IMG/VR virus record: IMGVR_UViG_3300029911_000010
Coordinates: 40,428 to 104,427 of that record
Reading direction: 5' to 3' (one strand)
Length of the DNA: 64,000 nucleotides
Source: a virus
Both the position numbers and the translations under genes were made by a program. The notes beneath the pieces are model-generated. The model searched no databases. It worked only from the letters and a program-made list of their open reading frames with translations, and had not been told where the DNA came from. This document shows, piece after piece, positions 1 through 64,000 of the stretch (positions within the stretch are counted from its first letter, which is position 1; each line of letters opens with the position of its first letter).

Positions 1-50
1 CTTTGGGTTGTTGGTTGGCGTAAACAGGCTGATCAAAGGTTTGTTTGTCA

Positions 51-248
51 CTAGATCACCAGATGAATCTTTGTTTGAGACAGATCGGCGGGAAGATCGC
101 ATTGCAAGTCGACGTGAAGGATCTGCCCGTCGTATTCCATGTCCTGAATTTTTACGTCGACGCCGTACAGCGTTTTAATCAAATGACAGCGCAGAATCAA
201 CCACAGGACAGCGTCGCCAACGGTAGCTTGAGGTTCTGATTCAAACAT
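51..248 (-). CDS. small hypothetical protein (65 aa)
   Basis: Unrecognised 65-aa acidic protein. The start codon lies inside a 59-bp perfect tandem duplication (211-328), so a second ATG with the same first codons sits 59 bp upstream in a different frame. I chose the proximal ATG because it leads into the longer open frame. No domain, membrane segment or cysteine cluster is evident. It follows the hairpin at 328-355, so it may have its own transcript. Confidence 0.5.
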   Translation of the reverse strand: MFESEPQATVGDAVLWLILRCHLIKTLYGVDVKIQDMEYDGQILHVDLQCDLPADLSQTKIHLVI

Positions 249-328
249 AGCGATGAGTGTAACAAGACGGCGTCGCCAACGGTAGCTTGAGGTTCTGATT
301 CAAACATAGCGATGAGTGTAACAAGACG
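211..328. repeat. 59-bp perfect tandem duplication over a start codon
   Basis: Two adjacent identical 59-bp units (211-269 and 270-328). They cover the 5' end and the upstream region of the small minus-strand gene ending at 51. Because 59 is not a multiple of three, the duplicated start opens another frame. Seen directly in the sequence. Confidence 0.95.
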
Positions 329-355
329 GCGAGCCTGACCGAAGCCAGGCTCGCC
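328..355 (-). terminator. hairpin downstream of the 125-aa gene
   Basis: Perfect 10-bp stem (328-337 with 346-355) with an 8-nt loop, about 75 bp past the stop of the gene at 432-809. The following tract is only weakly T-rich, so termination is plausible but not certain. Confidence 0.5.
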
Positions 356-431
356 GGGTGCGTCCATGCACTATACAAGGCAGCGTCGTGCCGCCAGGCC
401 CTGGGCCGAAGCCCAAAGCTCTAAGCTTCCC

Positions 432-809
432 TTAAGCGGCCACTTGGACGTCGTCGCTGTCCGACGTGTCCCAGCAGGGGTTGGCCCCTGCCAGCGTGCC
501 GTTGTTGAGAGTCAGCATCTTACTGGCACCGCTGGTCAGGTCGACCATGATCGGTGTCGGTGTGCTGATGATGGTGATGTCTCCCCGATCGATCGCGTCG
601 GCGAATGCCTGGTGCTGCCGTCGAGCAGTCGAGCGGTCGGGACCCTGCCCGATGGCCTCAAGGATGTTGCCGAACACGCTGTACTGCTCGTTGTTGGCGA
701 GCTTGACGCCGTGCGGCGGAAGGAACCCGAAATTGCGTTCCTGGCCGCAGGTATTCTGTACCGTGCTGGTCAGGCAAGATTTGTCGAAATGTCCGGATCG
801 TTCACTCAT
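432..809 (-). CDS. hypothetical protein, end of the head-module direction (125 aa)
   Basis: 125-aa soluble protein with no recognised family. Start chosen at an ATG 7 nt after CAGGAG. An upstream in-frame ATG has no ribosome-binding site. It lies downstream of the capsid genes and is followed by a hairpin, so it probably ends a transcript. Five cysteines do not form an obvious metal site. A minor virion protein is possible but not shown. Confidence 0.7.
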   Translation of the reverse strand: MSERSGHFDKSCLTSTVQNTCGQERNFGFLPPHGVKLANNEQYSVFGNILEAIGQGPDRSTARRQHQAFADAIDRGDITIISTPTPIMVDLTSGASKMLTLNNGTLAGANPCWDTSDSDDVQVAA

Positions 810-895
810 TGTAATTCTCCTGATTTCAAAGTTCGCAGGCAACCACCGGCGGATAAATTTGAGCCCAAACTCCGCCGGCAGTCGCCATCGATTCG

Positions 896-1342
896 TTAAG
901 CCCGTGCAGCGGGCTGTTGATATTGCGTGGCTTGGGCTGCCTTGATCGTCAGGATCGAGTTGTAGAGCAGCGGGTTCTGCGCCAGACTGGCGGCAGCCTG
1001 CTTAACTGCAACGGCGTGCTCCTGGGTGGCGGCGGCCTTCGTCCGGCCATTCATGCCGTTGGCGCTCATGTAGCCGTCCAGCTCGGCGATCATCTTGCCG
1101 AACGGACTGGGATTGGCGGCAGCGGCTTGCTTCTGGTAGCGGGGGTCTTCTTCGATGGTTCGCAGGCGGGAAGCCAGGTCCAGGAGTTCCTGGGCCTGAA
1201 TCTGGTCAGCAGGGGCGATGCCGGCGCTGGCCAGCTTGCTGAAAAATACTTCAGCGCTGACGTTGGTGAAAAGAGTGTTGTAGGCCGTCTGGAAGTCGGG
1301 AAGGGCCGGGGTCGATGCTTGGGCTTGAGTTTGGGCAGACAC
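896..1342 (-). CDS. alanine-rich virion-type protein (148 aa)
   Basis: 148-aa Ala/Gln-rich, largely helical protein. It contains KQAAA-like segments that recur in several head-module proteins of this window. GTG start chosen because GGAGG sits about 7 nt upstream. The usual-looking ATG further up has no SD. The same TCACGGAGGA leader motif precedes the major capsid gene. Function unknown; a minor capsid or core protein is a reasonable guess. Confidence 0.65.
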   Translation of the reverse strand: MSAQTQAQASTPALPDFQTAYNTLFTNVSAEVFFSKLASAGIAPADQIQAQELLDLASRLRTIEEDPRYQKQAAAANPSPFGKMIAELDGYMSANGMNGRTKAAATQEHAVAVKQAAASLAQNPLLYNSILTIKAAQATQYQQPAARA

Positions 1343-1346
1343 GATA

Positions 1347-1358
1347 GTCCTCCGTGAC
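1347..1358 (-). promoter_or_regulatory. weak CsrA-type GGA hairpin at the SD
   Basis: On the RNA, GUC[ACGGAG]GAC places the SD in an ANGGAN hexaloop, but the stem is only 3 bp. Listed because the hexaloop is identical to that of the capsid leaders. It is a weak member of the set. Confidence 0.3.
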
Positions 1359-1394
1359 AAGTTACAGGCCCGATCCTTTCAGGCCACTGCATGA

Positions 1395-1424
1395 ATATTA
1401 ACCGGCAGGGGGCAGGGGATGCAA
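1395..1424 (-). promoter_or_regulatory. putative sigma70-type promoter
   Basis: Minus strand: TTGCAT, 18-nt spacer, TAATAT. It lies downstream of the terminator at 1464-1489 and about 50 bp upstream of the GTG of the 148-aa gene. The arrangement is consistent with a fresh promoter; not proven. Confidence 0.45.
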
Positions 1425-1463
1425 GCGCCGATGGTTTACAAAGGTTGTTTTGCGATAGCTAAA

Positions 1464-1489
1464 GAAAAGCCGCCGGGTGGCGGCTTTTC
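1464..1489 (-). terminator. rho-independent terminator
   Basis: Perfect 11-bp stem, GAAAAGCCGCC with its complement, and a 4-nt loop. On the minus strand it is followed by TTTAG after the U-rich 3' arm. It lies about 85 bp past the stop of the gene at 1573-2118. The symmetric A/T arms could also act on the plus strand. Confidence 0.75.
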
Positions 1490-1513
1490 GATGATGATCA
1501 CTTGTCAGGTGAC

Positions 1514-1549
1514 GAATCTGTCGGATGGGATGAATCTGTCGGACGGGTG
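1514..1549. repeat. two 18-bp imperfect direct repeats
   Basis: Two adjacent 18-bp units beginning GAATCTGTCGGA differ at three positions near their ends. They lie between the stop of the gene at 1573 and the terminator at 1464. They could be an operator or replication slippage; no role is evident. Confidence 0.6.
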
Positions 1550-1572
1550 GCAGAGTCGACGACAACAAAAGG

Positions 1573-2118
1573 TCAGTCGTTTTCGACTTTCGTATCATCC
1601 AGCACGTCGCTTCCACATACCGGACATATATCGTCTTCAGCGCCAAGCGTGAAATCGCAAGACGTGCAAACCCTGCCGCCGTGCGATTTTGCCGCCGTAC
1701 GATTGAGTTCAGTGTCGGCAATGTATCTCTCGCGTGATCGTCTGTGCATCTCGTCGTAGCAGCTGCACGGTTCCAGCGCTGCGTACCTGTTTGCCGCGAT
1801 ACAGCCGGGACATCGGTAATAATGCAACGGCTCTGCACCGTAGGAGGATACACGTTGCAGTATCGATAAAATGCGCAACTGCGGAGTATCGACGCTGGTG
1901 ATCACGCTATTGAAGTAAGCTGATTTCACCAATCCTTCAATTTTCATCACTTCGTTGATCATCATCAGATAGAAAGCGACGCAGCATTCAGGCACGTTTG
2001 AATGCAAACCGCACGTCGCGTCGTGTACCGTCTTGGGATCGTTGGTTGATAGTCCGAGACGACGTACCAGATCGACGCCTTCGGGGGATGACTTGAAATC
2101 GAATTTATATTTCTTCAC
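1573..2118 (-). CDS. zinc-ribbon protein (181 aa)
   Basis: 181-aa protein with a C-terminal zinc ribbon (CTSC...CPVC, about residues 151-172) and additional cysteines in the middle (CPGC, CSC). The GTG start was chosen from CTGGAG six nt upstream. The longer frame has no ribosome-binding site. Zinc ribbons of this type bind nucleic acid or RNA polymerase partners; the actual role is unknown. Followed by a strong terminator. Confidence 0.7.
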   Translation of the reverse strand: MKKYKFDFKSSPEGVDLVRRLGLSTNDPKTVHDATCGLHSNVPECCVAFYLMMINEVMKIEGLVKSAYFNSVITSVDTPQLRILSILQRVSSYGAEPLHYYRCPGCIAANRYAALEPCSCYDEMHRRSRERYIADTELNRTAAKSHGGRVCTSCDFTLGAEDDICPVCGSDVLDDTKVEND

Positions 2119-2131
2119 GGGAAACTCCAGG

Positions 2132-2356
2132 TTAGTAGTCTTTGTGGTCGCAAAGCCAGTCGACAACATGAGACGCGTGCAGACACTCACAATCTACTAC
2201 TTCGCCACTGGTTCCGGAATAGATTGTGACATCACACATTTGGGTCTCGTAGTTTAATCTGACCGTGAACAAACACGGATGCTCACGCGGTGTGACAAAT
2301 GTTCCAGCCATGTCGCAAGCTACGTGTGAAAGCAAATCAAAATTAGGTTCTTGCAT
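2132..2356 (-). CDS. small hypothetical protein (74 aa)
   Basis: 74-aa acidic protein with four cysteines. Start at an ATG preceded by AAAGG. An ATG 30 nt further up is possible and would overlap the preceding gene by 4 bp. No family recognised. Confidence 0.6.
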   Translation of the reverse strand: MQEPNFDLLSHVACDMAGTFVTPREHPCLFTVRLNYETQMCDVTIYSGTSGEVVDCECLHASHVVDWLCDHKDY

Positions 2357-2382
2357 GATGCCTTTGGGTTGAATGACAGGGG

Positions 2383-2610
2383 TCAATTGTTATCGTTTTC
2401 TGGTTCTGGTCCCCATTCCTCGGTGTCGGGGCCGATCAGTTCCAGGTTGGGGAGAGCGTCGAGGTTTTCCATCCGCTTGCCGGTTACCTCGCGGATGGCA
2501 TTGCGAAGTTTGCGGGCCAGCTGCCGGTAATGCTTGTAAGGCGGCTGCGACTCCAAGGATTTGATCAGCTCTTTCACAACCGGGCCGGGAATCTTGGCAT
2601 AGCTCTTCAT
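2383..2610 (-). CDS. small basic/acidic hypothetical protein (75 aa)
   Basis: 75 aa with a basic N-terminal two-thirds (many Lys/Arg) and an acidic tail. Good SD (AAGGAG, 4 nt spacing). It follows the 52-aa membrane protein by 8 bp, so the two are probably co-translated. No family recognised. Confidence 0.65.
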   Translation of the reverse strand: MKSYAKIPGPVVKELIKSLESQPPYKHYRQLARKLRNAIREVTGKRMENLDALPNLELIGPDTEEWGPEPENDNN

Positions 2611-2618
2611 GAGGCTCC

Positions 2619-2777
2619 TTATTTTTTACGGCGCTCATTCATCCACTGATCCATCGTCTTACCGTCGAACACGTCTCGCTCGACTTCGTCCATGCTGTTC
2701 AAGATGAACATCCGTACGAGCAGCAGGACACAGAACAAAATAACAAGGCCAACGACCATCGTGCCGATAACTTCCAT
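2619..2777 (-). CDS. small single-pass membrane protein (52 aa)
   Basis: Read directly from the sequence. AGGAG lies 5 nt before the ATG, followed by 52 codons and TAA. Residues about 3-27 form one hydrophobic helix (VVGLVILFCVLLLV core), followed by a charged tail ending in RRKK. It could be a membrane anchor or a spanin- or holin-like accessory; no assignment is possible. Confidence 0.65.
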   Translation of the reverse strand: MEVIGTMVVGLVILFCVLLLVRMFILNSMDEVERDVFDGKTMDQWMNERRKK

Positions 2778-2953
2778 GTAGACTCCTGGTTAGCGGGTAA
2801 GAAAAATCCGCAGTCGACGCGATGGGATGAAAGTCTATACGACCAACCGCTGCGGAGCCGGCCGGAGTACGTGCAAGCTCTCTACGGAAGCTCGCAGTCC
2901 CGTCTAAACACAGCATTGGGGACCTGCCGCGTCATCGCTCACGTCAATCACGA
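2778..2953. other. no convincing gene
   Basis: About 175 bp between the 52-aa membrane protein and the uncertain ORF at 2954. A reading frame on the minus strand continues through it (start near 2916), but it has no SD and overlaps the membrane-protein gene in another frame. I see no promoter or terminator signature. Confidence 0.4.
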
Positions 2954-3160
2954 TTACGTTTCAATCATACGTCGCGGGGGCTTAGTTTCGTCAGATGCTT
3001 TTTGCAAAGCCACGATCGCATTCAAAGCAGCCGCCAACACGGACACGGATCGATAGGGGATTGTAACGCGGACAATTTCTGTGCCGCCAAGCAAGGGATC
3101 GGTTGTGATCACCAGCTGCGTTGCCGCTTCATTATCTTCAACACCTATGAATGGTTCCAG
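2954..3160 (-). CDS. possible small protein with non-standard start (about 68 aa)
   Basis: A well-biased open frame of about 68 codons ends at TAA. The translated segment looks protein-like (alternating hydrophobic strand, then an Ala-rich helix and a basic tail). There is no ATG near its beginning. The first candidate start is a CTG just after an in-frame TGA. It may start at CTG, be a remnant, or be a frameshifted gene. Confidence 0.35.
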   Translation of the reverse strand: MEPFIGVEDNEAATQLVITTDPLLGGTEIVRVTIPYRSVSVLAAALNAIVALQKASDETKPPRRMIET

Positions 3161-3194
3161 TGAAAGTCAACTCAGGTAAGGATGCGACGTTGAC

Positions 3195-3413
3195 TCAGTC
3201 GGCCAGCTTCAAGTTCAAATCGGCCAGCACGCGTTCGATTTCACGCAAGCTGACCCGACCGAAATTCTTGTAAGCCAGAAGGTCATCAGGCGTCTTTGCG
3301 ATAAGCTCTCTGATGGTGTTGACGTTGGCCTTGAACAAACATCTGCGGGCTCGATGTGATGACAAGTGCAACAGTTCGACGCTGCGATCGAGAACATTGA
3401 TTTCTTCTGACAT
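3195..3413 (-). CDS. stand-alone RNA polymerase alpha C-terminal-domain-like protein
   Basis: 72 aa that align over nearly their whole length with the bacterial RpoA C-terminal domain. The order is an N-terminal LxxSVELLxLS-type helix, HRARRCL, ANVNTIREL, then the KNFGRVSLREIE hairpin-helix and a terminal L-rich helix. The arginine of HRARRC aligns with E. coli R265, the UP-element DNA contact. No alpha N-terminal domain is present. SD CGGAG. Since the same phage encodes beta and beta-prime, the protein could recruit phage or host polymerase to promoters, or could compete with host alpha-CTD. Family assignment is strong by motif; the role is inference. Confidence 0.8.
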   Translation of the reverse strand: MSEEINVLDRSVELLHLSSHRARRCLFKANVNTIRELIAKTPDDLLAYKNFGRVSLREIERVLADLNLKLAD

Positions 3414-3501
3414 GGAAACTCCGGGTTAGAGGTCACTGGGTAGGGGAATGCCCGCGTGGGCTAAACTCTCTCATTTCTTTTGACGCATTTCAAGTTGAAA
3501 T

Positions 3502-4533
3502 TTACGTCGCAACCGCCTGAGCCGTAACATGCGGGCATTGGCCGTAGATATGCTTGGCTTTGTTACAGTTAGAACACAACAGTTGCCAATTGTCCTTCGG
3601 AAATCCGGCAGCTTTAAGCCGGCGGTAAAGCCTTAATCCGCCGCTGCCGTGTGCTCGACGATCATCAGCCCCCTTACCGTCGATGTGATCAATTTCTAGA
3701 AACTGCGGCAATGTTTCCGGACAACCAGGACACGAACATTTACTACCGTAGGCTTCGATGATTTCGGCGCGGAGTCGATCATGCTTGCGATTAGATTTTT
3801 TCCGACTCATTATCAAATGCCGCTCACACATTGTCTTGTCTTCGACTGCAAGTTGATCACAGTGCTGGGCAACACAAATCCCTTTGTCTTTCCGATTAGC
3901 GTAATCGTTCTTGTCTTCTTCTCGACAGTCGTCGCAATACCTATTGACTCCGTTGGTCGGTTTATCGCATTGCGTGCATTTGCCAGCCTGCTGTCGCTCC
4001 GCTGTTTTCTGCCGCCTTACTTCTCGGCACTGATCACATCGGACAGTCCCCGGTTCAACATAAGCCGGGCAGCTTTGACACAGACCGGCACGAAGACGAG
4101 CGTTGTAACGCGGAATATCTTCGATTCGTTCCAGCTGCAAAGCGTAACAGTACCGACAACGATCCTGCTCGGCATCAATGTAAAACGCGCCGCATTCGAT
4201 GCAAATCCCCTGAGCAAGCCGCTCAGCGGATTCGGTCTCTTTGATCGCTTGAGATTGCACGGCAAGTTCGGCAGCAGTCATAATCTGCCGGTTTCGTTGC
4301 TTTATAAGACACAGATCACAGTAAACTGAATCAACACCGGCCGGTTGTGTACAGCCAGTCGTCACGCATAAACCGGTCTGCTTGCGTCGAAGATATTTCT
4401 CGTGATCTTTTTGCTTAGCGACATCTGTGTGATACTGACATCTAGCTTTTCCCGGTAAAGCCGGTTGACTGCACGAACAACATAAACCCCGTTCACGCCG
4501 ACTTCGTTGTACATCTGCCGAATGAATCGCCAT
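3502..4533 (-). CDS. HNH endonuclease with an array of zinc-binding repeats
   Basis: 343 aa. The first about 240 residues contain a series of short CxxC-type zinc modules (for example CCSC, CSQP..., CIEC, CQSC, CDQC, CTQC, CDDC), each separated by basic linkers. The C-terminal part (about 255-335) is an HNH nuclease: EIDHIDGKG supplies the His/Asp core and LCSNCNKAK the zinc-binding and His/Asn end. It lies just past the terminator of the major capsid gene with SD AAGGAG. Homing-type HNH nucleases commonly invade such inter-gene positions. The long zinc array is unusual for them and could give extended DNA recognition. Confidence 0.85.
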   Translation of the reverse strand: MAIHSADVQRSRRERGLCCSCSQPALPGKARCQYHTDVAKQKDHEKYLRRKQTGLCVTTGCTQPAGVDSVYCDLCLIKQRNRQIMTAAELAVQSQAIKETESAERLAQGICIECGAFYIDAEQDRCRYCYALQLERIEDIPRYNARLRAGLCQSCPAYVEPGTVRCDQCREVRRQKTAERQQAGKCTQCDKPTNGVNRYCDDCREEDKNDYANRKDKGICVAQHCDQLAVEDKTMCERHLIMSRKKSNRKHDRLRAEIIEAYGSKCSCPGCPETLPQFLEIDHIDGKGADDRRAHGSGGLRLYRRLKAAGFPKDNWQLLCSNCNKAKHIYGQCPHVTAQAVAT

Positions 4534-4553
4534 GACGAACTCCTTAAAAACAG

Positions 4554-4583
4554 AGACCGTTCGAGAATTATCTCGAACGGTCT
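4554..4583 (-). terminator. strong terminator after the major capsid gene
   Basis: Perfect 13-bp stem (4554-4566 with 4571-4583) and a 4-nt ATTA loop, followed on the minus strand by CTGTTTTT. It starts about 30 bp past the capsid stop codon and separates it from the HNH gene. Confidence 0.85.
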
Positions 4584-4613
4584 AAGTCTAGTCAGAGTTG
4601 TAAGCGAAGTCAA

Positions 4614-5552
4614 TCAGACAAAGTCCGCACGGGCCAGCCCTGACGTGAAGCCAATCGTGCCGCCCATGGTCTCATAGGCGAAAAATTCCAACATAAAGGC
4701 TTCGCGCCTAATGTACATAGTCGTGTCTTCAAGCACATAGGACTTGCCGATGAACTTGGGATCACTGAACATGTACATCGTGTTGGTCGGGACCAGACCC
4801 TTCTTGATCGTGATCACCCAGGTCTTGCCCATGAACTCCTGGAGCGTCCAGCCGTTCTTCATGATGTCCTGAGACAGGTCGCCACCCATCTCGTTGCGGC
4901 CGAACTTGCACACATCCTTGATCGTGATGTGGTTGATGAGGATCGTGTGGACCTCCAGCGAGCTGGGGGTGTTGGGCATGATCTTCATCGCATCTTCCAG
5001 CGTATCGCGGGTGATGCCACCGGCAATCACTTCGTACTGGACGACGCCGCTGGTCGGGACAACCAGGCCGGGGCCGACGATCGCGGTGTTGATGGCGCGG
5101 ATGAATTTAGAATCTTCCTCTGCCAACATGTCCTTGATCGCGTTATCACTGAGCACCTGGCGGATGTCCATGATCCAGGTCCGCAGCTCGTCCACGTCTT
5201 TGGTGAAACGGGGCGTGACGATACGGTCGAACATGACGCGGTAGCGGGGACCGCGAATGTACAGGTTCTGCGGCAAGGTCGCGAACGCGATGCTGATGGC
5301 AGCAGGCGAATTCGGTTCCTTGTCGACCACCTTGACCGGCTTGTCGGTGTCGACCTGGCGGTCCAGCTCATCGTTGCCGATGGGCGTGGCCGGCAGGATG
5401 CGGCGGTAAAAGCCGTCTTCACGCATCTTCGTACGCGTGAAGTCGTTGATGGAATCTTCGGCCTGTTTGATCAGGCCGTTATCACGAGAGCCAAGCTGCT
5501 GAAAAAGCGTTTGATTCAGCAGCTTAGTTTCTTCGGGGGAGAGCTGAACCAT
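4614..5552 (-). CDS. major capsid protein, HK97-fold type
   Basis: 312 aa. The helical N-arm holds the INDFTRTKMRED segment (about 32-43), followed by the peripheral domain. The end, FFAYETMGG..GFTSGLARADF, is typical of large-phage HK97-fold capsid proteins. It is preceded by head genes and followed by a strong terminator, and has an unusually good SD (GGAGGA). Its 5' leader carries two GGA hairpins shared with the upstream gene. Parts of it recur in two other genes (58127-59428 and 60529-60819). Assignment rests on motif and context; no structure search was possible. Confidence 0.8.
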   Translation of the reverse strand: MVQLSPEETKLLNQTLFQQLGSRDNGLIKQAEDSINDFTRTKMREDGFYRRILPATPIGNDELDRQVDTDKPVKVVDKEPNSPAAISIAFATLPQNLYIRGPRYRVMFDRIVTPRFTKDVDELRTWIMDIRQVLSDNAIKDMLAEEDSKFIRAINTAIVGPGLVVPTSGVVQYEVIAGGITRDTLEDAMKIMPNTPSSLEVHTILINHITIKDVCKFGRNEMGGDLSQDIMKNGWTLQEFMGKTWVITIKKGLVPTNTMYMFSDPKFIGKSYVLEDTTMYIRREAFMLEFFAYETMGGTIGFTSGLARADFV

Positions 5553-5557
5553 TTTTA

Positions 5558-5599
5558 GATCCTCCGTGATCAGTTAAAAGTCACCGCCATCCTTGGCGG
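5558..5599 (-). promoter_or_regulatory. capsid-gene leader with two CsrA-type GGA hairpins
   Basis: RNA site 1 (5584-5599): CCGCC[AAGGAU]GGCGG. Site 2 (5558-5571): GAUC[ACGGAG]GAUC, where the loop is the SD. The GGA cores are about 27 nt apart, within the spacing known to allow one CsrA dimer to bridge two sites. Site 1 has the CARGGAUG core of the published CsrA SELEX consensus. Site 1 could also act as a small terminator for the gene before it. Confidence 0.7.
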
Positions 5600-5621
5600 C
5601 ATGAAACACTCTGCCATCAGC

Positions 5622-6164
5622 TTAGGCGCTGGGGGGCAGATACACAGGCCAGAAGGCAACCGCCTCATAGCCATAACCGTTGTCGACCAATCCACGCGAC
5701 ACAACGCCGCAGATCGTGTTCGTGCCGAGCGTGCCCGGCGTGAGCATACCTGCCAGCACCGCACCGCTGTTGACCAGGGGGCTGGTCAGGTGGGTGTTGG
5801 GCGGGTAGGTCTGGGTGTCGTCGTAGTTGGTCGAAACCAACTCGTAGGCACCGACCGCGACCAGGAACATCAGCACGCCGGTCGGATTGATGGCAATGAA
5901 GACGTCCTTGGTGGTCGCAGCATCACCGCCGTCATTCTGCACGTCGGGGTCATCCGACGCCTGGAAATTGAACAGCGGCATGACCGGACTGTTACCCACG
6001 CCCAAGACCGCGTAGCCATTGGCATTCAGGGAGCAGCAAGCCCCCGGCGGCACACGAGTCTGGACGGACGGATCGAACTTGCCCTCGAAATCGAGAGCAT
6101 TGGGACGCGGCCAGCCCTTGAGGGGGTTGAGCGTCTGGGAAGTCATTTGACGAGGAGCAGCCAT
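5622..6164 (-). CDS. head decoration or second capsid-type protein (180 aa)
   Basis: 180-aa, Gly/Pro/Thr-rich, beta-type protein directly before the major capsid gene. That position and composition suit a head decoration or stabilisation protein. ATG chosen 8 nt after GGAGG; an upstream in-frame ATG has no SD. Its 5' leader is a near-copy of the capsid leader, so the two genes probably share translational control. No family recognised. Confidence 0.7.
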   Translation of the reverse strand: MAAPRQMTSQTLNPLKGWPRPNALDFEGKFDPSVQTRVPPGACCSLNANGYAVLGVGNSPVMPLFNFQASDDPDVQNDGGDAATTKDVFIAINPTGVLMFLVAVGAYELVSTNYDDTQTYPPNTHLTSPLVNSGAVLAGMLTPGTLGTNTICGVVSRGLVDNGYGYEAVAFWPVYLPPSA

Positions 6165-6169
6165 TTTAA

Positions 6170-6211
6170 GATCCTCCGTGATCAGTTGGAAACGAGCCAT
6201 CCATCCTTGGA
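6170..6211 (-). promoter_or_regulatory. duplicated capsid-type leader with GGA hairpins
   Basis: Near-copy of the capsid leader. RNA GAUC[ACGGAG]GAUC overlaps the SD (6170-6183), and CAAGGAUG in a weaker 3-bp hairpin lies upstream (6200-6211). The spacing is similar to that in the capsid leader. Confidence 0.6.
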
Positions 6212-6234
6212 GGCCCTAATTCGTTGGTGAAAAC

Positions 6235-6699
6235 TTATCCTTCTTTGTTGACGAGCCGTTCGAGACCAAGCCCGTTGAACAAACGACGATCGGAATCCAT
6301 CATGTTCGACGTGTGAGCGCCGACCACGACGGTGTTTGGAAGCTTTTCCAGCAACACCGAGCCGCCGTCAGATGCCTGCTTCTCGGCGGCACCCAGGCGA
6401 TCCTTGGGATGGGCGGATTTGAGCTGTGCCAGTTCGGCTTTGGCTTCCGCCAGCTTGGTAACGGCCGAACCGAGGATGGCCAGCGTTTCGTTGTGGCTGG
6501 CCAGCTTGGTGGTCATCGTGTCGGTTTGATTCTTGCCGAGAACGCCGGAATCGACCATCTGCTGGACGAGTCCGGGAATCCGCTCGGCGGCGGTCTTCTG
6601 TGCTCCGCGAATCTCCGTGACTTCGTCCACTGCACGCTTACCCAGCGCACTGGACACTTCTACGAAGCGGAGCATGTTGTTTGCGAGTTCGGGTTTCAT
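6235..6699 (-). CDS. coiled-coil virion-type protein (154 aa)
   Basis: 154 aa, mostly helical with heptad-like Leu/Ala patterning (about residues 5-110) and a short globular tail. ATG chosen 7-8 nt after GGAGG, which is presented in a hairpin loop (6704-6719). It sits between the scaffold-like gene and the head decoration-type gene, which suits a small scaffold or head-completion role. No family recognised. Confidence 0.65.
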   Translation of the reverse strand: MKPELANNMLRFVEVSSALGKRAVDEVTEIRGAQKTAAERIPGLVQQMVDSGVLGKNQTDTMTTKLASHNETLAILGSAVTKLAEAKAELAQLKSAHPKDRLGAAEKQASDGGSVLLEKLPNTVVVGAHTSNMMDSDRRLFNGLGLERLVNKEG

Positions 6700-6703
6700 T
6701 GTG

Positions 6704-6719
6704 ACAGCCTCCATGCTGC
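6704..6719 (-). promoter_or_regulatory. CsrA-type GGA hairpin at the SD
   Basis: RNA GCAGC[AUGGAG]GCUGU: five pairs (one G-U), with the SD as an ANGGAN hexaloop, 4 nt before the start codon. Confidence 0.55.
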
Positions 6720-6735
6720 TTGTTGGGTTGATTTC

Positions 6736-8064
6736 TTACCGGACAGCCGCTGCAGCGGCTTGCTTTTGACGGCTGCGGCCGATCACCTCAACGAGATAAG
6801 CTCGGGCCGCCTGCTTAACTTGTTCGCTGACACCGGCGTCAGCGGCTGCCACCTGCATGCCTGGAGGCGGGCCACCGGCTCCCGGAGGAGGGCCACCCAT
6901 GCCTGGAGGCGGGCCACCGGCTCCCGGAGGAGGGCCACCCATGCCCGGAGGGCCGCCAGCGCCTGGAGGCGGGCCACCGGCCCCCGGAGGGCCACCGGCA
7001 CCACCGCCGCCGGCCTGTTCTTCCTGGTAGGCCTGCATGAACTGCTCGGGCGTGATGCCCATCTGTTGCAGCATGGCCATGATTTGTTGAATATCGCCGC
7101 CACCGCCGCCAGAAGGGTCATCGCCGCCGGAGGGATCGCCGCCCGGAGGCGGGCCACCAGCGCCAGGGGGAGGGCCGCCCATGCCGGGAGGGGGAGCGCC
7201 GCCGCCTGCGGGATCTTCGTCACCGCCGGGAGGAGGAGCGCCGCCGCCGTCTTCGCCCTTGCCGTCGCCGCCGGCCTTCACCCGCTGCTGCACACGCTGC
7301 TGGCAGTAGTTAATGACGCGATCGGCATCGGATTCGGCTTCCTTGATGATTTCCACCAGGGTGTCCTGCACCATGCGGTCGGCGGCAGCCTTGTCCATCG
7401 TGCCGTCGATCAAGCCGGCCAGTTCCCAGCCTGCCTGGCGGCTGAGTTGAGGATTGACCGGTTGAGCCACCTGCTGGGCAGTCTGCTGGGGCTGGGCAGC
7501 TGCGCCTTCCTTGGTGACGTTGGTCTGCACTTCATTGGCGATCTGGGCACAGAGAAGCTCACCCAACGAAGAGATCTCGCCGGCCAGCTTCTGCAGCGGG
7601 TCATTGGCCAGATCGGTGGCGTACTTGCCGCCATTGAGTTCGCTGTTGTCGGTGCGGGCCGGATGGGTGGTGGGCTTCTTGTAGCCCTTGTCTTCCTTGG
7701 TGGTCTTGGTCTTGGGCACGTCCTCCCCGGTCGGCGTGGCTCGAAGCCCAATGTTGTACTGGTCGGCCTCGGCAGTCCCCGGCTCACCTACGCCACCGGA
7801 CTTGGCAGTGCCGGCTTCGGGTGTGGAGTCGACCGAGGGCTTGCCCTGGTCGGCCTTGACGTCCTTGGTGTTCTCGGCCGAGCGGAAGCCTTCTTTGGCT
7901 TTCTCGGTCCGGTCGTCGACCTTTTTCACGGGGTGAGTGGTTTCGCCGCCGATGCTTCCGGGTTCAGTGTGAGCCTCGGCAGTCTTGGCAATCGTTGAAG
8001 CGGCGCTGGATTCCACGCGAGCAAGATACGCTTCGATCGTGGAAAGCTGGTGTTGAGCAGACAT
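6736..8064 (-). CDS. Gly/Pro-rich scaffold-like protein (442 aa)
   Basis: 442 aa. The N-terminal about 160 residues are charged and Lys/Glu-rich. A helical middle follows, then a long low-complexity tract of GGPPPGAGG-type repeats (about 265-410) and a basic Ala-rich C-terminus with KQAA segments. Position before the capsid genes and the charged disordered composition suit a scaffolding or core protein. The start codon sits inside a canonical CsrA-type hairpin, with SD AGGAG next to it. The 42-bp repeats encode part of the Gly/Pro tract. Function inferred from context only. Confidence 0.65.
   Translation of the reverse strand: MSAQHQLSTIEAYLARVESSAASTIAKTAEAHTEPGSIGGETTHPVKKVDDRTEKAKEGFRSAENTKDVKADQGKPSVDSTPEAGTAKSGGVGEPGTAEADQYNIGLRATPTGEDVPKTKTTKEDKGYKKPTTHPARTDNSELNGGKYATDLANDPLQKLAGEISSLGELLCAQIANEVQTNVTKEGAAAQPQQTAQQVAQPVNPQLSRQAGWELAGLIDGTMDKAAADRMVQDTLVEIIKEAESDADRVINYCQQRVQQRVKAGGDGKGEDGGGAPPPGGDEDPAGGGAPPPGMGGPPPGAGGPPPGGDPSGGDDPSGGGGGDIQQIMAMLQQMGITPEQFMQAYQEEQAGGGGAGGPPGAGGPPPGAGGPPGMGGPPPGAGGPPPGMGGPPPGAGGPPPGMQVAAADAGVSEQVKQAARAYLVEVIGRSRQKQAAAAAVR
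6860..6943. repeat. 42-bp tandem repeat in the Gly/Pro-rich gene
   Basis: Two identical adjacent 42-bp units (6860-6901, 6902-6943), each encoding 14 residues of Gly/Pro repeat. Degenerate copies continue to about 7200. In-frame, so repeat number can vary without breaking the protein. Confidence 0.85.
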
Positions 8065-8072
8065 CCTTGTCT
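8059..8072 (-). promoter_or_regulatory. CsrA consensus hairpin over a start codon
   Basis: RNA AGAC[AAGGAU]GUCU contains the ten-base CsrA SELEX core ACAAGGAUGU. The AUG start straddles the loop and 3' arm, and the SD AGGAG overlaps the 5' side. Binding here would block initiation of the scaffold-like gene. Confidence 0.75.
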
Positions 8073-8110
8073 CCTAAAATTGCATCCTGCTGATCGGCCG
8101 AGGCTCGGCC

Positions 8111-9595
8111 TCACATCACCTTATTCTGCCCGATAGCAAGGGACGCTGTCAAATGGAAGTCGTGGTCACTGGCTGCCATTCTGTACAAGGCAGCCAGTTT
8201 GTAAAGACCGTAGTCCTCGGCAAGTTCGCCGGCACCGGGTACGTCCGAAGCCGACTTTTCTAAAGTTGATTTGCATTCCGGGGTCGGCAAATGCCGCAAT
8301 TCGCACCGCATGGCACGCTCGGCAGCCGCATCCTGGGTCAACCCGTGAGACCCCTGGAGGTTGCGAGCAAGGGCTCTGATCGGTGTCGTGGCGACAGCGT
8401 CGGAACACGCATATTTGTTGAACGATAACCGGGCGTCAAACTTGGGATTCTGCGCAATCGTCGTGAAAATACCCGGCAGGCAGACCGAAGCCGCCTTGAC
8501 AAGATCCGGTCGGCTGGTCCAACGGGCAAAGTCGGCCAGGGTCAACATCACCTTCTGATCAGCCAGGGCTCCCAATGACGCAGCAGCCTTTTCGCTGCCG
8601 GGCATGCCCAGCAAGGCCAGCTGCTCGTCGCTGATCGTTCCCTGCACGACAGGGTGGAAACTCTTGCGCACCGGCTCGGACGGCCGCATCCCTTGTTCCT
8701 GCCGGGCCAGCGCCATGGCCAGCTTGGTCTGCCCCATTAGCTTGGAATTCCAGTTGTAGGGAAAATCCTGGCTCAGACACACCGCCAGCGGCGCAGTGAC
8801 GTTAAGCATTTCAGCCATCTCGGCTCCGGGGATGAAATCCTGGTGACTGGCGGCTTTCTCCAGCCAGTCAGCCTTGGTGCCGTAGGCCGTGCGATCAGCC
8901 GGCCGAAACACGTCAGAAATGTCGAAAAACGATGGCGTCGGATTATCGACGTGCAGGATGTGTCCGTCGAAGGCGACCTTGGCCAGATTCTTGGAGCAGC
9001 CGCCGTACTTGCAGGTTCCCTCGGTGCAGTATTCCTCACGGGTGCGAGCCTTGTGCTGGCAGCCGCTGCAGACGTCAAAAGGCACCCGGCAAGCCATCGA
9101 GACTGCCAGGTCTTCGTCCTTAGCCAGCTTCTCCAGCTCTCGGCTGGCGACAAAGCCACCGTTGCGATCCGCCGCCGACTTCTCTCCGTTGAGCGCCGCC
9201 AGCAGCTCAACGCGGCTCATCGGCAGATTCATCGCCGACTTTTCCACCCGGCCGTAGCTTAGCCGTGGATCTTTGTTCTGGTGGTTGCGATACCAGCGGG
9301 CGTACTTCTCAAACGTATTGTGATAATCCTTGAGCGTCTGCTCGGTCCAACCGTCGCCGTTGCGATTAGGTCCCCACTTCTCGGTAGAGCCCATGGCCAG
9401 CAAGTGAACCGGCACTTCGTCCTTGGCAAACTTGATGGAGTCCAGGATGTCCAGGAACGCCGGAGCCGTAGCCCCGGCCAGCTTTATGAAGTCGCTGCGA
9501 TCGCTGCCGATCAGACCGCGACTGGAGACCTTGATCATCTGCGCAATGGGCTGGTCCCAATTCCATCCTGACGGGCTGAAAATCTTGATCATCAT
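8111..9595 (-). CDS. probable prohead maturation protease
   Basis: 494 aa. About residues 60-115 resemble the start of phage prohead proteases: a GPNRNGDGW segment, then a YHNTFEKYARWYRNHQNKD stretch with the candidate catalytic His. A cysteine cluster follows (CSGCQHKARTREEYC and CKYGGC, about 180-200) that looks zinc-binding. The remaining C-terminal half is helical. Position immediately before the scaffold-like and capsid genes is the standard one for a protease. Either of two adjacent ATGs may be used: AGGAG is 3 nt before the first and 6 before the second. The catalytic Ser was not identified with confidence. Confidence 0.6.
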   Translation of the reverse strand: MMIKIFSPSGWNWDQPIAQMIKVSSRGLIGSDRSDFIKLAGATAPAFLDILDSIKFAKDEVPVHLLAMGSTEKWGPNRNGDGWTEQTLKDYHNTFEKYARWYRNHQNKDPRLSYGRVEKSAMNLPMSRVELLAALNGEKSAADRNGGFVASRELEKLAKDEDLAVSMACRVPFDVCSGCQHKARTREEYCTEGTCKYGGCSKNLAKVAFDGHILHVDNPTPSFFDISDVFRPADRTAYGTKADWLEKAASHQDFIPGAEMAEMLNVTAPLAVCLSQDFPYNWNSKLMGQTKLAMALARQEQGMRPSEPVRKSFHPVVQGTISDEQLALLGMPGSEKAAASLGALADQKVMLTLADFARWTSRPDLVKAASVCLPGIFTTIAQNPKFDARLSFNKYACSDAVATTPIRALARNLQGSHGLTQDAAAERAMRCELRHLPTPECKSTLEKSASDVPGAGELAEDYGLYKLAALYRMAASDHDFHLTASLAIGQNKVM

Positions 9596-9604
9596 CGACT
9601 CCTG

Positions 9605-11014
9605 CTATTGATGCTGACGGGCGGCGTGCAGCTTGTCCAGTATAGCCTGGGCTTCGGGATGTTCCTGCATGTACTGTTGATGTGACGCCAAAGTGGCATT
9701 GCGCTGTTGTACGTACGGATCGTAGCCTTTACCTAATAGCAACGGACCTGCCAGCGTCGCCGCAATCTGCGCTCCCGTACCGCCTCCACGACTCCACAGA
9801 CTGGGTTTCGCAAGACCACGGCCAGCTGATAAAACACCAGGCAGAGCTTCACCGTGAATACCGAGCGGCAGCTCGGCATTAACGTTTGCCATAATATCAG
9901 TCGGGAACGGGCTCTTGGGGTCGGCGGCCAAACGTTGCACGGTATTCAGAATGCCGGCTGACTGAGGCGTCGGCGCAGCCGGACCGGTAGCCATGTGGTC
10001 GTTGAACAGCCGGTGAAAAGCGTCTGCTCGGGTGGCGTAGTCTGGCATGTTCGATCCCGAACCAACGCCGCCTTGCTGTTCGTGATCATACAGATCACGG
10101 AGAAACTGCGTAGCACTGGCGACGTGGTTGGCCCGCGTCTGCCCAGTCGAGTTGGCCAGCATCGTTGATTTGGACATATCGCCCAGCCCGTGCGATGCAG
10201 CTGTGTCTTGCAGCAATTTGGTCTGCTCTGGCGTGAATTTAGAGTAGTCGCTCACCGGTGAGCTGGGATTCATGGCCCGAATTGCCGCAAGCTGCACGTT
10301 ACGACCGCCATCTACGAGCGTCTTATAAACGGCAGGCGGTACTTTGCCTTCAATACCTTTCATGAACGCGTCGGTGTTGACCATTGAGTCTATGCCGCCT
10401 CTTAGCCCCAGCCAGTCAACACCCTTATGCAAGTTGTTCATGGCCGCGTTGTAGGCCGGGCGACCGACTAGATTCCAGCTGGCAAGACCGCCGATACCTA
10501 AACCCACGTTAGATCCGGCGTTGCTGATCATGTCGTTAAGACCACGCGGAAAATCAGTCATTAGCTTGACGGCGTTGGAGTGCCCTTGCCAGGCTGCGTC
10601 CTGTTGTGCGTTGTTGAGTTCCTGGGCTTGCTGCAAATTCTTCGTGGCTGAACCATCCGGCGGGTTCATGTAATTGCCCAGCTGCTTCAAGCCGTAATGC
10701 AGACCGCCGCCGATGGCACCGCCGGCCAAAGCTCCGGTCAAGGCGCTGCGCCACGGATGCTTTTCGCGTCCGGGCTCGTCGTTCATGTAGTCGCTGGCCA
10801 TGCCAATGCCGCCGCCGATGCCGGCACCCGCCAGACCAGCCAGCAGTGAATCGCCACCGACAGCGTACGGATTTGCCGGTGCTGCCGGTGCTGCCGGTGC
10901 TGCCGCACCGGTCTTTTTCAGGCCGGCCTTTTTAACCATCCGGACGGCGCAGGCTCGCTTGGCCAGAATGTCGCTGGCTTCCTTGACGGTCATGTTTTTT
11001 AAGTCAAGCGGCAT
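9605..11014 (-). CDS. glycine-zipper virion-type protein (469 aa)
   Basis: 469 aa. An N-terminal basic helix is followed by a glycine-zipper region (about 55-125, alternating GxxxG with Ala), interrupted by a polar stretch. The remainder is soluble and helical. Glycine-zipper segments often insert into membranes and occur in large phage virion proteins thought to be ejected. SD AGGA. It follows the preceding gene by 6 bp. No family recognised. Confidence 0.65.
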   Translation of the reverse strand: MPLDLKNMTVKEASDILAKRACAVRMVKKAGLKKTGAAAPAAPAAPANPYAVGGDSLLAGLAGAGIGGGIGMASDYMNDEPGREKHPWRSALTGALAGGAIGGGLHYGLKQLGNYMNPPDGSATKNLQQAQELNNAQQDAAWQGHSNAVKLMTDFPRGLNDMISNAGSNVGLGIGGLASWNLVGRPAYNAAMNNLHKGVDWLGLRGGIDSMVNTDAFMKGIEGKVPPAVYKTLVDGGRNVQLAAIRAMNPSSPVSDYSKFTPEQTKLLQDTAASHGLGDMSKSTMLANSTGQTRANHVASATQFLRDLYDHEQQGGVGSGSNMPDYATRADAFHRLFNDHMATGPAAPTPQSAGILNTVQRLAADPKSPFPTDIMANVNAELPLGIHGEALPGVLSAGRGLAKPSLWSRGGGTGAQIAATLAGPLLLGKGYDPYVQQRNATLASHQQYMQEHPEAQAILDKLHAARQHQ

Positions 11015-11020
11015 CTGATC

Positions 11021-12427
11021 CTACTTTTTGACGTTGCCCGGCTGCGGAGCTGCCGGCTTAGGCATCGGGTCAACAGGAGCCGGCTGGGTATCCTTGAGAC
11101 CTTTTTCAAGATCCAGCATCTGCCCGTGCTCGAACGGTTGGACGTTGCCCTGGAGATATCGCTGCAGATGCGAACGCATGAGCGCCGGCTGAGAAGCGGC
11201 ACGGGGCGTAAGCCGCGAGATCTCGTTATAGGCGTGCAGCACTTCGTCGGGTTCATGACCACCGATCACGGGATCATTCATCATGTCAGACAGCATCGAC
11301 TGTGTCTGAATCTGCTGCAGCTTGGCGGCATGCCTGGGATCTTCCAGTTCTTCATAGGGTCCGGCTACTGGATCACCGGACTCCTGCTTAAAAGGGTTGA
11401 GAACTTCTCCAAACAGATTCTTGGCGTCGCTGACCATGTCCATCAGCTTGATCGGCGTGGCTGCCGACTTAGTCAATAGATTGAACGACGCGTCCTTGAC
11501 TGGTCCGTGAATCAGCGGACCCAGGATATCCTGCTTGTGGATTTCGGCCGCCGTCTTGGCGGCGGCTTCCGCATTGCGAAACTGGATGACGTCCTTGGCC
11601 AGCTTGACGCAGCGGGTCAGCGCCGACCAGGGCATCTGTTGCGGCTCGACGGCGACGACCTGCTTGCCCCAGTTGACGCTGTCGCCTCGAAGCGAGTTCT
11701 CGGCCATCTTGTTACGAGTGAATACCCAGTCCATCACCGCCTGGCCGTTGGCACCGTGATAAACTTCGGCGGTTTTTTCCACCAGGGCGAAAGGCAAATG
11801 CCGCTCCGGCGACTGACGGAAGTAGTCACCTAGTTCGCCCATGGCTCCGATCAGCTTCTGGTAAGCGTCGCTGGCGTTGACGCGGGCGTCAGCCGCCTGC
11901 TTGGTCAACTTCTCGTCCAGACCCATCGCCAGCGACAATGCCGACTTCTTGGGACACGTGCAATGCTCCATCGGACGATGGCATTCTTTGCAGTGGTCAG
12001 CCGTCTTGAGCAGGCCGGCCACCTGGATTGAAGCCGCCTTGATCATCGACACGTTCGGCTGGCGGAGATTGTGATCAAGGAAGAACGCCGGGCCACTGCC
12101 ATACTCGTTTGACACGGTGGCGTAAGCCTCGTCGGCTGCCGTCTTGACCTGCTTGGGCCAGATGCGATCGATTACCTGGTCGGGATCTGCCAGGGGAAAG
12201 TCGGCGAACTTTTCCAGGGCATTGTCGTTCTCCTGCCGCTGGTAAGTCTGCCGCCCGGTGTTGTAGGCGTACGATGCAAAGCGAACCATGTCCGGACCCC
12301 AGCTGGAGTCGCGGGCGATCTTCTCGATCGCATCGACAGGAGACATCTCGTCTTCATCGACCAAGGTCACTGCTTGCTTGACGGCAAGAATGACTTTGTT
12401 TTCAGCTTCCTTGCTGAGCGTCTGCAT
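11021..12427 (-). CDS. head-module protein with a zinc-binding CxxC/HxCxC cluster (468 aa)
   Basis: 468-aa helical protein. A short zinc-type cluster (CKECHRPMEHCTC, about 141-153) sits in the first third, and the C-terminus is Pro-rich. AGGAGG precedes the ATG and is held in a hairpin loop. It overlaps the next upstream gene by 26 bp. Possibly a structural head or tail protein; no family recognised. Confidence 0.65.
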   Translation of the reverse strand: MQTLSKEAENKVILAVKQAVTLVDEDEMSPVDAIEKIARDSSWGPDMVRFASYAYNTGRQTYQRQENDNALEKFADFPLADPDQVIDRIWPKQVKTAADEAYATVSNEYGSGPAFFLDHNLRQPNVSMIKAASIQVAGLLKTADHCKECHRPMEHCTCPKKSALSLAMGLDEKLTKQAADARVNASDAYQKLIGAMGELGDYFRQSPERHLPFALVEKTAEVYHGANGQAVMDWVFTRNKMAENSLRGDSVNWGKQVVAVEPQQMPWSALTRCVKLAKDVIQFRNAEAAAKTAAEIHKQDILGPLIHGPVKDASFNLLTKSAATPIKLMDMVSDAKNLFGEVLNPFKQESGDPVAGPYEELEDPRHAAKLQQIQTQSMLSDMMNDPVIGGHEPDEVLHAYNEISRLTPRAASQPALMRSHLQRYLQGNVQPFEHGQMLDLEKGLKDTQPAPVDPMPKPAAPQPGNVKK

Positions 12428-13481
12428 GTTGGTCCTCCTGACCAGTCGGCTTTCTCGGCGCTGGCAATGCCAGTTTCTCGATGCCGTCCATTGTACGCGG
12501 TTTTCGCCCAGACGAAAGTTCGAGCATTTCGTGGGTACGCAGCTCTGCGGCCGCGTCGTCGTAACGTTCCACCGGTTTGCCAGTAATCAGCTTCCTGCCC
12601 TTTTCACCGACCGCCCAGTTCAATCCTTTGAGCGTGGCGGCGATGTTGCTGAGCAGCTGGCTTTGCGGCACACCGTCGCCAGCCGCCGCTTGTTCCATGG
12701 TCTTGATTTGTATATGCACCTGAAACAGATCCATGACATTGAAGCGATTGACTTCGAAATTCTGCGCAGCCATCGCTGAGCGGTGCTTCAAACGAGTAAA
12801 CGTATGATTGTCCAACCACGGAGCAACGTCGTCCTTGCCCTGGGCGATTACGCCTTTGTGGAATCCGCACTGCAGGATGTAGTCCAACACCGCAGGCCCG
12901 CCGAAGTAGGCGAACATTTTGGTCGTCGGGTCGAAAAACGGTTCACTCAGCGGCGAGCGGCTGAACGTCATCATCTGCGGATTGTCGGGGTCATTATTGT
13001 TGTTGCGCTGCGGCTGATTCATCGTTTGATCCAGCCCGGCGTTGATGGCGGCTTCGTACGCCGGCATCAGCACGCGGTCGACAATCCAGCCGGTGTTTTT
13101 CAACCGCCCACGCACGTCGAAGAACATGGCGGAATACCACCGAATCATCTCCGGTCGTGTACCCAGCTCGTCGGCGATGACCTGGTCGGTACAGCCGTTG
13201 AGAATGCGGGACTCGATGATAGTGATCATCCGGTTGTTGACCTGCTGCTCGGAGTACAGCTGGTAAGCCAGGAAGACCCCCAAGTCGCGCCAAGCCAGCT
13301 GCTCCCGCGTAGCCTGATCAGCCGAGCGGTATCGCAGCACGAATTCCCTGAACCGTCGGACGTACTCGTCGTCGCTCTTGACGCATCGCTTGACCGGCGT
13401 GTTGTCGATCATCTGCAACACACGATCAAACCGCCACCCTGGCGGTCGGAACGGACTGAATCTGTGAAACCTGACTTGCAC
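12402..13481 (-). CDS. virion-module protein with a helix-turn-helix-like segment (359 aa)
   Basis: 359 aa, GTG start 6 nt after AAAGG. About residues 93-130 (TDQVIADELGTRPEMIRWY) look like a helix-turn-helix followed by a conserved MFFDVRGRL stretch. The C-terminal about 60 residues are charged and Pro-rich. Such a protein could act in packaging or as a DNA-binding structural protein. I could not match it to a terminase small subunit. Confidence 0.6.
   Translation of the reverse strand: MQVRFHRFSPFRPPGWRFDRVLQMIDNTPVKRCVKSDDEYVRRFREFVLRYRSADQATREQLAWRDLGVFLAYQLYSEQQVNNRMITIIESRILNGCTDQVIADELGTRPEMIRWYSAMFFDVRGRLKNTGWIVDRVLMPAYEAAINAGLDQTMNQPQRNNNNDPDNPQMMTFSRSPLSEPFFDPTTKMFAYFGGPAVLDYILQCGFHKGVIAQGKDDVAPWLDNHTFTRLKHRSAMAAQNFEVNRFNVMDLFQVHIQIKTMEQAAAGDGVPQSQLLSNIAATLKGLNWAVGEKGRKLITGKPVERYDDAAAELRTHEMLELSSGRKPRTMDGIEKLALPAPRKPTGQEDQHADAQQGS
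12430..12444 (-). promoter_or_regulatory. GGA hairpin presenting the SD
   Basis: RNA UGGUC[AGGAG]GACCA: a perfect 5-bp stem with the SD as the loop. The pentaloop departs slightly from the ANGGAN hexaloop of the other sites. Confidence 0.55.
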
Positions 13482-13492
13482 GATTTACCTTT

Positions 13493-13837
13493 CTACGGTT
13501 GTTCACGAAAACATTCAGGCAGAGGAGCATCGAAAACTTTGAGCTTCGTGTTGGCCTCACCGACCAAGCGATCGAGAACGTCGGCATCATCACCCGGATT
13601 GGTGCCATCAGGCAGCCCGATCATAAAACGCGGACCACCGGGACTGAATACGTTAATCGTCTTGACCTTGTTGCGTCGTATGATCCGACCAAAGTTCCAT
13701 TTCGAAGACGTCGGATCAGCTTCCAGCCATGTCATGATCTCCGGGGTGACTTCAACTTGTCGGTTGAACGGTTTGATAAAGTTTCCTTGTTCTGGAGCCA
13801 GTTCGCCACATTCGCGTGGGTCATTCCACCATTCCAT
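13493..13837 (-). CDS. hypothetical protein (114 aa)
   Basis: 114-aa soluble protein, rich in Pro and Trp. Strong SD (AGAGGAG, 6 nt). Lies tightly between virion-type genes, so a small structural or assembly role is likely but unproven. Confidence 0.65.
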   Translation of the reverse strand: MEWWNDPRECGELAPEQGNFIKPFNRQVEVTPEIMTWLEADPTSSKWNFGRIIRRNKVKTINVFSPGGPRFMIGLPDGTNPGDDADVLDRLVGEANTKLKVFDAPLPECFREQP

Positions 13838-13855
13838 GGAAAACTCCTCTTAGTC

Positions 13856-14464
13856 TTAAGCTCCGGTACCGATACTTTCATGTGAGCGCACGGCGATGCG
13901 GTACGTGCCGGTTGCGGCCAGCTTGACGTACAGTTTACGGTTTACGCCGATGTTGCGGTTGGGCAGAGCGTCCTGATTTTTGAATGTGATATCCAAATTG
14001 GCGTGCAGCGGGCTCGCACCGGTGATGGTTGCAAACACCCGGTACAGTTCCTGCTCAGCCGAAGGAATCTGTACTTGGGCAGTGCCGCCAACCGCGTCGG
14101 CCGTCCACGACTGGTCAGTGACGATGTTAAAGTCATCCACGACTTCCAACACCCGATGGCTGGTGTTGTAGCCGGACGTGGGGCTGCTGGCCACGACAAC
14201 CACATCGCCTACCTTACAAGCCAGGGCGCTGTTGGGATTCATTTCAACGTAGCAATAGCCGTTGCCGTCGTTGGTGATCAGGTACACCGGCACGGCCACC
14301 AGCGGCGACGCGAACGCCCGGCTAAACAAATCGGCGGTCACGGTTCCGCCGCCGATCAGAATGATCGTGATGTAGTCCAACGTGCAGCGGCCGGGGTAAG
14401 ACAAAGCCACGATCTGATTGGAGCCAACGGTGGTCACGGAAAATTCTTTTTCGTATGGCGTCAC
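13856..14464 (-). CDS. beta-rich structural-type protein (202 aa)
   Basis: 202-aa protein of alternating hydrophobic and Thr/Ser strands, suggesting a beta-sandwich such as a head-fibre or tail protein. The start is GTG with GGAGG upstream; this GTG overlaps the stop of a broken HNH reading frame. The SD is in a hairpin loop (14470-14485). No family recognised. Confidence 0.65.
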   Translation of the reverse strand: MTPYEKEFSVTTVGSNQIVALSYPGRCTLDYITIILIGGGTVTADLFSRAFASPLVAVPVYLITNDGNGYCYVEMNPNSALACKVGDVVVVASSPTSGYNTSHRVLEVVDDFNIVTDQSWTADAVGGTAQVQIPSAEQELYRVFATITGASPLHANLDITFKNQDALPNRNIGVNRKLYVKLAATGTYRIAVRSHESIGTGA

Positions 14465-14722
14465 TTGTGCTGGCCTCCGTGCCAGTGAAAGTAAAATGCG
14501 TCGGCAGCTTCGATAAGCGGGCCGCGAATTTCAGGGTGCAAATCCTTGAGTCGTTTAGACGACTTCTGACAGTTACAGGCTCGACACAACCGGACAGCGT
14601 TACCGGGTTTCAAGCCGTTTCCTCGCGATAACGGTCGAACGTGATCGGTACAGGTCGCGGTTGCTTTGACGTATGACGGTCAAACGGCTGTACCTATCGT
14701 TGAGCAGGTCTAGTGCTTGCAT
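14461..14722 (-). pseudogene. frameshifted HNH homing-type endonuclease
   Basis: Two overlapping frames together give a small HNH enzyme. The first (ATG at 14722, with an upstream CTGGAG) encodes the LDLLNDRYSRLTVI N-terminus usual for phage HNH/AP2-type endonucleases and ends at TAA. The second frame, displaced by one base, encodes TDHVRPLSRGNG and LCRACN, the catalytic and zinc core, then runs to the next gene. No start exists for the second frame alone. A frameshift, or a sequencing error, has split the gene. Confidence 0.6.
14470..14485 (-). promoter_or_regulatory. CsrA-type GGA hairpin at the SD
   Basis: RNA CUGGC[ACGGAG]GCCAG: perfect 5-bp stem and ANGGAN hexaloop. The loop is the SD of the 202-aa gene. 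Confidence 0.7.
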
Positions 14723-14724
14723 GA

Positions 14725-17451
14725 TCAGTCTCCAGATTCTTCCATATCTGGGTCTTGTATTTCGTCGAGTCGTGGCTCGATTGTCTTCTCCTTTAGGAAT
14801 AACACTATATCTGCGAGGCTTTCAAAGGCATTTCGCAGCGAATCTTCCATCTCCGGCAAAGAATTTTTGCCATACCGCTCCTTGAAATCATCTTGATGCC
14901 AGTAAAAAAGGAAGAGCAACCGGCCCAGCTTGTCGACGGCTTTCATCAGGTCAGGCAAGTGGCGGTCCACCAGCGAGTCCTGCCGCACCGACTTGAGCAT
15001 GCCGGAGATCATCGAAGTGTCGAACACCTCTTTCTGCCCTTCCTGGCCGGCTTGCTGGGCAGTCTGCACCGCCTTCTGGTCGGGCATCAGGAATGGATCA
15101 TAGATCCGAGGATCAGTCTGCGAGCTGTCCAACCCCGACACCGGCACATGCTCGCTCTGGGGATAGATGGCGTTGACTGAATTGTAGCCGACCTGTTCAC
15201 TACCGTACTCGGGAGCCGGCATGACTGGGGCGTAGGGGCCACCGGACTGCAGATCGCCGCTGGGATAGTAGCCTGCGGTCTTTTCTCGCGGATAGCTCTT
15301 GGCGTATACGACGCGGTACTGCACCGGCGATCCGCTCATGCCGTTGCTGTGAACCTGGGCTTGCTTGAGCATCGCGGCTGCTTCGCTTTCGCCGAGCCCG
15401 TGATCGCGAATCAGACAGAACAGACCATGCCGCCACGGCATGCGCTCGCAGCCTCGCTTGATGGTCTGAATGGACACTTCGCTGTGATCGCCCCACATCT
15501 TCATGGACGCGGTCTTGGTGGTGAACAGCAGTTGAATGTCACCGATGTCGCCGGGGACGATCGGCTTGGGGTCTGAGCCGTCTGAGTCCCAACCAACCGG
15601 GCCGCCGATACTGCTCTTGCTGGGACCGTCGCCGTCGTCTTTCTTGGGCTTGGGCGGATCTTTGAGCTTCATGAACTTGAAAGTATCGGGCACGTGCAAC
15701 GTGCCGGCAGCCGCCCGCAACTTGGTGCCGGGGCGGTCGTTGATCACTAGCAAAGCATCGTAGTTGCTGACATAGCCGCCGTCGCCGGAATAGGACGAAG
15801 GCTCAGTCACCTTGGGCAAACCGCTGGCACGCCCGGCTTTCCAGTCCTCGTAGCCCTTGAAGTCGACCTTGTAACGCTTGTCCTCGTAAACCTTGCTGAC
15901 AACAAACGGGACAGTGCCCTCTCCGGCCTGGTTGATCGCCAGGTAGGTGCCGCCCTTGGACAACGTCTCGGAGTTGCCCAGACCTTTGAACCATTCGCGG
16001 AAATCGTTCTCCGACTCGATTGTTTTGGTCCACAACGACGTGCGGTGACCGTTAAGCCACGACTTCTCGCCGTCGCCCAATCGCACCACCGTACAAAAGT
16101 TCTTTTGCCCGTCGTTGGCACTGGGGGCCTGGACCACCAGCATGCGGCCGAATTCGCCGGGCTTCTCCAGCACTTCGTAGATGCCGGTCTCGTGCGGATT
16201 TGTCAGTTCCGTTCGCACTTGAGTGTTGTACGCATGGCTGATTTCGTCGCCCTTGCGCTCGTCCTTGACCAGATAGCCGTGGTGCAGGAGCTTTTCTTTA
16301 TCCTTCTCGGGAAGTTCCTTGTTGACCGTGAGGCTGACATCCGGGTCAGTGAGAATCTTGACCTTGGGCTTCTTGTCATCTTCGGGCGGCTGGGCTTCCT
16401 TAAGCAGCGAAAAATCCAGTTCACTTCGCGGCTTGTTCGGCGCAATGCGGGTTTCCCACTCGGCTCCTTTGATCAGGCAGTTGGCGGCTTCCTCGGCTGC
16501 CTGCTTGATTCGCAGGCCGACGCGATGGAAGAAATCGCTGCCATAGAACTTATCGAAGGCGACCTTGATGCCGGGGTAGCGCTGGGAGATGTTGTAGGCT
16601 CCTTCCAGCAGGCTGACATCGGTCGCCAGGAAGTCTTCCAGCGACAGTGGGACGTCGGCTAAGGCCGCCTTGACGGGGCTGGCGGGCAGCTTGCTGACGT
16701 CAACTTTGCGATCGGCCGGGGCGTTGGGCCATAGGAAGTTGGCTTGCTTGGTGGCAATGGCCGCCAGCAACGGCAGCGCCGGCACCGCCCAACCGGCCAC
16801 GTCGCGATTGCCGACGCGGATGTAATCCGGCAGCGGTGATTCCGCAGACCGACCTTCGCGGGCGGCAGCAGCTTTGGCCTGTAGTCGCTCCAGAGCACTG
16901 CCGTATTTGTTGTGCGGCGGCGGATAGCTGAGACGTTCGATGTTGGGGGCAATGCCGCCCAGCTGCCAGGTATCCTTGGCCGAGCCTTCGCCCAGGACGT
17001 GCGGCTTGCGGCTGAGGATGTAGTTGACCCAGTTTTCCTTCATGGGCACGAAGGAGTCCTGATTCTTGATATACAAAAGCTCGTGGCCCTTGAGATCACC
17101 GTTGAGGAAGAAGATCGGGGCGTACAGCCACTGCTTGCCGATCTTGAAGCCGAACACGCCGACAGCCTTGGTGTTGTCGTCGTTGCGGTCGACCAGCTGG
17201 AAGCCGACGATGTAGTCGATCAGGCGGGGAGCCTTATCCTTGAGATAGGCATACCCAAGTGAAGAGAAGGATTGCTCAAAGCCCTGCTCCTGCTCGCCGC
17301 CGATGCTCGCCCATTTGATGCCGGGACCCTTGGCCAGTCCGCGAATGTGCATGACCAGCTGCAGCGGTGTCGCGTCGCTGGTGTAAAATTGACCGGCATC
17401 CGTAGCGTGCTTGATGAACGTAATGTGCTTCCGTGCAGTTGTAATTGCCAT
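14725..17451 (-). CDS. large virion-type protein (908 aa)
   Basis: 908 aa with several apparent regions: a compact beta-rich N-terminal part (about 1-220), an Ala/Lys-rich helical region (about 230-340), a charged linker with DDKK-type stretches, a second globular part, and a C-terminal helical, acidic segment. SD GGAAAG lies close to the ATG; a weak GGA hairpin overlaps it. It sits between the polymerase module and the head genes. A structural or ejected role is likely; no family recognised, and a portal assignment is not justified. Confidence 0.65.
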   Translation of the reverse strand: MAITTARKHITFIKHATDAGQFYTSDATPLQLVMHIRGLAKGPGIKWASIGGEQEQGFEQSFSSLGYAYLKDKAPRLIDYIVGFQLVDRNDDNTKAVGVFGFKIGKQWLYAPIFFLNGDLKGHELLYIKNQDSFVPMKENWVNYILSRKPHVLGEGSAKDTWQLGGIAPNIERLSYPPPHNKYGSALERLQAKAAAAREGRSAESPLPDYIRVGNRDVAGWAVPALPLLAAIATKQANFLWPNAPADRKVDVSKLPASPVKAALADVPLSLEDFLATDVSLLEGAYNISQRYPGIKVAFDKFYGSDFFHRVGLRIKQAAEEAANCLIKGAEWETRIAPNKPRSELDFSLLKEAQPPEDDKKPKVKILTDPDVSLTVNKELPEKDKEKLLHHGYLVKDERKGDEISHAYNTQVRTELTNPHETGIYEVLEKPGEFGRMLVVQAPSANDGQKNFCTVVRLGDGEKSWLNGHRTSLWTKTIESENDFREWFKGLGNSETLSKGGTYLAINQAGEGTVPFVVSKVYEDKRYKVDFKGYEDWKAGRASGLPKVTEPSSYSGDGGYVSNYDALLVINDRPGTKLRAAAGTLHVPDTFKFMKLKDPPKPKKDDGDGPSKSSIGGPVGWDSDGSDPKPIVPGDIGDIQLLFTTKTASMKMWGDHSEVSIQTIKRGCERMPWRHGLFCLIRDHGLGESEAAAMLKQAQVHSNGMSGSPVQYRVVYAKSYPREKTAGYYPSGDLQSGGPYAPVMPAPEYGSEQVGYNSVNAIYPQSEHVPVSGLDSSQTDPRIYDPFLMPDQKAVQTAQQAGQEGQKEVFDTSMISGMLKSVRQDSLVDRHLPDLMKAVDKLGRLLFLFYWHQDDFKERYGKNSLPEMEDSLRNAFESLADIVLFLKEKTIEPRLDEIQDPDMEESGD

Positions 17452-17454
17452 TGC

Positions 17455-17469
17455 TTTCCGTCCGTGAAA
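17455..17469 (-). promoter_or_regulatory. weak GGA hairpin at the SD
   Basis: RNA UUUC[ACGGACG]GAAA: 4-bp stem, seven-nt loop containing GGA, 3 nt upstream of the start codon. Weaker than the other sites. Confidence 0.35.
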
Positions 17470-17520
17470 AGGGCATCAGTTTATTTCACTATAACAACCT
17501 ACCGCCTAATGCTCCAAATA

Positions 17521-20500
17521 TCACGGGTTGTTACTGGCGGCTGGGTTCGGACGAACGACTCGCCCAATTTGCTGCCCCATCGAGTTTTGAGCTGTCCAAT
17601 CGATCCAGGCCCCTGGTGTTTTAGCTGCCTGCTCTTCCAACTTGGCGACGCGAAATCGGTCAAAATCCCACAATGTCTTGCGGGCAGCCTGTTGCCCGGC
17701 TCCGTGATCCGCCGATGCGAACATGTCTCGCGGGTCGGTTCCCCCGGACCATCCGCCGGCCGTGTCTTGTTGTATGCGATCAGTGACGCGACGGGCTCCG
17801 CCGAATAACGCTTCGCCTAGACCGCCTCCGATAGTCTTGACGCCGGTTGTTCCAGTCGGCGTAACATTGGCCAGCGCTTTTACACCGGCAGGGATTTCAA
17901 CGACTGGATTAAACGAATGACGCGTAGGAGTCATTCGCTTACTCTCGTCGTTGATCTGCATACCGGTGCCGACTGCGTAGTTCACTCCCATGCGCAAAGG
18001 CATACCTTCGATCGACCCGTCCCAGTTGCTGACACCGGTATAGTCTGCTCCCCGATTCAACGCTACGCGGGCGTCTGTGCCGGCATCGCCGAAAACACGA
18101 GCAGGGATGAACGTCGTCGGCATGGCAGCTGTCATGCCAGTCATGCCCAAATTCATTCCATCACGCCAATTGAACTTGCTTGGATCTTTCCACGTCTCGT
18201 CGCTGATAGGATCGATCAATGAACGATTGACCTCCTCGTTGGCCGCCACCGCCCCTTCGGTCGAATTTATCTGGTTGACACCTTCCATAACCCACGGAAT
18301 ATACGGACTTAACTTGTTCAATGCAGCACCGGTACGTGAAACGCCTCTGGCGAAAGGCGTCATCTTGGCAAACTGTTCGACGTTTCTCGTAGCATTCCCT
18401 GTCCAGGCAAAACGACTCATCGGCATATATCCGCCGCTGGTGCCACGTGCCAGGTTGCTGCCTAACCGGTAAGTGTTGGCAGCTCCAGCCGCTGCCGGCG
18501 CTGCCATGCGATTCCATGCAACCAGACGAGCAGCGTCAACTGCGACAGGTGCCATCAATGTCATCCGACCGGCGTGCAACATTTGACTCGTGCGTTGATC
18601 GGATATACCGCGTTCACGCATCAGCTGATCGTATTTGGTAGACTTAGTCTGTTTCGTCAAATCCAGTAACTGCTCGGCCTGGTTTGTCGTCTGTGTAAGC
18701 TGATCCCACAGTTGTTTGCGTGTTTCGTAGTCAGCGCCGCTGGACTGGTTGTACTGCTGAATCAACTGATTTCGCTGTGCAACAGCGGCATTAAGCTGAT
18801 TGTCCATGGCGACGATCTGAGGATCGGCTTTCATCTGCTGAGTCACCTCAGCCATAATTTTGAGAGTGTCCGGCGACGGCTGCGACTCTTCGGCGGCAGG
18901 AGTCGGAGTTGACGGAGTCGTAGCTGCCGGAGCAGGCGGTCCCATGACCGGGGCCGCCGGCGTCGGGGCCGGAGCCGCCGGCGCTACCACCGCAGGCTGC
19001 GGGGCAGGAACTGCAGGGACTGGCGTCGCGGGCGGGGTCGGACTTGCAGGAGCAACTGATGTCGACAACGGAGGTAGCTGAGGCCGAGATGGCTGCTTTG
19101 CCAGACTGCCGAGCCAGCGCTCGGGATTGTCGAGGTGACCGTCTGTTTCACGTTGCTGTCCTCCGAATAGTCCTTTTGTCAGCGAACCCAGAGCGCTGTA
19201 GTCCAAATTGCCAAAGATCGCCGCCGGAGCCAGCGGTCCCAGTTTGTTGATCAGCGGGGCTTCCATGCCCAGCATCTTGCCCCCCATCAGCGAATTAGGG
19301 CTGTAGCTGTCAAAGAAGTGTTGCGGCTTGTACGGCTCGGGCTTCGGCGCTGCAGAAGCTAGCGGCGATGCTGGAGCGGTCGGAGCCGTAGGAGCTGAGA
19401 TCGATCCGCCAGCCGGCTTGCTGCCGTCCGTGGCAGATCCCCCGGAGCCGCCGCTTAACTCGGCGCTGACTTTGAGACCAGCCTCCGGCGTGTGAATCAA
19501 GCCCTGCCGCCCAAAGTCTACTGCCTTAGCCAGGCTGGGCACGAAGCTGGTGCCTTCTTCGTCGCTGACTGCGCCGCGATGGGCAGCGTCCAGCAACGAG
19601 CCCTTGAGACCCGATCCATACATACGGACCATCCAGTCCGGGTCTTGTGCCAGGTTAGCCATGCCCCGAACCATCTCGGCCTTGAAAGGCGGTGGCTTGT
19701 CGTGAACCTTGACCTTCTTGACGCCGAACTCCGCCAGATCCTTCTGCACGGACGGGCGGATCTTGGTGCCGATCGAGTAATGCAACACCGGCTTCTCAAG
19801 ATACTTGTCGCGGGCCAGCGACGGCTCTACATCCTGAGCGTCTTTGCGGGGTTCGTAGATGTGCTCCAGCGTTGAGTACGGCACCATGTCGTCGGGAACG
19901 TATTCGCCCATCTCATCCGTCAGTCGAACGTGATTGATCAGTCCACGGCTCAGCAGCTCGACGTTGCGGCGGTGAGCCTTGATGCCGGCGTTGCTCATTG
20001 CGTCGCCAAACACCTTGGTGAAGTACCGCCGGCCTTCGCCAATGCCCTTGTGTTCTACCACCTTGGCGGGATTGGGCCAGCCCTCGGAGATCACGTCTCC
20101 GGCTTCCACCCGGTCACCGGGGTTGACAGTGAGGTTATGACCAGCCGCAACGTAGTGTCGCTCGCCGCCGATCCAGGCGTACTTGCCGCCGGCCGGAGCA
20201 TCTTCGGATCGTCCCACTGGTCCGTCCACTTCACTGTGAGTGGCACCGCCCTTGAACACTTTAGGCACCTGGATCATCTGACTGATGGTATCAAAGCCGC
20301 TGACCGCCTTGCCCTCGCCGGCCACGCCGCCGGTGTGCTTGGAACTGAGCTGTGCCTGACTCAAAGGCTCGCTGAACGCCTGGACGGCGGCCAAGCCCGG
20401 CAACTCGCCCCTACCCGGCAGCGTACCGTTCTCCCGCACGCCGGCATCGCGGGCATAGATGCCACCTTCGATGCTGCCGCCAATGATCGGGCTACGCACC

Positions 20501-22488
20501 AGGATGCGACCCAGACCACGGTGTTTGAGGTCGGCGGCGATCTTGGGCGTGATAACCGTGTTGCGTTTATACGGCCCCGTGTCCTTGGCCAGCAGCGCTC
20601 CTTCATTGTCCGGATCTTCGGTGTCGACCGGCATCCCCCGCATGTTATCGCGGTTGTCGCCTTGATTCTCGTGATCATTGTCGACAACGACCAGCCGGTG
20701 AGCTACCTGGTTGAGCTGCTTAGAGTTCGAGACGATCGCCCCGTTGGCAAGGACGAACAGGTGGTCCGGGTGGTCTACTTCGATGTCGTAGGTTGGCACC
20801 ACGCCGACGTACTCCTTCTCGACGTAGGAGTAAACAAAGTCGTCTTGACGGGTCTGCGGTTCCATCCCTTGCAGCAAATCAGCCAACACCTGGGCTTTGC
20901 GACCGGGCAGCGGGATGTATCGGGCGAACTTGAGGATCGAGTCGCGGTTGTTGATGACGATGCACCACCCGTCATGGTTTCCCTTTTCGGCGACATCGAC
21001 CCGTCGTATCGGACAGGAGTGGATGCCGAACCGTAGGGCCAATAGATCGCGGACGGTATAGACCATGATCTCTGACGTCATCGTGAGGATGATCGCGGGG
21101 ACCGTCGAGTTATTGGTCAGCGTGACGCATCCGTCCGATTCATAGACGCCAGCGATCATCGCCGCGACGGATGGGTTGTCCCATCGGTACGCCTCGGACG
21201 GGACGCACTTCTCGTGGGCGAACTTGCCGAGCACACCCAGTTTCCGCAACCAAGTTCGCAGCCGGTTCCGCTGTCCGTGCCCGGTACGTTGCCGATCTAG
21301 GACGGCGTATTCGTAGGGGTGGCCTTCGCCTCGCCATCGCAGTTCCAAACCCAAGGTGATCAAGTAATCGCGTAGGTAGTCGACGAGGACCTGATCGGCG
21401 GTCGACAGGTAGACCGTACTGCCCGTCAGGCCACCGTCCCCTAGCAATAAGCCCAGGAGCAATGCGCGAGGCTCGGACGAGCCTATGGCCCGGTCGTAAC
21501 CGTCGGCAAGTCCTTGGATCGGAGTCAGGCGGAATCCGAATCCGGCCCGGCTCAAGGGTAGCTGCGTCGGCGTGAGAATCGAGTTCTTGTCACCATGTGT
21601 CGTGCCGGCCCGACCACGCCGCATTGTCGCCAAGACCTTATGGTTTTCGGTTGCCTCGACTGTGATAAATGAGTCACGGGCCTTGCCAACGCGGAAGCGA
21701 TAACGCCACACGTCCTTCGGCCCGTTGTCGAATGCGGCTGTGACCTTGACGGGGAACGTATGACCGGAGGCATCGGCCCCCAAGACGAAATCACCTGATT
21801 TGAGCTGCTCAATGTTACAGGACTCGCCATACGGTAGTCGCACCTGTGTGCCACGGGCCAAACACAGAAAGCCCGCGTCCTGGGTGGCAAACTTGACGTC
21901 TATGACGCCCTTACGGGCACCGTAGGAGCCGGCCCAGTATTCCCAGGGGCGAAGACCCTCGCTGTAGCTCCGCATGACCGGCACCGGAATGACGTTGCCC
22001 CGGTGATCGGCGTAAAGCATATCCGAGCCCAGGAGGCTGGACAGGTTCATCTTGTTGCCCCGGCCAGCGCCGGCCAGCTGGTGAGCCAGGGGATTGTCGT
22101 TGGCCTTGGCTTCGTTGAAGACGGCTTCCTGCTGCTCTTTCTGTCTGTCGCCGACCGTGCGGATCAACAACTGCTCACGCTTGTTATCGTCCAGCGTGTC
22201 GTCGTCTAGAATGCGATGGATCTTGGGTTCAATCTGATTGCGAAAGTCGGTTGATGCCTGGCTCTTGCGCAGATGCCTGAGACCAAACGAAAAGCCTCCC
22301 GTATCCTGGGCCACCTGCCGGCCGATGTTGGCAATCTTGTGGGAGATATCGCGATAGCGGTCCGGGTACCGGCGGGCTACGTCGCCAAGAAGCTTGCCCA
22401 GCGATTTTTTATCCAAGGTGCGATCGTAGTCTCGCATGTCCTCGGGAAGGGCATCGTTGACCAGAAGTTGTCCCAGGGTCGTCTGCAC
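17521..22488 (-). CDS. rpoC: RNA polymerase beta-prime C-terminal part, with intein and virion-like extension
   Basis: 1655 aa. Residues about 130-208 match the RpoC bridge-helix region (SYGARKGVIDVKFATQDAGFL). An intein (209-588) interrupts it, and SKQLNQVAHRLVV resumes. The trigger-loop region follows (AQLSSKHTGGVAG), retaining the His expected near E. coli H936, and the remainder of the clamp ends near residue 960. The last about 600 residues are unlike RpoC: a Pro/Ala/Thr-rich linker (about 1000-1250) then a helical domain with Gly/Ala segments resembling the virion proteins here. Start is GTG with AGTAGG upstream. The beta-prime N-terminal half is in another gene. The tail suggests the polymerase is packaged, but that is inference. 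Confidence 0.85.
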   Translation of the reverse strand: MQTTLGQLLVNDALPEDMRDYDRTLDKKSLGKLLGDVARRYPDRYRDISHKIANIGRQVAQDTGGFSFGLRHLRKSQASTDFRNQIEPKIHRILDDDTLDDNKREQLLIRTVGDRQKEQQEAVFNEAKANDNPLAHQLAGAGRGNKMNLSSLLGSDMLYADHRGNVIPVPVMRSYSEGLRPWEYWAGSYGARKGVIDVKFATQDAGFLCLARGTQVRLPYGESCNIEQLKSGDFVLGADASGHTFPVKVTAAFDNGPKDVWRYRFRVGKARDSFITVEATENHKVLATMRRGRAGTTHGDKNSILTPTQLPLSRAGFGFRLTPIQGLADGYDRAIGSSEPRALLLGLLLGDGGLTGSTVYLSTADQVLVDYLRDYLITLGLELRWRGEGHPYEYAVLDRQRTGHGQRNRLRTWLRKLGVLGKFAHEKCVPSEAYRWDNPSVAAMIAGVYESDGCVTLTNNSTVPAIILTMTSEIMVYTVRDLLALRFGIHSCPIRRVDVAEKGNHDGWCIVINNRDSILKFARYIPLPGRKAQVLADLLQGMEPQTRQDDFVYSYVEKEYVGVVPTYDIEVDHPDHLFVLANGAIVSNSKQLNQVAHRLVVVDNDHENQGDNRDNMRGMPVDTEDPDNEGALLAKDTGPYKRNTVITPKIAADLKHRGLGRILVRSPIIGGSIEGGIYARDAGVRENGTLPGRGELPGLAAVQAFSEPLSQAQLSSKHTGGVAGEGKAVSGFDTISQMIQVPKVFKGGATHSEVDGPVGRSEDAPAGGKYAWIGGERHYVAAGHNLTVNPGDRVEAGDVISEGWPNPAKVVEHKGIGEGRRYFTKVFGDAMSNAGIKAHRRNVELLSRGLINHVRLTDEMGEYVPDDMVPYSTLEHIYEPRKDAQDVEPSLARDKYLEKPVLHYSIGTKIRPSVQKDLAEFGVKKVKVHDKPPPFKAEMVRGMANLAQDPDWMVRMYGSGLKGSLLDAAHRGAVSDEEGTSFVPSLAKAVDFGRQGLIHTPEAGLKVSAELSGGSGGSATDGSKPAGGSISAPTAPTAPASPLASAAPKPEPYKPQHFFDSYSPNSLMGGKMLGMEAPLINKLGPLAPAAIFGNLDYSALGSLTKGLFGGQQRETDGHLDNPERWLGSLAKQPSRPQLPPLSTSVAPASPTPPATPVPAVPAPQPAVVAPAAPAPTPAAPVMGPPAPAATTPSTPTPAAEESQPSPDTLKIMAEVTQQMKADPQIVAMDNQLNAAVAQRNQLIQQYNQSSGADYETRKQLWDQLTQTTNQAEQLLDLTKQTKSTKYDQLMRERGISDQRTSQMLHAGRMTLMAPVAVDAARLVAWNRMAAPAAAGAANTYRLGSNLARGTSGGYMPMSRFAWTGNATRNVEQFAKMTPFARGVSRTGAALNKLSPYIPWVMEGVNQINSTEGAVAANEEVNRSLIDPISDETWKDPSKFNWRDGMNLGMTGMTAAMPTTFIPARVFGDAGTDARVALNRGADYTGVSNWDGSIEGMPLRMGVNYAVGTGMQINDESKRMTPTRHSFNPVVEIPAGVKALANVTPTGTTGVKTIGGGLGEALFGGARRVTDRIQQDTAGGWSGGTDPRDMFASADHGAGQQAARKTLWDFDRFRVAKLEEQAAKTPGAWIDWTAQNSMGQQIGRVVRPNPAASNNP
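20725..21864 (-). mobile_element. intein in beta-prime bridge helix, with LAGLIDADG endonuclease
   Basis: 380-residue intein (C209 to N588 of the host protein). Block A starts CLARGTQVRLP. LAGLIDADG motifs are LLLGDGG and GVYESDG. The C-terminal block is FVLANGAIVSN followed by extein Ser. The penultimate residue is Ser rather than the usual His. Removing it joins DAGFL to SKQLNQ, the standard RpoC sequence at the end of the bridge helix. Confidence 0.9.
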
Positions 22489-22524
22489 CGTTCATTGCCT
22501 ACTCTGCAAAAATTGATTTGTAAT

Positions 22525-22557
22525 AGGCGACCGCCGTCTGGAGTCCGGCGGCCGCCT
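22525..22557 (-). terminator. probable terminator upstream of the beta-prime gene
   Basis: 12-bp stem with one mismatch, 9-nt loop, about 19 bp past the stop of the 339-aa gene. On the minus strand it is followed at some distance by ATTTTTG. May set the beta-prime C-terminal gene on a separate transcript. Confidence 0.55.
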
Positions 22558-22575
22558 CATGGATTCCCCCGCAAA

Positions 22576-23595
22576 TCATTTCTCGTCCATGTCATTGGAC
22601 AAATCAGCCAACGGATCGTGCCGTTCAACCGCAACCGGCTCGGCGGATTCAGCTTTGGCGGCCGCCACCACCGGATCTTCGTCTGCCGCCGACTGCGTGG
22701 GCACCGTCTGCACCTGCACGGTTTCTTTCTTGCCCTTGGGCCGCTTGCCGCCCTTGCCGATCGGGCCGTGGGGCCTTTCGCCCTCCAAACCCATCGCGTT
22801 GTGGGCTGCCGTCACTACCGGGTCCAGTGACCGGCCCGTGCTGACCGGCACTGAGTCGTCTTCGGCCATCCCCTCACCGCCCTTGACGAAGGAGGAAAAG
22901 TCGCCCAGCTGCACTGCCGACGAATCGGGCTCTTCGACAATCGGGGGCGGCCGCACCTTGCCGAACATCTGCCGGGCCAGGTCGGCTCCGTCCTTAACCG
23001 CCGGCACCAGCTTGATGCGCTGGGCCTGCTCTTCGGTGGCCCGACTGCGAGCGATGCCCAAATCGATCGCCGCCTGAATGCGGCGCTCGCACTCAGGCGT
23101 GAACACTTCCACATAGATCGGATGCGTGCCGCCGTCTGCTAAGGCCGCGAAGATCGCGTCAGCGGCTGCCGTAACGCCGCTCTTATCCTTCACGCGGATC
23201 GGCGTGACCACGTCACCAGCCCCGGCAGCCTGGTATACCTGTCCGGCAATACGAGGATCGCGACGGGAGTCGGCCGGCACCAAGGTGCCATCCCGCATGC
23301 GCTTGAGGGGTTCCATGGGAACGTCCACCGGACCTTTGGGCTGCCCCATCTGGCTACGGGCCGAGCCTCCCGAGCGGTAATACTGATCCGTGTTGGTATC
23401 GCCGGCCAGCTGCACCGGCGTTCGGGCAGTCTGCAACGGACCACCGGGTCGACCACGTCGGGTCATGGCGTTTCGGTTGTTGATTGCCGACGCTCCTCGG
23501 GGAGCGTAGTAGGCGGCATCCGCCGTCATGTTCGGATTGCGGGGTGCCCCCGAGTCGGCGACTTGCACGACAGATGGGGCTTGTTGCTTGGCCAT
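22576..23595 (-). CDS. disordered virion-type protein (339 aa)
   Basis: 339 aa, largely low-complexity: basic Gly/Arg-rich N-terminus, a mixed central segment of about 100 residues (about 110-210) that could fold, and a Lys/Pro and acidic C-terminus ending in DMDEK. SD AAGGAG 7 nt before the ATG. Located between two polymerase genes. No family recognised. Confidence 0.65.
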   Translation of the reverse strand: MAKQQAPSVVQVADSGAPRNPNMTADAAYYAPRGASAINNRNAMTRRGRPGGPLQTARTPVQLAGDTNTDQYYRSGGSARSQMGQPKGPVDVPMEPLKRMRDGTLVPADSRRDPRIAGQVYQAAGAGDVVTPIRVKDKSGVTAAADAIFAALADGGTHPIYVEVFTPECERRIQAAIDLGIARSRATEEQAQRIKLVPAVKDGADLARQMFGKVRPPPIVEEPDSSAVQLGDFSSFVKGGEGMAEDDSVPVSTGRSLDPVVTAAHNAMGLEGERPHGPIGKGGKRPKGKKETVQVQTVPTQSAADEDPVVAAAKAESAEPVAVERHDPLADLSNDMDEK

Positions 23596-23606
23596 GAATG
23601 AACTCC

Positions 23607-23885
23607 TTAAAAACCGCCAGGCTTGCTGATCAGCGAAGCCCCGGATGGCGGCTGCGGCAGCGACAAGCGGTCAACGATGACCTTGTGCCGTCCGTAACCT
23701 AGATTATGAAGCGTACGATTAAACTTTTCCTGGCCTTCACCGGCATGGCAGACGCTTATAGCGCCCTGCGTGCCGTACTCCGCTGCAACGACAATTGGCG
23801 TACCGTCGTCGTTGAACGCCAGGAACTGGGATGCGTCCAGCTCCAACGGAGGTTCACCGATTCTGGAAATGACGTGCAGCTTCAT
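23607..23885 (-). CDS. hypothetical protein (92 aa)
   Basis: 92-aa soluble protein, predicted alpha/beta. The ATG is 2 nt past the TAG of the preceding gene, so translation is probably coupled; longer starts would overlap that gene. No family recognised. Confidence 0.65.
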   Translation of the reverse strand: MKLHVISRIGEPPLELDASQFLAFNDDGTPIVVAAEYGTQGAISVCHAGEGQEKFNRTLHNLGYGRHKVIVDRLSLPQPPSGASLISKPGGF

Positions 23886-23887
23886 GC

Positions 23888-24601
23888 CTACGCCGCCGGC
23901 TTGGTGTTTCGAGCATTCCAAAAGGCACGAATAGCTGACGCCCGATTGCTGACCTGACCCAGCTTCTCGGTGTCAAACGCCTGACCTTCGGCCGCATAGG
24001 AAGCGCTCTTGCCGCCGGCCAGTTGTGGGCTTGCGCCCTGCATCGGCTGAATCGGCGAGATGGCACTGCCTGGGCCTGCGCCGCCAGCTCCGCCGGCCCC
24101 GCCAGCTGGACCACCAGCCGCGCCGGTCTGTTGCTGCATGCCGAAGTTGGTCAAATCGCTCTGGGTCGCCACCATCTCACTGGCGGGGATCTGGACGCCC
24201 AGCGTGTCGGCGATCTTGGCCAGAATCTTGAGGATCTGCAACAATGTCACGTTGACGTCGATCTTGGGCTTGATCGGCTCCATGCCGCCACCGCCGCCGC
24301 CCATGCCTCCTTGCGACTGGATCAGCTGCATGACCTGCTGGACGATTGCTCCCGTGTCGGGAGGCGGAGGCGGCGGAGGTGCCCCGCCACCACCACCGCC
24401 GGAGGGATCGCCGCCGGGAGGGGGAGCAGCGCCGGGAGGAGCGCCACCACCGCCACCGGGAGGAGCGCCAGCGCCGCCACCTGCCGCTGACGGGTCCATT
24501 GCCGGATCTCCGGCCGGGACAAACGCCTGCTTAGAAAAACCAGCCACAGCCTGAATGGCCATGGCGATTGCTTCGGGATTGACAAGATGCTGGTTGCTCA
24601 T
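23888..24601 (-). CDS. Gly/Pro/Ala-rich virion-type protein (237 aa)
   Basis: 237 aa. A helical N-terminus is followed by a GGGAPPPGG low-complexity tract (about 40-95), a helical block (about 100-170), a second Gly/Ala tract and a helical tail. The layout resembles the scaffold-like protein at 6736-8064, so the two may be paralogous in design. ATG preceded by AAGGA in a hairpin loop. The alternative upstream ATG has no SD. Confidence 0.65.
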   Translation of the reverse strand: MSNQHLVNPEAIAMAIQAVAGFSKQAFVPAGDPAMDPSAAGGGAGAPPGGGGGAPPGAAPPPGGDPSGGGGGGAPPPPPPPDTGAIVQQVMQLIQSQGGMGGGGGGMEPIKPKIDVNVTLLQILKILAKIADTLGVQIPASEMVATQSDLTNFGMQQQTGAAGGPAGGAGGAGGAGPGSAISPIQPMQGASPQLAGGKSASYAAEGQAFDTEKLGQVSNRASAIRAFWNARNTKPAA

Positions 24602-24603
24602 GA

Positions 24604-24619
24604 TTCGCTTCCTTGCGAA
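24604..24619 (-). promoter_or_regulatory. CsrA-type GGA hairpin at the SD
   Basis: RNA UUCGC[AAGGAA]GCGAA: perfect 5-bp stem with an ANGGAN hexaloop that is the SD of the 237-aa gene. Confidence 0.7.
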
Positions 24620-24678
24620 AGTTACCGTCCGTGGACGTATTTTAGTGTAACCGGCTCGGCGCAATCCGCCAAGCTCGT

Positions 24679-27600
24679 CTATTTTTGCTCTTCCAGAATG
24701 TGAACGGCGTCGCCGATTTCGATCTCTTTATTCAACCACGAGGCGATTGCATCCGCCTTGGACCGAAACGTGCGCTCAGGCCGTTTGCTCTTGTTGGTGC
24801 TGGCTGCGTAAATCCCGCCGACATACTCCTGACTGGGCACATGCACCGGCGACTTGAAATCCGCCGGGCTCAAAAGCGAATGGCTGGGCAGCATCCGTTC
24901 CAGGGCTTCGACGCGGGCGGCTTCGTCGGTGGGAACGTGATACTGCATGGCGTCGCCGTCGAAGTCGGCGTTGAATCCCTTAACCACCAGCGGAGAGATC
25001 TGCAGTGTGCTGCCTTTAGTCAGCCTGGGGCGAAACGCCATGATGCCAAAACGATGCAGCACCGGAGCCCGGTTGATGATGACCGGGCGTTCGCCCATTT
25101 CTTCTTCCAACGCCTTGCGGGCCAGCTTTCCTTTGTCCTTAATCTCCTGTAACGCTGCCATCATCGGCATGCCCTGTCGTTTGAGCCGCCGCACGACGAA
25201 CCGGCTGTAGACGTCAAAAGCCCGATCCTCGGGCAAGCCGACGCTGTCCATGTCCAGGTCCGGGTTGGGCGTTATGACAGCCCGACCAACGTTGTCCACC
25301 GTGCTGGAAATCAACTTGCGCTGGACAGTGCCGAACTTGGGGCTGGAGCCGAAGATGCTTCTGAGAATGCCGTGAACTTCTTTGTCCCTGCTCTGCTGTG
25401 TAATCGGCTCCCCCAGACCGGTGACTGCCTTGAAGGCGTTATAGACAGCCAGCCGCTCAGCGCCGACACCTTCGTCGCCGAGCTGCTGCTTCATCTCGCC
25501 CAGATTCTTGTCAGCCTCGTGCAGTTCCTTGTAGAGAAAATTGGGATCGTCCACCAGCGGCACGTTGCTGCCGCTCATCAGACTGACGGGGCGAAACTGC
25601 GGCGGCAGCACCGGCACGCGGCTCATCATCCAGTCCTTGGGATGAATGCCCAGCCTCTTGGCGCTCTTGAGATAGCCCAGCTTGCGAATCGCCGCGTCAC
25701 GACTGGATTTGCTGCCGTGCTCGATCGTCGCCCTGACCTTGGCCAGCTCGCTGTCGACGTTGACCTTGCCCAGCGCCTTGGCGATAGCCGAAGGTCCGGT
25801 CCCGTAGTCGGGCAGGGTGTGCTTGCCCGCCAGCGTGTCCTCGAATTCATTGCCGGTCAAACCCAGCACACGGCGGATGGGTTCTTCCATCACCGGGTTG
25901 GGCATCGCCTCGCTAAGCGGAACGGCTGCCCATTTAGTACCGTGATGGCCGCCGGTCAGCTCTGAGTCGAACAAGCCGCCTTCGATCGGTTCCAGTCCCT
26001 TGTCGAAATGCACCGTGTCGCCGTGCTTGAGGTTACGATCGCCGGCCAGAGTGTCGACGTCCTTGTCGGTCATCGCCATGACGTGCAGCTGCGAGCCGTC
26101 CCGCACGACGTTGATGCCGGAGGCTTTAAGCTGGGCGATGAACTTGTTGTACACCATCGGAACGCGGGGTTCCCTGGGCGTGAAGCCTTGCATGAACTGC
26201 AGCCAGTAGTCGTCGTTCTTCTGCCCGCGAATGGCCCCGGCGTCCCGCAGCACCTGTGTGGCCCCGTGGCTAAGCAATGCGTTGGAGTCCAGCAGGGAGA
26301 TACGCTTAGAGCCTGTTTCGCCGCCTTTGGCCGGCGTCTCATCAGACGAGTAAGCGCCGCCGCCACGCCCCTGGCCTTTACTTTCGGCGGTGTGGTGCAG
26401 CTTCATGAAAAACCGGTTGCCGGTGTAGACTCCGTGGATCGCCTTGCCGCTCTTGGGATCGATTACGTCCTCGGTGTCGGGCAAGCCGTGCTGCTGCATC
26501 AGCTTTTCAACCCAGGCGATGCGATCGGGGATGTTCGGGTCCCAATCCTCCGCCTTGAACGATCGGCCGGTCTTGGCGGCAATGGCTCCCAGCTTGGCTT
26601 CCGCCCACTGAGCGGGGTTGGTGTTGCCGGCGATCAGCATTTTCCCGTTACGACGGGTGACGACGTACCCGGTCGGTACAGTGGGGCAGTACACCGTACC
26701 GTCGTATTGAACCTTCTTCCAATTCTGTGCCTCCAGTACCCGATGCTTTTTCAGGTAGATGGCCGTACGCCACATACTCGACGCAGGCTGCAACGCCACG
26801 TTAGACGATACGCCTTGATAAATCAGCAACCGTTGAAGATCCGCCGCAAGACGAGGCGACATCGTCCCTGCGCCAGTATAATCACGAGCACGCTCTGAGC
26901 TATCCTTGCAGCCGTCGCCGGCCAGGTAGCCATCAAGAAACCGCTGCCGCGTGGCTGGACTCTGCTTGAACACCCACTCCGGGATGAACTTGTCGGCACA
27001 CAGTCCCAGTCCGAGCGACTTGATATAGTCACACAGCCGTTTTGAGGTAACGTGGAATTGCGTGTTATCTTCGTTGTAGTTCCACGCGAACGGCAGCCGC
27101 TTCAACAACTTGACGATGTGCCGGCAGTTAGCTGCATTAGCCGAATGACTTTGGGAGACGTGGACCTTGTCGTCGACGTTGCCCTCAGCGACGTACCATC
27201 CCAGGAACTCGGCCCAATCGCCGGGGTCGATCTCGATCAGGCTCCGGTCACTGCGGCTGTCCTTAGTTTGTCGGTCAATCTGCGGCAGCACGAACGGCTC
27301 GTCCGTGCCTTTGACCGGATTACCGGCAACGGGGACAACCCAGTCGTGGAACGCTATGCGGGAAGCGGGCACCTCTTGCCATGTTGCTCCAGGGTAGCCG
27401 CACTTGGCCCACATACGGTGGTTCGGCGTGACACAGAAGTCCATCAGCTTGTTCTGAAAACGTAACATCGGCCCCTTGTACGGGGCGGCGTGGAACGCCT
27501 CCAATTGGTCCAACAGGTAAAGATTGCCAGTCGGCGTGTGATAGCACGCGAACCGATCTGCGGTCGTGACGTCTTTCCCGAACACCCAGCCTCGTTCGGT

Positions 27601-27693
27601 AAGGAACTCCGTTTGGTCGTCGTAGCACCTGCTAATCACACCTAAAGGATTTAACAGAACCTCGTACGGCTTGCCGCCATTGTCGTGTGGCAT
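24679..27693 (-). CDS. rpoB: RNA polymerase beta C-terminal part fused to beta-prime N-terminal part, with intein
   Basis: 1004 aa from the first ATG. Homology extends further upstream to the UGA at 27736. The beta end: PHDNGGKPYEVLLNPLGV, an intein (23-357), then GSKRISLLDSNALLSHGA. Without a stop the chain continues into beta-prime (LEPIEGGLFDSELTGG), the NADFDGD magnesium motif in GFNADFDGDAMQYHVP, and VPSQEYVGGIYAAST, ending soon after. Beta-beta-prime fusions are known in some bacteria. Here beta-prime is also split, its C-terminal half being encoded at 17521-22488. ATG at 27693 cannot be the functional start, because it omits the conserved GDKG lysine; see the UGA entry. Confidence 0.85.
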   Translation of the reverse strand: MPHDNGGKPYEVLLNPLGVISRCYDDQTEFLTERGWVFGKDVTTADRFACYHTPTGNLYLLDQLEAFHAAPYKGPMLRFQNKLMDFCVTPNHRMWAKCGYPGATWQEVPASRIAFHDWVVPVAGNPVKGTDEPFVLPQIDRQTKDSRSDRSLIEIDPGDWAEFLGWYVAEGNVDDKVHVSQSHSANAANCRHIVKLLKRLPFAWNYNEDNTQFHVTSKRLCDYIKSLGLGLCADKFIPEWVFKQSPATRQRFLDGYLAGDGCKDSSERARDYTGAGTMSPRLAADLQRLLIYQGVSSNVALQPASSMWRTAIYLKKHRVLEAQNWKKVQYDGTVYCPTVPTGYVVTRRNGKMLIAGNTNPAQWAEAKLGAIAAKTGRSFKAEDWDPNIPDRIAWVEKLMQQHGLPDTEDVIDPKSGKAIHGVYTGNRFFMKLHHTAESKGQGRGGGAYSSDETPAKGGETGSKRISLLDSNALLSHGATQVLRDAGAIRGQKNDDYWLQFMQGFTPREPRVPMVYNKFIAQLKASGINVVRDGSQLHVMAMTDKDVDTLAGDRNLKHGDTVHFDKGLEPIEGGLFDSELTGGHHGTKWAAVPLSEAMPNPVMEEPIRRVLGLTGNEFEDTLAGKHTLPDYGTGPSAIAKALGKVNVDSELAKVRATIEHGSKSSRDAAIRKLGYLKSAKRLGIHPKDWMMSRVPVLPPQFRPVSLMSGSNVPLVDDPNFLYKELHEADKNLGEMKQQLGDEGVGAERLAVYNAFKAVTGLGEPITQQSRDKEVHGILRSIFGSSPKFGTVQRKLISSTVDNVGRAVITPNPDLDMDSVGLPEDRAFDVYSRFVVRRLKRQGMPMMAALQEIKDKGKLARKALEEEMGERPVIINRAPVLHRFGIMAFRPRLTKGSTLQISPLVVKGFNADFDGDAMQYHVPTDEAARVEALERMLPSHSLLSPADFKSPVHVPSQEYVGGIYAASTNKSKRPERTFRSKADAIASWLNKEIEIGDAVHILEEQK
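26623..27627 (-). mobile_element. intein in the beta C-terminal region, with LAGLIDADG endonuclease
   Basis: 335-residue intein (C23 to N357 of the ORF starting at 27693). Begins CYDDQTEFLTERGW. LAGLIDADG motifs are FLGWYVAEG and DGYLAGDG. Ends NGKMLIAGN before extein Thr. Penultimate residue Gly instead of His. Removal joins GVISR to TNPAQW, matching bacterial NPLGVPSRMN. Confidence 0.9.
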
Positions 27694-27732
27694 CTGGGCG
27701 TCGGGGATGATCGAGGAGACGACACCTTTATC

Positions 27733-27741
27733 ACCTCAGCC
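27733..27741 (-). other. in-frame UGA in the beta active-site motif (possible stop hop)
   Basis: On the minus strand the codons are GGC UGA GGU, then GAU AAA GGU. Frame and homology continue across the stop: GDKGVVSSIIPD matches the conserved beta sequence. A hop of the Gly-tRNA from GGC over UGA to GGU would give RYG-DKG, the same length as canonical RHG-NKG. Read-through would leave two extra residues. Other genes here end in UGA within ATGA overlaps, so UGA is a true stop generally. A six-base sequencing or assembly insertion is the main alternative. Confidence 0.75.
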
Positions 27742-30700
27742 GTACCGGCCGCTATTTTGCGACCAGTACGTTTTGTCCCTCCTTTCCACGTAAAGGGTGT
27801 GATTCGGAACAGTGACGCAATACACCATGCCGTCATAAGCGACGACGGTCTCTTCGACACTCTCGTAAGTGTTAGCCTTGCCTTTCTTCCACCACGGTCG
27901 CAAGTGTCGACGGTTGATCCGGGCTCGCCAGTGCCGTTCTTTGGCCCAGTTGTCAGTCCGTGTGACTTCCTTGACGGACGCGCACCAGCCGAGCTTCAAG
28001 CAGATCAACTGCATGTCGTACGCTAAACGCTCGGACGACGTGCTGTATTCCCAGCAGTCACCTTTGTGCCCATCGCCTGCCAGGTAAGCGTCGAAGAAAA
28101 CACCAAGCTGCCGTGGTGGAAGCTCTTGAACGTATTCAGGCACTCGCTCGGTGTAACTGTCGCCCAGCGGTGCGAGTTGTGCAGCCAGCCAGGCATTGCC
28201 GAGTTCAAAACGCTGGTCACCTTCGTTGTAGTAGAACGGTAAACCGAGTCGGTCGATGACATCACGAATCGCAGTAAAGTGCGGCGACTCACGAAACTGT
28301 GCAATCTTGACATAATTACCGACGCACCAGCCTTCGGCGATGTAGTAGCCTAAAAACTCCAGCCAGTCATCCATCGCAACGCGATCGAGTACGACGCGAT
28401 CACTACGGTGCTTCACGTCAACGATGGGGAACGCGTAGAACGGCTGATCTTGTCCGACCCAAGCGCAGTCCTTCTTAAACTGCCATTCGCCCTTGGACGC
28501 ATAAAACTCGCGGGCCGTCACCGCGCTGTATGGCTCGCCTGGACGTGACACCCACAAACGGTGGTCCATCGTCACCAGCATGTCAAGATGTTTGGTGACG
28601 AGCTTGTACATCTCACCTTTGTGCTCGTACGCCCAAACGTGTGTCGGTCGCTGCCACTCCAATTGTTCGGACGCGTTCAGCGTGGCTACCCAGTCATCGA
28701 CCGTCACATCCGCCACGGAAACAAATCCACGGTTTTTCGTCAGCACTCGTGTCTCGGTGTCGAAGCACATCTTGTCACCGACCTGCGTCGGGTGCTTGCT
28801 CTTGACCACCACCACCGGGCCGTCCTTGCCGTCGACCACGTCGGTGACGACACCCTCGTCGTGATGATCCCAGGTGATGCTGGCGTCGGCGAAAGGAGCC
28901 TGCCGCTTCTTGTGAATCTTGTTGGCCGAGTGCTCGCGTTGTTCGGCGGCAATGATTAACGGATCGCCGTGTTTTACCGTGGTGCCGACCTTGATCACAC
29001 CGCGATCGTCCATGTTGTCCAGTGTCTTGCGATCATAACGGCCGGGAAACAATGAGATGTAGTTGCTCTTGCCGATCTTGTGCTGGTCGCTGATTTCCAG
29101 ACCGTGTTGATACATGTGCTCGGAGGTCATCCGCTTGGCCATCGACTCGCTGATGACCGTGGCATCCTCAAAGTTTTGCCCGCCCCACGGCAGATACGCC
29201 ACACGGGCGTTAAGCCCCAACGCCGAAGCACCCTTCTTGTCGGTGAAGTTGGAGTGGGCCATCAACTGACCCTGCGAAAACCGGTCACCGGGTTTTACAG
29301 TCGGCGTCTGGTGGATGAACGTCTTGCGGTTGTACGGATGATTGTTGTACAGCTCCAGCGTGGCCGTCGTGCCATCGTCGTGCTTGACCTTTATGCCTTC
29401 GGGCGTCACGTCCAGCACCCGGCCGCCCTTGTCGGCGAACATGGCACCCATGTGCTTGCCGTACTCATCCTCGTAGCTGCGATTGCCGTTGCTGCCGGGC
29501 ACGGCGTTCTGCACCAGCGGCGACTCAGCGCCAATCACCGGCAGGGCCTGAGTGCTCATACGGCTGGCCATGCTGGCACGTTGCCCCTTGAGCATGCTCT
29601 TGAGCGGAATGAAATGGTCCAGTGGGCTGAACGCATGCTCAAACTGCGGCAACGTCAACGTTACGTCGCGTTTCTTGACCCAGGTCAGCCGGCCGCCCTG
29701 CATGGCCGGAATGCGCTTGTAAGGCAAACCCATGGCTCCAGGAAACGTGACGGTGGTATCGGCAATCTCCTGCGGCGTTTTGTAGACCGTCTTGCCGGTG
29801 TTGACGTCAGTAAAGCTGCCGTACAGCTTGCCGTCTGAACCTTTGCGGGCATTGCCGGCCAGATAGGTGTCTACACCAGCCTTAAAACTTTCCGGGGTCC
29901 GCAAAGGATCGATAAATCCGTAGTGGCTGGGCTGCACCGACCGGGCTTCGTCCGGGATGGCGTCGTAGCTGGGAATGCCGCCTTCGCCCATGCGGCTGAC
30001 CTGGGTGTTCTTGTCCAGGATCTCGGCGGGGTTGATTTCTTCCAGCGACCGGCCGAGCCCCGAGTCCAGCAGCGCCGAATCCAGTTGACCCTGCAGCGGG
30101 CGAGTCGGCATGGATTGCAGATCACCTTTGAAGCCGGCCTTGTATAGCAGCTGCCGCTGCACGCCGGCCCGATCCTTAGCCAACCGCTCGCGGAACAGAT
30201 CCTCGGGGCCGAGAAACCGCTGGTAAGCCAGGTGATCGCGATCGTCGGGAGGTGATTCGCCGCGACTGACCGCCAACAGCCTGCGAGTAATCGACAGCAT
30301 CGCATCTTTGTTGAGATTCTGATGCGGATGATCGAGTGTGTGCTTGGTGACCTCCGGGTCAAGCGTCATTCCTTCGAACGCTTTTCGGATGGCATCATCC
30401 AGCGAGCCTTCGACTTTGCCGCCCAGTACCTTGTCCTTGAGCTTGTGCAGCGCCTGCTCGTCCTTGCCCACGACAGAGTTGGTCTGATGCAGTTCCGGTC
30501 CCCAGGCATCACGAATTTCCTTGTCGCTGGCCCCCATGGTCTTAAGCAACGGCATCAATGGGATGTTGGCGTTGCCCATCTTAATGAAAAAGCGGCCCTT
30601 TTCCGGGTCCAGCCAATACCGATGGCTGGGTCCACCGGCCAACACGTTGGTGTGCGTCTCGATCTCGCCGTTTTCCTTGGTGCGAGTGAACGGGCCGGAC

Positions 30701-31158
30701 AGCAGTCGCGACTGATGCACCAGGGCGTATTCGTTGCCCTTGTTGACGAACGTGCCGCCCTCAGTCAAATGCGGCACCTTAAACAATGTCATGGGCCGCC
30801 TGTCCATCTCCTTGCCGCTGTTGTTGTCGGTCAACACCCAGGTGCCCCGCAGACGACGTCCCAGCGTGTCACCTCGCAAGCTGGCTTCCTTGCGATCCTT
30901 TTTGCTGAACGTATCGCCATCCATCCACTGGACGTCTCGCAACGACAGCGTGTGCTTGAGATTGGACACTGGCTTGAGATTGAGAGCCGCGTCGTAGACG
31001 TTGTCGTATATCGCTTTGCGGGTGGCGTCGATGTCTCCGAAGTTCCGCAAGCCCGCCGGCTCCTTGGGCTTGGGCGATGCTGCCGGCGGCGCAATCGGCC
31101 CAGGTCCGCTAAGCAGATCGGGTTCACTGGGCATGAGGTTGTAAGGAGAATCATCCAT
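27736..31158 (-). CDS. rpoB: RNA polymerase beta subunit, N-terminal and central part, with intein
   Basis: 1140 aa. Pro-rich N-terminus, then beta-type segments: LVHQSRLLSGPFTR, an NMQRQAVP-like block (RMSTQALPVIGAE), WGGQNFEDATVISE, and VGDKM with the first active-site lysine. An intein (798-1135) follows, then SGRYG and UGA. The catalytic region therefore stops in the middle of the canonical GDKMAGRHGNKG motif. Gene start overlaps the preceding stop (TAGCCATG), without a good SD. The rifampicin-pocket residues are not conserved. The polymerase is probably transcribed with virion genes. Confidence 0.85.
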   Translation of the reverse strand: MDDSPYNLMPSEPDLLSGPGPIAPPAASPKPKEPAGLRNFGDIDATRKAIYDNVYDAALNLKPVSNLKHTLSLRDVQWMDGDTFSKKDRKEASLRGDTLGRRLRGTWVLTDNNSGKEMDRRPMTLFKVPHLTEGGTFVNKGNEYALVHQSRLLSGPFTRTKENGEIETHTNVLAGGPSHRYWLDPEKGRFFIKMGNANIPLMPLLKTMGASDKEIRDAWGPELHQTNSVVGKDEQALHKLKDKVLGGKVEGSLDDAIRKAFEGMTLDPEVTKHTLDHPHQNLNKDAMLSITRRLLAVSRGESPPDDRDHLAYQRFLGPEDLFRERLAKDRAGVQRQLLYKAGFKGDLQSMPTRPLQGQLDSALLDSGLGRSLEEINPAEILDKNTQVSRMGEGGIPSYDAIPDEARSVQPSHYGFIDPLRTPESFKAGVDTYLAGNARKGSDGKLYGSFTDVNTGKTVYKTPQEIADTTVTFPGAMGLPYKRIPAMQGGRLTWVKKRDVTLTLPQFEHAFSPLDHFIPLKSMLKGQRASMASRMSTQALPVIGAESPLVQNAVPGSNGNRSYEDEYGKHMGAMFADKGGRVLDVTPEGIKVKHDDGTTATLELYNNHPYNRKTFIHQTPTVKPGDRFSQGQLMAHSNFTDKKGASALGLNARVAYLPWGGQNFEDATVISESMAKRMTSEHMYQHGLEISDQHKIGKSNYISLFPGRYDRKTLDNMDDRGVIKVGTTVKHGDPLIIAAEQREHSANKIHKKRQAPFADASITWDHHDEGVVTDVVDGKDGPVVVVKSKHPTQVGDKMCFDTETRVLTKNRGFVSVADVTVDDWVATLNASEQLEWQRPTHVWAYEHKGEMYKLVTKHLDMLVTMDHRLWVSRPGEPYSAVTAREFYASKGEWQFKKDCAWVGQDQPFYAFPIVDVKHRSDRVVLDRVAMDDWLEFLGYYIAEGWCVGNYVKIAQFRESPHFTAIRDVIDRLGLPFYYNEGDQRFELGNAWLAAQLAPLGDSYTERVPEYVQELPPRQLGVFFDAYLAGDGHKGDCWEYSTSSERLAYDMQLICLKLGWCASVKEVTRTDNWAKERHWRARINRRHLRPWWKKGKANTYESVEETVVAYDGMVYCVTVPNHTLYVERRDKTYWSQNSGRYG
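27754..28767 (-). mobile_element. intein between the two beta active-site lysines, with LAGLIDADG endonuclease
   Basis: 338-residue intein (C798 to N1135). Begins CFDTETRVLTKNRGF. LAGLIDADG motifs are FLGYYIAEG and DAYLAGDG. Ends DKTYWSQN before extein Ser. Penultimate residue Gln. Removal gives VGDKM-SGRYG, matching GDKMAGRHG. Confidence 0.9.
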
Positions 31159-31160
31159 GG

Positions 31161-32105
31161 CTAGTGAAACAAGTCGCCGATCGAATTGCGCACGTGTCCC
31201 AGCAACGACTTCTCGGACGGGTCGGCCTCGGCTTGCATGTCACGGTCAGCACCGCCGCCGGGCGACATGAAGTTTTCCGACACTGGAACGGGCTTGGGCA
31301 TGGCCATGACTTCGCTGGGCCGCTGGGAATACATCCGGCGATTACGGCGATCAATTGCCTTCTGCAACACCTTTGGTCCACTCTGCTTCGTCTCCGCGTC
31401 GTACATCGCCTTGCCGGCGAGACCGCCGCTGCCCAGGCCGTATAACAGATAAAGCTGAGCCACGCGCTGGGTCATGTTGGGATCAGCCAGCCCGCCGAAA
31501 TTCCAGCTCGCCAGACCGCTGGCCTGTTTCTCCTGCAGCTTGTCGTACAGGGCGTCCAGGGCGCTGCCCAGCTGCAAAGCCGTGTCCTGTTGATCTCCGG
31601 CCAGCTTTCCCGCATCAATAGACGTCACACCATGCGGCTTTCTCGCCTTGGGGTAGCTTTCCACCAGAGACCGCTCAAAATCCTGCCGGGCATCTTCCAC
31701 ATCCTGCTCGTTGGCGTCCTGCCGTCGTTTGGACAACAACGCATCCACGCCTTTCCAGCCGCCGTACAAACCCAAACCGCCGGCCACTGCCAGCGTCGGC
31801 GCGTAAGACCAGTGATTTTGGTAGCTGTCGACCATTCCGGCCTTGCCCATGGCCCCCGCCTCTACGGGGATGGGCACGCTGGTGAGCATGGCTCCGGGAT
31901 ACGGATTCTTCTTGCGCCTGGCCGTGGTGTTGTACAAGCCGGTCAGCCCGCGAGCGCCGGCTCCAATACCGAGACCCGCCAGGCCGAGTCCAGCTGCATC
32001 ACGCAGGACTGCTTCCATGTTCAACTGGTTGACGGCATTGACCGCCGTGTTGTCTACTGCGGTCTTGGCCAACCGCGATGCCGTGGCAAAAGGATCAATC
32101 GTCAT
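31161..32105 (-). CDS. glycine-zipper virion-type protein (314 aa)
   Basis: 314 aa. Two Gly/Ala-rich hydrophobic segments (about 35-60 and 100-125) and a helical remainder rich in Gln, Lys and Asp. ATG follows GGGAG. RNA UUGGG-AGA-CCCAA hides part of the SD in a stem. The stop is 2 nt before the beta start, so translation may be coupled. No family recognised. Confidence 0.65.
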   Translation of the reverse strand: MTIDPFATASRLAKTAVDNTAVNAVNQLNMEAVLRDAAGLGLAGLGIGAGARGLTGLYNTTARRKKNPYPGAMLTSVPIPVEAGAMGKAGMVDSYQNHWSYAPTLAVAGGLGLYGGWKGVDALLSKRRQDANEQDVEDARQDFERSLVESYPKARKPHGVTSIDAGKLAGDQQDTALQLGSALDALYDKLQEKQASGLASWNFGGLADPNMTQRVAQLYLLYGLGSGGLAGKAMYDAETKQSGPKVLQKAIDRRNRRMYSQRPSEVMAMPKPVPVSENFMSPGGGADRDMQAEADPSEKSLLGHVRNSIGDLFH

Positions 32106-32514
32106 TGGGTCTCCCAACATAAGGCCGCTGGGCCAGGTTCGGTTTTCCGTCTTCCATGTAATACTCAGACCATTCCACATAGATTATCACCCGCAGGCGG
32201 GTTCGGACAATTCCATCGGTTCCCTTGATCTTTTCCACCAGATGTTCGTGATGGCGGTGCAGGCACTGTGCCCAGCCATTGGTGATCTTGTCCATGACCG
32301 CCATGTACTCTTTGTTCTCGCGGGGGTCACTGGTGTCAAAGATGCGATTGTGCGAGTCGCTGACGCGGGTCAGCCGCTGCTCAAGCTCTTCGGCTGTGCC
32401 GGTAATCGGAAAATGCCCACGATAAGGAGCCCCGTCCACGTCGGCGCGGTTCCAATGCAGGCGGCCACGCTCGCCGCCGTCGACCTGATTCATGAACTTG
32501 ATGAGTGAAGACAC
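32095..32514 (-). CDS. hypothetical protein (139 aa)
   Basis: 139-aa soluble protein, predicted alpha/beta with a WSEYYMED-type C-terminal stretch. GTG start with GAGG 6 nt upstream. Overlaps the next gene by 11 bp. No family recognised. Confidence 0.6.
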   Translation of the reverse strand: MSSLIKFMNQVDGGERGRLHWNRADVDGAPYRGHFPITGTAEELEQRLTRVSDSHNRIFDTSDPRENKEYMAVMDKITNGWAQCLHRHHEHLVEKIKGTDGIVRTRLRVIIYVEWSEYYMEDGKPNLAQRPYVGRPNDD

Positions 32515-32525
32515 GATCGCCTCGG

Positions 32526-32945
32526 TTAGAACATCGGACGCCCGGTGATCGATTTGGGTTTCGTCTGACGACGAATCACGCCTTCTCTGCGGGATCGTGC
32601 GGCTTCGCGGCCGTAAGCCTCGATCAACTCGTTGTTCTTGGCTTCGTCGACGTCCTGGTCGCTAATGTCCTGCGCCTTGGCCGCCAGATGACCAATGCCG
32701 GCTCCGAGCAGCGGCGGTGCCGCCAGGGCGAGCGGGATGCCCCATGACAATGCCGTATTGGCCAGACCGGTGGCACCGTTCCAGGCACTGCCCAACATCG
32801 GCATAAGACCCTCAGCCTGCTTGACCGGTGCGTCCAGGGCGGCTTCCGCCTGCTTGACCGCAGTCAGCATCTCGCCCGGCGTGGTCAGTCCATTGTCGAT
32901 GCACTTGAGCATGAAGCCGAACTTGAAAGCTTGTCTGTCGTCCAT
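32526..32945 (-). CDS. membrane-associated virion-type protein (139 aa)
   Basis: 139 aa. A helical N-terminus with KQAE repeats, one long hydrophobic Ala/Leu/Gly stretch (about 68-92), then a basic C-terminus. AAGGAG precedes the ATG. Resembles the glycine-zipper proteins of this cluster. Confidence 0.65.
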   Translation of the reverse strand: MDDRQAFKFGFMLKCIDNGLTTPGEMLTAVKQAEAALDAPVKQAEGLMPMLGSAWNGATGLANTALSWGIPLALAAPPLLGAGIGHLAAKAQDISDQDVDEAKNNELIEAYGREAARSRREGVIRRQTKPKSITGRPMF

Positions 32946-32955
32946 GTGAATCTCC

Positions 32956-33366
32956 TTACCAGGCAATGTCCTTGAGGCCGGGAACAACGGTGCGGCTGCT
33001 GCGCTTTTCCCGAATCTCCCTGACCATCTGCTTAACGTGCCGCTTGTCGTCAGGCATGCCCTGACGCTTGGCCTTTTCGCACAATGCGATCATAGCGTCA
33101 ATGTAGCCGCGATACGCGGTCATCTCGCTGGGATGGTTCCATCCCTTGCCGGTGCGATGATTGCCGATCATGTCGTTGATGCCTTTCAATCGAATCAGGC
33201 AATCCTGGACGGTCATCGAGCCGTACTTTTCATCGTCCCGACCGGTGGCGTCCAGATCGTTCCAGTGAATCAACCCGCCCTCAGCCCACCACAAGTGCAT
33301 GTGAGCGTTTTCCTTGCATGGGTCCTTGAAACGAACCGCATCCGAACTAAGCAAAATGGCCGACAT
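32956..33366 (-). CDS. hypothetical protein (136 aa)
   Basis: 136-aa soluble, His/Trp-containing protein (WWAEGGLIHW near residue 26), basic at the C-terminus. GGAGAAG before ATG; RNA CAUGG-AGAAG-CCAUG pairs over the start codon. No family recognised. Confidence 0.65.
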   Translation of the reverse strand: MSAILLSSDAVRFKDPCKENAHMHLWWAEGGLIHWNDLDATGRDDEKYGSMTVQDCLIRLKGINDMIGNHRTGKGWNHPSEMTAYRGYIDAMIALCEKAKRQGMPDDKRHVKQMVREIREKRSSRTVVPGLKDIAW

Positions 33367-33408
33367 GGCTTCTCCATGAACGTTTAGAAAAGTTCTTTTG
33401 TAAACCCG

Positions 33409-33720
33409 TTAAAGTGCCAGCTTAAACTCATCGGCGTCCCAGACCACCGGGCAGCCAAACAAATCCTGAGCGAATCCTTTTTGCCGCAGACTGCTAACGT
33501 GGATGTCCTGACTGCGAGCCAGGTCGACGACGATAGCTGCTTCGACGGACCGGGGCATGTACAACAGTCGCGGACTGACCCGGTGATACTGCTTAAACGC
33601 AAGCAGCGCCTGCTTGACCAGATAGTGGACAACAAACTCACAGGCGTCGATTCCCGTTGCCTGCTCGCGAATTCGAGCTTTGACTGTAAGACCAGTTTTC
33701 GCTGCTTCCTTAACGGCCAT
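33409..33720 (-). CDS. hypothetical protein (103 aa)
   Basis: 103-aa soluble alpha/beta protein. AGGAG 6 nt before ATG. Lies between virion-type genes. No family recognised. Confidence 0.65.
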   Translation of the reverse strand: MAVKEAAKTGLTVKARIREQATGIDACEFVVHYLVKQALLAFKQYHRVSPRLLYMPRSVEAAIVVDLARSQDIHVSSLRQKGFAQDLFGCPVVWDADEFKLAL

Positions 33721-33729
33721 TGCTGTCTC

Positions 33730-34899
33730 CTATCCAAACAACCTGGGTAGAACGGCTTTTACGATACCGAGGTAAACCCCGGTTTGCTTCAAGACATCCT
33801 GTGCGGACTCGGGCATGCCGGTCAACAACCCAAGCGTATTGCCGACCAGTGCGCCAGAAACGTATCCAGCGCCCATGTGCGCAGCTAAATTCGCCATCTG
33901 TACTGGAGTAACCCAGCTTGATCCTTCTTCTCCGCTTCTGCCGCCAGGCATCTGCCGAGCCGCCATCAAAGCCCCCATCGTCGCCCCGGCCAGCTGTGGG
34001 CTGGCCCCGATATCCCACAAAGTCTGCCCCAGTGAGTTGATGTTCACGTCCATGGGCGTCGGTCCCGGACGCGTGGCTGCTTCCCAGGGCATTGTCAGCG
34101 TGTCAAACGCCTCCTTGATGTGCTGCGTCGGCCAGGTAGCCTGCAGGTACGCCGCCACTGCCTGCTTATGCCATTGTCCGGGCTCAGGCAAAAGATCAAT
34201 GTCGGATGCTGCTTTCCAGTTAATGTCAGGCGGGCCGCCTGGTGGAGCATACAACAGCGAATTGTCGTTTAGAGGCTTGCCGGCCGCATGGTTGGCTGCC
34301 ATCCAGGCACCACCGGGAACGGCTCCGGCCAGCCCGCCGACTGCCGCCAGCGTATTTTTCAAACGTCCGCGACGCCAACTGTCAGGCAGGCGGGATTCAA
34401 TCAGCGAGCCGGCACCGTAGCCCAGGCCAGCGCCGACCAGGCCGCTGGTGAGCATTGCCCGCACCGGGCTGGGGTTCATGCCGGTGAACTGCATCTTATC
34501 GGCATCGAAATGCGGGAAGAATCCCGCCCATTCGCCAGCAGTGCGCAGCGCCGGGCTGTAAGCAATCTTGACCCAGCCTTCATCTTCGAGCACCAGTCCG
34601 CTTTTCATCGTCGGCGACCAGACAAATCCCTCATCCGGCACGTCAGCTACGTCGGCCATGGCGGATTTGAGCAATGCAACGTCACGCGCCGGTGATTCAT
34701 CCGGCACATAGAAAGCCACCTTGTGTGTGTCCGGATGCAGGTAGATGCCGATCGGCATGGAAGTATAAACGCCGGAAATGGCACCGCGAATGCCGTCAGC
34801 TTCCGCCGCCAGCTTCTCAGCCGTCGCAATCGCGTCACGGCCGACGCGATACCACGCTGTCATTTGTTCCACGGTGAGAAGAGGTTGTTCGACCTCCAT
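33730..34899 (-). CDS. glycine-rich virion-type protein (389 aa)
   Basis: 389 aa. A soluble N-terminal part (about 1-150), a Gly/Ala zipper (about 155-200) with the basic break RRGRLKN, a middle soluble segment, and a second Gly/Ala hydrophobic stretch near the C-terminus. GGAG precedes ATG. First gene after the ribonucleotide-reductase terminator. Likely an internal virion or ejection protein by resemblance, not homology. Confidence 0.65.
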   Translation of the reverse strand: MEVEQPLLTVEQMTAWYRVGRDAIATAEKLAAEADGIRGAISGVYTSMPIGIYLHPDTHKVAFYVPDESPARDVALLKSAMADVADVPDEGFVWSPTMKSGLVLEDEGWVKIAYSPALRTAGEWAGFFPHFDADKMQFTGMNPSPVRAMLTSGLVGAGLGYGAGSLIESRLPDSWRRGRLKNTLAAVGGLAGAVPGGAWMAANHAAGKPLNDNSLLYAPPGGPPDINWKAASDIDLLPEPGQWHKQAVAAYLQATWPTQHIKEAFDTLTMPWEAATRPGPTPMDVNINSLGQTLWDIGASPQLAGATMGALMAARQMPGGRSGEEGSSWVTPVQMANLAAHMGAGYVSGALVGNTLGLLTGMPESAQDVLKQTGVYLGIVKAVLPRLFG

Positions 34900-34983
34900 G
34901 TCGTCTCCAGCTGTTCAGTTACGTGAATTTTAGCTCATAATGCACTCTGATTACAAATAGACATGAAATACACACCCTTAGCG

Positions 34984-35022
34984 CATAGAAAAGCGTCCGG
35001 TTTTGCCGGACGCTTTTCTATG
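34984..35022. terminator. strong symmetric terminator
   Basis: Perfect 17-bp stem (34984-35000 with 35006-35022), loop TTTTG. The U-rich arms (CTTTTCT) support function on either strand. Ends the ribonucleotide-reductase transcript 30 bp past its stop. Confidence 0.85.
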
Positions 35023-35051
35023 TTAATTTCAGCCTCAATTCAACTTCGTGG

Positions 35052-38000
35052 TCACATGATACAGGAATCGCCGCTGCAAGCCAGCTCCTTGCGGACATTG
35101 GTGTGGTCGATGCCGTGCTCGTATCGCGGAAGCTTCTCCCACTCAATCTTGGGGAAGTTCGCGGTGAAGTCGGCAAACTGCTCAGGTGTCAACGGCGTGA
35201 AGGGAGCCTGGGGGTAAACGCCGCCATCAAGCGGCAGGAAAGCCAGGCCACCAACATCTTCCCAGTGAGCGTATACCCATCCGGCCACCTGCGGCCATTC
35301 GTCATCGCCGACGTAAATGGTCACGGACGGATTGTGCTCGGTGTAATGCTTCTTGAACGCCAGCCAGTCTTCCAGCTGACACATGGCGCTGCGGCGGCTC
35401 TTGGTCGCTACCACCTTGCCGCTGACATCAGTCACCAGATCGCTGACCACCATCGAGCCCTCGGGGGCTTTAAGCGGAAAGCTGAAAATAGTCGTGCCCG
35501 GATCACGGTAGCAGACTTCGTGCGGCACGCCCTGATCCTTAAGGAAGCGGCACATGGGGTTGATGTTGCCTACTTCGACGTTGCGGATCATGTGCTGAGC
35601 CAGCCAGCCGCCCATGCTCTGACCGACGCCGTAGCGGGCACCGGAGTTGCCACCAGGCTTGATGCAGGTGACAGCGTTGGACGGGTTGATGCCCAACCGC
35701 TTGGCCCACACACGGTTCTCCGACAGCGCTGTCTGCTTGAGGTGTTCCAACAGACGATGACGATCGGGATTGGAATCACGCAGCAGAGGAGAATCCAAAG
35801 CGCCCAGCAAGTCGACACCCAGCAGTCGCTCGGCTTCGCAGTTTTCCTTCCAGCGAGGCCGCAGATAACTGAAATCAGTCATGGTCGACTGAATGGTGCC
35901 GAAGATGGCAGCCAGCCGCACCTTGCGTTCCAGGATTACTCCGGTGTCCGTAGGCCGCACGATGGGAATCGACAGGTTACAGAACTGCCCATCGGGATGC
36001 AGGATGACTTCACCGCAATTCGACACCAGCATTCCGCCAGTCCAATAGGTGTGCTCGTCGGCGGCGACTGTGATGTCCCACACCGGCTGCGAACCCTCAT
36101 CCGAGATACTGATAATTTCGAAGCTGTGTTTTCTGGTCGGCTGCTCGGTAAGCGCAGCTTGATTCGCCTTTTCCTGTTTGTAGCCCTGCACGAACCCGAT
36201 CATCGTGGCGAACCTGCCCTTGCCCGTCGTGATGTTCAGATCGTAGCTCTCGCGGCATTCGTAAGTGCCGTTGTCAAAACGAACCGCTTTGGCAGCTTTG
36301 GGCGTGTAGTACGACGGGATGCCAAGACCAGACAGCATCTCCTGTACATCAGAGATTATCTTAAAAGACGTCGCCTTGAGTATGACTCGTCCCCCACACA
36401 CCGATCCATTGGCCGAATACAAGCCACGGAGAAATCCACGGATCTTTAATTCGTCGCCGTGTTTGAATCGGGCCGGTACAGATCGCAGGTAGGTATAGGG
36501 CAGCTCGGCGGCCGTTACCGTCGCATCTTCTCCGATCGCGTAAGCGTGACTGCGAATACCCGGACGGTGCGAGAGGTGACTCGGAAAGCGGTCAAGTACG
36601 TCGCCATCATTTTCCCCGACGCAGAGATAAATGAGGTTGTCAGAAGCGGCGTGGACCGAGCCGTCGCCAATCAGTAGACCATCCAGCACGTCGCGGTCGC
36701 ACGGCAGGGATTGCAATCCTAAGTAGCTGGCATCGTCCCGAGTGATGGGACCGACGCAGCGGTCGATCGTCTCAGCATCCTGTGCCTCGATCTTTTCACC
36801 GTGGCTGACAACGCGGTGGTTTTCAGTCCCGAGGAAGAATCCGGCCGTGGTCTGGTAGCGGAATACCGGCTTGACCCCGGTGTAGACCTTACGAGTCACT
36901 TCTGACCAGTGTTTACCTGTCCAGATCACGTCTCCTGTTTTCAGCTCGCCCATCGTGCGAATGCCGTCACGAGTCAATACCGTTGCATTGGCAGGCTGAC
37001 AGGGATTGGTGCCCCAGAGAACGTCAAAGAATGAATCCCCGTACTGGTCGATACGTCGCTGGGGCATCTGCCGAGCCAACCCGCCTCGGTTAAAGATCCC
37101 ACGTTCGCCGCTCTTGGATATCACCAGCGACAACCATTCAGCCAGAAAGACGTGAGCCTCGGGCTTCTCGTCGTACACCGCCGAGTTGTTGGACATGGCC
37201 CGTTGAACGTACAGCGGGTTCTCCCAGTATTTGCCGAACTTGGCTTCCCGCATCAACTGGCTTTTGAGATTGGACAGGCTGATCAGCGCTGCCCGCCGCA
37301 CCCCGCCTAGCTGCCCCACCTGGCCGATGTAGCACATCGAATCATGCACGTCGATGTCACGCAGACGTTTGCCCTCGCGAGCCCGGAAGAGACGGCGGAT
37401 GGCCGTATGCAAATCCGACAGCGGCTTGGGTCCGCTGGCCCGCCCGCCCTTGGTCATCAGCCGAGAACCCTCGGGGCGAATCTCGTGATACTTGATGTCC
37501 AGATCGTAGCCCTCGTAAAGCCGGTACATCAGATGCTTAACGCTGTCACACCAACCCTCAGTAGCGTCGGGCACCACGAACACGTCGGGTACGCTGTTAC
37601 GACGCCGGCGCTGAATACGCGGTAGCTGCTCGACGAATTCACTCTCACACGAGAAACCGCAGCCGGCCCCGGCCATGGAGATGTACAGGTTCTCGGCGAA
37701 GTAGTCGACATCCCTGATACCGGAGTAGCTGCAGTTGTAGATGCCGACGTTGCAGCGGGTCGCCGCCGGCCCGGCCATCTGCATCAACCGCATGCTGGGG
37801 GTGGCTTCCTCGTTGATGATGGAATCCCGCAGCATCTGATAGTCCCCCGCTTCCAATGTGGGCATGCCGTGCTTGCGCAGGTGATACTGGATGAAACCCA
37901 TCACGCGGTCGGTAGATTCGGGATAAGTCTCACGCCGCTTGAAGTCGTCGTTGAAGCGAGCGTACTTGTCGTAGTGCTGGAATCGCTGCAGATCGGTGGT

Positions 38001-38405
38001 GCCCCTGGTTTCGCACAGCCGGGTTTCCTCGCGGATCGCCTCGACCGCCTCGTCGGTGACGCCGGCCAGCGCCGACGCCTCGCGGATCTTACGCCGCTCA
38101 TCACGGAAGAGAACGTACTTGCGTCCCGCGTCGGCTTCGCCAACGGCAAACAACGCCTCTTCCACGAAATTCTGAATTGCCTCGACAGCAATAGTTCCTC
38201 CGATAGATGCGATCAACCGTTCGACACGATCGGTTACCTTCGCGGCCAGCGCCCTCGTGTCGTCATCGAGCGCTCGACCACAATCGTTGACCAGACAAAG
38301 CATGACCACCTGGGTGATCTTACTGCGTTGGTATGTGACCAAATTGCCGGAACGTTTGCGTACCTGTAAAGCTGCAGGCACAACAGTAGAAATGCCAGTC
38401 GACAT
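35052..38405 (-). CDS. nrdJ: adenosylcobalamin-dependent ribonucleoside-triphosphate reductase, with intein
   Basis: 1117 aa. An N-terminal ATP-cone-like region (about 10-95, RKRSGNLVTYQRSKI) suggests allosteric control. The barrel follows: YNCSYSGI, the NPCGE active-site loop interrupted by an intein (469-796), CIKPGGNSGARYG, and a C-terminal redox pair, CSGDSC, spaced CxxxxC as in monomeric class II enzymes of Lactobacillus type. The reaction makes deoxyribonucleotides for phage DNA using B12. ATG at 38405 chosen because GGAGA lies 6 nt upstream; the ATG 51 nt earlier has no SD. The gene is bounded by an AT-rich region upstream and a strong terminator downstream, so probably its own operon. 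Confidence 0.9.
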   Translation of the reverse strand: MSTGISTVVPAALQVRKRSGNLVTYQRSKITQVVMLCLVNDCGRALDDDTRALAAKVTDRVERLIASIGGTIAVEAIQNFVEEALFAVGEADAGRKYVLFRDERRKIREASALAGVTDEAVEAIREETRLCETRGTTDLQRFQHYDKYARFNDDFKRRETYPESTDRVMGFIQYHLRKHGMPTLEAGDYQMLRDSIINEEATPSMRLMQMAGPAATRCNVGIYNCSYSGIRDVDYFAENLYISMAGAGCGFSCESEFVEQLPRIQRRRRNSVPDVFVVPDATEGWCDSVKHLMYRLYEGYDLDIKYHEIRPEGSRLMTKGGRASGPKPLSDLHTAIRRLFRAREGKRLRDIDVHDSMCYIGQVGQLGGVRRAALISLSNLKSQLMREAKFGKYWENPLYVQRAMSNNSAVYDEKPEAHVFLAEWLSLVISKSGERGIFNRGGLARQMPQRRIDQYGDSFFDVLWGTNPCQPANATVLTRDGIRTMGELKTGDVIWTGKHWSEVTRKVYTGVKPVFRYQTTAGFFLGTENHRVVSHGEKIEAQDAETIDRCVGPITRDDASYLGLQSLPCDRDVLDGLLIGDGSVHAASDNLIYLCVGENDGDVLDRFPSHLSHRPGIRSHAYAIGEDATVTAAELPYTYLRSVPARFKHGDELKIRGFLRGLYSANGSVCGGRVILKATSFKIISDVQEMLSGLGIPSYYTPKAAKAVRFDNGTYECRESYDLNITTGKGRFATMIGFVQGYKQEKANQAALTEQPTRKHSFEIISISDEGSQPVWDITVAADEHTYWTGGMLVSNCGEVILHPDGQFCNLSIPIVRPTDTGVILERKVRLAAIFGTIQSTMTDFSYLRPRWKENCEAERLLGVDLLGALDSPLLRDSNPDRHRLLEHLKQTALSENRVWAKRLGINPSNAVTCIKPGGNSGARYGVGQSMGGWLAQHMIRNVEVGNINPMCRFLKDQGVPHEVCYRDPGTTIFSFPLKAPEGSMVVSDLVTDVSGKVVATKSRRSAMCQLEDWLAFKKHYTEHNPSVTIYVGDDEWPQVAGWVYAHWEDVGGLAFLPLDGGVYPQAPFTPLTPEQFADFTANFPKIEWEKLPRYEHGIDHTNVRKELACSGDSCIM
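36018..37001 (-). mobile_element. intein in the reductase NPCGE loop, with LAGLIDADG endonuclease
   Basis: 328-residue intein inserted before the catalytic-loop Cys (residues 469-796 from the chosen start). Begins CQPANATVLTRDG. LAGLIDADG-like motifs are LLIGDGS and GLYSANGS. Ends GGMLVSN before extein Cys. Penultimate residue Ser instead of His. Removal restores GTNPCGEVIL, a well-known reductase intein site. Confidence 0.92.
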
Positions 38406-38464
38406 GGACTGTCTCCAAAACGTCAAACTATATGTGCTCCCGCCAAACAGAAGCATCGTTTGCC

Positions 38465-38506
38465 GGGATGCAACTGTCTGAGCACACTAACCTAAGTGTG
38501 CATCCC
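38465..38506 (-). promoter_or_regulatory. structured leader upstream of the reductase gene
   Basis: RNA has an outer 8-bp pairing, GGGAUGCA with UGCAUCCC (38499-38506 and 38465-38472). An overlapping inner hairpin, GCACACU with AGUGUGC (38482-38501), shares three bases with it, so the two forms partly compete. An AT-rich stretch with an AATTATACG box lies immediately upstream. Could be a regulated leader. It is too short for a cobalamin riboswitch. Confidence 0.35.
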
Positions 38507-38557
38507 TATTTTCGTATAATTCGTTTTCAAAATCAATACCTGAAAATTCGCTGAAAA

Positions 38558-38887
38558 TCAGGGCCTTCCTATCGGCTGACCTATAGTTGCTCCGACTGCT
38601 TTTCTTAGTTTGAAAAAAGTATCGACCGTCCGTTTCATTGCAGGTGGGATGTCGGGAATGGGCTTGCGCATCTTGACCAAGTCAATGATGGCTGCAGCGG
38701 GAATCGGATCGCCGCCGGCCACTTTCTTTGGTGTCTTGGGTGTCTTGCTTGGCTTGCTTTGAATGGTGCTCGAACTGGTGTCGTCGGTAATCCGCTCGAC
38801 TTCTTGCGGAATGTCGATCGACACGGCCATGCCGCTGGTAACGTTGGATGTCGCAAACCGCCGGACCTGACTGCCGCTCAGTGACAT
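38558..38887 (-). CDS. small Lys/Pro-rich protein (109 aa)
   Basis: 109 aa. A Ser/Thr/Lys-rich N-terminal half (SKPSKTPKTPKK) and a helical C-terminal half. AGGAGACA lies before the ATG. Could bind nucleic acid through the basic tract. No family recognised. Confidence 0.6.
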   Translation of the reverse strand: MSLSGSQVRRFATSNVTSGMAVSIDIPQEVERITDDTSSSTIQSKPSKTPKTPKKVAGGDPIPAAAIIDLVKMRKPIPDIPPAMKRTVDTFFKLRKAVGATIGQPIGRP

Positions 38888-38901
38888 GACTGTCTCCTAT
38901 C

Positions 38902-41532
38902 TTAGATGTCCTCGTGGCGAGCTAAAAAAGAGGGGGCACGCAACGCCCCGCTGGCTAGTTGTTCCTGGGCACGAACGCGGGCGACACGGCCAATCCAGTC
39001 ATCTGGATTAGCTGCCATGTCAGCCAGAGTCGCGTCGTCAAAGCCAGTGCCGACCTTGCCGACCGGTTCACCACCAGGCTGCAAGCTGTACTGAAATCCG
39101 CCGACCGTGCTGGCCCGCCGGCCTTCGCCAGGGAAAAAACTGTGAATGTGAACATCGTGGTCCTCGGTCAGCTTGCTCTTCATCGGCTTGCCGTGCGTCG
39201 GATGGATCACCACACCTTCACGGGTCAGGGGATTCTTGCCACCGGCGATGTCCTGCCACATCTGCATCGCCTTGCCCGGCTCAGCCTCCTGGCTCAGGTG
39301 GAATCGCCCCGGAGCTGCTGCTTCAAGAAGCGGCAGAATCTCGCCCAGCATAGCACGACGCTCAGCGTAAGACGTTTGATCAAAGTCAACCGGATGCTTC
39401 CCGACTTGCTGGACGTCAAAGAGGGCGTTTCGCAGTTGTATTTTCCGATCTCTTTGCTGGGCAATGGCATTCGCGGGAGTGGCATTGAGGATGCCACCGA
39501 GTTCGGACGGGTGTATGGCTGTTTGCACAGTGTCGGATAGTAATGGGTCTCCCGGATTATCTGCCCCAGCTTCTCCGCCACCGGGCTTGTCGCCTTGTCT
39601 AACGCCGTAAAGTTCACCCCTGAGGACTGATCCAACCAGATTCGGCGGGGTTTGTATTGCTGGTCTGCCATGAAAGAACCTCTCCGTGTGTAAAATGGGC
39701 CGGCCTGTCTGCTTGCTCTGTCGGTAACTGGTCAGCTCCACGCCATCCTTGAGCAACTTGATCAAACTAGAAGCCCCGTCAATCTTAGCCTGCACGCTGG
39801 CAGCCGGATCTAACTTGGACAACGTCTGCTCGATCTGGTCGGCGGGGATCTTGGTGTAGTGAATCTTCTGATACGGCAGTGACTGCGACGGCGTGGTGTT
39901 GATCATCAGCCAATCACGGTCACGCTGGCCGTGCCACTTGGTCAGCATGAAGCGCTCGGGGTGCTTCTTGTCCATCCGCGTGAAGTGAATCTCACCGGGG
40001 GACACCTTGGTCAACATGATCTGGCCGCTGTCGTGTTTCTTAACAGAGCCGCCGCCGTAGCGCCCCAGGGGAATGTCGCCCTCGAAGTCCTTGTAGCCGT
40101 AGCGATGCACGGGCTGCTGCACCGCCAGGATGCGCTGGCCCGGCTCTGGAAGCTCATTGCGGGTCGCCCACGAGTACAAGCCGGTATCCGGGGTGCCGAA
40201 GCGAAAGTCGTAATGCGGGCCAGCCTTCTGCGCCAGGTGATGCTGGATAACCAAGTCGTGGTTCTGACCCGGCTGCAAGGCGTCCCAGTCGCCAAAGTTC
40301 TGCCGGCTGGGCAGGCCGGGAGCGGCGTCGGCTTTCTTCTCGTGCTTTTCTTCGTCGTCCGGCTCGTCTTCCTCCAGCTTGACGTCAGCCTCACGTCGCA
40401 TGATATCCGGCACGGGCGTCTTGGCCGGTACGTAGGGCTTGAATCCCAGCGACGTGTAGAACGCTGCTAACTCTGACGTGCCCAGCGCCTTGTCTTTGTA
40501 CGGGCCGACGTGCAGCTCCAGCGGCTTGTGGCCGTAGGCGTCCAGAACGTGTTCCATCAGCTTGCGAGCCAGTCCCTTTTCACGATGACGCGGCGAAACG
40601 TACAAACCCCTGATCCATCCGGCGTCGTGGCCGGGGACGTCCATTACAGCGACACCGCCGATCTCCCGTCCGTTGCGGGTGATGTCAAACCGGTGCTCGG
40701 GTCCGTGCTGAGCGAAGTTGTCCCGGTAGTCTCCGAAGCGATATTCTTCCGCAAAAGTTGATTTGCTTTTGTCAGCAGCCACTTTCTGGTTTCCGGCGTC
40801 GGCGAAATCTTCAAGGTCGAAAAGATCTGATCCGCCATCGGTTCCAGCTGGTCCACACTGCCTGCCATATCCGCTATCACCTGAGGGATGTACATCTGCA
40901 GCCTTCTTCCTGTATTTGGCGAACATGCCGTCTTCGATTTCACGCGTCGTGTCGGCGTGCTCCAGCCACCATTTGAACTGCGGCATCGTCAGTGAGTAGA
41001 TCGAACCCAGCCCCTTCCAGCCGTCCTCGTAGTTCTCCAAGTACAACCGGCGGGCCTGGTCCTCGTTGATAGCGCCGAAGATAACCTTGTGCTCGTCGAA
41101 GTCTTTGGTGCCGGGGTCAACCTGGTTGACGACGAACACCAGCTCGCAATGCGGGTGCTGATCGCCGATGAACACGTCGACATGATCCTTGTCCCGCCCC
41201 TCAGTGCCCAGGATGTAGCCATAGTGGCTTTTCATCTCCTGAGACCATTCCTTGCCGTCTCGGCTCTTGCCGCTGCGGGTGGAGCCCTTGGGATTTTCAA
41301 TGGAGATGGTCAGCCCGTGAATGTTGAGCTTGCCCTTGGCGTAGTTGCCCGCCTCACGCTGAGCTTCGGTAGGCTCGGTGTCAGTCTTGGCAGCGGCCCG
41401 GTCGATGCGATCCAGGTAATCCGCCAGCTCGCGATTGGCGTGCTGGGCCTGGTCCACCGTGGTATCGGGCACAACCGTTACGCGAATAATACGATGTGAA
41501 ACGCTCAGAATGCTGGTCGGCGAATCTTCCAT
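38902..41532 (-). CDS. polyvalent protein: pyrophosphatase-like, GNAT, LigD-type 3'-phosphoesterase and ATP-dependent DNA ligase
   Basis: 876 aa. (1) About 55-200: InPase-like domain of phage polyvalent proteins (HYGYILGTEGRDKDHVDVF; FDEHKVIFG). (2) About 250-380: GNAT acetyltransferase (GLYVSPRHREKGLARKL). (3) About 405-545: LigD phosphoesterase-type domain (HYDFRFGTPD; YKDFEGDIPLGRYGGG) with the His/Tyr features of that family. (4) About 560-870: ATP-dependent ligase with KIDG nucleotidylation motif near 583, GELYG, EGVVIHP, and a C-terminal OB fold (VGKVGTGFDD). Together these could process 3' ends, seal nicks, acetylate a target and hydrolyse a phosphate substrate. Start has a poor SD, so it may be short by some residues. 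Acts on DNA in the cytoplasm or as a virion-borne protein. Confidence 0.85.
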   Translation of the reverse strand: MEDSPTSILSVSHRIIRVTVVPDTTVDQAQHANRELADYLDRIDRAAAKTDTEPTEAQREAGNYAKGKLNIHGLTISIENPKGSTRSGKSRDGKEWSQEMKSHYGYILGTEGRDKDHVDVFIGDQHPHCELVFVVNQVDPGTKDFDEHKVIFGAINEDQARRLYLENYEDGWKGLGSIYSLTMPQFKWWLEHADTTREIEDGMFAKYRKKAADVHPSGDSGYGRQCGPAGTDGGSDLFDLEDFADAGNQKVAADKSKSTFAEEYRFGDYRDNFAQHGPEHRFDITRNGREIGGVAVMDVPGHDAGWIRGLYVSPRHREKGLARKLMEHVLDAYGHKPLELHVGPYKDKALGTSELAAFYTSLGFKPYVPAKTPVPDIMRREADVKLEEDEPDDEEKHEKKADAAPGLPSRQNFGDWDALQPGQNHDLVIQHHLAQKAGPHYDFRFGTPDTGLYSWATRNELPEPGQRILAVQQPVHRYGYKDFEGDIPLGRYGGGSVKKHDSGQIMLTKVSPGEIHFTRMDKKHPERFMLTKWHGQRDRDWLMINTTPSQSLPYQKIHYTKIPADQIEQTLSKLDPAASVQAKIDGASSLIKLLKDGVELTSYRQSKQTGRPILHTERFFHGRPAIQTPPNLVGSVLRGELYGVRQGDKPGGGEAGADNPGDPLLSDTVQTAIHPSELGGILNATPANAIAQQRDRKIQLRNALFDVQQVGKHPVDFDQTSYAERRAMLGEILPLLEAAAPGRFHLSQEAEPGKAMQMWQDIAGGKNPLTREGVVIHPTHGKPMKSKLTEDHDVHIHSFFPGEGRRASTVGGFQYSLQPGGEPVGKVGTGFDDATLADMAANPDDWIGRVARVRAQEQLASGALRAPSFLARHEDI

Positions 41533-41553
41533 GACTAAATCATCCAGCTCACC

Positions 41554-41581
41554 TTGACTTCACCTGTTCGGGTGATATCAT
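41554..41581 (+). promoter_or_regulatory. promoter of the csrA gene
   Basis: Plus strand: TTGACT, 16-nt spacer, TATCAT, about 45 bp before the csrA start. A 5-bp inverted repeat (TCACC..GGTGA) between the boxes could be an operator. Divergent from the polyvalent gene. Confidence 0.55.
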
Positions 41582-41609
41582 ACTGACCGTTCATCGAAGT
41601 CAAACCTCT

Positions 41610-41625
41610 ATCGAAAGGAGTCGAT
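41610..41625 (+). promoter_or_regulatory. GGA hairpin at the csrA SD (predicted autoregulatory site)
   Basis: RNA AUCGA[AAGGAG]UCGAU: 5-bp stem, ANGGAN hexaloop equal to the SD, one nt before the start codon. E. coli csrA is autoregulated through comparable leader sites. Confidence 0.65.
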
Positions 41626-41626
41626 C

Positions 41627-42055
41627 ATGCTAGTTCTCAGTCGCAAGCGTGACCAGGCCGTCCGAATCGGAAAAGACATTCGCGTCATGGTCACCGACAT
41701 TCGCGGTGACAAAGTTCGTATCGGTACGAACGCTCCACCGTGCTACAGAGTGTACCGCAAAGAGATCTACGATGGAATCCTCAGGGAAATCGCAGCCGGC
41801 GGCAGCCCTCCGGAAGAGCGGATCAAGTCCGGCGCTGGCCAATTGGTGCTAAGCCGCCAGCGTGACGAAAAGCTGTACGTCATCGATCCGGCCGACTGGA
41901 ATAAGCCCCTGGTCAGCATCACGGTAGTGGATATTCGCGGCGATAAGATACGTCTCGGCTTTGAGGCAGACAGATCGCTTGACGTGGACCGCGAGGAGGT
42001 CTATAAGTTGAAATCAGCCGGAGCCGATGCGAAAGCAGGCCAAACGGCGGTCTGA
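41627..42055 (+). CDS. csrA: tandem (two-domain) CsrA/RsmA translational regulator
   Basis: 142 aa, two CsrA units in one chain. Unit 1 (about 1-58) starts MLVLSRKRDQAVRIG, with RGDKVRIG and YRKEIYDGI. Unit 2 (about 72-130) starts LVLSRQRDEKLYVI, with IRGDKIRLGF and DREEVYKL. CsrA normally works as a domain-swapped homodimer whose two sites each use N-terminal LxLxRR-type and C-terminal RxE residues; both units keep these. A single chain should act as a pseudo-dimer with two non-identical sites. The only convincing gene on this strand. Its leader has the GGA hairpin and a terminator follows. Confidence 0.92.
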   Translation: MLVLSRKRDQAVRIGKDIRVMVTDIRGDKVRIGTNAPPCYRVYRKEIYDGILREIAAGGSPPEERIKSGAGQLVLSRQRDEKLYVIDPADWNKPLVSITVVDIRGDKIRLGFEADRSLDVDREEVYKLKSAGADAKAGQTAV

Positions 42056-42080
42056 GTCATTTGTACTACTCCAAGCAGAT

Positions 42081-42107
42081 CACCCTGGCGCTTACAACGC
42101 CAGGGTG
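42081..42107 (+). terminator. csrA terminator
   Basis: Perfect 10-bp stem CACCCTGGCG/CGCCAGGGTG with a 7-nt loop, then GTTTGTTT. About 25 bp past the csrA stop. Confidence 0.85.
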
Positions 42108-42205
42108 GTTTGTTTATGTAGACAGCTGCACAACCGTAAAGCCTCTGTCAATCCATTCTCCTTCGAGTCTTTCAAGGGGCTGAAATGGTGAAAAATCCCC
42201 GCCGG

Positions 42206-42757
42206 TCATGCAGCCGTCGTATCCTTGGCTGTATCCGTACGCCCCAGCACGCCCCTCTTCCTTATCGCAACTGTCACATGAAAATCGTATTTCCCCTCGT
42301 TAGGCAAACTGCTTAAGCCGTAGCTGCGCCGCAACTCCTGCAACTCCGGTGAATGCACCCGCAGTATCCAGCACTTAGCCACATCAGGCCAGCCAGCCGG
42401 CTCCAGCTCCATTAGACGGCCGATGGTGTAGGTGAACGTCTTGCCGCGATCGTTGAGCAGCTTGTCAGTCCCGCCGATGATGGAGATATCCTCGGGGCGG
42501 AACACAGTGATGTGGGCGTCCAGCTTGCCTTCGTGCAGCGGCAGCTCGATGCCGGTTTCGTCCATGGCATCAAAGATGCCGCGAACCATGGCATTGGGCA
42601 CCGACAGCAGGCCGTAGGGCTTATCGCGGTGCTGGGCGACGTACAACCGGCCTGACAGGTTGTAGGCCGGCACCTGGTCATTGGCAATCTTCTCGCCCAG
42701 GCGGTACGCCTGGTTGTGCCAGTAACTGAAATTGTCGATGGGGCTCAGAACGCTCAT
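42206..42757 (-). CDS. 2H phosphoesterase-like protein (183 aa)
   Basis: 183 aa with two H-x-T motifs, DAHITVF (about 82) and FHVTVA (about 160), the signature of the 2H phosphoesterase fold (cyclic phosphodiesterases, RNA ligase-like enzymes, and the anti-CBASS Acb1 family). The motif spacing and length suit the family. The start codon overlaps the preceding stop (ATGA). The substrate cannot be told from sequence: cyclic oligonucleotides, tRNA splicing products or others are possible. Confidence 0.65.
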   Translation of the reverse strand: MSVLSPIDNFSYWHNQAYRLGEKIANDQVPAYNLSGRLYVAQHRDKPYGLLSVPNAMVRGIFDAMDETGIELPLHEGKLDAHITVFRPEDISIIGGTDKLLNDRGKTFTYTIGRLMELEPAGWPDVAKCWILRVHSPELQELRRSYGLSSLPNEGKYDFHVTVAIRKRGVLGRTDTAKDTTAA

Positions 42758-42912
42758 TGCACTGCAGGTCCGAAAACGTGATAGCCGAGCAACGCAAGCA
42801 GGATGAAAACCACAAGCCAGGCGCTTGATCGCCGTTCAAACGGCCATAAGACTACGCCGCTGAAAACGACGGAAATCACGAAAATGATCCAAAACCAATT
42901 TCCAGCATTCAT
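42754..42912 (-). CDS. small two-helix membrane protein (52 aa)
   Basis: Read directly: SD CGGAGAG, ATG, 52 codons, TGA overlapping the next ATG. Two hydrophobic segments (about 6-23 and 31-46) with a short basic loop ERRSS between, a holin- or antiholin-like layout. Next to another N-terminal membrane protein. Lysis function is a guess. Confidence 0.65.
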   Translation of the reverse strand: MNAGNWFWIIFVISVVFSGVVLWPFERRSSAWLVVFILLALLGYHVFGPAVQ

Positions 42913-42961
42913 GGTAACTCTCCGGTGAAATTACTTGCCGCCAGTTCGACGCCTATCCTGT

Positions 42962-43351
42962 TCACTTCTGATCCATCGATAAGCGAGGATCGGGTCTGTC
43001 AGCCGACTGAACCTGACGAACCATGCGCTGACGAGTTTGCTGCACGTCAGGATTGCCGGCAATGGCAACCAGCTGGGCCGCTACCTCCGGGGGCAGCATC
43101 TGGTTAGCCATGTTGACCATGTTGGTGTTGTGTTCCTGCATGGCGGCTTGCAGCTGCTCGATGGACTTGCCGTGAGCATCGACCACGGGATTACCCCGTA
43201 TCGCCTGGATGACCATGACAGCCACCTGACCGATGATCCATATCAAGATGGCGACGTTGGAAAGCGACCACTCACTGCCGCCAGTAGACGGAGGCAGCTG
43301 GCCGAGAACGACGAAGTATCCGAGGGGAATAAGAGAAAGAAGGAAAGCCAT
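42962..43351 (-). CDS. membrane-anchored protein, holin-like candidate (129 aa)
   Basis: 129 aa. Two N-terminal hydrophobic segments (about 2-20 and 32-52) then a soluble Gln/Met-rich helical tail. ATG chosen from AAAGGAG, which is in a hairpin loop (43352-43367). Paired with the 52-aa membrane protein just downstream. Could be a holin or a spanin-like component. No endolysin was recognised nearby. Confidence 0.65.
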   Translation of the reverse strand: MAFLLSLIPLGYFVVLGQLPPSTGGSEWSLSNVAILIWIIGQVAVMVIQAIRGNPVVDAHGKSIEQLQAAMQEHNTNMVNMANQMLPPEVAAQLVAIAGNPDVQQTRQRMVRQVQSADRPDPRLSMDQK

Positions 43352-43367
43352 GGTCACTCCTTTGACC
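43352..43367 (-). promoter_or_regulatory. CsrA-type GGA hairpin at the SD
   Basis: RNA GGUCA[AAGGAG]UGACC: perfect 5-bp stem, ANGGAN hexaloop, directly before the ATG of the membrane protein. Confidence 0.7.
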
Positions 43368-43415
43368 CAACCTCAGTTTGTACCCTGTCTTAGATTGCAT
43401 AATACTCGACGATAG

Positions 43416-43697
43416 TCACTGGTACAAACGATACCCCTCGTACTGATCTCCCCTGTGATAGTTTGCCGGGCAGTCGCATGCTTCGGTCAACAGCGCCAGC
43501 GCCGCCCGCACGCTGGCTTGCGAATGGCCCCAAACAGGCCCGATCCTCTTGCCCGACGCCCGGCACTCCACCACGACGCAGGCTTGCTTCTTACTGACCT
43601 TGGGGTTTATCGCCGATCCAAAGTAAACCGTGGCTCCGGCAGTCTTGGAGCTGCCACCTCGGCTGGATGTGCGCTGGCGGGGACGACGCATGGACAT
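43416..43697 (-). CDS. hypothetical protein (93 aa)
   Basis: 93 aa. Basic, Ser-rich N-terminus and a globular second half (ACVVVECRASGKRIGPVWG). Start ATG at the stop of the preceding gene (TAATATG); no strong SD, coupling likely. No family recognised. Confidence 0.55.
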   Translation of the reverse strand: MSMRRPRQRTSSRGGSSKTAGATVYFGSAINPKVSKKQACVVVECRASGKRIGPVWGHSQASVRAALALLTEACDCPANYHRGDQYEGYRLYQ

Positions 43698-43698
43698 A

Positions 43699-44559
43699 TT
43701 ATTGCTGCTCGCCGGATTTTCTCAGCTTGGTAATCCGTCGCTTGGGCCGGCGACTTAGCTTGTCAGCAAACGCCTTTCGCGGGTCAGGGTCATCAACAGG
43801 TTTGCTTTCGCTGGCATTGCCCAGCGCCAGAATCTTCTCGGCACCGGGAATCAGCTTGGCAATGATCAGTACGCTTCGCGGGTGCATCGGCGTGCCGCTC
43901 TTACTGTAAGCTTCCAGTTGGTCGTACACCTGCTGGGCCGTGGCGGCGATGGTGCCGGCTGGCATTTCCTGGAAGTCCGGGTCGACCGCCAGCTTGAGAC
44001 GGATCTCGCTGACCGTGATACTGATCATGTGACCGGCAGCAACCGCCTGGCCGTCGCCCGGCGGAACGATCATGTTGTTCTGGGCTGCCCAGTTGGCGAC
44101 GTTCCTGCTGAGCACAAGCCGGGGCATGGCGTTGTGTGCGCCGGGCACCAGGGCACATAGCTCCTGGATTCGCAGCAAGATGTCTTTCTCCAGGGCTTCC
44201 ACCCGGCTGGTCTGCCCAGCCATCGACGCCGCATCCCGCTTGCGATACAGGGATGTCAGGTGATCCTCCAACGTCTTTTGCATCGTCGTCCGCTCGTGAG
44301 CCGACAAGCCGCCGACTGGCATGGGCGAATGGCCGGTTTCACGCCTGGACATCTCGCGGGCGAAATTGCTGGCAAAGAACCGGTCAACCCGGCAACCACA
44401 CGGGTAAAGCCGCCAGATCTGCTGGGCGGGCACCGTCGAGGCATCACAGCCGGAGAAGCCCTGCACCGGCCTTTGACAGCTAGGGCAGGGAGTCTCCAAC
44501 TGCGAAGTCAGCGACTTGGAGTAGATCTGGGGCCTGTTGTACGGCGAGGTGTCGCTCAT
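43699..44559 (-). CDS. hypothetical protein with an N-terminal zinc-type cluster (286 aa)
   Basis: 286 aa. CPSC (about 25) and CGC (about 54) could form a zinc knuckle. A coiled-coil-like helix (about 95-135) and a charged basic C-terminus follow. The ATG overlaps the preceding stop (ATGA). No family recognised. Confidence 0.65.
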   Translation of the reverse strand: MSDTSPYNRPQIYSKSLTSQLETPCPSCQRPVQGFSGCDASTVPAQQIWRLYPCGCRVDRFFASNFAREMSRRETGHSPMPVGGLSAHERTTMQKTLEDHLTSLYRKRDAASMAGQTSRVEALEKDILLRIQELCALVPGAHNAMPRLVLSRNVANWAAQNNMIVPPGDGQAVAAGHMISITVSEIRLKLAVDPDFQEMPAGTIAATAQQVYDQLEAYSKSGTPMHPRSVLIIAKLIPGAEKILALGNASESKPVDDPDPRKAFADKLSRRPKRRITKLRKSGEQQ

Positions 44560-45725
44560 GGTAACAGTTTAGCGTTCTTCATCGCCGGGACCATCACGCG
44601 GTTGACCTGCATGTCCAGGCGTCCGTTCATCTGTATCAGTCGGCGGATGGAGGCTTCGGCTGCCAGAAGCCGGGTCATGGGATCGTCAGCTGACAACGGC
44701 GCTGGATTGTCGGCCGGATGATTGACCACTTCCTGGGTCTTGACCTCCAGCGGGCCAAAGCAGCCGCCCAGCGCCTGCTGGGGAAGCGTAGTCCAGTTGA
44801 CCGCCGCCTTGAACGTGCCGCTGGACGTAGACCAGCAGGCGGCACGCACTGACGGATTTCCGGAGTCCAACGGTTGGTAGATCGCCTTGTGATAGCCCGA
44901 CGCCCAGCGGGCCACCGCGCAGTTGGCCTGCTCCATGGCATTGATCACGTCGGCCGGCACCAGGTCGTAGCTGACGCCCTGGTTGTTGGTGTCGTTGCAG
45001 TAGACTATGCCTCGAAGGCCGGCCGTCACCGCCAGCCAGACCTGGGCGTTGATTTCGGCCGCCGTGGCGTAACGACGATCGACTGCCCAGTTGTTGAACT
45101 GGTTGCCCAGGCCGATGCAGCCGATCTTGGGCTTGTTGGACCACTGATTCATGACCGACAGCACGTGGGTGACAATCTCCAGGCTGGAGCTGGCCGACCA
45201 GCCTGCCAGCGGATAAATGTCGTTGCCCAGCCAGTCAGCCGCCTTGATGTAGTGCTGGTAGATGGCCGGGGCCTGTCCGTTGGGCCAGCTCATCACGTAG
45301 TTGTTGCTGAACATGACGGCCACCGGCAGCTTGGGCGCTACCGTTTTCATCGTCGAGTAAGCCAGCTGTAACGTGTTGGGATCGATCTTGGACGAATCCG
45401 GCTCGTCGCCGTGCAGCCACGCCAGCAAGCCAACCGTCAAGGCATCCCGCGACAAGCCGGCCTGGTCGGTGAACTCAGCCAGGGGAGCCCGCATCTGCCA
45501 CAATTCGTTGACAGTAGCCTCGGACGACCAGTGATTAACGTTGTAGCCCTGGGGGATCTCGACGACGGTGTTGATGCCGCGTCGCTTCCAACGGACAAAA
45601 TCCTCGCTGGACGGCTGCCACACGCCAATCGGGAAGTACGGCGGCGTTGAGAGGGTGATTTGGGGCACGACTGTCTCGACGGCCAGTGTCGAAACATCTG
45701 GTCTCGTCGCAGATCCGGTTGTCAT
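44556..45725 (-). CDS. TIM-barrel glycoside-hydrolase-like protein (389 aa)
   Basis: 389 aa. The middle (about 25-280) reads like a (beta/alpha)8 glycosidase: FPIGVWQPSSEDFVRW, GINTVVEI, LLAWLHGDEPDSS with a possible catalytic Glu in GDEP, and WLGNDIYPLAGW. The C-terminal part has beta strands and a helical, Met-rich tail. A phage protein like this may be a tail or head-fibre enzyme acting on surface glycans. AGGAG 4 nt before ATG. Could be a non-catalytic glycan-binding barrel. Confidence 0.65.
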   Translation of the reverse strand: MTTGSATRPDVSTLAVETVVPQITLSTPPYFPIGVWQPSSEDFVRWKRRGINTVVEIPQGYNVNHWSSEATVNELWQMRAPLAEFTDQAGLSRDALTVGLLAWLHGDEPDSSKIDPNTLQLAYSTMKTVAPKLPVAVMFSNNYVMSWPNGQAPAIYQHYIKAADWLGNDIYPLAGWSASSSLEIVTHVLSVMNQWSNKPKIGCIGLGNQFNNWAVDRRYATAAEINAQVWLAVTAGLRGIVYCNDTNNQGVSYDLVPADVINAMEQANCAVARWASGYHKAIYQPLDSGNPSVRAACWSTSSGTFKAAVNWTTLPQQALGGCFGPLEVKTQEVVNHPADNPAPLSADDPMTRLLAAEASIRRLIQMNGRLDMQVNRVMVPAMKNAKLLP

Positions 45726-45753
45726 GAATTCTCCTGTAAAACAACTTTTACGG

Positions 45754-46245
45754 TTAGTCCTCGTTCGTTTCCAGCTGACTCAAAACGTCGTTGCCGTTCA
45801 TGTTGGCCCGCTCCTTGATGGCAGCTGCGTCCCAGCGGTCGCAGTCGCTCAAAGCCTCAATCACGGCGTCCTGGGCCTGCTCGGCGCTCTGCCCGGCGGC
45901 ATAGCCTTGAGAGTCGGGTCGCAGCGAACGCCAGATCGCCAGCAGGTTGGCCCGAACGTAGCGATTAAAGTTGACCTGGCTGCGTCCGGGGCCGGCGCTG
46001 GGCTGCTTCTTGGTGTGCCCGGCCACATTCAGCAACTGTTGAGCTTGCGATACGTAGACAAAGGCGTTGACGACGGAGTACAGGTGAGGCGAGTAGCTGC
46101 TGATCATGCACGGATACTCAGCCGGCTTACTCTTCCATTCGATCTGCTGCCATCCCCTTTCTTCCTCGTATTGGCGGCAGTACGACTCCCAGGCTTGCTC
46201 GGACGGGATGATTGTCCATCCCGATCCTGTTTCTTTTGTGTCCAT
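45754..46245 (-). CDS. hypothetical protein (163 aa)
   Basis: 163-aa helical, Gln/Ala-rich protein with an acidic C-terminus. Weak SD (GGAAA). Next to the winged-helix gene by 1 bp. No family recognised. Confidence 0.6.
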   Translation of the reverse strand: MDTKETGSGWTIIPSEQAWESYCRQYEEERGWQQIEWKSKPAEYPCMISSYSPHLYSVVNAFVYVSQAQQLLNVAGHTKKQPSAGPGRSQVNFNRYVRANLLAIWRSLRPDSQGYAAGQSAEQAQDAVIEALSDCDRWDAAAIKERANMNGNDVLSQLETNED

Positions 46246-46246
46246 G

Positions 46247-46495
46247 TCAATTGTTTCCGTTAAGGCGTTTTTGTTCTTTGACCAGCCATCTCTGGTTGCG
46301 ATCGGCCCAGGCAGTCAGCAATGACTTTCGCCGGTAGCCGGTCTTGTCCCGCAGACGTTTGAGAATAGAGCGGATGGTCTCCGTGGGAATATCCAGCTCA
46401 ATGCTCATCTCAATGCAGGTCGAGCCGACCGGCAGACGCATTGCCACGACAATTTCTTTGTAGCTAAGCTCCGGCTTTTCCGTCATCGTTATCAT
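46247..46495 (-). CDS. small helix-turn-helix protein (82 aa)
   Basis: 82 aa. LPVGSTCIEMSIELDIPTET then IRSILKRLRDKTGY is a winged-helix-type DNA-binding pattern. Basic C-terminus. The start ATG overlaps the stop of the glycosyltransferase gene. Could regulate transcription; target unknown. Confidence 0.65.
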   Translation of the reverse strand: MITMTEKPELSYKEIVVAMRLPVGSTCIEMSIELDIPTETIRSILKRLRDKTGYRRKSLLTAWADRNQRWLVKEQKRLNGNN

Positions 46496-47358
46496 AGATT
46501 CTCCACGACTTGTTCAACTTCGCTGTTGTCTCCGATGGCGGGAATCTGCGGATAGTGCTGTTGCGTCGGGTTGTAGACAAATGCCCTGCCGTCGTGTCCG
46601 CAGACGTCGACCGGCCCATCCCAGATATACCTGTCCAAATTAGTCTCAATGAACGATAGGCGGCGTAGAAGCGTCAGCGATGATACGCACTGCGCGGTGT
46701 TGCCGGTCTTGCGACGAAGATTTTCGTACCCCTGCAAATTGTCGCCCCGGATGCCGACCTTCATCCACCACCACTCGTACGGGCAGTTGTACAGGTGTTT
46801 TTGCTTGTCCATCAAGCTGCGACCGATGGCGGCCGCCGGCTGGGTCTTACGCCGCAGCGCCCGAGGCAGATCCAACGCCCGCAGATCATCGGCATAGGCC
46901 ACCATGCTGGTCTCGACAATCCGCGTCCACATATCCCTGTACCGCTCCTCATAGTCGATGGTGAACAGCTCGTTGCTGTCGAAGTAGTGATACATCGCCC
47001 CGCTTAGATAACACGGCGACAGCGGCATGCAGCCGCTGATCTGTCTGACCAGCCGGTCGGGATGGCTGACATCGTCGTCGTCCCAGAACATGACGTACTT
47101 GCCGCAATCCAGTGCCGCACGCAAACCGACAATTACCATGTCATGCAGGCTGACAGGCTGATGAACCATAAGCAAGGCGGCATTGCTCATGTCGTTTCTG
47201 GTGACGATTTCCCTCTCGTAGTTTTCGTCGTTGATGATGATCAACAGCTTTTTATTCAAATAGGTCTGGGCATTGAACGACCGGATCGATCGGCAGAGAA
47301 GCCCAAGCCGATCCGGACGGCTGATGCAGATCCCGATGATTGTTCCCGAGTCAGACAT
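46492..47358 (-). CDS. glycosyltransferase, GT2-like (288 aa)
   Basis: 288 aa. GT-A fold pattern: GIGIxISRPDRLGLL-like N-terminus (GICISRPDRLGLL), VMFWDDDDVSHPDR with the metal-binding acidic motif (about 96), then a helical C-terminal half. ATG at 47358 chosen from AAGGA five nt upstream. Transfers a sugar, probably onto a virion protein or host glycan; donor and acceptor unknown. Lies with two further glycosyltransferase-like genes. Confidence 0.75.
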   Translation of the reverse strand: MSDSGTIIGICISRPDRLGLLCRSIRSFNAQTYLNKKLLIIINDENYEREIVTRNDMSNAALLMVHQPVSLHDMVIVGLRAALDCGKYVMFWDDDDVSHPDRLVRQISGCMPLSPCYLSGAMYHYFDSNELFTIDYEERYRDMWTRIVETSMVAYADDLRALDLPRALRRKTQPAAAIGRSLMDKQKHLYNCPYEWWWMKVGIRGDNLQGYENLRRKTGNTAQCVSSLTLLRRLSFIETNLDRYIWDGPVDVCGHDGRAFVYNPTQQHYPQIPAIGDNSEVEQVVENL

Positions 47359-47366
47359 GGCTGTCC

Positions 47367-48251
47367 TTATTTGTTGATAGTGATAACGACGGGGCACTGG
47401 TCGATCCAAGGCCGCATGTTAAAGACGTCGGAAGGCATAGTCCCACCGAAGCCTATCTGCACGCTGGTCGGCTCGATGTGCAGCCGGGTAACCTGATCCA
47501 GCGTAAAATATTTACGTCGAATTGCCTGCACGCCGCAACGATAACAAGTTTCCGCGTGCGTAGTGATGATTCCCTCATCCTCCCAGCTTCTAAGTTCTGA
47601 CGTGTCGTTGATGCGTGCCGGAAAAACCTGCATGTTGTCATTCAACACGAATGAAGCGCTGGCCTGCCAACAACTCGGACACGATCGCACACAAACAATT
47701 CGAGAATCCAGCCACGGTTTAAGCAACGGCAAGTCGACCTTAATCCACCCACGCAACGTTGCTTCGATCATGTTGCAGCCGCCGTGATGGACGACGGTCT
47801 TGGTCATCTCGTACGGCAGCATATACTGCTGGCCGTCGACCCAGGCGTAACACACGGACGGCTGACCATCCAGATGTCCGGTGATCTCCACGTTGGCCAT
47901 CTTCGGCGAAATATTAGTGTGAATTGACGGGTTACCGCCCAAGGCAATCAGCGTGAAATATGTGTCGTGTAAATCGGCAGCATCGTGCTTGGTCAGGTCA
48001 ACTTTAGCCTCGGTACATATCAAACCGATGTGCTCATCTGCACCGACCTTCAAGCGCATCTTGCTCTTGGCAGCTGTGAAGTCGGTGGTTAGCTCCACCC
48101 TGGCGGTTACGATCGGCTGCGCCCCGTGATGCTCGCTCCACGAACCTGACATGGCAGACATGGCAGTAGTATCATCCGGCAGCGACAGCAAGGCAGAAGG
48201 AGCGGCGGCAGAACCCAGGGCTAAACGCAGGAAATCTCGACGTGTGGACAC
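47367..48251 (-). CDS. secreted protein with Tat-like signal (294 aa)
   Basis: 294 aa. The N-terminus STRRDFLRLALGSAAAPSAL has the twin-arginine motif followed by a hydrophobic, Ala-rich region, as in bacterial Tat substrates. The body has two CxxC pairs (CPSC, CYRCG). GTG start; the SD GGAGG is buried in a 14-bp stem directly upstream. Probably exported folded, perhaps with a metal. Function unknown. Confidence 0.7.
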   Translation of the reverse strand: MSTRRDFLRLALGSAAAPSALLSLPDDTTAMSAMSGSWSEHHGAQPIVTARVELTTDFTAAKSKMRLKVGADEHIGLICTEAKVDLTKHDAADLHDTYFTLIALGGNPSIHTNISPKMANVEITGHLDGQPSVCYAWVDGQQYMLPYEMTKTVVHHGGCNMIEATLRGWIKVDLPLLKPWLDSRIVCVRSCPSCWQASASFVLNDNMQVFPARINDTSELRSWEDEGIITTHAETCYRCGVQAIRRKYFTLDQVTRLHIEPTSVQIGFGGTMPSDVFNMRPWIDQCPVVITINK

Positions 48252-48295
48252 GGTAAAACCTCCGATGAACTTAAGTGCTCGTCGGAGGTTTTACC
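48252..48295 (-). promoter_or_regulatory. SD-sequestering 14-bp hairpin
   Basis: Perfect 14-bp inverted repeat (48252-48265 with 48282-48295, 16-nt loop). In the RNA the 3' arm contains GGAGG and ends immediately at the GTG of the Tat-leader gene, so the ribosome-binding site is fully paired. Could also terminate the upstream transcript; there is no U-tract. Confidence 0.8.
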
Positions 48296-48319
48296 CGAAA
48301 GGGTGAGCCAGCTCAAGAG

Positions 48320-48550
48320 TTAAGCCATCTCGACTAGACAATGTGTCGGGTCGATAAAAGGCTCTGCGACTAATAGACGGCAAGTGGGCGTCCCGTCGTT
48401 GACGGGCTCGGTGGGGTCCAAGTCAACGGCAATACGCCGCACGAAAGCTTCGTTGGGGATCATCTCGGAGAGATAAAACCCCAGTCCTCGAAGCTCGCGA
48501 GCGGTGATGTGCCGCCGCCGGCTGTAGGGCTGTTCCTGGTCGTTCTTCAT
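48320..48550 (-). CDS. hypothetical protein (76 aa)
   Basis: 76 aa. Basic N-terminus and an alternating hydrophobic body (RRIAVDLDP). The ATG chosen gives a compact protein, but no clear SD is present. No family recognised. Confidence 0.5.
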   Translation of the reverse strand: MKNDQEQPYSRRRHITARELRGLGFYLSEMIPNEAFVRRIAVDLDPTEPVNDGTPTCRLLVAEPFIDPTHCLVEMA

Positions 48551-48698
48551 TGGCGGGAACCTGCATGATACCGTTGGCCTCCATACCGTTTGCTGTATCC
48601 TGGATGCAATTAGGGTTGTACGCAATCGGTGTACCGTGAAAGATACTACCCAGACTACCGGGGGCAGGTAAAGAGAATTCTAGAAAAATCCACCAGGA

Positions 48699-49067
48699 TC
48701 AGGCCATCGGGATGCTGATCGGCGGAATCAGGGCTCCGCCGCCGGGGATCAATACGTTGGCGGCGAACTTCAAGGCAAAGTTGAGAATCACCGGGACGAC
48801 TGCCGCGAAGATAGCGTCGGCGTTGGCGGCAATCCGCAGCCGGTTGGCTTCCAGCAGCGCCAAAGCTTGATCATTAACCTGGTCGAGCGTGTCCTGGTCA
48901 CCGGCAGCGCCGGCGTCGATAGCAATGCCGACGATGTTCAAGGCGTAGGTCTGCAGATCACTTTCGGCACCCTGGATGATCGGAGCCAAAGCCTCAGACA
49001 ACGTCTGGGCGGTGATGGTCTTGAGATCGGTAATTCCGGCTGGGGTGATACGATAAAGCTGCATCAT
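48699..49067 (-). CDS. hypothetical protein with hydrophobic C-terminus (122 aa)
   Basis: 122 aa. Helical body, then a hydrophobic segment (about 92-120, VVPVILNFALKFAANVLIP) that may insert into a membrane or pack in a capsid. Two adjacent ATGs; weak SD. No family recognised. Confidence 0.6.
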   Translation of the reverse strand: MMQLYRITPAGITDLKTITAQTLSEALAPIIQGAESDLQTYALNIVGIAIDAGAAGDQDTLDQVNDQALALLEANRLRIAANADAIFAAVVPVILNFALKFAANVLIPGGGALIPPISIPMA

Positions 49068-49104
49068 GGATTTTGCCCGCAGAAGAACCCACAGAAGAAC
49101 ACAG

Positions 49105-49509
49105 TTAGTTGGTCGCCGGCTTGGCTCCGCCAGCGGTGAGCACTTCACGTAGGATCTTGGTGTCGTTGAGGTTGGCTTGCAGCTTATAAGACGGCAGCTT
49201 GGCGTTGGCGTGGTCGTAAACGTCGGTGCGATTGCACACGTCGTTGAGCGGCGCTGAAATAGTGCTGGCCTGCACCGTGGGGTTGACCAGCTCACTGCGG
49301 ACAAAGGACGACTGGCCCAGGTCGTGCGTCCGAGTAGCCATGTCCAGCGTAGTATCGGCGTTGATGTAGGCGTCGTGACGGTTCAGCACGCGGGTGGTAG
49401 TGCCGGAGATCTTGGTGGTGTCGATCTGGGTGCTCAAGACCGAGCAGCCGGCCAGCAAGCCGATACAGAGCAGTTGAAGTACGCGAAACGATGACTTGGC
49501 ATGACGCAT
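49105..49509 (-). CDS. predicted lipoprotein (134 aa)
   Basis: 134 aa. A signal peptide with lipobox LLAGC (Cys about 22) marks it as a lipoprotein. The mature part is Thr/Asp-rich. ATG chosen after AAGGAG. First gene after the consensus promoter at 49691-49719, with an about 175-nt leader between. Phage lipoproteins often act in superinfection exclusion or lysis; role here unknown. Confidence 0.7.
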   Translation of the reverse strand: MRHAKSSFRVLQLLCIGLLAGCSVLSTQIDTTKISGTTTRVLNRHDAYINADTTLDMATRTHDLGQSSFVRSELVNPTVQASTISAPLNDVCNRTDVYDHANAKLPSYKLQANLNDTKILREVLTAGGAKPATN

Positions 49510-49645
49510 GGCCGGCTCCTTGAACAACTGAGGTTAGTCTGACGGGGCAAGCGTCCATTCTTGCCTGCGGCTCAGCCACGTTCTTCCGTCAGAAAACCCT
49601 CAGCCGACATCGCCGTGGCGCAAAACAACTTTTGTCATCCTTAAC

Positions 49646-49676
49646 TTCTTCCGCCACACGGCGGGCAACGGAAGAA
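49646..49676 (-). promoter_or_regulatory. hairpin in the lipoprotein leader
   Basis: 8-bp arms (TTCTTCCG/CGGAAGAA) with a nested CGCC/GGCG pairing, inside the 5' leader downstream of the promoter at 49691. No U-tract follows. Possible leader structure. Confidence 0.4.
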
Positions 49677-49690
49677 CGGCAGCGCTTGAA

Positions 49691-49719
49691 AATCTAAATT
49701 AGCAGCTCACAGTTGTCAA
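49691..49719 (-). promoter_or_regulatory. near-consensus sigma70 promoter
   Basis: Minus strand TTGACA, 17-nt spacer, TAGATT. It sits just after the stop of a glycosyltransferase gene and about 180 bp before the lipoprotein start, with a structured leader between. Confidence 0.7.
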
Positions 49720-49725
49720 TAGCTT

Positions 49726-50445
49726 TCACTTGAGCACCGGGGTTTGTCTGCCGTCCATAATGTACCGGCGGCACCATTTGACCACGGCCGAGCGATGCTG
49801 CCCGTGAGCCTTGAACCTCGTGCTGATTGCCTGGGGATTGCCCCGGTCTTCGTTGGAGTACGCCAGCTTGTAGGTCCGGTTCAGCCGACCGCTTTCGGCC
49901 ATCGCCGTGTAAGACAGGACGATGTCTTCGCCGTTGCCCGTGGGCACGCCGGGCAGCTCGCGGATGTGCTTGGTGCCCCAGGCCACCGCACGGCCGCACA
50001 GCCACGGGCTGGTGATCAGAGCACGAGTCAGGACGATCTCACACGGGCCAACCACCAGATGGGGCGTGTAGTTGCCGTCCAGCGTCGGCTGGCGTCCAAT
50101 CAAGCCGTGAATCGTCAGCGGATCTTTCTTGTGATAATCGTGCAGCGCGTCAATGGTTGAAGCCGGCAACAGCAGGTCGTCGTCGACGATCATCACCGAG
50201 TTGCCTTCGGCGGCAGCGCCCATCATGTAGCGGGGGTACAGGCCAAAATCGTGATGAGACCTGACGTAATGCACCTTGTCCTTCAAGTCGTCGAACACGC
50301 CTGGCGGCAAAGGGCTGGCAACGCTGGCGTCCCAGACGATGATCTCGCCGATGTTGTGGCAGCCGTGATACTGCTTGACAAAACGGATCACGTTGGCGGA
50401 TCTGGCCCAGTTCATGATCACCACGGAAATGCGGTCTGTTCTCAC
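49726..50445 (-). CDS. glycosyltransferase, exostosin/GT64-like (239 aa)
   Basis: 239 aa. GT-A-type pattern: ISVVIMNWARSANV, EIIVWDAS, VMIVDDDLLLPAS (acidic metal motif), and NGEDIVLSY near the C-terminus. GTG start chosen: AGGAG precedes it and it begins 3 nt after the upstream TAA. Longer frame lacks an SD. Acceptor unknown. Cluster with the GT2-like genes suggests virion or surface glycosylation. Confidence 0.7.
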   Translation of the reverse strand: MRTDRISVVIMNWARSANVIRFVKQYHGCHNIGEIIVWDASVASPLPPGVFDDLKDKVHYVRSHHDFGLYPRYMMGAAAEGNSVMIVDDDLLLPASTIDALHDYHKKDPLTIHGLIGRQPTLDGNYTPHLVVGPCEIVLTRALITSPWLCGRAVAWGTKHIRELPGVPTGNGEDIVLSYTAMAESGRLNRTYKLAYSNEDRGNPQAISTRFKAHGQHRSAVVKWCRRYIMDGRQTPVLK

Positions 50446-50447
50446 GA

Positions 50448-51218
50448 TTAACTCCTGGCAACGGTCATCGGCATGAAGACAGTGTGGTCCTGCCAGTCGA
50501 TCAGGGTTGCCTTGCCCCAGTCGCTGCCGTTGGGATTGATGCGATTGTGAAGAAGATTGTCGTTGCCGATGCAAATGTGGATCGCCCTGGACTTGCCGAT
50601 AGTCGTGTCGACGTCCTGCTGGCCGGCCTCGCTGGGGCCGCAGTTAGGCAACACGCACCTGTGGTCGAGATTGACAAAACTGCACTTGATGTTCACGGCT
50701 TTCTCAGCCCGGAATATCAGATCGCAGTCCTCGTAGCCCCAGCCGGCGTTCATGTGCTCGTCATAGCCACCCAGCTGCGCCATCGCCGCCGCCGATGCAG
50801 CAATGCGGCCATTGCCGCCAGGGGAGGATATGACGCCCAACACGGCCTGAGGGTTACCGGGCAGGACGTGCCGCAAATTGCCCAGCTGCGACAGGTAGTC
50901 TTGATCCAGCAGACTGTCGGCATCGACGTTGACGATAATGTCGGCTTGCTCGGCCATCGCCAGGCGGATCGCCACGTTCTTGGCGTGCGACATGATGAAT
51001 CGGGGGGCGGCGAACTCACGGTAAACCTTGACGATGCCGGCATGGATGTTGTTGACCATCGTGCGGCGCACCCAATCGAACGATCCCTGACTGCAGTTGT
51101 AGTCCAGGACGATAAACACGTAGTTGTCCTCGGGACGCGTCATCGCCACATTGTTCAGCAACGTAGTCTGCAGATTGGCCAGCCGGTCCCGGCACGTTGT
51201 GACAAAGGCAGTCTTCAT
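50448..51218 (-). CDS. glycosyltransferase, GT2-like (256 aa)
   Basis: 256 aa. KTAFVTTCRDRLANL start of a GT-A fold, IVNVDADSLLD (metal motif), and GWGYEDCDLIFRA, an ED motif seen in galactosyl-type transferases. No good SD. Follows a large virion-type gene; a hairpin of 6 bp (51248-51264) precedes it. Donor and acceptor unknown. Confidence 0.75.
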   Translation of the reverse strand: MKTAFVTTCRDRLANLQTTLLNNVAMTRPEDNYVFIVLDYNCSQGSFDWVRRTMVNNIHAGIVKVYREFAAPRFIMSHAKNVAIRLAMAEQADIIVNVDADSLLDQDYLSQLGNLRHVLPGNPQAVLGVISSPGGNGRIAASAAAMAQLGGYDEHMNAGWGYEDCDLIFRAEKAVNIKCSFVNLDHRCVLPNCGPSEAGQQDVDTTIGKSRAIHICIGNDNLLHNRINPNGSDWGKATLIDWQDHTVFMPMTVARS

Positions 51219-51240
51219 GACAAAACCAGGTAGGACAGGC

Positions 51241-51438
51241 TCACTGACCGGGGTTATGCCCCGGCTTTCCTGAGCGTGTAAACAGGAGCGTTCGCAAAGA
51301 TGCAAGGGCCGGGTTACCGGGGTATCTTTTACCCTTGAGTGAATCAAAGATCCACAAGTCATCCCTGCCAGCCTGTCCAGAAGACGTCGTTACGGGTTTT
51401 TTCCCCGGCATCTTCCACTGTTTATCGTGCCGGCTCAT
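51241..51438 (-). CDS. doubtful small basic ORF (65 aa)
   Basis: 65 codons, Lys/Arg/Pro/Gly-rich, with no SD and no recognisable motif, in the 260-bp gap between the 1030-aa gene and the glycosyltransferase gene. Kept only because the frame is open; may be non-coding. Confidence 0.2.
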   Translation of the reverse strand: MSRHDKQWKMPGKKPVTTSSGQAGRDDLWIFDSLKGKRYPGNPALASLRTLLFTRSGKPGHNPGQ

Positions 51439-51471
51439 GAGACGTCATGACACGTCACCCGCTTCCGGCAC
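51428..51471 (-). terminator. possible terminator hairpin
   Basis: Inverted repeat GTGCCGG/CCGGCAC just past the stop of the 1030-aa gene, with a small inner palindrome (CATGA..TCATG). No U-tract, so weak. Confidence 0.35.
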
Positions 51472-51480
51472 GACCCTGAT

Positions 51481-54400
51481 TTAACTCTTAGGAGCTGGGG
51501 TTGGACCCCACGGATTGCCTCCATGCCAGATGTCCCACTGTTTGCCACCGTACTCCGGTGCCAGCGCTGCGCTCAAGCCCAAGGCTCCAGCGCCGCCCAG
51601 TGCTCCGCCGATGCCCGGCGCTCCGCCGGCACCGAACGCCAGTCCGGCTAATGACATGATCAAACCTAACACTGCGGTGATCTTTTGTGCCGGCTCCCAA
51701 CTGTTATTCTTATTGAAGCCAAGTTGCTTTAACATCGGGTCCAGAAAACTCATCAATCCGACAATAGCTGTCGCCCCGCCTGCACCGCCGGTCATTGCCT
51801 TCGCCATCAACTGCGTCATTTTCGGATCACTCTTGATGATGTTGGTAATTCGCTCTCCGGCTGCATCATCTCCACCACGATAAGCTGCAAGCTCTTTGCC
51901 TAAACTGGCGACAACCGGATCACTGCCTCCGGCAGATGCCATAATCTGAGGAGCTAGTTGTTTGACTAGCGAACTATTGGCGAGCCGTTTAATAGCTTCG
52001 GGGTCATTCTGTTGAGCTGCTGAAATATCGCTGGCCATCTGTCGTTTGGCTGGATCGGTGGCTAACGACCAGATATTCTTTACTCCGCTCATAAAATCAC
52101 CAGCAGTCGGCTTGACCTTATCGAACGCATCGAACGCCGGACCGCCTGCCGCCTCTGTCATCCGAATCGGACCGTACGCCTGGTTGCGCACCGCCGTGGC
52201 AGCAGCATTGGGGTCTTCGCCGGGCAACGGCTTACCTTGCAAGGCGGTCTGCTGATCCTGTGCGTTTCGCCGTGCTGCCTCTAGCAGCTTGTTCGGATCG
52301 CCGTTGGCTTGCTGAATATCACCTGGCGTAAGCATGCCGCTGCTCATCGCCACTTGCGTCTTCATCTCGGGATTGACGCCAGGCCCGGAAGCGTTCTGAA
52401 TATTTCCCAGCTGCTGAGTTACACTGTCGTTCCACTGTGCCGCTGACATGCCGTGCTGCTTGGCTACCTCGACAGCTCGTGCTGCTCGCTGATGCAAATC
52501 GTAAGCGCTGCCGACGCCAGTGGCCGTTAATGCAGCCAGGTTGGTGCCACGACCGAGGTTTCTCATCAAGCTGGTAGGCGTGCCTGCTTCCATTCCGCCA
52601 GTGCCAGCCCGAACCCAGTCCAATGTCTTAGCGACCGGACCTTCCGCCCCGATCGCCTTAGTGAAACCACTGTTTGGAGCAACTGCCTTACTGATCTGAC
52701 CTAGTCCTCCTCGCAAACGGTTGGCGGAGCCGGCCAGTGTGGATGCAACTTCGGCCGGGTTGGTGTAGCCGAGCGTAGACCCCATCGCAAAGTCGTGTGT
52801 GGCCTGATTAAAACTCTGCAGCGCCTTATTTTCCGGCGCAAGCGCCCGCAGACCACTGGTGCCGGCACCGACCGCCAATCCGCCCAGCGTCATCGCCTTT
52901 TGTGCATTGCCGCCGGTCTGGTTGGGAAACAGCTTGTCCAGACTGCTGCCGGTAAAATTGCTGAGCATGGCTGTGTTGGCCGTGCGCAAATAAGGATTGG
53001 TCAGCATGCGACGTAATCCGCTCGCACCAGCTGCACCTTCCATCTGCCGGCCCACCGCCGGATTGAAAGCCGCCGCACCAGTCAAACCGCCCAGCCCTCG
53101 CCACATCAATTCGTGCTGCAGCTGTCCGGTGTTGGGATCGACGTCGCCGAAGTCCTTGCCCAGCTCAGCGCCAGTGCTCTGTCCGGCGTAACCGCCAAAC
53201 AGCGTCTGGGCTGCAGACATGCCGACGTTGCCGACCTGCTTGGCCCGCTGCATTGCAGTCATTGGCGGCTTGACTGGCGTGCCGGGAGCGGGAGCCGGCG
53301 TTTCGCCGGCCGGCGTCGCTGCTGCCGCTGTTTCGCCGGCAGGAGCTGGAGCTGGAGCAGGAGCTGGAGCAGGCGGTGAACCCGGACTCGGTGGCAACTC
53401 TGCTTCACCAGGCATGCCCAGCCGGCCCGTGGAAGGCGCTGAGGGCCTGGATGGAGCAGGCATGACAGACTCAGCAACCGGTCGCGGCTGAGGCGAAGGT
53501 TGAGGCCGCATTCGCGGAGGCGTATACAATCCTCTGGAAGGTGCGACCGGTGGCTCAAGATTCATCTTGGGCAGCGGGTTGGCCCCGTATAACATTGAAG
53601 CCGGCGGCCGCGTTTTCAGCGCCTCCTGCATCCCGCTCGCCATACCCTTGCCGGCTTCGCCCATGCCGCCCAAGCCCTTGGTTTCCTCACCAGCGCCGAA
53701 CAAGCCCTTGGCGCCTTCGACCAGCGCAGGGCCTTCCTTGGCAATTGCGCCGAACTCGCTGGCTGCCTTCTCCAGCTGCTCCAAGCCGTCAAGCAGCTCG
53801 TCGATGGCCGAGGGCTCCATCACGGCAGCCAGCTTGACGATCGTGTCGGCAGTCTGGTGCAGGCTCATGCCCCGCTCAAAACAGCCGTGCAGGAAGCCGG
53901 CGGCAAACGGGGACAGCGCAAAAGCTGATTTGCGATGCTCGGGCCACGGCTTGCCGCAGCGGTTGCAATTTCCGTCGTCGCCCCGTTCCATTGATGCCCC
54001 GCAATGCGGGCAATTCTCCCCCTCATGGCCGCCTGTCTTGAATCGGCTGGTCATCGCCGTGTCGAGCATCCGCTCATTGTCCAGATCACGCTTGGTCGAT
54101 CCCGGTGGCATACGACGCATAACCTCAGTCAAATCGTCGTTCTTGTGGTGTTGGTCGAGATATCCTGTGCCCAGGCCGTACAAGCCGCCCAGGCCGCCGC
54201 CAATGGCAGCGCCAGCCCCGGTATGCCCGCCAGCGATGTTTCCGCCCAGGGCTCCCACGCCAGCGCCCAGGCCGCCCATCAGCAAAGCTTTGAGCAACCC
54301 CTGCTTGCCCGGACTGGCCATCATATTGGGAATGGGAGTGGCGTCGTCCTGGATGATATCCGGCATCCAGTTGCTCTGCCCCTGCTCAACGCGGGCCTTC

Positions 54401-54573
54401 TCCCACGGCTCCAGATCCTCGCGGCGGTCGCCAATGGGCACAAACGACCGCAGCAGGCGTCCGGGAATGCCGGGGCTTGCGCCGGCGGCGGCCTTGGCCA
54501 GGGTGTCGTATGACTTCTTGTACTGATGGCGTGGCAGCCGTGCAATGCGGACAGCCTGGCTGGTCTCGGGCAT
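51481..54573 (-). CDS. large glycine-zipper virion-type protein with zinc ribbon (1030 aa)
   Basis: 1030 aa. Glycine-zipper region (about 92-130), zinc ribbon CPHCGASMERGDDGNCNRCG (about 190), a Pro/Ala-rich stretch (about 350-430, APAPAPAPAG), then a long Gly/Ala-helical body and a hydrophobic Gly/Ala stretch (about 985-1010). Glycine zippers and repeats occur in large phage proteins thought to be ejected. AAAGGAG before the ATG, in a leader that resembles the one at 55.6 kb. Function inferred from composition only. Confidence 0.7.
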   Translation of the reverse strand: MPETSQAVRIARLPRHQYKKSYDTLAKAAAGASPGIPGRLLRSFVPIGDRREDLEPWEKARVEQGQSNWMPDIIQDDATPIPNMMASPGKQGLLKALLMGGLGAGVGALGGNIAGGHTGAGAAIGGGLGGLYGLGTGYLDQHHKNDDLTEVMRRMPPGSTKRDLDNERMLDTAMTSRFKTGGHEGENCPHCGASMERGDDGNCNRCGKPWPEHRKSAFALSPFAAGFLHGCFERGMSLHQTADTIVKLAAVMEPSAIDELLDGLEQLEKAASEFGAIAKEGPALVEGAKGLFGAGEETKGLGGMGEAGKGMASGMQEALKTRPPASMLYGANPLPKMNLEPPVAPSRGLYTPPRMRPQPSPQPRPVAESVMPAPSRPSAPSTGRLGMPGEAELPPSPGSPPAPAPAPAPAPAGETAAAATPAGETPAPAPGTPVKPPMTAMQRAKQVGNVGMSAAQTLFGGYAGQSTGAELGKDFGDVDPNTGQLQHELMWRGLGGLTGAAAFNPAVGRQMEGAAGASGLRRMLTNPYLRTANTAMLSNFTGSSLDKLFPNQTGGNAQKAMTLGGLAVGAGTSGLRALAPENKALQSFNQATHDFAMGSTLGYTNPAEVASTLAGSANRLRGGLGQISKAVAPNSGFTKAIGAEGPVAKTLDWVRAGTGGMEAGTPTSLMRNLGRGTNLAALTATGVGSAYDLHQRAARAVEVAKQHGMSAAQWNDSVTQQLGNIQNASGPGVNPEMKTQVAMSSGMLTPGDIQQANGDPNKLLEAARRNAQDQQTALQGKPLPGEDPNAAATAVRNQAYGPIRMTEAAGGPAFDAFDKVKPTAGDFMSGVKNIWSLATDPAKRQMASDISAAQQNDPEAIKRLANSSLVKQLAPQIMASAGGSDPVVASLGKELAAYRGGDDAAGERITNIIKSDPKMTQLMAKAMTGGAGGATAIVGLMSFLDPMLKQLGFNKNNSWEPAQKITAVLGLIMSLAGLAFGAGGAPGIGGALGGAGALGLSAALAPEYGGKQWDIWHGGNPWGPTPAPKS

Positions 54574-54579
54574 CCTTGC
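54570..54579 (-). promoter_or_regulatory. CAAGGAUG motif at a start codon, weak hairpin
   Basis: RNA GCAAGGAUGC contains the CsrA core CAAGGAUG across the ATG. The stem is only 2-3 bp, so the hairpin is weak. Confidence 0.3.
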
Positions 54580-54590
54580 TCCTTTGCCGC

Positions 54591-54650
54591 CCATCCATGA
54601 GCGACACAGACCATATTACTCCCCAGACGGTTTCTCGACAATCACAGGAC
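54591..54650 (-). promoter_or_regulatory. promoter-like leader element, copy A
   Basis: Minus strand TTGTCG, 17-nt spacer (AGAAACC...GGAG), TAATAT, then CTGTGTCGCTCATGG and the SD of the 1030-aa gene. The same pattern recurs at 55.6 kb. Overlaps the 3' end of the PAS gene. Confidence 0.55.
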
Positions 54651-55083
54651 ACGACACGGCGATTTGACTCGGTAGTTGATTATCGCCGGTCCGACGTATT
54701 ACTGCTTGCGCATGCAACCCGAACTTCGGAATGGTCATAGCACTCAGTTTTACTTCGACGGGAAACGTATGCCCCTTGCGGTGTCGTCCGCGCAACGGAA
54801 GACCACTGCCCATTTCACGCACACGCGGCTCGTTCATGTAGCCGTCACGCAAAAGCGGATGACGCTTTTTAACGTCGTCGGGAATGAGAATCTCAATCTT
54901 CTCGCCGATAACTTCCGAGCGGGCATAACCGAACAAAAATTCGGCCTGGGCATTGAACACGACGATTTGTCCGTCGTCAGCGATGACCACAATGGCGTCG
55001 GCGCTGGCCTCCAATGCCTTAAGGTAAATCTGTTCGAGCGCTTCGACGGAATAGTACAGCTTGTTTCTTTGTTCATTGTCCAT
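54616..55083 (-). CDS. PAS-domain protein (155 aa)
   Basis: 155 aa, one PAS domain (about 20-125): SADAIVVIADDGQIVVFN, FLFGYARSEVIG, GHTFPVEVKLSAM. The IPDDVKKRHP segment places a His where FixL-type heme PAS domains have the proximal heme ligand, although many non-heme PAS domains also have it. No kinase or output domain follows, so it would act as a partner protein. GAGG before the ATG; overlaps the preceding gene by 11 bp. Sensing role is inference. Confidence 0.8.
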   Translation of the reverse strand: MDNEQRNKLYYSVEALEQIYLKALEASADAIVVIADDGQIVVFNAQAEFLFGYARSEVIGEKIEILIPDDVKKRHPLLRDGYMNEPRVREMGSGLPLRGRHRKGHTFPVEVKLSAMTIPKFGLHAQAVIRRTGDNQLPSQIAVSCPVIVEKPSGE

Positions 55084-55555
55084 ATGCCGCCTCTTGTCCG
55101 TGTGCAGCCTCAGCGTGACCTTCCGAAGCCACGGCGATGGCGGCTTCGATACATGATCCGGCTATCAACCCGTAAGGCACGCAAACGTTCTCCAGAATCC
55201 ACGGACCGAAACGATGGTCTATCTCAAGAAACAATTCTTTGTTAGTAAAACTATGTCCAACCGTCCGGTAGAACTCACGCAGCTCATCGGCCTTGTCGCG
55301 GTACCACTGTTTCACTTCTTCGGTCAGTTGTAACGGTGACTCGTACTTACCCATGTGTCGCTGTAACACTTCGCTCTGGGCACGGCGCATCATGTAGTCC
55401 AGCATTTTATCGATTCGCTTATCGTGCTGGTGGACTAACGTCTCCAACACTCCGAACTTAGCCGCTTGCCGTACTAGAAACAATATAACGAGTACGAATC
55501 CAGCGAAAACCGAACCAGCCATACCGATAATTGTCAGACCGACTTCTATCGTCAT
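55073..55555 (-). CDS. single-pass membrane protein (160 aa)
   Basis: 160 aa. One N-terminal membrane helix (about 6-28, MAGSVFAGFVLVILFLV), then a charged soluble domain with Lys/Arg helices. AAAGGAG 6 nt before the chosen ATG. Co-transcribed with the PAS gene by overlap, so it may be its membrane partner. Confidence 0.65.
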   Translation of the reverse strand: MTIEVGLTIIGMAGSVFAGFVLVILFLVRQAAKFGVLETLVHQHDKRIDKMLDYMMRRAQSEVLQRHMGKYESPLQLTEEVKQWYRDKADELREFYRTVGHSFTNKELFLEIDHRFGPWILENVCVPYGLIAGSCIEAAIAVASEGHAEAAHGQEAAYGQ

Positions 55556-55595
55556 TTCTGTACTCCTTTGCTTGCTGCTCGTCATTTTTGCTGCT

Positions 55596-55650
55596 CGTCC
55601 GTGAGCGGCACAGATCGATATTACTCCGCAGAAGGTTTATCGACCAGCGA
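55596..55650 (-). promoter_or_regulatory. promoter-like leader element, copy B
   Basis: Minus strand TGGTCG, 17-nt spacer, TAATAT, then CTGTGCCGCTCACGG and the SD of the membrane gene. Closely matches copy A over about 50 bp. Confidence 0.55.
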
Positions 55651-55797
55651 TCATGATTTGCGGTAGAAATGCTTGACCGGATCGCGGACTTCGATCATCC
55701 ACCAGCGGTAGGCGACAAACCAGAAGGCCGTCATCGACCAGCCGAATATCGGCTCGCCGCATCCGCTCCAAATACGGCTGAGAAACCGCCGGCTCAG
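55651..55797 (-). CDS. possible small membrane-associated protein (48 aa)
   Basis: 48-codon frame rich in Trp/Phe/Arg with a hydrophobic middle (TAFWFVAYRWW), starting at CTG just after an in-frame TGA. Plausible as a small protein but has no ATG before an internal Met and no clear SD. Confidence 0.3.
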   Translation of the reverse strand: MSRRFLSRIWSGCGEPIFGWSMTAFWFVAYRWWMIEVRDPVKHFYRKS

Positions 55798-55813
55798 TCA
55801 GATGGACACCCAT

Positions 55814-56104
55814 TCAACCATTTGCTCGATCATCTTTTTTCTCGACAAATACAGGAACGTAGTCGCCTCCTGTCCTGAGGCTCTGATCAAACTTCCGGCA
55901 GTTGCTGGCAAACTGTTCCGGGTCGGCGATCAGTTGCGGGCAGAATTCGATCCCGACGAGCTTGGCCAGATCCGTGTATATGTCACGCCAGCACAAATCG
56001 TCGGCTCGTCGGGTCACTACTTTGCGGATAGCGTGATGGAGCTTCAATATTTCGGCTTTAAGCTCCTGGTTGTTCATCGCGTCGATGTCTAAGTCTTTGC
56101 TCAT
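55814..56104 (-). CDS. hypothetical protein (96 aa)
   Basis: 96-aa soluble helical protein, one Cys pair apart. Start overlaps the preceding stop (ATGA), so co-translated. No family recognised. Confidence 0.6.
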   Translation of the reverse strand: MSKDLDIDAMNNQELKAEILKLHHAIRKVVTRRADDLCWRDIYTDLAKLVGIEFCPQLIADPEQFASNCRKFDQSLRTGGDYVPVFVEKKDDRANG

Positions 56105-56415
56105 AGGTTTATCTCCGCCGGCTTAGCCTTCTTGATTACATCCCTGAATAACGTCAGCTCGTACTTCTCGAACACAGAGTATTCGCCGTCGACGGGCATG
56201 TGGAATGGATCGCCGGGCTCGTACTGATCGACCCGGTACAGTGATTCATCAAAGTCACGAGATCCAGCCATGACGCGAAAGCGGAAGAAGATGTCCGGGC
56301 CGCCTTTGTATTCCGGGTACGACTCGACCTTCATGAACAGGCCGGCCTTGCTCTTCTCAGTGAACAGCACGCCGTTCGGCTGGTTGACCAGTTCGTAGAA
56401 ACTCAGCTTGAGCAT
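56101..56415 (-). CDS. hypothetical protein (104 aa)
   Basis: 104-aa alpha/beta protein with a Tyr/Phe-rich core. GAGG before ATG. No family recognised. Confidence 0.6.
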   Translation of the reverse strand: MLKLSFYELVNQPNGVLFTEKSKAGLFMKVESYPEYKGGPDIFFRFRVMAGSRDFDESLYRVDQYEPGDPFHMPVDGEYSVFEKYELTLFRDVIKKAKPAEINL

Positions 56416-56421
56416 GATGCC

Positions 56422-56628
56422 TCACGTCAGGGTGCCAACAATGTTCTCCAGTTCGACGGCGACAGCCCGGTAGATCACCGACCGTGTTTCCTGCTGAGGA
56501 ATTGACAGCGCATCGTTGGGAGTATCGGCCGACTCGCGGATAGCCTGGGCCAGCAACGCCAACACCAATCCTGGGCCGTGCTGATTTACGACACCAATCA
56601 GCACGTTCTTTAATTCCGCCGTGGTCAT
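56422..56628 (-). CDS. hypothetical protein (68 aa)
   Basis: 68-aa helical protein. AAAGGAG upstream; overlaps the preceding gene by 4 bp. No family recognised. Confidence 0.6.
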   Translation of the reverse strand: MTTAELKNVLIGVVNQHGPGLVLALLAQAIRESADTPNDALSIPQQETRSVIYRAVAVELENIVGTLT

Positions 56629-56837
56629 GTCAGTATCTCCTTTTCGCGAATGAAATGCTTGCAGACCTTGCCGCAGCCGTCATGATCACCTAACACGTCG
56701 CGAAAAATGAGGTCGCACTTGCCGCAGCGCTCACACCAACCGCCCGGCATGGACCAGCAATGCAACCCCAGCCAGCAAGGCGACCAGGGATGATGACCGG
56801 CAATGAACAGGTACAGCTGGTGAAACAGGTATCGCAT
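56625..56837 (-). CDS. small Cys/Trp-rich protein (70 aa)
   Basis: 70 aa with seven Cys and many Trp/His, clustered as CWLGLHC, CERCGKC and CGKVC. Looks like a compact zinc-binding protein. SD weak. No family recognised. Confidence 0.55.
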   Translation of the reverse strand: MRYLFHQLYLFIAGHHPWSPCWLGLHCWSMPGGWCERCGKCDLIFRDVLGDHDGCGKVCKHFIREKEILT

Positions 56838-56845
56838 GGCTCACA

Positions 56846-57799
56846 TCATACAGCGGGCACGGCTGCCTGCCCATTACCGTTGTAACTTGGTGTTCCAGTA
56901 TATCCCTCGGACAGCTTTGATCGTTGAAACGCAGAATCGGTCTTGCGCCGGTTAATCATCGCATCCCGCATCCTCTGTCGTCGCTCGGGAGTCCAGGAAG
57001 CCCGCTGCTTGGCCCGGCCGGCTTCCTTACGAGCTTGCTTATCCGCTGTCTCCTGCGCTGTTGGGTCACGCCGGGGTGATTCAGGCTCGGTCTCAGACTC
57101 ACGCTCACGCGGAATAGGCGGCGAACGATACGGCAAATCAGGATGGGCCAGATGCCCGTTGATGGTGACCTGCCCGACCGACAGGTGCTTGCGGCTTCGC
57201 CCCAGCGCCAGCTCGTCAACCAGGGCGTCGTCGGCTTCCTGTCCGATACTGCCGGCTGCCTTCTCTATAGCCTGCTGTGCGCTGACCATCAGGCCGCGAT
57301 CTTGAGGTGAGACCACCAGACGCTCCAGCAGGCAACTCAACACCTGCAAGCCGCCGTTGATCACCCGCAGAACGTTGGCCCCGGTCAGGCGAGTCAGCTC
57401 CAGTTGCGACCCGTCGTGGTAGTATCGCACGAGCATGTTGACGTCCAGCGGGATGTCGCCACGCTCGTCCGTGTAAGGCGGGGCTTCCAGCACCAGCTTG
57501 GCAGGCTCGGGCTCGTCCACCGCCTTTACCTCCACGGCAGCCGGCGGGTTGTACGGTGCAGCCAGCGGGTGGATTTCGCCCTTGGGCAAGGGAACCACGG
57601 CGGGAACCGGGGAACCGACAGGGAAGAAAGGGAACATCAGCGGCTCGTTGCGCTGGTTCTCTCGGGCAAAGCCGTGCAGCTCATTGACAAACTGCATCCA
57701 CAGCGCTGCCAGCTGCATGGGCACCTGGCAGTCCACCTTCTGCATCAAGATGGTATAGGTGGCAATGACGTCTTCCAGCGTTTGATCTTCCTTGACCAT
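56846..57799 (-). CDS. hypothetical protein with basic C-terminus (317 aa)
   Basis: 317 aa. Helical N-terminal part (about 1-200), a disordered Arg/Glu/Pro linker, and a basic helix ASWTPERRQRMRDAMINRR that resembles short DNA-binding modules of homing nucleases (NUMOD3-like). No nuclease domain found. AAGGA 8 nt before ATG. Could bind DNA. Confidence 0.55.
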   Translation of the reverse strand: MVKEDQTLEDVIATYTILMQKVDCQVPMQLAALWMQFVNELHGFARENQRNEPLMFPFFPVGSPVPAVVPLPKGEIHPLAAPYNPPAAVEVKAVDEPEPAKLVLEAPPYTDERGDIPLDVNMLVRYYHDGSQLELTRLTGANVLRVINGGLQVLSCLLERLVVSPQDRGLMVSAQQAIEKAAGSIGQEADDALVDELALGRSRKHLSVGQVTINGHLAHPDLPYRSPPIPRERESETEPESPRRDPTAQETADKQARKEAGRAKQRASWTPERRQRMRDAMINRRKTDSAFQRSKLSEGYTGTPSYNGNGQAAVPAV

Positions 57800-57815
57800 G
57801 ACGATCTTCCTTGCG

Positions 57816-58106
57816 TTACTGCCCGTTGGGCTGCATGGGGGTTGTCGGAATCAGCTCGAACGTGACATAGCGGCCCTGACTCGCGACATTCCACTGCACT
57901 TTCCAGTGCTCACTGTACGCCTTGGTGATCCGGTCCTGCAAGCACAAGTTGGGCACGATGCCGCACCGGACAATATCAAGAGTTCCGCTCAACGCTGGAA
58001 TGGGATGATTGTCATCCTCGTTGAACAAGGCGTCCAGCTGAATGTCGATGAAGTTGGTGATGTGCTCGAAGGCGTCATCACCGGTGCATTGAAGTGGCGT
58101 GATCAT
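57816..58106 (-). CDS. hypothetical protein (96 aa)
   Basis: 96-aa soluble protein. CAGGAA before ATG. Possible structural or accessory role. No family recognised. Confidence 0.6.
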   Translation of the reverse strand: MITPLQCTGDDAFEHITNFIDIQLDALFNEDDNHPIPALSGTLDIVRCGIVPNLCLQDRITKAYSEHWKVQWNVASQGRYVTFELIPTTPMQPNGQ

Positions 58107-58126
58107 GTTGTTCCTGATTAAACTGG

Positions 58127-59428
58127 TTAAGACTGCAAAAGAGGTTTAGAACTTACGGGTATCAGCTTGGTGACCTTGCGAACCGGCCGGCGGCGCAGCT
58201 CCTCGCTCAACGTGGGCTTTAGCTCGGCGGCAAGCTTGGTCACGCCGCCGGGCAGCAGATCGTTTAACACCGCTGCGACTATTTCCGGGGTAAGGTCATG
58301 GGCTTCGTCAAATAAAAGACTAACCCTATGGTTCAGCGGGTTCGACTGCTGATAATGACGCAAAACATCGGTCAGAGTAGCGCCGGCATCACCCAGGCTA
58401 TCGTTGGATTCTACCGGCGGCGCGGGATTGGCGTCTGCATCGGCCACGGCGTCAGGCAGGGCAGCCGGCGGCATGATCGGCGGCACCCAGCTGTCTTCAC
58501 GCATCCGGGCACGGGTGAAGTCATTGACTATCTGGTCTGCGGCGGCAGCCATGGAATCCTGCTCGGCCACCATCTCACGTATTTCTTGCGCTGGGTCGAT
58601 GCCCATACTGTGCAGGATAGCTTGCTCGTTGTACTGCCGAAGGCGATCCACGTACTCCCGCGACGCTGCTCCGCCGTCGCGGTTAGGCATCCCGAGATAT
58701 TCACGTACGAACGCATCGCCGTTTCGATTGATGTACGGCGTGCCGATATGGCTACCCTGACCGGTCGTTGAGACACCAACTGAACCCTCGGGACCTTGCG
58801 GGCCTGGATCTCCCGGCGGCGGCTCAATGTACGCAGTCGGCGATATTGACGAAAACGGGATAATCGTCTGTTCGGGTCTTGGCCGCATGCGAGTGGTCAT
58901 CGTGCGGATGGCTGCCCCGCTGACGCCGTCGATGGCGTACTGGCGGATCTCGTTGAGAATGCTGCGGTAGTAGCCGGCGTAGTAGCTCACGTCGTCGGTG
59001 TCGACGCCGCTGTCCTGAACGCCGCAGCCTCGGGGAAGGTAAACCTGACGTCCACTGTCAGGCCGATCGTCGTTCTCCAGTGACATTGTCGCCGCCCGCC
59101 AGGGCAGCCAGTAATGCCGGTAGATCGGGCCGTTAGCCGACAGGTTGCAGTTGAACGCAGGACGCCACAGACGCGGCAGATCACGCGGCCCCCACAGCAG
59201 CTCGTGAAAGTTGCCGTTGAACCACAGATCAGGCACGCCCATCAGGTTGGTCATGGCCTGGTACAAGTTGGAAGCCGAGCCCGGCGCAACCGTTCGCAGA
59301 CCCCACCACGGATTGAGATACAGATCATGGCCGACCTGGTTGCTGTACTCCGTAAGCGAGTCGTGTGTTTCAGACCGATACAGCAACGACTGAGCTGGTG
59401 ATTGTCGAGCTGGGGGTGCTTCGCTCAT
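58127..59428 (-). CDS. virion-type protein carrying a capsid N-arm segment (433 aa)
   Basis: 433 aa. Tyr/Pro/Arg-rich beta-type N-terminus (about 1-200), a short collagen-like stretch (GDPGPQGPEG), then at about 300-320 VNDFTRARMRED, closely matching the major capsid N-arm INDFTRTKMRED. A helical basic C-terminus follows. GGAGG lies before ATG. Located next to the tRNA-like element. Suggests a minor capsid or capsid-interacting protein. Confidence 0.65.
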   Translation of the reverse strand: MSEAPPARQSPAQSLLYRSETHDSLTEYSNQVGHDLYLNPWWGLRTVAPGSASNLYQAMTNLMGVPDLWFNGNFHELLWGPRDLPRLWRPAFNCNLSANGPIYRHYWLPWRAATMSLENDDRPDSGRQVYLPRGCGVQDSGVDTDDVSYYAGYYRSILNEIRQYAIDGVSGAAIRTMTTRMRPRPEQTIIPFSSISPTAYIEPPPGDPGPQGPEGSVGVSTTGQGSHIGTPYINRNGDAFVREYLGMPNRDGGAASREYVDRLRQYNEQAILHSMGIDPAQEIREMVAEQDSMAAAADQIVNDFTRARMREDSWVPPIMPPAALPDAVADADANPAPPVESNDSLGDAGATLTDVLRHYQQSNPLNHRVSLLFDEAHDLTPEIVAAVLNDLLPGGVTKLAAELKPTLSEELRRRPVRKVTKLIPVSSKPLLQS

Positions 59429-59446
59429 ACATCCTCCATGATAACT

Positions 59447-59546
59447 ACATCCGGCAGGAGTCGAACCTGCGAACCCCTCGGTCTCGCCCTGCAGGGGGCA
59501 CCTCGGGGTTTACCTGCGTACCATTAAGCCACTCTGGCACGGACGT
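59447..59546 (-). tRNA. tRNA-like element with unusual middle arm
   Basis: Minus strand. A 7-bp acceptor-like stem (ACGTCCG with CGGATGT, one G-T pair), a D-arm-like stretch GAGTGGCTTAATGGTA, and a clear T-arm GCAGG-TTCGACT-CCTGC. The middle part does not form a standard 5-bp, 7-nt anticodon arm; instead AACCCC/GGGGTT, GGT/ACC and GCCC/GGGC make a long hairpin with loop CCTGCA. No CCA is encoded. It fills the gap between two genes exactly. It may be a degenerate tRNA, a tRNA-mimic or an attachment remnant. Confidence 0.45.
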
Positions 59547-59549
59547 ACG

Positions 59550-59840
59550 TCATTCGCTTTCGGCCACCCGGATATTCTTGATCTCGTGCAGTGGCTGTTG
59601 GATGGTTGTCCCGTGATAGTCAAAGACCGCCACCGGGATCACACTGACCACCTCGGACTTGCGGCCCATGTCGCTGACCGTCTCGGTTACTATCTTGCTG
59701 GAGATCTTCACAGTTTGTTCGTGCCCGTCCGGAAACTTAACCAGCAGCTTGCCACTCTTAGGTATTTTGAACTCTACGCTGCCGACAAACACCTTGCGGC
59801 TGCCCCAGTCGTTCTCGTATTTAATCTTGGCCCATTTCAT
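59550..59840 (-). CDS. hypothetical protein (96 aa)
   Basis: 96-aa beta-type protein. GGGAGAAG before ATG. Placed just upstream of the tRNA-like element. No family recognised. Confidence 0.6.
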   Translation of the reverse strand: MKWAKIKYENDWGSRKVFVGSVEFKIPKSGKLLVKFPDGHEQTVKISSKIVTETVSDMGRKSEVVSVIPVAVFDYHGTTIQQPLHEIKNIRVAESE

Positions 59841-59849
59841 TGCTTCTCC

Positions 59850-60359
59850 CTAGCTTTGATATCCGGCGGGAATCACACACTTGAGAGCATACCGTTCGGT
59901 AGTTCCAGGGATCAGCTCGATACCAATAACCGTTACCGTCTTACCGGCGATCGTCCGCTGGTGGCCGATCGCCCCTTCCCAGATCCTTATATTGCTATTG
60001 CCGTCAACTTGCCAGCTCACGTATCTGGCCTCCGGCACCGGCCCAGGATCGGCGGTGGGAATCAGCTTGAAAATCTCCTCTTGATCCCGTTTGACCAGCA
60101 ACTGCACCCGCGCGGGGTCTCGCCACGGGATAGCCTGAAAGGTCTTGTAAAAATCATCCAGGTTGGCGCAGTTCTTGGCCGCCACGTACACGGAGCACTC
60201 CATGTACTTGGTGCCGCCGGCCAGGTAATCGACGCGGACAAGGTCCACGCCGCTTTCCCTGGACAGCCGCTTGACCAACTCGTGAGGCTCGCCCTGCTTC
60301 TCGTTGCCGTCATCCTCGCTGCAGCTGAGGATTAGAACAAAGTTGGTGACCACGCTCAT
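59850..60359 (-). CDS. hypothetical protein (169 aa)
   Basis: 169-aa beta-rich soluble protein, no signal peptide. GGGAGAAG precedes the start, which overlaps the stop of the zinc-ribbon gene. No family recognised. Confidence 0.6.
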   Translation of the reverse strand: MSVVTNFVLILSCSEDDGNEKQGEPHELVKRLSRESGVDLVRVDYLAGGTKYMECSVYVAAKNCANLDDFYKTFQAIPWRDPARVQLLVKRDQEEIFKLIPTADPGPVPEARYVSWQVDGNSNIRIWEGAIGHQRTIAGKTVTVIGIELIPGTTERYALKCVIPAGYQS

Positions 60360-60532
60360 CGCTTCTCCCTTCGCGGGATTCGCAGCACCCGCAGAAACCA
60401 GTGAAACATCATCTCAAATACACCCCGGACCCGACCCATGTCCTGAGTCGGCCGGCCGCACCGGGGACAGAAGTTGGCTCTCTGCCGCACCTCGCAGCAG
60501 ACCGGGCACCAGCGGACGTAGATCTTGTTCAT
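60356..60532 (-). CDS. small zinc-ribbon protein (58 aa)
   Basis: Read directly: AAGGGG before ATG, 58 codons, TGA overlapping the next start. CPVCC and CPRCG (about 9-25) form a zinc ribbon, followed by a basic, hydrophobic C-terminal helix. Possibly nucleic-acid binding. Confidence 0.65.
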   Translation of the reverse strand: MNKIYVRWCPVCCEVRQRANFCPRCGRPTQDMGRVRGVFEMMFHWFLRVLRIPRREKR

Positions 60533-60819
60533 GTGCTACCCCTTATGCCGAGGTATTGCCAGTAAGTCCTTTCGTCTTCGTCCATCATGTCCTTGATGGC
60601 GTTGTCGCTGAGCACTGCCCGGATATCCATTTTCCAGGTCCTCAACTCGTCGACGTCCTTGGTGAACCTGGGCGTCATGAGCTTGTGCCAAACCCGGCGA
60701 GGCTGGCACCACTTGCTCAGCCAGGCAAGACAGCGCTCCAAAAGCCCCGGCGTGGCAGCTAGCGGAGCCAAGGGCACAGCAACGAAGAAACGACTGAGGA
60801 ATTGACGACGGCTAAGCAT
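60529..60819 (-). CDS. Tat-like leader fused to a major-capsid fragment (96 aa)
   Basis: 96 aa. N-terminus MLSRRQFLSRFFVAVPLAPLA looks like a Tat signal. Residues about 48-85 (TPRFTKDVDELRTW, IRAVLSDNAIKDM) match the capsid protein (TPRFTKDVDELRTW, IRQVLSDNAIKDM). The DNA of this segment (60586-60678) is about 80% identical by eye to capsid DNA 5127-5219. So it is a recent copy of a capsid piece on a new leader. SD AAGG. Could be expressed as a small secreted or membrane-linked capsid mimic, or be a recombination scar. Confidence 0.65.
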   Translation of the reverse strand: MLSRRQFLSRFFVAVPLAPLAATPGLLERCLAWLSKWCQPRRVWHKLMTPRFTKDVDELRTWKMDIRAVLSDNAIKDMMDEDERTYWQYLGIRGST

Positions 60820-61006
60820 GACTGGCCTTCTGATAACTCTCTACAACGGCTAGAAGCTGTATGTACAGCGTCTCCTCGTCAGTCTGTTCTACTCTATCCA
60901 TCACGTCCAGCACGAACTGACGGATGGACTCTATACGATCAACGGGCTCGGCGTCATCAAGACCGTCGACATATTCGTTGCGAAGTTGTCCAAGAGGAAG
61001 TTCCAT
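60812..61006 (-). CDS. hypothetical protein (64 aa)
   Basis: 64-aa acidic helical protein, overlapping the next gene by 8 bp. No family recognised. Confidence 0.55.
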   Translation of the reverse strand: MELPLGQLRNEYVDGLDDAEPVDRIESIRQFVLDVMDRVEQTDEETLYIQLLAVVESYQKASHA

Positions 61007-61008
61007 GG

Positions 61009-61260
61009 CTACTCTGCTTTCTGTTCTTCCATCGCCGCGATCGCCGTCTTCTCCGCTTCCAGCTGCCCAATCCGCCGTTGCAGATACCAGACAGCCTTCT
61101 GTAGATCTTCCGACGTGTCAGCCGCCTTCTTGCCGGCCCTGGAAATGTATTTGACTGCGTTGCCCAGGCAAAAGTCCAAATCCCACGCCTCGATCACTTT
61201 GATCGCCTCGTAAGGATTGTCCTTGCCGCCGTAATGTGCCGGGTGGTTGACTCTGCTCAT
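61009..61260 (-). CDS. DUF3310-like phage protein (83 aa)
   Basis: 83 aa with the conserved sequence VNHPAHYGG..PYEAIKVIEAWDLDF, GNAVKYISRAGKK and DLQKAVWYLQRRI, the pattern of the DUF3310 family found in many phages. T7 gp1.7-related members act on nucleotides; this one may be accessory. Basic/acidic C-terminus. Confidence 0.75.
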   Translation of the reverse strand: MSRVNHPAHYGGKDNPYEAIKVIEAWDLDFCLGNAVKYISRAGKKAADTSEDLQKAVWYLQRRIGQLEAEKTAIAAMEEQKAE

Positions 61261-61262
61261 GA

Positions 61263-61994
61263 TCAGGCTCCCGCGTCTCCGAATTCCTGTTTCAGCTTCA
61301 AGTACGTCTGGCGGCGAACTTCCAGCCGCTCCGCCTCCTCGGCCTTCGCTGCCTCGGCCTCTTCCTTCTCACGCACGGCGGTGAGGTTGAGCGTATGGCT
61401 GGCAGCTTTGACGAAGATGGTGGCCGTCTGCACGGACGGTCCAATACTGTCCTCGCTGGTGCCGCCGTGCGACTGGATGATCTCCATAGCCTCCTGGATT
61501 GCCGCCTGCGTGACCGTTGTGCAGTCGGGATGCTTGGCCCTGGTCTGCATCGGCACCAGCTTCTCGCCGCAGCTGATCGAATAGTCGCAGCCCTGGCCGA
61601 ACTGCTTCATGTACAGGAAGAAGTCGGCCGACACGGCTTCTTCCTTGCGCTTCTCTTCCTGTGTAGGCGGGGCTTCCAGCCCGTGATGTCTTCGCCCGTA
61701 TTGATCCACCTGATCGTTGACCACGATGAGGTTGGCCACGGCAGTACAGTTGACCACGATGAGGTTGGCCACGGCAGTACAGTCGGAGACCACCGAGGTG
61801 ACCTTGCCTAACACGGACGGGTCGTAGACTTCCACCTTGCCGGTCAGCGAGCCGTCTGCCTCGCGGTCGATCCTGACAACGGCTTGATCCTTGGCGATAC
61901 CGGCCAGCCGCAGCGCCGTGGTGATCTCCCGGCGGGCGTCCTCGGGTGTCTTGCCGTCGCCGGTCATGTCGATGGTCTTGTCGGTTTTGAGCAT
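61263..61994 (-). CDS. hypothetical protein with in-frame 11-residue repeat (243 aa)
   Basis: 243 aa. The first half is charged, the centre contains two identical 11-residue copies (VVNCTAVANLI), and the C-terminal part is Glu/Lys/Ala-rich helical. ATG chosen after GAAAGGA. The repeat comes from a 33-bp tandem duplication. No family recognised. Confidence 0.6.
   Translation of the reverse strand: MLKTDKTIDMTGDGKTPEDARREITTALRLAGIAKDQAVVRIDREADGSLTGKVEVYDPSVLGKVTSVVSDCTAVANLIVVNCTAVANLIVVNDQVDQYGRRHHGLEAPPTQEEKRKEEAVSADFFLYMKQFGQGCDYSISCGEKLVPMQTRAKHPDCTTVTQAAIQEAMEIIQSHGGTSEDSIGPSVQTATIFVKAASHTLNLTAVREKEEAEAAKAEEAERLEVRRQTYLKLKQEFGDAGA
61717..61782. repeat. 33-bp perfect tandem duplication
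   Basis: Two identical 33-bp units (61717-61749, 61750-61782), in-frame, giving two copies of 11 residues. Seen directly. Confidence 0.95.
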
Positions 61995-62060
61995 ATCTTT
62001 CCTTTCAGTTGTGCCTGCTATTTTGCCCTGTTCGGGTGAAAGGTCAAGAGCCGATAAAAT

Positions 62061-62081
62061 GAGCCGGCGGCGGGCCGGCTC
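62061..62081 (-). terminator. terminator after the beta-helix gene
   Basis: 8-bp stem GAGCCGGC/GCCGGCTC with a 5-nt loop, then ATTTTATC on the minus strand. About 40 bp past the stop codon. Confidence 0.65.
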
Positions 62082-62120
62082 AGGAGCGTTACAAATCAAC
62101 TTTTGCGGTGAAGCCAACTT

Positions 62121-63890
62121 CTAAGGCTTGGGTATCGGACGGCTGACTGGCTGAGTGGCGGCCACCGACCGGGCTCCAGCCGTGACACCGTCATAATGCA
62201 GTAAATAACCTGTCTTGGGCAACGACAAATCTGTGAACTTGTCGTTGCGGACATTGAACAGGCTGTCCCACGACTGCGTAGTCATGAATCCGACTTTAGA
62301 CAGATAGTTGACCGCGTTGGGAGACGGTGATCCCCTGTGTGTTCCGGGCCAGATGTTATGCACAATCAGGGAAAAACCCTTCGTGTCCACGGCGTTGATC
62401 CATACCGCAGAGTCCCAGCCGTAGCCAATGCGCAAATTAGGAGCCAGATAGGCATTGCTGGACAACAGGATGCTGCCCGCCGGAGCCGATCCAAAGACAT
62501 TGATGAAATTACCGTCCGTGCCGGTGTTGATCCCGGTGTTATTGAAGATCATCAAATCTTCAATCGTACCGAACGGCCCGCTGGGCGTGACTGCGATCTG
62601 GCCGGTGCCGCTGATGTTAAACACATTGTCGCGAATCATGACGTGGTGGCCGACCTCGTCGATCACCAGCTGTGCGCCATCAACATAGTTGTTAGCGTAA
62701 ACCACCCAAGTCGCCTGCTGATCCGGAGTCTGTCCGGGGCTGGGCGAGATTGCGAACGTGCTGGAATGCAGCAGGTTGTTGGTGACATAAACGAAATGCC
62801 CGATCCGGGTGTCGACCGTGGTCTTCTGTGCCTCCGCCTCATCGTCGTCCGGATACTGCTTGGTCAGATCATTGCCCGACACCAGAACGCCCACGACATC
62901 GTCATCGTTGATCCGTACACAATGCGCCCGAGTGGTGTTGGTCATCTGGTTGCCGGTGATGGTCCAGCCGCTGCCGTCCACCCAGGTCAAGTAGCCCCTC
63001 ACGCCTTTAAGCAACGGAGCCTGGTTGTTCTCCACCACTACGCCTTGCGGCTGCAGGGTGCCGTTGATCGCGTCGCCGACATTAAGGAAGGTATTGCGCC
63101 GGACCACCAGGTTGGAGCCGCCCGCCCAGACCGCATAGCTGTTCAAGTCATCCGCCGGCCCGGCGGTCACTGCGTTGGGCGAATCAAACGCCAGGTCCTG
63201 TATCGTGATGTTCCAGCAGTCGGTGCCGACAAACAAAATGGCCTGTGAGCCATCGACGGGAGCAAACATCAAACTGGGAGCCGTGCCGACGCCGTAAGCG
63301 CCCAGCAGCTGATCGTGACCATTGAACCACAACGTCGTGGTCACCGGGTAAACCTGGTTACGGCAAAGAAAGATCTCGGTGTTGCTGCCGAACAACGAGA
63401 ACCCCTTGTCGACAGTTTTCAACGGATGATCAGGTGATATGCCTGAATTGGCGTCCGATCCGTTGATTCCGTCCACGTAGTAGGCGACACGGGTGTCCGC
63501 AGCGATCGTGGCCTGGGTGGTGGCCGTGGATATCGCCCCATTGTCATCAGTTAGAGTCATGGTGATCGTGTAAATGCCGGCCTGGTCGTAAACATGCCCG
63601 GCGTTGAAACCGATCAGTGAATTATGTTGGCCGGCCGGGTCGCCAAAGTCCCAGCGGTAATCTGCGGTCAGCGGCGAGCCGTGATTGAGCGTGGACTGGA
63701 TGGCGCTGACGTTAATCGCCTCGCCGGTTGTAACGCTAGTCTGCATGGCAGTCAGCACCGCCTTAGTCGGCTGAGCCAACATCCAGGCAGCCGGTCGGGT
63801 TGCCGGCCGGGTAGCAGTAGGTAAAGGTTTCGGAGCGGCCAAGACCATGACGGACATGAGCGATACGAGGATCGCAGATAGACAACGCAT
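62121..63890 (-). CDS. secreted PKD and beta-helix protein, fibre/spike-like (589 aa)
   Basis: 589 aa. Signal peptide (about 1-19), a Thr/Pro-rich linker, a PKD-like domain (about 48-130: YRWDFGD, GHVYDQAGIYTITMTLTD), then a right-handed parallel beta-helix region (about 135-540) rich in Asn/Val/Gly repeats typical of pectate-lyase-like folds. ATG chosen from AAGGAG 6 nt upstream; RNA AGGA-GUU-UCCU pairs over the SD. Phage beta-helices are often receptor-binding or glycan-degrading. A signal peptide on one is unusual. Catalytic residues not identified. Confidence 0.7.
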   Translation of the reverse strand: MRCLSAILVSLMSVMVLAAPKPLPTATRPATRPAAWMLAQPTKAVLTAMQTSVTTGEAINVSAIQSTLNHGSPLTADYRWDFGDPAGQHNSLIGFNAGHVYDQAGIYTITMTLTDDNGAISTATTQATIAADTRVAYYVDGINGSDANSGISPDHPLKTVDKGFSLFGSNTEIFLCRNQVYPVTTTLWFNGHDQLLGAYGVGTAPSLMFAPVDGSQAILFVGTDCWNITIQDLAFDSPNAVTAGPADDLNSYAVWAGGSNLVVRRNTFLNVGDAINGTLQPQGVVVENNQAPLLKGVRGYLTWVDGSGWTITGNQMTNTTRAHCVRINDDDVVGVLVSGNDLTKQYPDDDEAEAQKTTVDTRIGHFVYVTNNLLHSSTFAISPSPGQTPDQQATWVVYANNYVDGAQLVIDEVGHHVMIRDNVFNISGTGQIAVTPSGPFGTIEDLMIFNNTGINTGTDGNFINVFGSAPAGSILLSSNAYLAPNLRIGYGWDSAVWINAVDTKGFSLIVHNIWPGTHRGSPSPNAVNYLSKVGFMTTQSWDSLFNVRNDKFTDLSLPKTGYLLHYDGVTAGARSVAATQPVSRPIPKP

Positions 63891-64000
63891 AGGAAACTCC
63901 TTGAACGTAAACGGCCTCCGGCCCGGAATGTTGGCAGTGAGGATGCCCCAGGCAGGCAGGTAAGTCAAACAAATAGATATATCCGGCTCGTTGGCGAGCC

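Follow-up and report, generated by a model that had tools for sequence, protein, structure and literature searches.

A predicted CsrA-type operator at the start of a phage csrA gene belongs to a genome-wide set of hexaloop hairpins

The window analysed here is a 64,000-nucleotide stretch of DNA, positions 40428–104427 of a 104,427-base IMG/VR virus record (termed G000). It contains a csrA gene whose product has two fused CsrA domains. The product matches the Pfam CsrA family (PF02599) over two stretches (E = 3e-32, 110.8 bits against a cut-off of 27), and the domains scored separately reach 69.4 and 45.7 bits. Domain 1 (MLVLSR...VYRKE) and domain 2 (QLVLSR...DVDREE) both display the RNA-contact residues, L4 in strand 1 and the R44 region in strand 5, with the arginine equivalent to R44 present in VYRKE as well as in DVDREE. 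A 19-row alignment shows no variation at L4 and R44 of domain 1; the second domain has an insertion after its first strand.

An AlphaFold model of the tandem protein (pLDDT 76.6, pTM 0.66) gives each half a strand order like that of CsrA. In a whole-model structure comparison made with a pseudo-dimer in mind, the halves individually match CsrA/RsmE chains with an rmsd of about 2 and Z values of 4–5, no higher than unrelated beta folds can give. CsrA is usually a homodimer of chains of about 60 residues with two RNA sites, and a chain that holds two domains could make up such a dimer by itself, as a single-chain pseudo-dimer. The nearest cellular relatives of the protein are from Phycisphaerae MAGs. 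The csrA-bearing viral loci checked include a single further tandem csrA, that of IMGVR_UViG_3300020202_000001 (G010, 224 kb), here called the sister phage. Family phages G052 (L273, L296), G056, G059, G002 and G003 have two unfused CsrA-family genes in place of a tandem one.

A CyVA-1 RNA (RF02965, 47 bits; window 42131–42208, minus strand) lies directly 3′ of a 2H-phosphoesterase open reading frame and is convergent with csrA. The motif GAAGGAGA in the conserved loop of this RNA makes it a possible CsrA ligand or sponge. The CyVA-1 RNA was not found in the sister-phage pieces searched, and a search for relatives via the neighbouring 2H-phosphoesterase protein returned none. Between csrA and CyVA-1 is a strong inverted repeat, read by eye, at 42081–42107 (CACCCTGGCG-CTTACAA-CGCCAGGGTG), which is likely a bidirectional terminator. 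On the other side of csrA, an 876-aa fusion (38902–41532, minus strand) joins an inorganic-pyrophosphatase-like part, a GNAT acetyltransferase, a LigD 3′-phosphoesterase and an ATP-dependent DNA-ligase-like region. A ribonucleotide-reductase-like open reading frame (35052–38456, minus strand) has an apparent intein-like insertion (CQPANATVLTRDGIRTMGELKTGDVIWTG ... TYWTGGMLVSNC), as read from the translation.

The start of csrA is preceded by the hairpin ATCGA-AAGGAG-TCGAT, in which all five pairs are Watson–Crick and the hexaloop is the Shine–Dalgarno (SD) sequence. One base (C41626) separates the hairpin from the ATG at 41627. An earlier note on this DNA had described the stem, the loop and the spacing in these terms, and its description is accurate. 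The closing pair is A-U; C-G, which is preferred and not strictly required, is absent. The leader holds a single GGA (41617), the next GGA being at 41669, inside the open reading frame, and from a promoter-like element (Table) the leader would be about 40 nt long. The stability of the hairpin is modest (−2.7 kcal/mol alone, −3.2 with short flanks). It is not the minimum-free-energy fold in longer RNA, where other folds win and z-scores are unfavourable. CsrA sites do not require stability in the unbound state, and folding energy proved uninformative as a test of the hairpin, neither supporting nor excluding it. The exact 16-mer occurs once in the window, even allowing three mismatches, and in 6 records among 2.9 million viral contigs in IMG/VR, one of these being the leader of the sister tandem csrA. 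As an enrichment test this count shows no general enrichment, and only the sister-csrA link is informative.

Table. csrA, its predicted control elements and further putative operator hairpins in the window
Feature	Position	Strand	Basis
csrA, 142 aa, two fused CsrA domains (about residues 1–71 and 72–141)	41627..42055	+	Pfam match, AlphaFold model
Predicted CsrA-type operator of csrA	41610..41625	+	5-bp stem, hexaloop AAGGAG = Shine–Dalgarno; kept in sister phage and two more
Promoter-like TTGACT-16-TATCAT, TG before −10	41554..41581	+	one found vs 0.6 expected by chance
Putative operator GATC-ACGGAG-GATC, major head protein gene (ORF 4614–5552)	5558..5571	-	scan, phrog_2522, covariation
Putative operator GATC-ACGGAG-GATC, ORF 5622–6164 (adjoins head gene)	6170..6183	-	scan
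Putative operator CAGC-ATGGAG-GCTG, ORF 6235–6699	6705..6718	-	scan, ortholog pair
Putative operator CTGGC-ACGGAG-GCCAG, ORF 13856–14464 (GTG start)	14470..14485	-	scan, ortholog pair
Putative operator CTTTTC-ACGGAC-GGAAAG (one G-U), ORF 14725–17451; sister phage TTCC-ACGGAT-GGAA	17454..17471	-	
Putative operator TTCGC-AAGGAA-GCGAA, ORF 23888–24601	24604..24619	-	scan
Putative operator GGTCA-AAGGAG-TGACC, directly before ATG of ORF 42962–43351	43352..43367	-	scan
Putative operator GCTC-ACGGAC-GAGC, ORF 55073–55585 (weaker case)	55593..55606	-	scan

The hairpin is conserved at csrA in related phages. The sister phage is collinear with the window, with about 65–80% nucleotide identity in blocks. 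The two csrA leaders share an identical block of 22 nt, ATCGAAAGGAGTCGATCATGCT; upstream of it the leaders have diverged and downstream there are scattered mismatches. The csrA-leader hairpin is present in the four phages that are closest by major head protein (G000, G010, G051 and G052). The stems are atcga/tcgat in G000 and G010, tcga/tcga in G051 and tgga/tcca in G052, which constitutes a compensatory change. Beyond this closest clade the hairpin is absent from most csrA leaders, including those of more distant family csrA genes, and it was sought in csrA leaders of unrelated phages and found absent. With the hairpin restricted in this way, csrA autoregulation looks like a trait of the clade of four phages.

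Hairpins of the same shape are found at many other genes of these phages. A scan covered every ANGGAN site followed by a start codon and an open reading frame of at least 50 aa, with Watson–Crick stems and an expectation obtained by permuting the 3′ flanks. Stems of at least 4 bp occur at 14 of 167 sites in G000 (0.92 expected) and at 33 of 290 in the sister phage (2.1 expected); when 5 bp or more are required, the counts are 7 vs 0.22 and 14 vs 0.59, respectively. The csrA site is among the 7, the chance being about 0.13% per site with 3′ flanks permuted. Twelve other phage records, eleven with a single-domain csrA and one (G004) without csrA, have 0–4 sites against 0.4–1.7 expected. The earlier note saw one site and made no mention of the tandem nature of the protein. 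The csrA hairpin is real, but csrA is only one of at least 14 genes with such a hairpin, and autoregulation is part of the story.

Annotated targets include the major head protein and a tail-sheath-like protein (a weak Pfam match, below the cut-off), and most others have no family match. In the sister phage, a tubulin/FtsZ-like gene (L130:4869–6137; Pfam Tubulin, E = 1.9e-14) has its ribosome binding site in a GAAG-AAGGAG-CTTC hairpin. The operator targets suggest control of virion production, and possibly of its timing. As to csrA, the CsrA site that the earlier note had predicted over the SD of the gene itself is well supported by the anatomy of the hairpin, by its conservation with compensatory change in four phages and by the genome-wide set of the same shape. 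The segment 41610–41625 is most likely a CsrA/RsmE-type translational operator by which csrA would limit its own synthesis, within a phage-wide operator set, and the operator is probably autoregulatory.

The distribution of csrA and of operators over the phage family bears on which CsrA would be the ligand. Of the 41 family records of at least 150 kb, 30 have a CsrA match that passes the Pfam cut-off. The two tandem-CsrA phages show the strongest operator enrichment, followed by csrA-bearing relatives (G051, 16 sites vs 1.9 expected; G052, 13 vs 1.9; G085, 10 vs 0.95), with lower enrichment in csrA-bearing G107 (6 vs 1.1). No csrA was found in family phages G108 and G061, which have 6 sites vs 0.92 expected and 5 vs 1.07, and csrA-bearing G002 shows no enrichment (1 vs 0.98). 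A strict correlation between the presence of csrA and that of operators thus does not hold; the two are not one to one.

This leads to the question of whether the operators serve host CsrA. The phage might tap into the host Csr system, or its abundant leaders might titrate host CsrA, while the phage csrA mainly manipulates host mRNAs. The few operators in some family phages without a detected csrA are in keeping with this. A host with CsrA is plausible given the Phycisphaerae relatives, and phage csrA has generally been proposed to be a host manipulator (PMC11879866). However, the biggest operator sets are in the tandem-CsrA phages and the next in csrA-bearing relatives, an operator sits on the csrA gene itself, and most large family genomes carry csrA; the csrA-less records may be incomplete. 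A primary role for host CsrA is a tentative reading that deserves to be kept in mind but is the less probable one. From the pattern of enrichment over the family, phage CsrA is likely the main ligand of the operators, with host CsrA a possible one.

The geometry of the loop is specific. In a table of loop lengths 3–9 in all registers (28 length/register combinations), a clear excess is present only for the hexaloop with GGA at positions 3–5. Observed/expected counts are 15/2.2 in G000, 47/14.4 in the sister phage and 138/22.9 in 78 family loci, and there is no excess in the 12 control records (17/21.6). The octaloop on the same axis is also enriched and represents the same hairpin with the closing pair open. 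On sequence grounds, the enriched geometry is that of a CsrA/RsmE site. The closing pair is C-G in 10 of 14 hairpins in G000 and 25 of 33 in the sister phage, and A-U in 2 and 6.

Base-pair changes provide further evidence for the stems. Eight reciprocal-best ortholog pairs between G000 and the sister phage have the hairpin in both members, and 13 of 34 shared base pairs are changed on both sides, a proportion that is biased on its own because the pairs were picked for having hairpins. The leaders of the major head gene (ORF 4614–5552, phrog_2522) were analysed with the SD picked without regard to pairing; a search with this gene turned up about 80 related large phages. Among the 60 unique leaders, 30 form a stem of 4 bp or longer, whereas 6.9 are expected and the maximum in 1000 permutations is 14. 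Covariation was assessed in 40 of these leaders, chosen by eye with non-A-N-GGAG loops and a few near-duplicates excluded, which somewhat favours structure. Pairs are formed in 81.5% of cells vs 61.3% after shuffling. Changes on both sides number 40 vs 12.8 ± 3.7, and the covariation score is 0.475 vs 0.149, neither value being reached in 500 shuffles. Relatedness inflates the shuffle contrast somewhat, but slid structures, which share the same relatedness, score 0.08–0.20. Neither the closing C-G nor the first A of the loop varies in the alignment (C-ANGGAG-G), the constancy of the A being partly built in because leaders without an A-N-GGAG loop were excluded.

It might be asked whether the stems merely hold the SD open in a loop to help ribosomes, or are targets of a different phage repressor of the RegA type, with CsrA irrelevant. 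The SD does lie in the loop and not in the stem, and CsrA binding here is a prediction. But other loop sizes and registers would show the SD equally well, yet only the one hexaloop register is enriched, and the major-head leaders keep a loop A and a closing C-G for which the SD has no need. A Csr protein and the operators co-occur in the same phages. These explanations are considered unlikely. That a short palindrome around a purine-rich SD arose by chance and was read as a CsrA site by suggestion is hardly credible: the folding energy of the lone csrA hairpin is unremarkable, but chance is excluded for the set, and is very unlikely for csrA, given the permutation results, the retention of the hairpin in diverged leaders and the covariation.

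The predicted recognition of the hairpins by a CsrA protein has counterparts in known systems. Rsm proteins prefer AnGGA in a loop (PMC9928087), and RsmZ stem-loop 2 (CCCCG-AAGGAU-CGGGG), a positive control for RsmA binding (PMC4066749), is identical in layout to the csrA hairpin. RsmE/RsmA hairpins, e.g. the hcnA SD and the RsmZ stem-loops (PDB 2jpp, 2mfc), share with the phage hairpins the ANGGAN hexaloop, a short stem that is usually C-G closed and a GGA that is the SD; they differ in that the phage csrA hairpin is A-U closed and the sites are on phage mRNAs, many of them of virion genes. E. coli CsrA binds four sites in its own csrA leader, one of which overlaps the SD (PMC7652899). The earlier note had proposed that CsrA acts here as in E. 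coli. This is apt in that a predicted CsrA site overlaps the csrA SD and repression of initiation is expected, but the leader has one GGA and not four sites, and the gene is a phage gene for a tandem protein, not the host's, and part of a phage operator set.

The finding of csrA-family genes on mobile elements is not new. csrA genes have been reported on phages and plasmids (PMC7366521); gp28 of phage PTXU04 is another such gene (PMC11879866). Translation in the host is rewired by the plasmid protein RsmQ (PMC9928087), and plaques become smaller when a phage csrA homologue is knocked down (PMC11879866). In these reports effects on host mRNAs are discussed or shown, or the phage role is left open, whereas here the operators are on the phage's own mRNAs. 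In the literature searched, which was covered in part, no description of CsrA operators on the mRNAs of a phage itself was found, and priority is uncertain. Phage T4 RegA is a phage repressor that acts on many phage mRNAs, its own included, near the start codon. The same is predicted for CsrA here, although RegA is an unrelated protein and its sites are not known to be GGA hexaloops of fixed geometry.

A mechanism can be proposed, which we infer from the sequences. A CsrA protein would bind the AAGGAG hexaloop and block ribosome access, i.e. it would repress and not activate; this protein is most likely the two-domain one of the phage and not that of the host. It would be produced early, and csrA and the other operator-bearing genes would be repressed by coverage of the SD. 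Repression would be lifted, with a shift from early to late expression, once there is more target mRNA than CsrA or once a sponge RNA is made. Operators with differing stems may set the level or timing of translation of individual phage mRNAs. Given the single leader GGA here vs the four E. coli sites, the tandem protein may bridge two mRNAs, or use a second site within the open reading frame. Among known types of Csr sponge RNA (CsrB, CsrC, RsmX/Y/Z and TwoAYGGAY), none attains its Rfam gathering score in the window, elsewhere in G000 or in 100 kb of the sister phage.

On balance, the evidence leans towards the view that in this family of large phages CsrA, tandem in two members, acts as a master translational regulator of the phage's own head, tail and other mRNAs and of csrA via hexaloop operators. 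This would be a phage-internal Csr regulon and not only a means of host manipulation. The tandem CsrA lends itself as a natural test case for two fused halves working together as a single dimer. The operators provide a concrete, testable list of candidate direct phage mRNA targets of CsrA, and they suggest that in this widespread family of 150–230 kb phages virion genes are timed at the post-transcriptional level.

Follow-up and report, generated by a model that had tools for sequence, protein, structure and literature searches.

Two genes with capsid segments far from the capsid gene

The window, by which we mean the whole stretch of 64,000 nucleotides analysed here, corresponds to positions 40428-104427 of a viral record of 104,427 bases (G000). 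It carries the gene of a major capsid protein (MCP) and, about 53-55 kb away, in agreement with the ~55 kb given by an earlier sequence-only reading of this DNA, two genes in which segments of that protein recur. The features on which our argument rests are the following:

3502..4533, minus strand: multi-zinc-ribbon HNH endonuclease-like gene, 343 aa, a candidate homing endonuclease; adjoins the MCP gene on its downstream side
4614..5552, minus strand: MCP gene, the donor family, 312 aa (PHROG 2522 major head protein, E 4e-9)
5112..5216, minus strand: spine/P segment of the MCP (aa ~113-147), of which the 96-aa gene holds a copy; placed by alignment to phage G gp27
5388..5462, minus strand: MCP N-arm segment, aa ~31-55, which part of the 433-aa gene resembles
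58127..59428, minus strand: 433-aa gene with an MCP N-arm-like piece; codon use is gene-like on both sides of the piece
58469..58527, minus strand: N-arm piece VNDFTRARMREDSW..IMP in the 433-aa gene; 78% DNA identity to the MCP gene over 60 nt, E 1.3e-5
58826..58861, minus strand: stretch IPFSSISPTAYI of the 433-aa gene, possibly a degenerate E-loop motif; suggestive (12.8 bits, p ~0.07 against length-matched genes)
60529..60819, minus strand: 96-aa ORF with a twin-arginine-type leader and a copy of MCP aa 105-150
60582..60675, minus strand: DNA copy in the 96-aa ORF, 94 nt, 81.9% identical to the MCP gene (E 8e-21 by blastn when that gene is searched against its own genome)
60730..60819, minus strand: leader of the 96-aa ORF, MLSRRQFLSRFFVAVPLAPLAATPGLLERC, with a twin-arginine motif; AGAAGG lies 6 nt upstream of the ATG

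The MCP is related at the profile level to gp27 of Bacillus phage G (PDB 6wkk, E 3e-8), and the domain names used here are based on the alignment to that protein, the AlphaFold model of the MCP being poor (pLDDT 55) and left unused. The MCP has 104 relatives among viral contigs; matches are also present in four unrelated MAG contigs, which do not settle the host. No tRNA or other Rfam family was found near the two window genes.

The match between the 96-aa ORF and the MCP is certainly real. When the MCP was compared with its own genome, its residues 105-150 were matched in this ORF (E 8e-16) with 65% amino acid identity, or ~83% across residues 113-147, and the ~80% DNA identity over 93 bp reported from the sequence alone agrees with the aligned value listed above. 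In a profile scan with the MCP family (described below) the ORF reached 54.2 bits, against a null maximum of 23.9. It overlaps the neighbouring genes by 8 and 4 nt in an operon-like manner, and its frame has the best codon use of the six, but the signal, leader included, is weak. The 96-aa junction was not found in any other viral contig, though near-identical records may be hidden.

The match of the 433-aa gene is very likely real as well, with a weaker piece than that of the 96-aa ORF: the comparison of the MCP with its own genome matched residues 22-93 (E 3e-5), and the profile scan gave 33.5 bits against the same null. The claim that this gene contains the N-arm itself has to be softened to a resemblance, its VNDFTRARMRED being similar to the capsid's INDFTRTKMRED and not identical to it. 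Nor are the two borrowed segments successive in the capsid, as had been proposed: MCP residues 56-104 lie between them, represented here by no more than the possible E-loop-like stretch at 58826-58861, and their order is reversed. At these scores both genes are carriers, that is, non-capsid ORFs holding an MCP segment beyond chance, and neither belongs to the HK97-fold MCPs, from which they hold pieces only, without full-length N-arm, E-loop, P and A domains.

Recurrence and specificity for the capsid gene

We searched 46 related IMG/VR records, most of them of 80-235 kb, with the MCP, and pieces were seen in further phages. All ORFs of 17 whole or nearly whole records were then put through an 18-residue profile scan, with a profile built from the MCPs of 43 relatives; the null was given by the reversed ORFs of nine genomes, whose best match is the maximum quoted above. 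The highest match demonstrably due to chance lies in G030, inside a gene of a conserved primase-like family; it scored 30.6 bits and was dropped. Eight of the 17 phages, including that of the window, hold one to three clear MCP pieces in unrelated ORFs: G000 (2), G002 (2), G003 (3), G019 (3), G026, G035 (3, counting a tentative RhaM-fused piece at 30.4 bits), G041 and G023. Scores of 30-54 bits were found in seven of nine genomes and, among eight more, in G023 at 40 bits. Matches in G007 (23-28 bits), G017 (27) and G043 (25) were left uncounted as weak, and the ORF scan gave no clear piece in G004, G005, G012, G015, G020, G030 or G043; none was found in the cultured distant relatives Arash and D69 either. 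The pieces span 15-75 residues, lie in unrelated proteins, and the phages that carry them are dispersed over the MCP tree. Non-conservation had been put forward as a reason to discard the observation, and orthologues of the 96-aa and 433-aa genes are indeed absent from 16 relatives, but the same kind of chimera recurs there.

This behavior is peculiar to the capsid gene. As a control, we took 30 conserved families (16.8k aa in total) and searched every ORF of nine genomes with their profiles: the MCP (310 aa in this control) gave 12 dispersed matches of at least 15 bits and was the only family so scattered, while nearly all others gave none, three had matches resembling those of paralogues or split genes, and one had a single match of 16.6 bits. 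Likewise, a comparison of each predicted gene with the genome it comes from gave, as short and distant matches of high identity, MCP pieces, ordinary paralogues or short repeats. The strongest distant DNA repeat in G000, G003, G019 and G041 is the MCP, which is involved overall in eight of ~200 distant repeats where ~2 would be expected from its length. On both this gene-by-gene comparison and the 30-family control we reject the idea that the pieces are debris of just any gene; the window case is one instance of a recurrent, capsid-specific process. Within the MCP, the pieces come mostly from the N-arm, E-loop, spine and C-terminal segments, the A-domain being nearly absent; simulated detection at 65% identity is only moderately lower for the A-domain (0.67 versus ~0.84). 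A single sensed epitope does not explain the pattern, since the pieces derive from several regions of the protein.

Probable capture of capsid DNA and the neighbouring HNH-like gene

The pieces differ in age and in donor. Those of G041 (103 nt, 96% identity) and G003 (79 nt, 94% identity) are recent copies of the phages' own MCP genes. The G003 copy has small indels and a stop nearby, and behind it lies a second MCP piece, taken from further upstream in the gene, in scrambled order; that of G041 is short and shows little sign of constraint. Both look neutral. Several other pieces are closer to the MCP of another lineage than to that of their own phage, as with the N-arm piece of G035, which is 91% identical over 55 nt to L024 and 81% over 67 nt to its own MCP. 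In G002, an MCP piece takes the place of the variable linker that joins two glycosyltransferase domains, and the linkers of four orthologues are unrelated to it. Recent copies, foreign-nearer pieces and the G002 linker together lead us to the view that MCP DNA is captured repeatedly, sometimes from co-infecting relatives, and MCP-biased capture is the likely origin of the pieces. Copies reverse-transcribed from the abundant MCP mRNA were considered and set aside, as there is no match to PF00078 (RVT_1) in 35 records.

A candidate cause of the bias lies next to the capsid gene. The window ORF at 3502-4533 combines an HNH motif with a place beside a conserved target gene, and would on these grounds qualify as a homing endonuclease; its similarity to Pfam HNH is weak when it is searched alone (E 0.0024) and reaches 3e-5 in the genome search. 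The same family adjoins the MCP gene in L015 (on both sides), L023, L024 and L025, always within 0.75 kb, and was found nowhere else across ~80 MCP loci, each up to 20 kb long. In addition, two of the three G003 pieces lie within 1 kb of an HNH-like ORF. An apparent HNH gene at 219 kb in G035 proved to be an antisense artefact. It is known that homing endonucleases of the free-standing kind, and nuclease genes more widely, tend to sit close to essential phage genes, capsids included, and capsid genes occur in 31% of T5orf172 neighbourhoods (PMC10448857). T4 offers a comparable arrangement, with segD just after gene 23, as the HNH-like gene lies directly beside the MCP in the window phage and four relatives; what we find here and is not a described outcome of such a neighbourhood in the literature searched is the dispersal of capsid pieces. 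The MCP-adjacent HNH genes thus suggest a cut-and-capture origin, through a link that is positional and a cleavage that is putative, and the genomes that bear fragments today are mostly without an MCP-adjacent HNH gene.

We therefore propose a process in which MCP DNA, from the phage itself or from a co-infecting relative, would be captured repeatedly at ectopic sites. The bias toward the MCP is observed, and its cause would probably be double-strand breaks made by HNH enzymes at the MCP locus during co-infections. Most pieces would then decay, and in-frame ones, often at gene ends or in linkers, could stay as segments that mimic the capsid.

Apparent retention, leaders and possible uses

Some pieces do seem to have been kept. 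G026 and G035 have orthologous carriers in which the graft of E-loop and C-terminal segments is 27/43 identical versus 48/133 elsewhere in the proteins. Most fragments are read in the frame that is coding on one or both of their sides. In several carriers, including the leader-bearing proteins of G019 and G035, which are diverged homologues of each other, there are two or three separated capsid motifs, at a level well beyond background. These observations support the maintenance by selection of the segments in the G026/G035 graft and in the two leader proteins. For several pieces, including that of the 96-aa ORF, dN/dS to the nearest MCP is ~0.17-0.22, which suggests constraint, although a neutral copy taken recently from an MCP outside the sample could give the same value; the N-arm piece of the 433-aa gene, at 0.4-0.7 to near MCPs, is compatible with little constraint.

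The leader of the 96-aa ORF had been flagged as an unexpected Tat signal. In a rule-based scan, its MLSRRQFLSRFFVAVPLAPLAA does show a twin-arginine motif and a hydrophobic core, but it is not a one-off, there being four carriers with such a leader. These leaders are rare: 17 loose matches and about seven convincing ones were found in 3,636 predicted genes, and three of the latter belong to carriers of MCP pieces (the 96-aa ORF and the proteins of G019 and G035). In these three, a twin-arginine motif and an uncharged hydrophobic stretch near the start would make the products predicted Tat substrates. The same features are also seen in a fourth carrier, in G023 (157274-157507), where MHKITRREAIRLAIAAAVTTAVGK precedes a capsid C-terminal piece.

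Our preferred reading, held tentatively, is that both window genes are chimeras with captured MCP pieces, and that some such pieces are retained as capsid mimics. Their likeliest use would be to imitate the MCP toward a partner that recognizes it, for instance a host defence that senses capsids, or a factor of folding or assembly, as a decoy or a competitor, and the leader-bearing forms might do the same at or across the inner membrane. The main rival, itself possible if somewhat doubtful as a general account, is neutral recombination debris: unusually recombinogenic MCP ends, produced for instance by MCP-directed homing endonucleases in co-infections, would be pasted elsewhere, tolerated where they fall in linkers, at gene ends or in accessory genes, and left to decay without function. 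The recent G003 copies with their indels and scrambled order, the linker replacement in G002, the position of pieces at C-terminal ends and the foreign origin of some donors all fit with this, as do the HNH genes next to the MCP, the HNH-like ORF close to two of the G003 pieces and the known habit of nuclease genes to settle beside essential phage genes. The in-frame excess, the multi-motif carriers, the better-kept G026/G035 graft and the association with leaders, however, would all be unexpected from debris. The proposal of recombination scars made in the sequence-only reading is supported for the recent cases (G003 and G041 at 94-96% identity, and the G002 linker); for others, the evidence favours their being kept as functional peptides. 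Among single readings, capsid mimicry serves the older carriers best; debris follows closely where the young carriers and the 433-aa piece are concerned.

The same reading had offered two functional options, and both fare less well. Interference, in which the fragments would poison the head assembly of co-infecting related phages as dominant-negative capsid peptides, is very unlikely: it would fit with most pieces coming from elements used in assembly (N-arm, E-loop, spine, C-terminal strand) and with some of them lying nearer to the MCPs of other lineages, but the phage's own MCP has nearly the same sequence in the copied segments, which makes such a weapon awkward through self-poisoning, twin-arginine leaders would remove the protein from the cytoplasm, and the somewhat lower detection of the A-domain weakens the domain bias. 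That the carriers are minor head proteins, or are addressed to the capsid by an MCP-like segment with which they co-assemble or bind and deliver a cargo, is quite unlikely, given that they are not conserved, lie mostly outside the head module, carry differing capsid segments and in several cases bear export-type leaders. T4-type phages do address internal proteins to the head through a short N-terminal sequence, and the T4 gp61.1 protein, discussed below, joins a beginning of this head-addressing type with the N-arm of gp23. Chance similarity or assembly artefact is barely credible. The records are metagenomic and the survey did throw up the G030 match, but most pieces, at 18-40% divergence, are too different to be products of mis-assembly, and the null maximum, the recurrence in independent records and the MCP-only pattern of the 30-family control speak against chance.

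Capsid proteins are recurrent triggers of bacterial immunity, and the MCP directly triggers CapRel (PMC9712102) and Thoeris (PMC11312562), while a 29-residue peptide of gp23 enables Lit (PMC3014915). A phage protein that showed the same surface without triggering these systems would be a decoy. In all these cases, the Gol peptide of Lit included, the thing recognized is the MCP or a short piece of it, as we propose here, but these are host sensors of the MCP itself; in the literature searched, of which coverage is partial, we found nothing direct on phage-encoded decoys made of MCP fragments or on capsid fragments in phages. A bolder proposal, which we regard as unlikely, is that this phage family builds and renews a repertoire of capsid mimics from pieces of its own and its competitors' MCPs, as decoys against capsid-recognizing host factors. 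If true, phages would have a counter-immune strategy that the literature searched does not describe, with T4 gp61.1 as a possible settled example. The scatter of capsid pieces would reflect either a counter-defence strategy or a mutational hotspot created by homing endonucleases, and with either outcome the numerous orphan genes of large phages would have to be read differently. These chimeras also differ from T4 gp24 (the vertex protein) and other MCP paralogues, likewise derived from the MCP family, which have a complete HK97 fold and sit beside the MCP gene. They are closer to the birth of chimeric genes from gene fragments, where new ORFs are joined from old pieces, with the difference that here a single source family is used repeatedly.

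A parallel in T4 bears on the window genes as a lead. Compared with the T4 genome, gp23 matches, besides gp24, the product of gene 61.1 through its residues 57-95 (E 7e-4, and 1e-5 in ECML-359). This 54-aa protein (MKTFKEFIKEDMVAGDSGGNPENISIGTTSGAVVNKGP...) is identical to gp23 57-93 at 17/37 positions, a region that we take to comprise the head-protease site and the mature N-arm, and no mention of the resemblance was found in the literature searched. As in the window, a small gene located elsewhere resembles the capsid N-arm; unlike the scatter of varied pieces described here, gene 61.1 is a conserved single gene at one site, with a start that resembles the head-protease site. The parallel makes the question of capsid pieces testable in a laboratory phage. 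Genes similar to 61.1 are present in more than 1,300 phage records and form PHROG 1823, annotated as of unknown function.

Capsid motifs in proteins of related phages

G019:94896-95747 (-), twin-arginine-leader protein with three capsid motifs
G035:134228-134989 (-), twin-arginine-leader protein with three capsid motifs
G035:129575-130453 (-), protein with an L-rhamnose mutarotase domain (PF05336)

The twin-arginine-leader proteins of the related phages G019 and G035 are diverged homologues of each other, and each carries the E-loop, spine start and C-terminal strand motifs of the capsid protein; a PEPK motif is also common to both. The mutarotase-domain phage protein of G035 holds a tentative capsid piece, ELDRQVDTEK, in its N-terminal part. 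In another relative, G041, a short stretch beside the capsid piece, at 121644-121697, repeats the beginning of a gene nearby (122585-123274), a hint that the site was patched together during repair.

T4 gene 61.1 and gp23

NC_000866.4 18966-19130 (L258:667-831) (-), T4 gene 61.1, PHROG 1823

By sequence comparison, the gene 61.1 product is similar to the part of gp23, T4's own capsid protein, that comprises the N-arm and protease site (17/37 identical). Genes similar to 61.1 occur in more than 1,300 phage records.

Other features of the window

62121-63968 (-), 615-aa protein, PKD domain, weak tail-fibre similarity
3502-4533 (-), multi-zinc-ribbon HNH endonuclease-like gene

Upstream of the 433-aa gene lies a tRNA-like sequence (59452-59540, -) with a good T-arm, GCAGGTTCGACTCCTGC, called by neither ARAGORN nor Rfam. 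The 615-aa protein has an N-terminal TRPATRPA stretch, which may point to a planctomycete-like host. The HNH family directly adjoins the major capsid protein gene in five members of the phage family (the window, L015, L023, L024 and L025).
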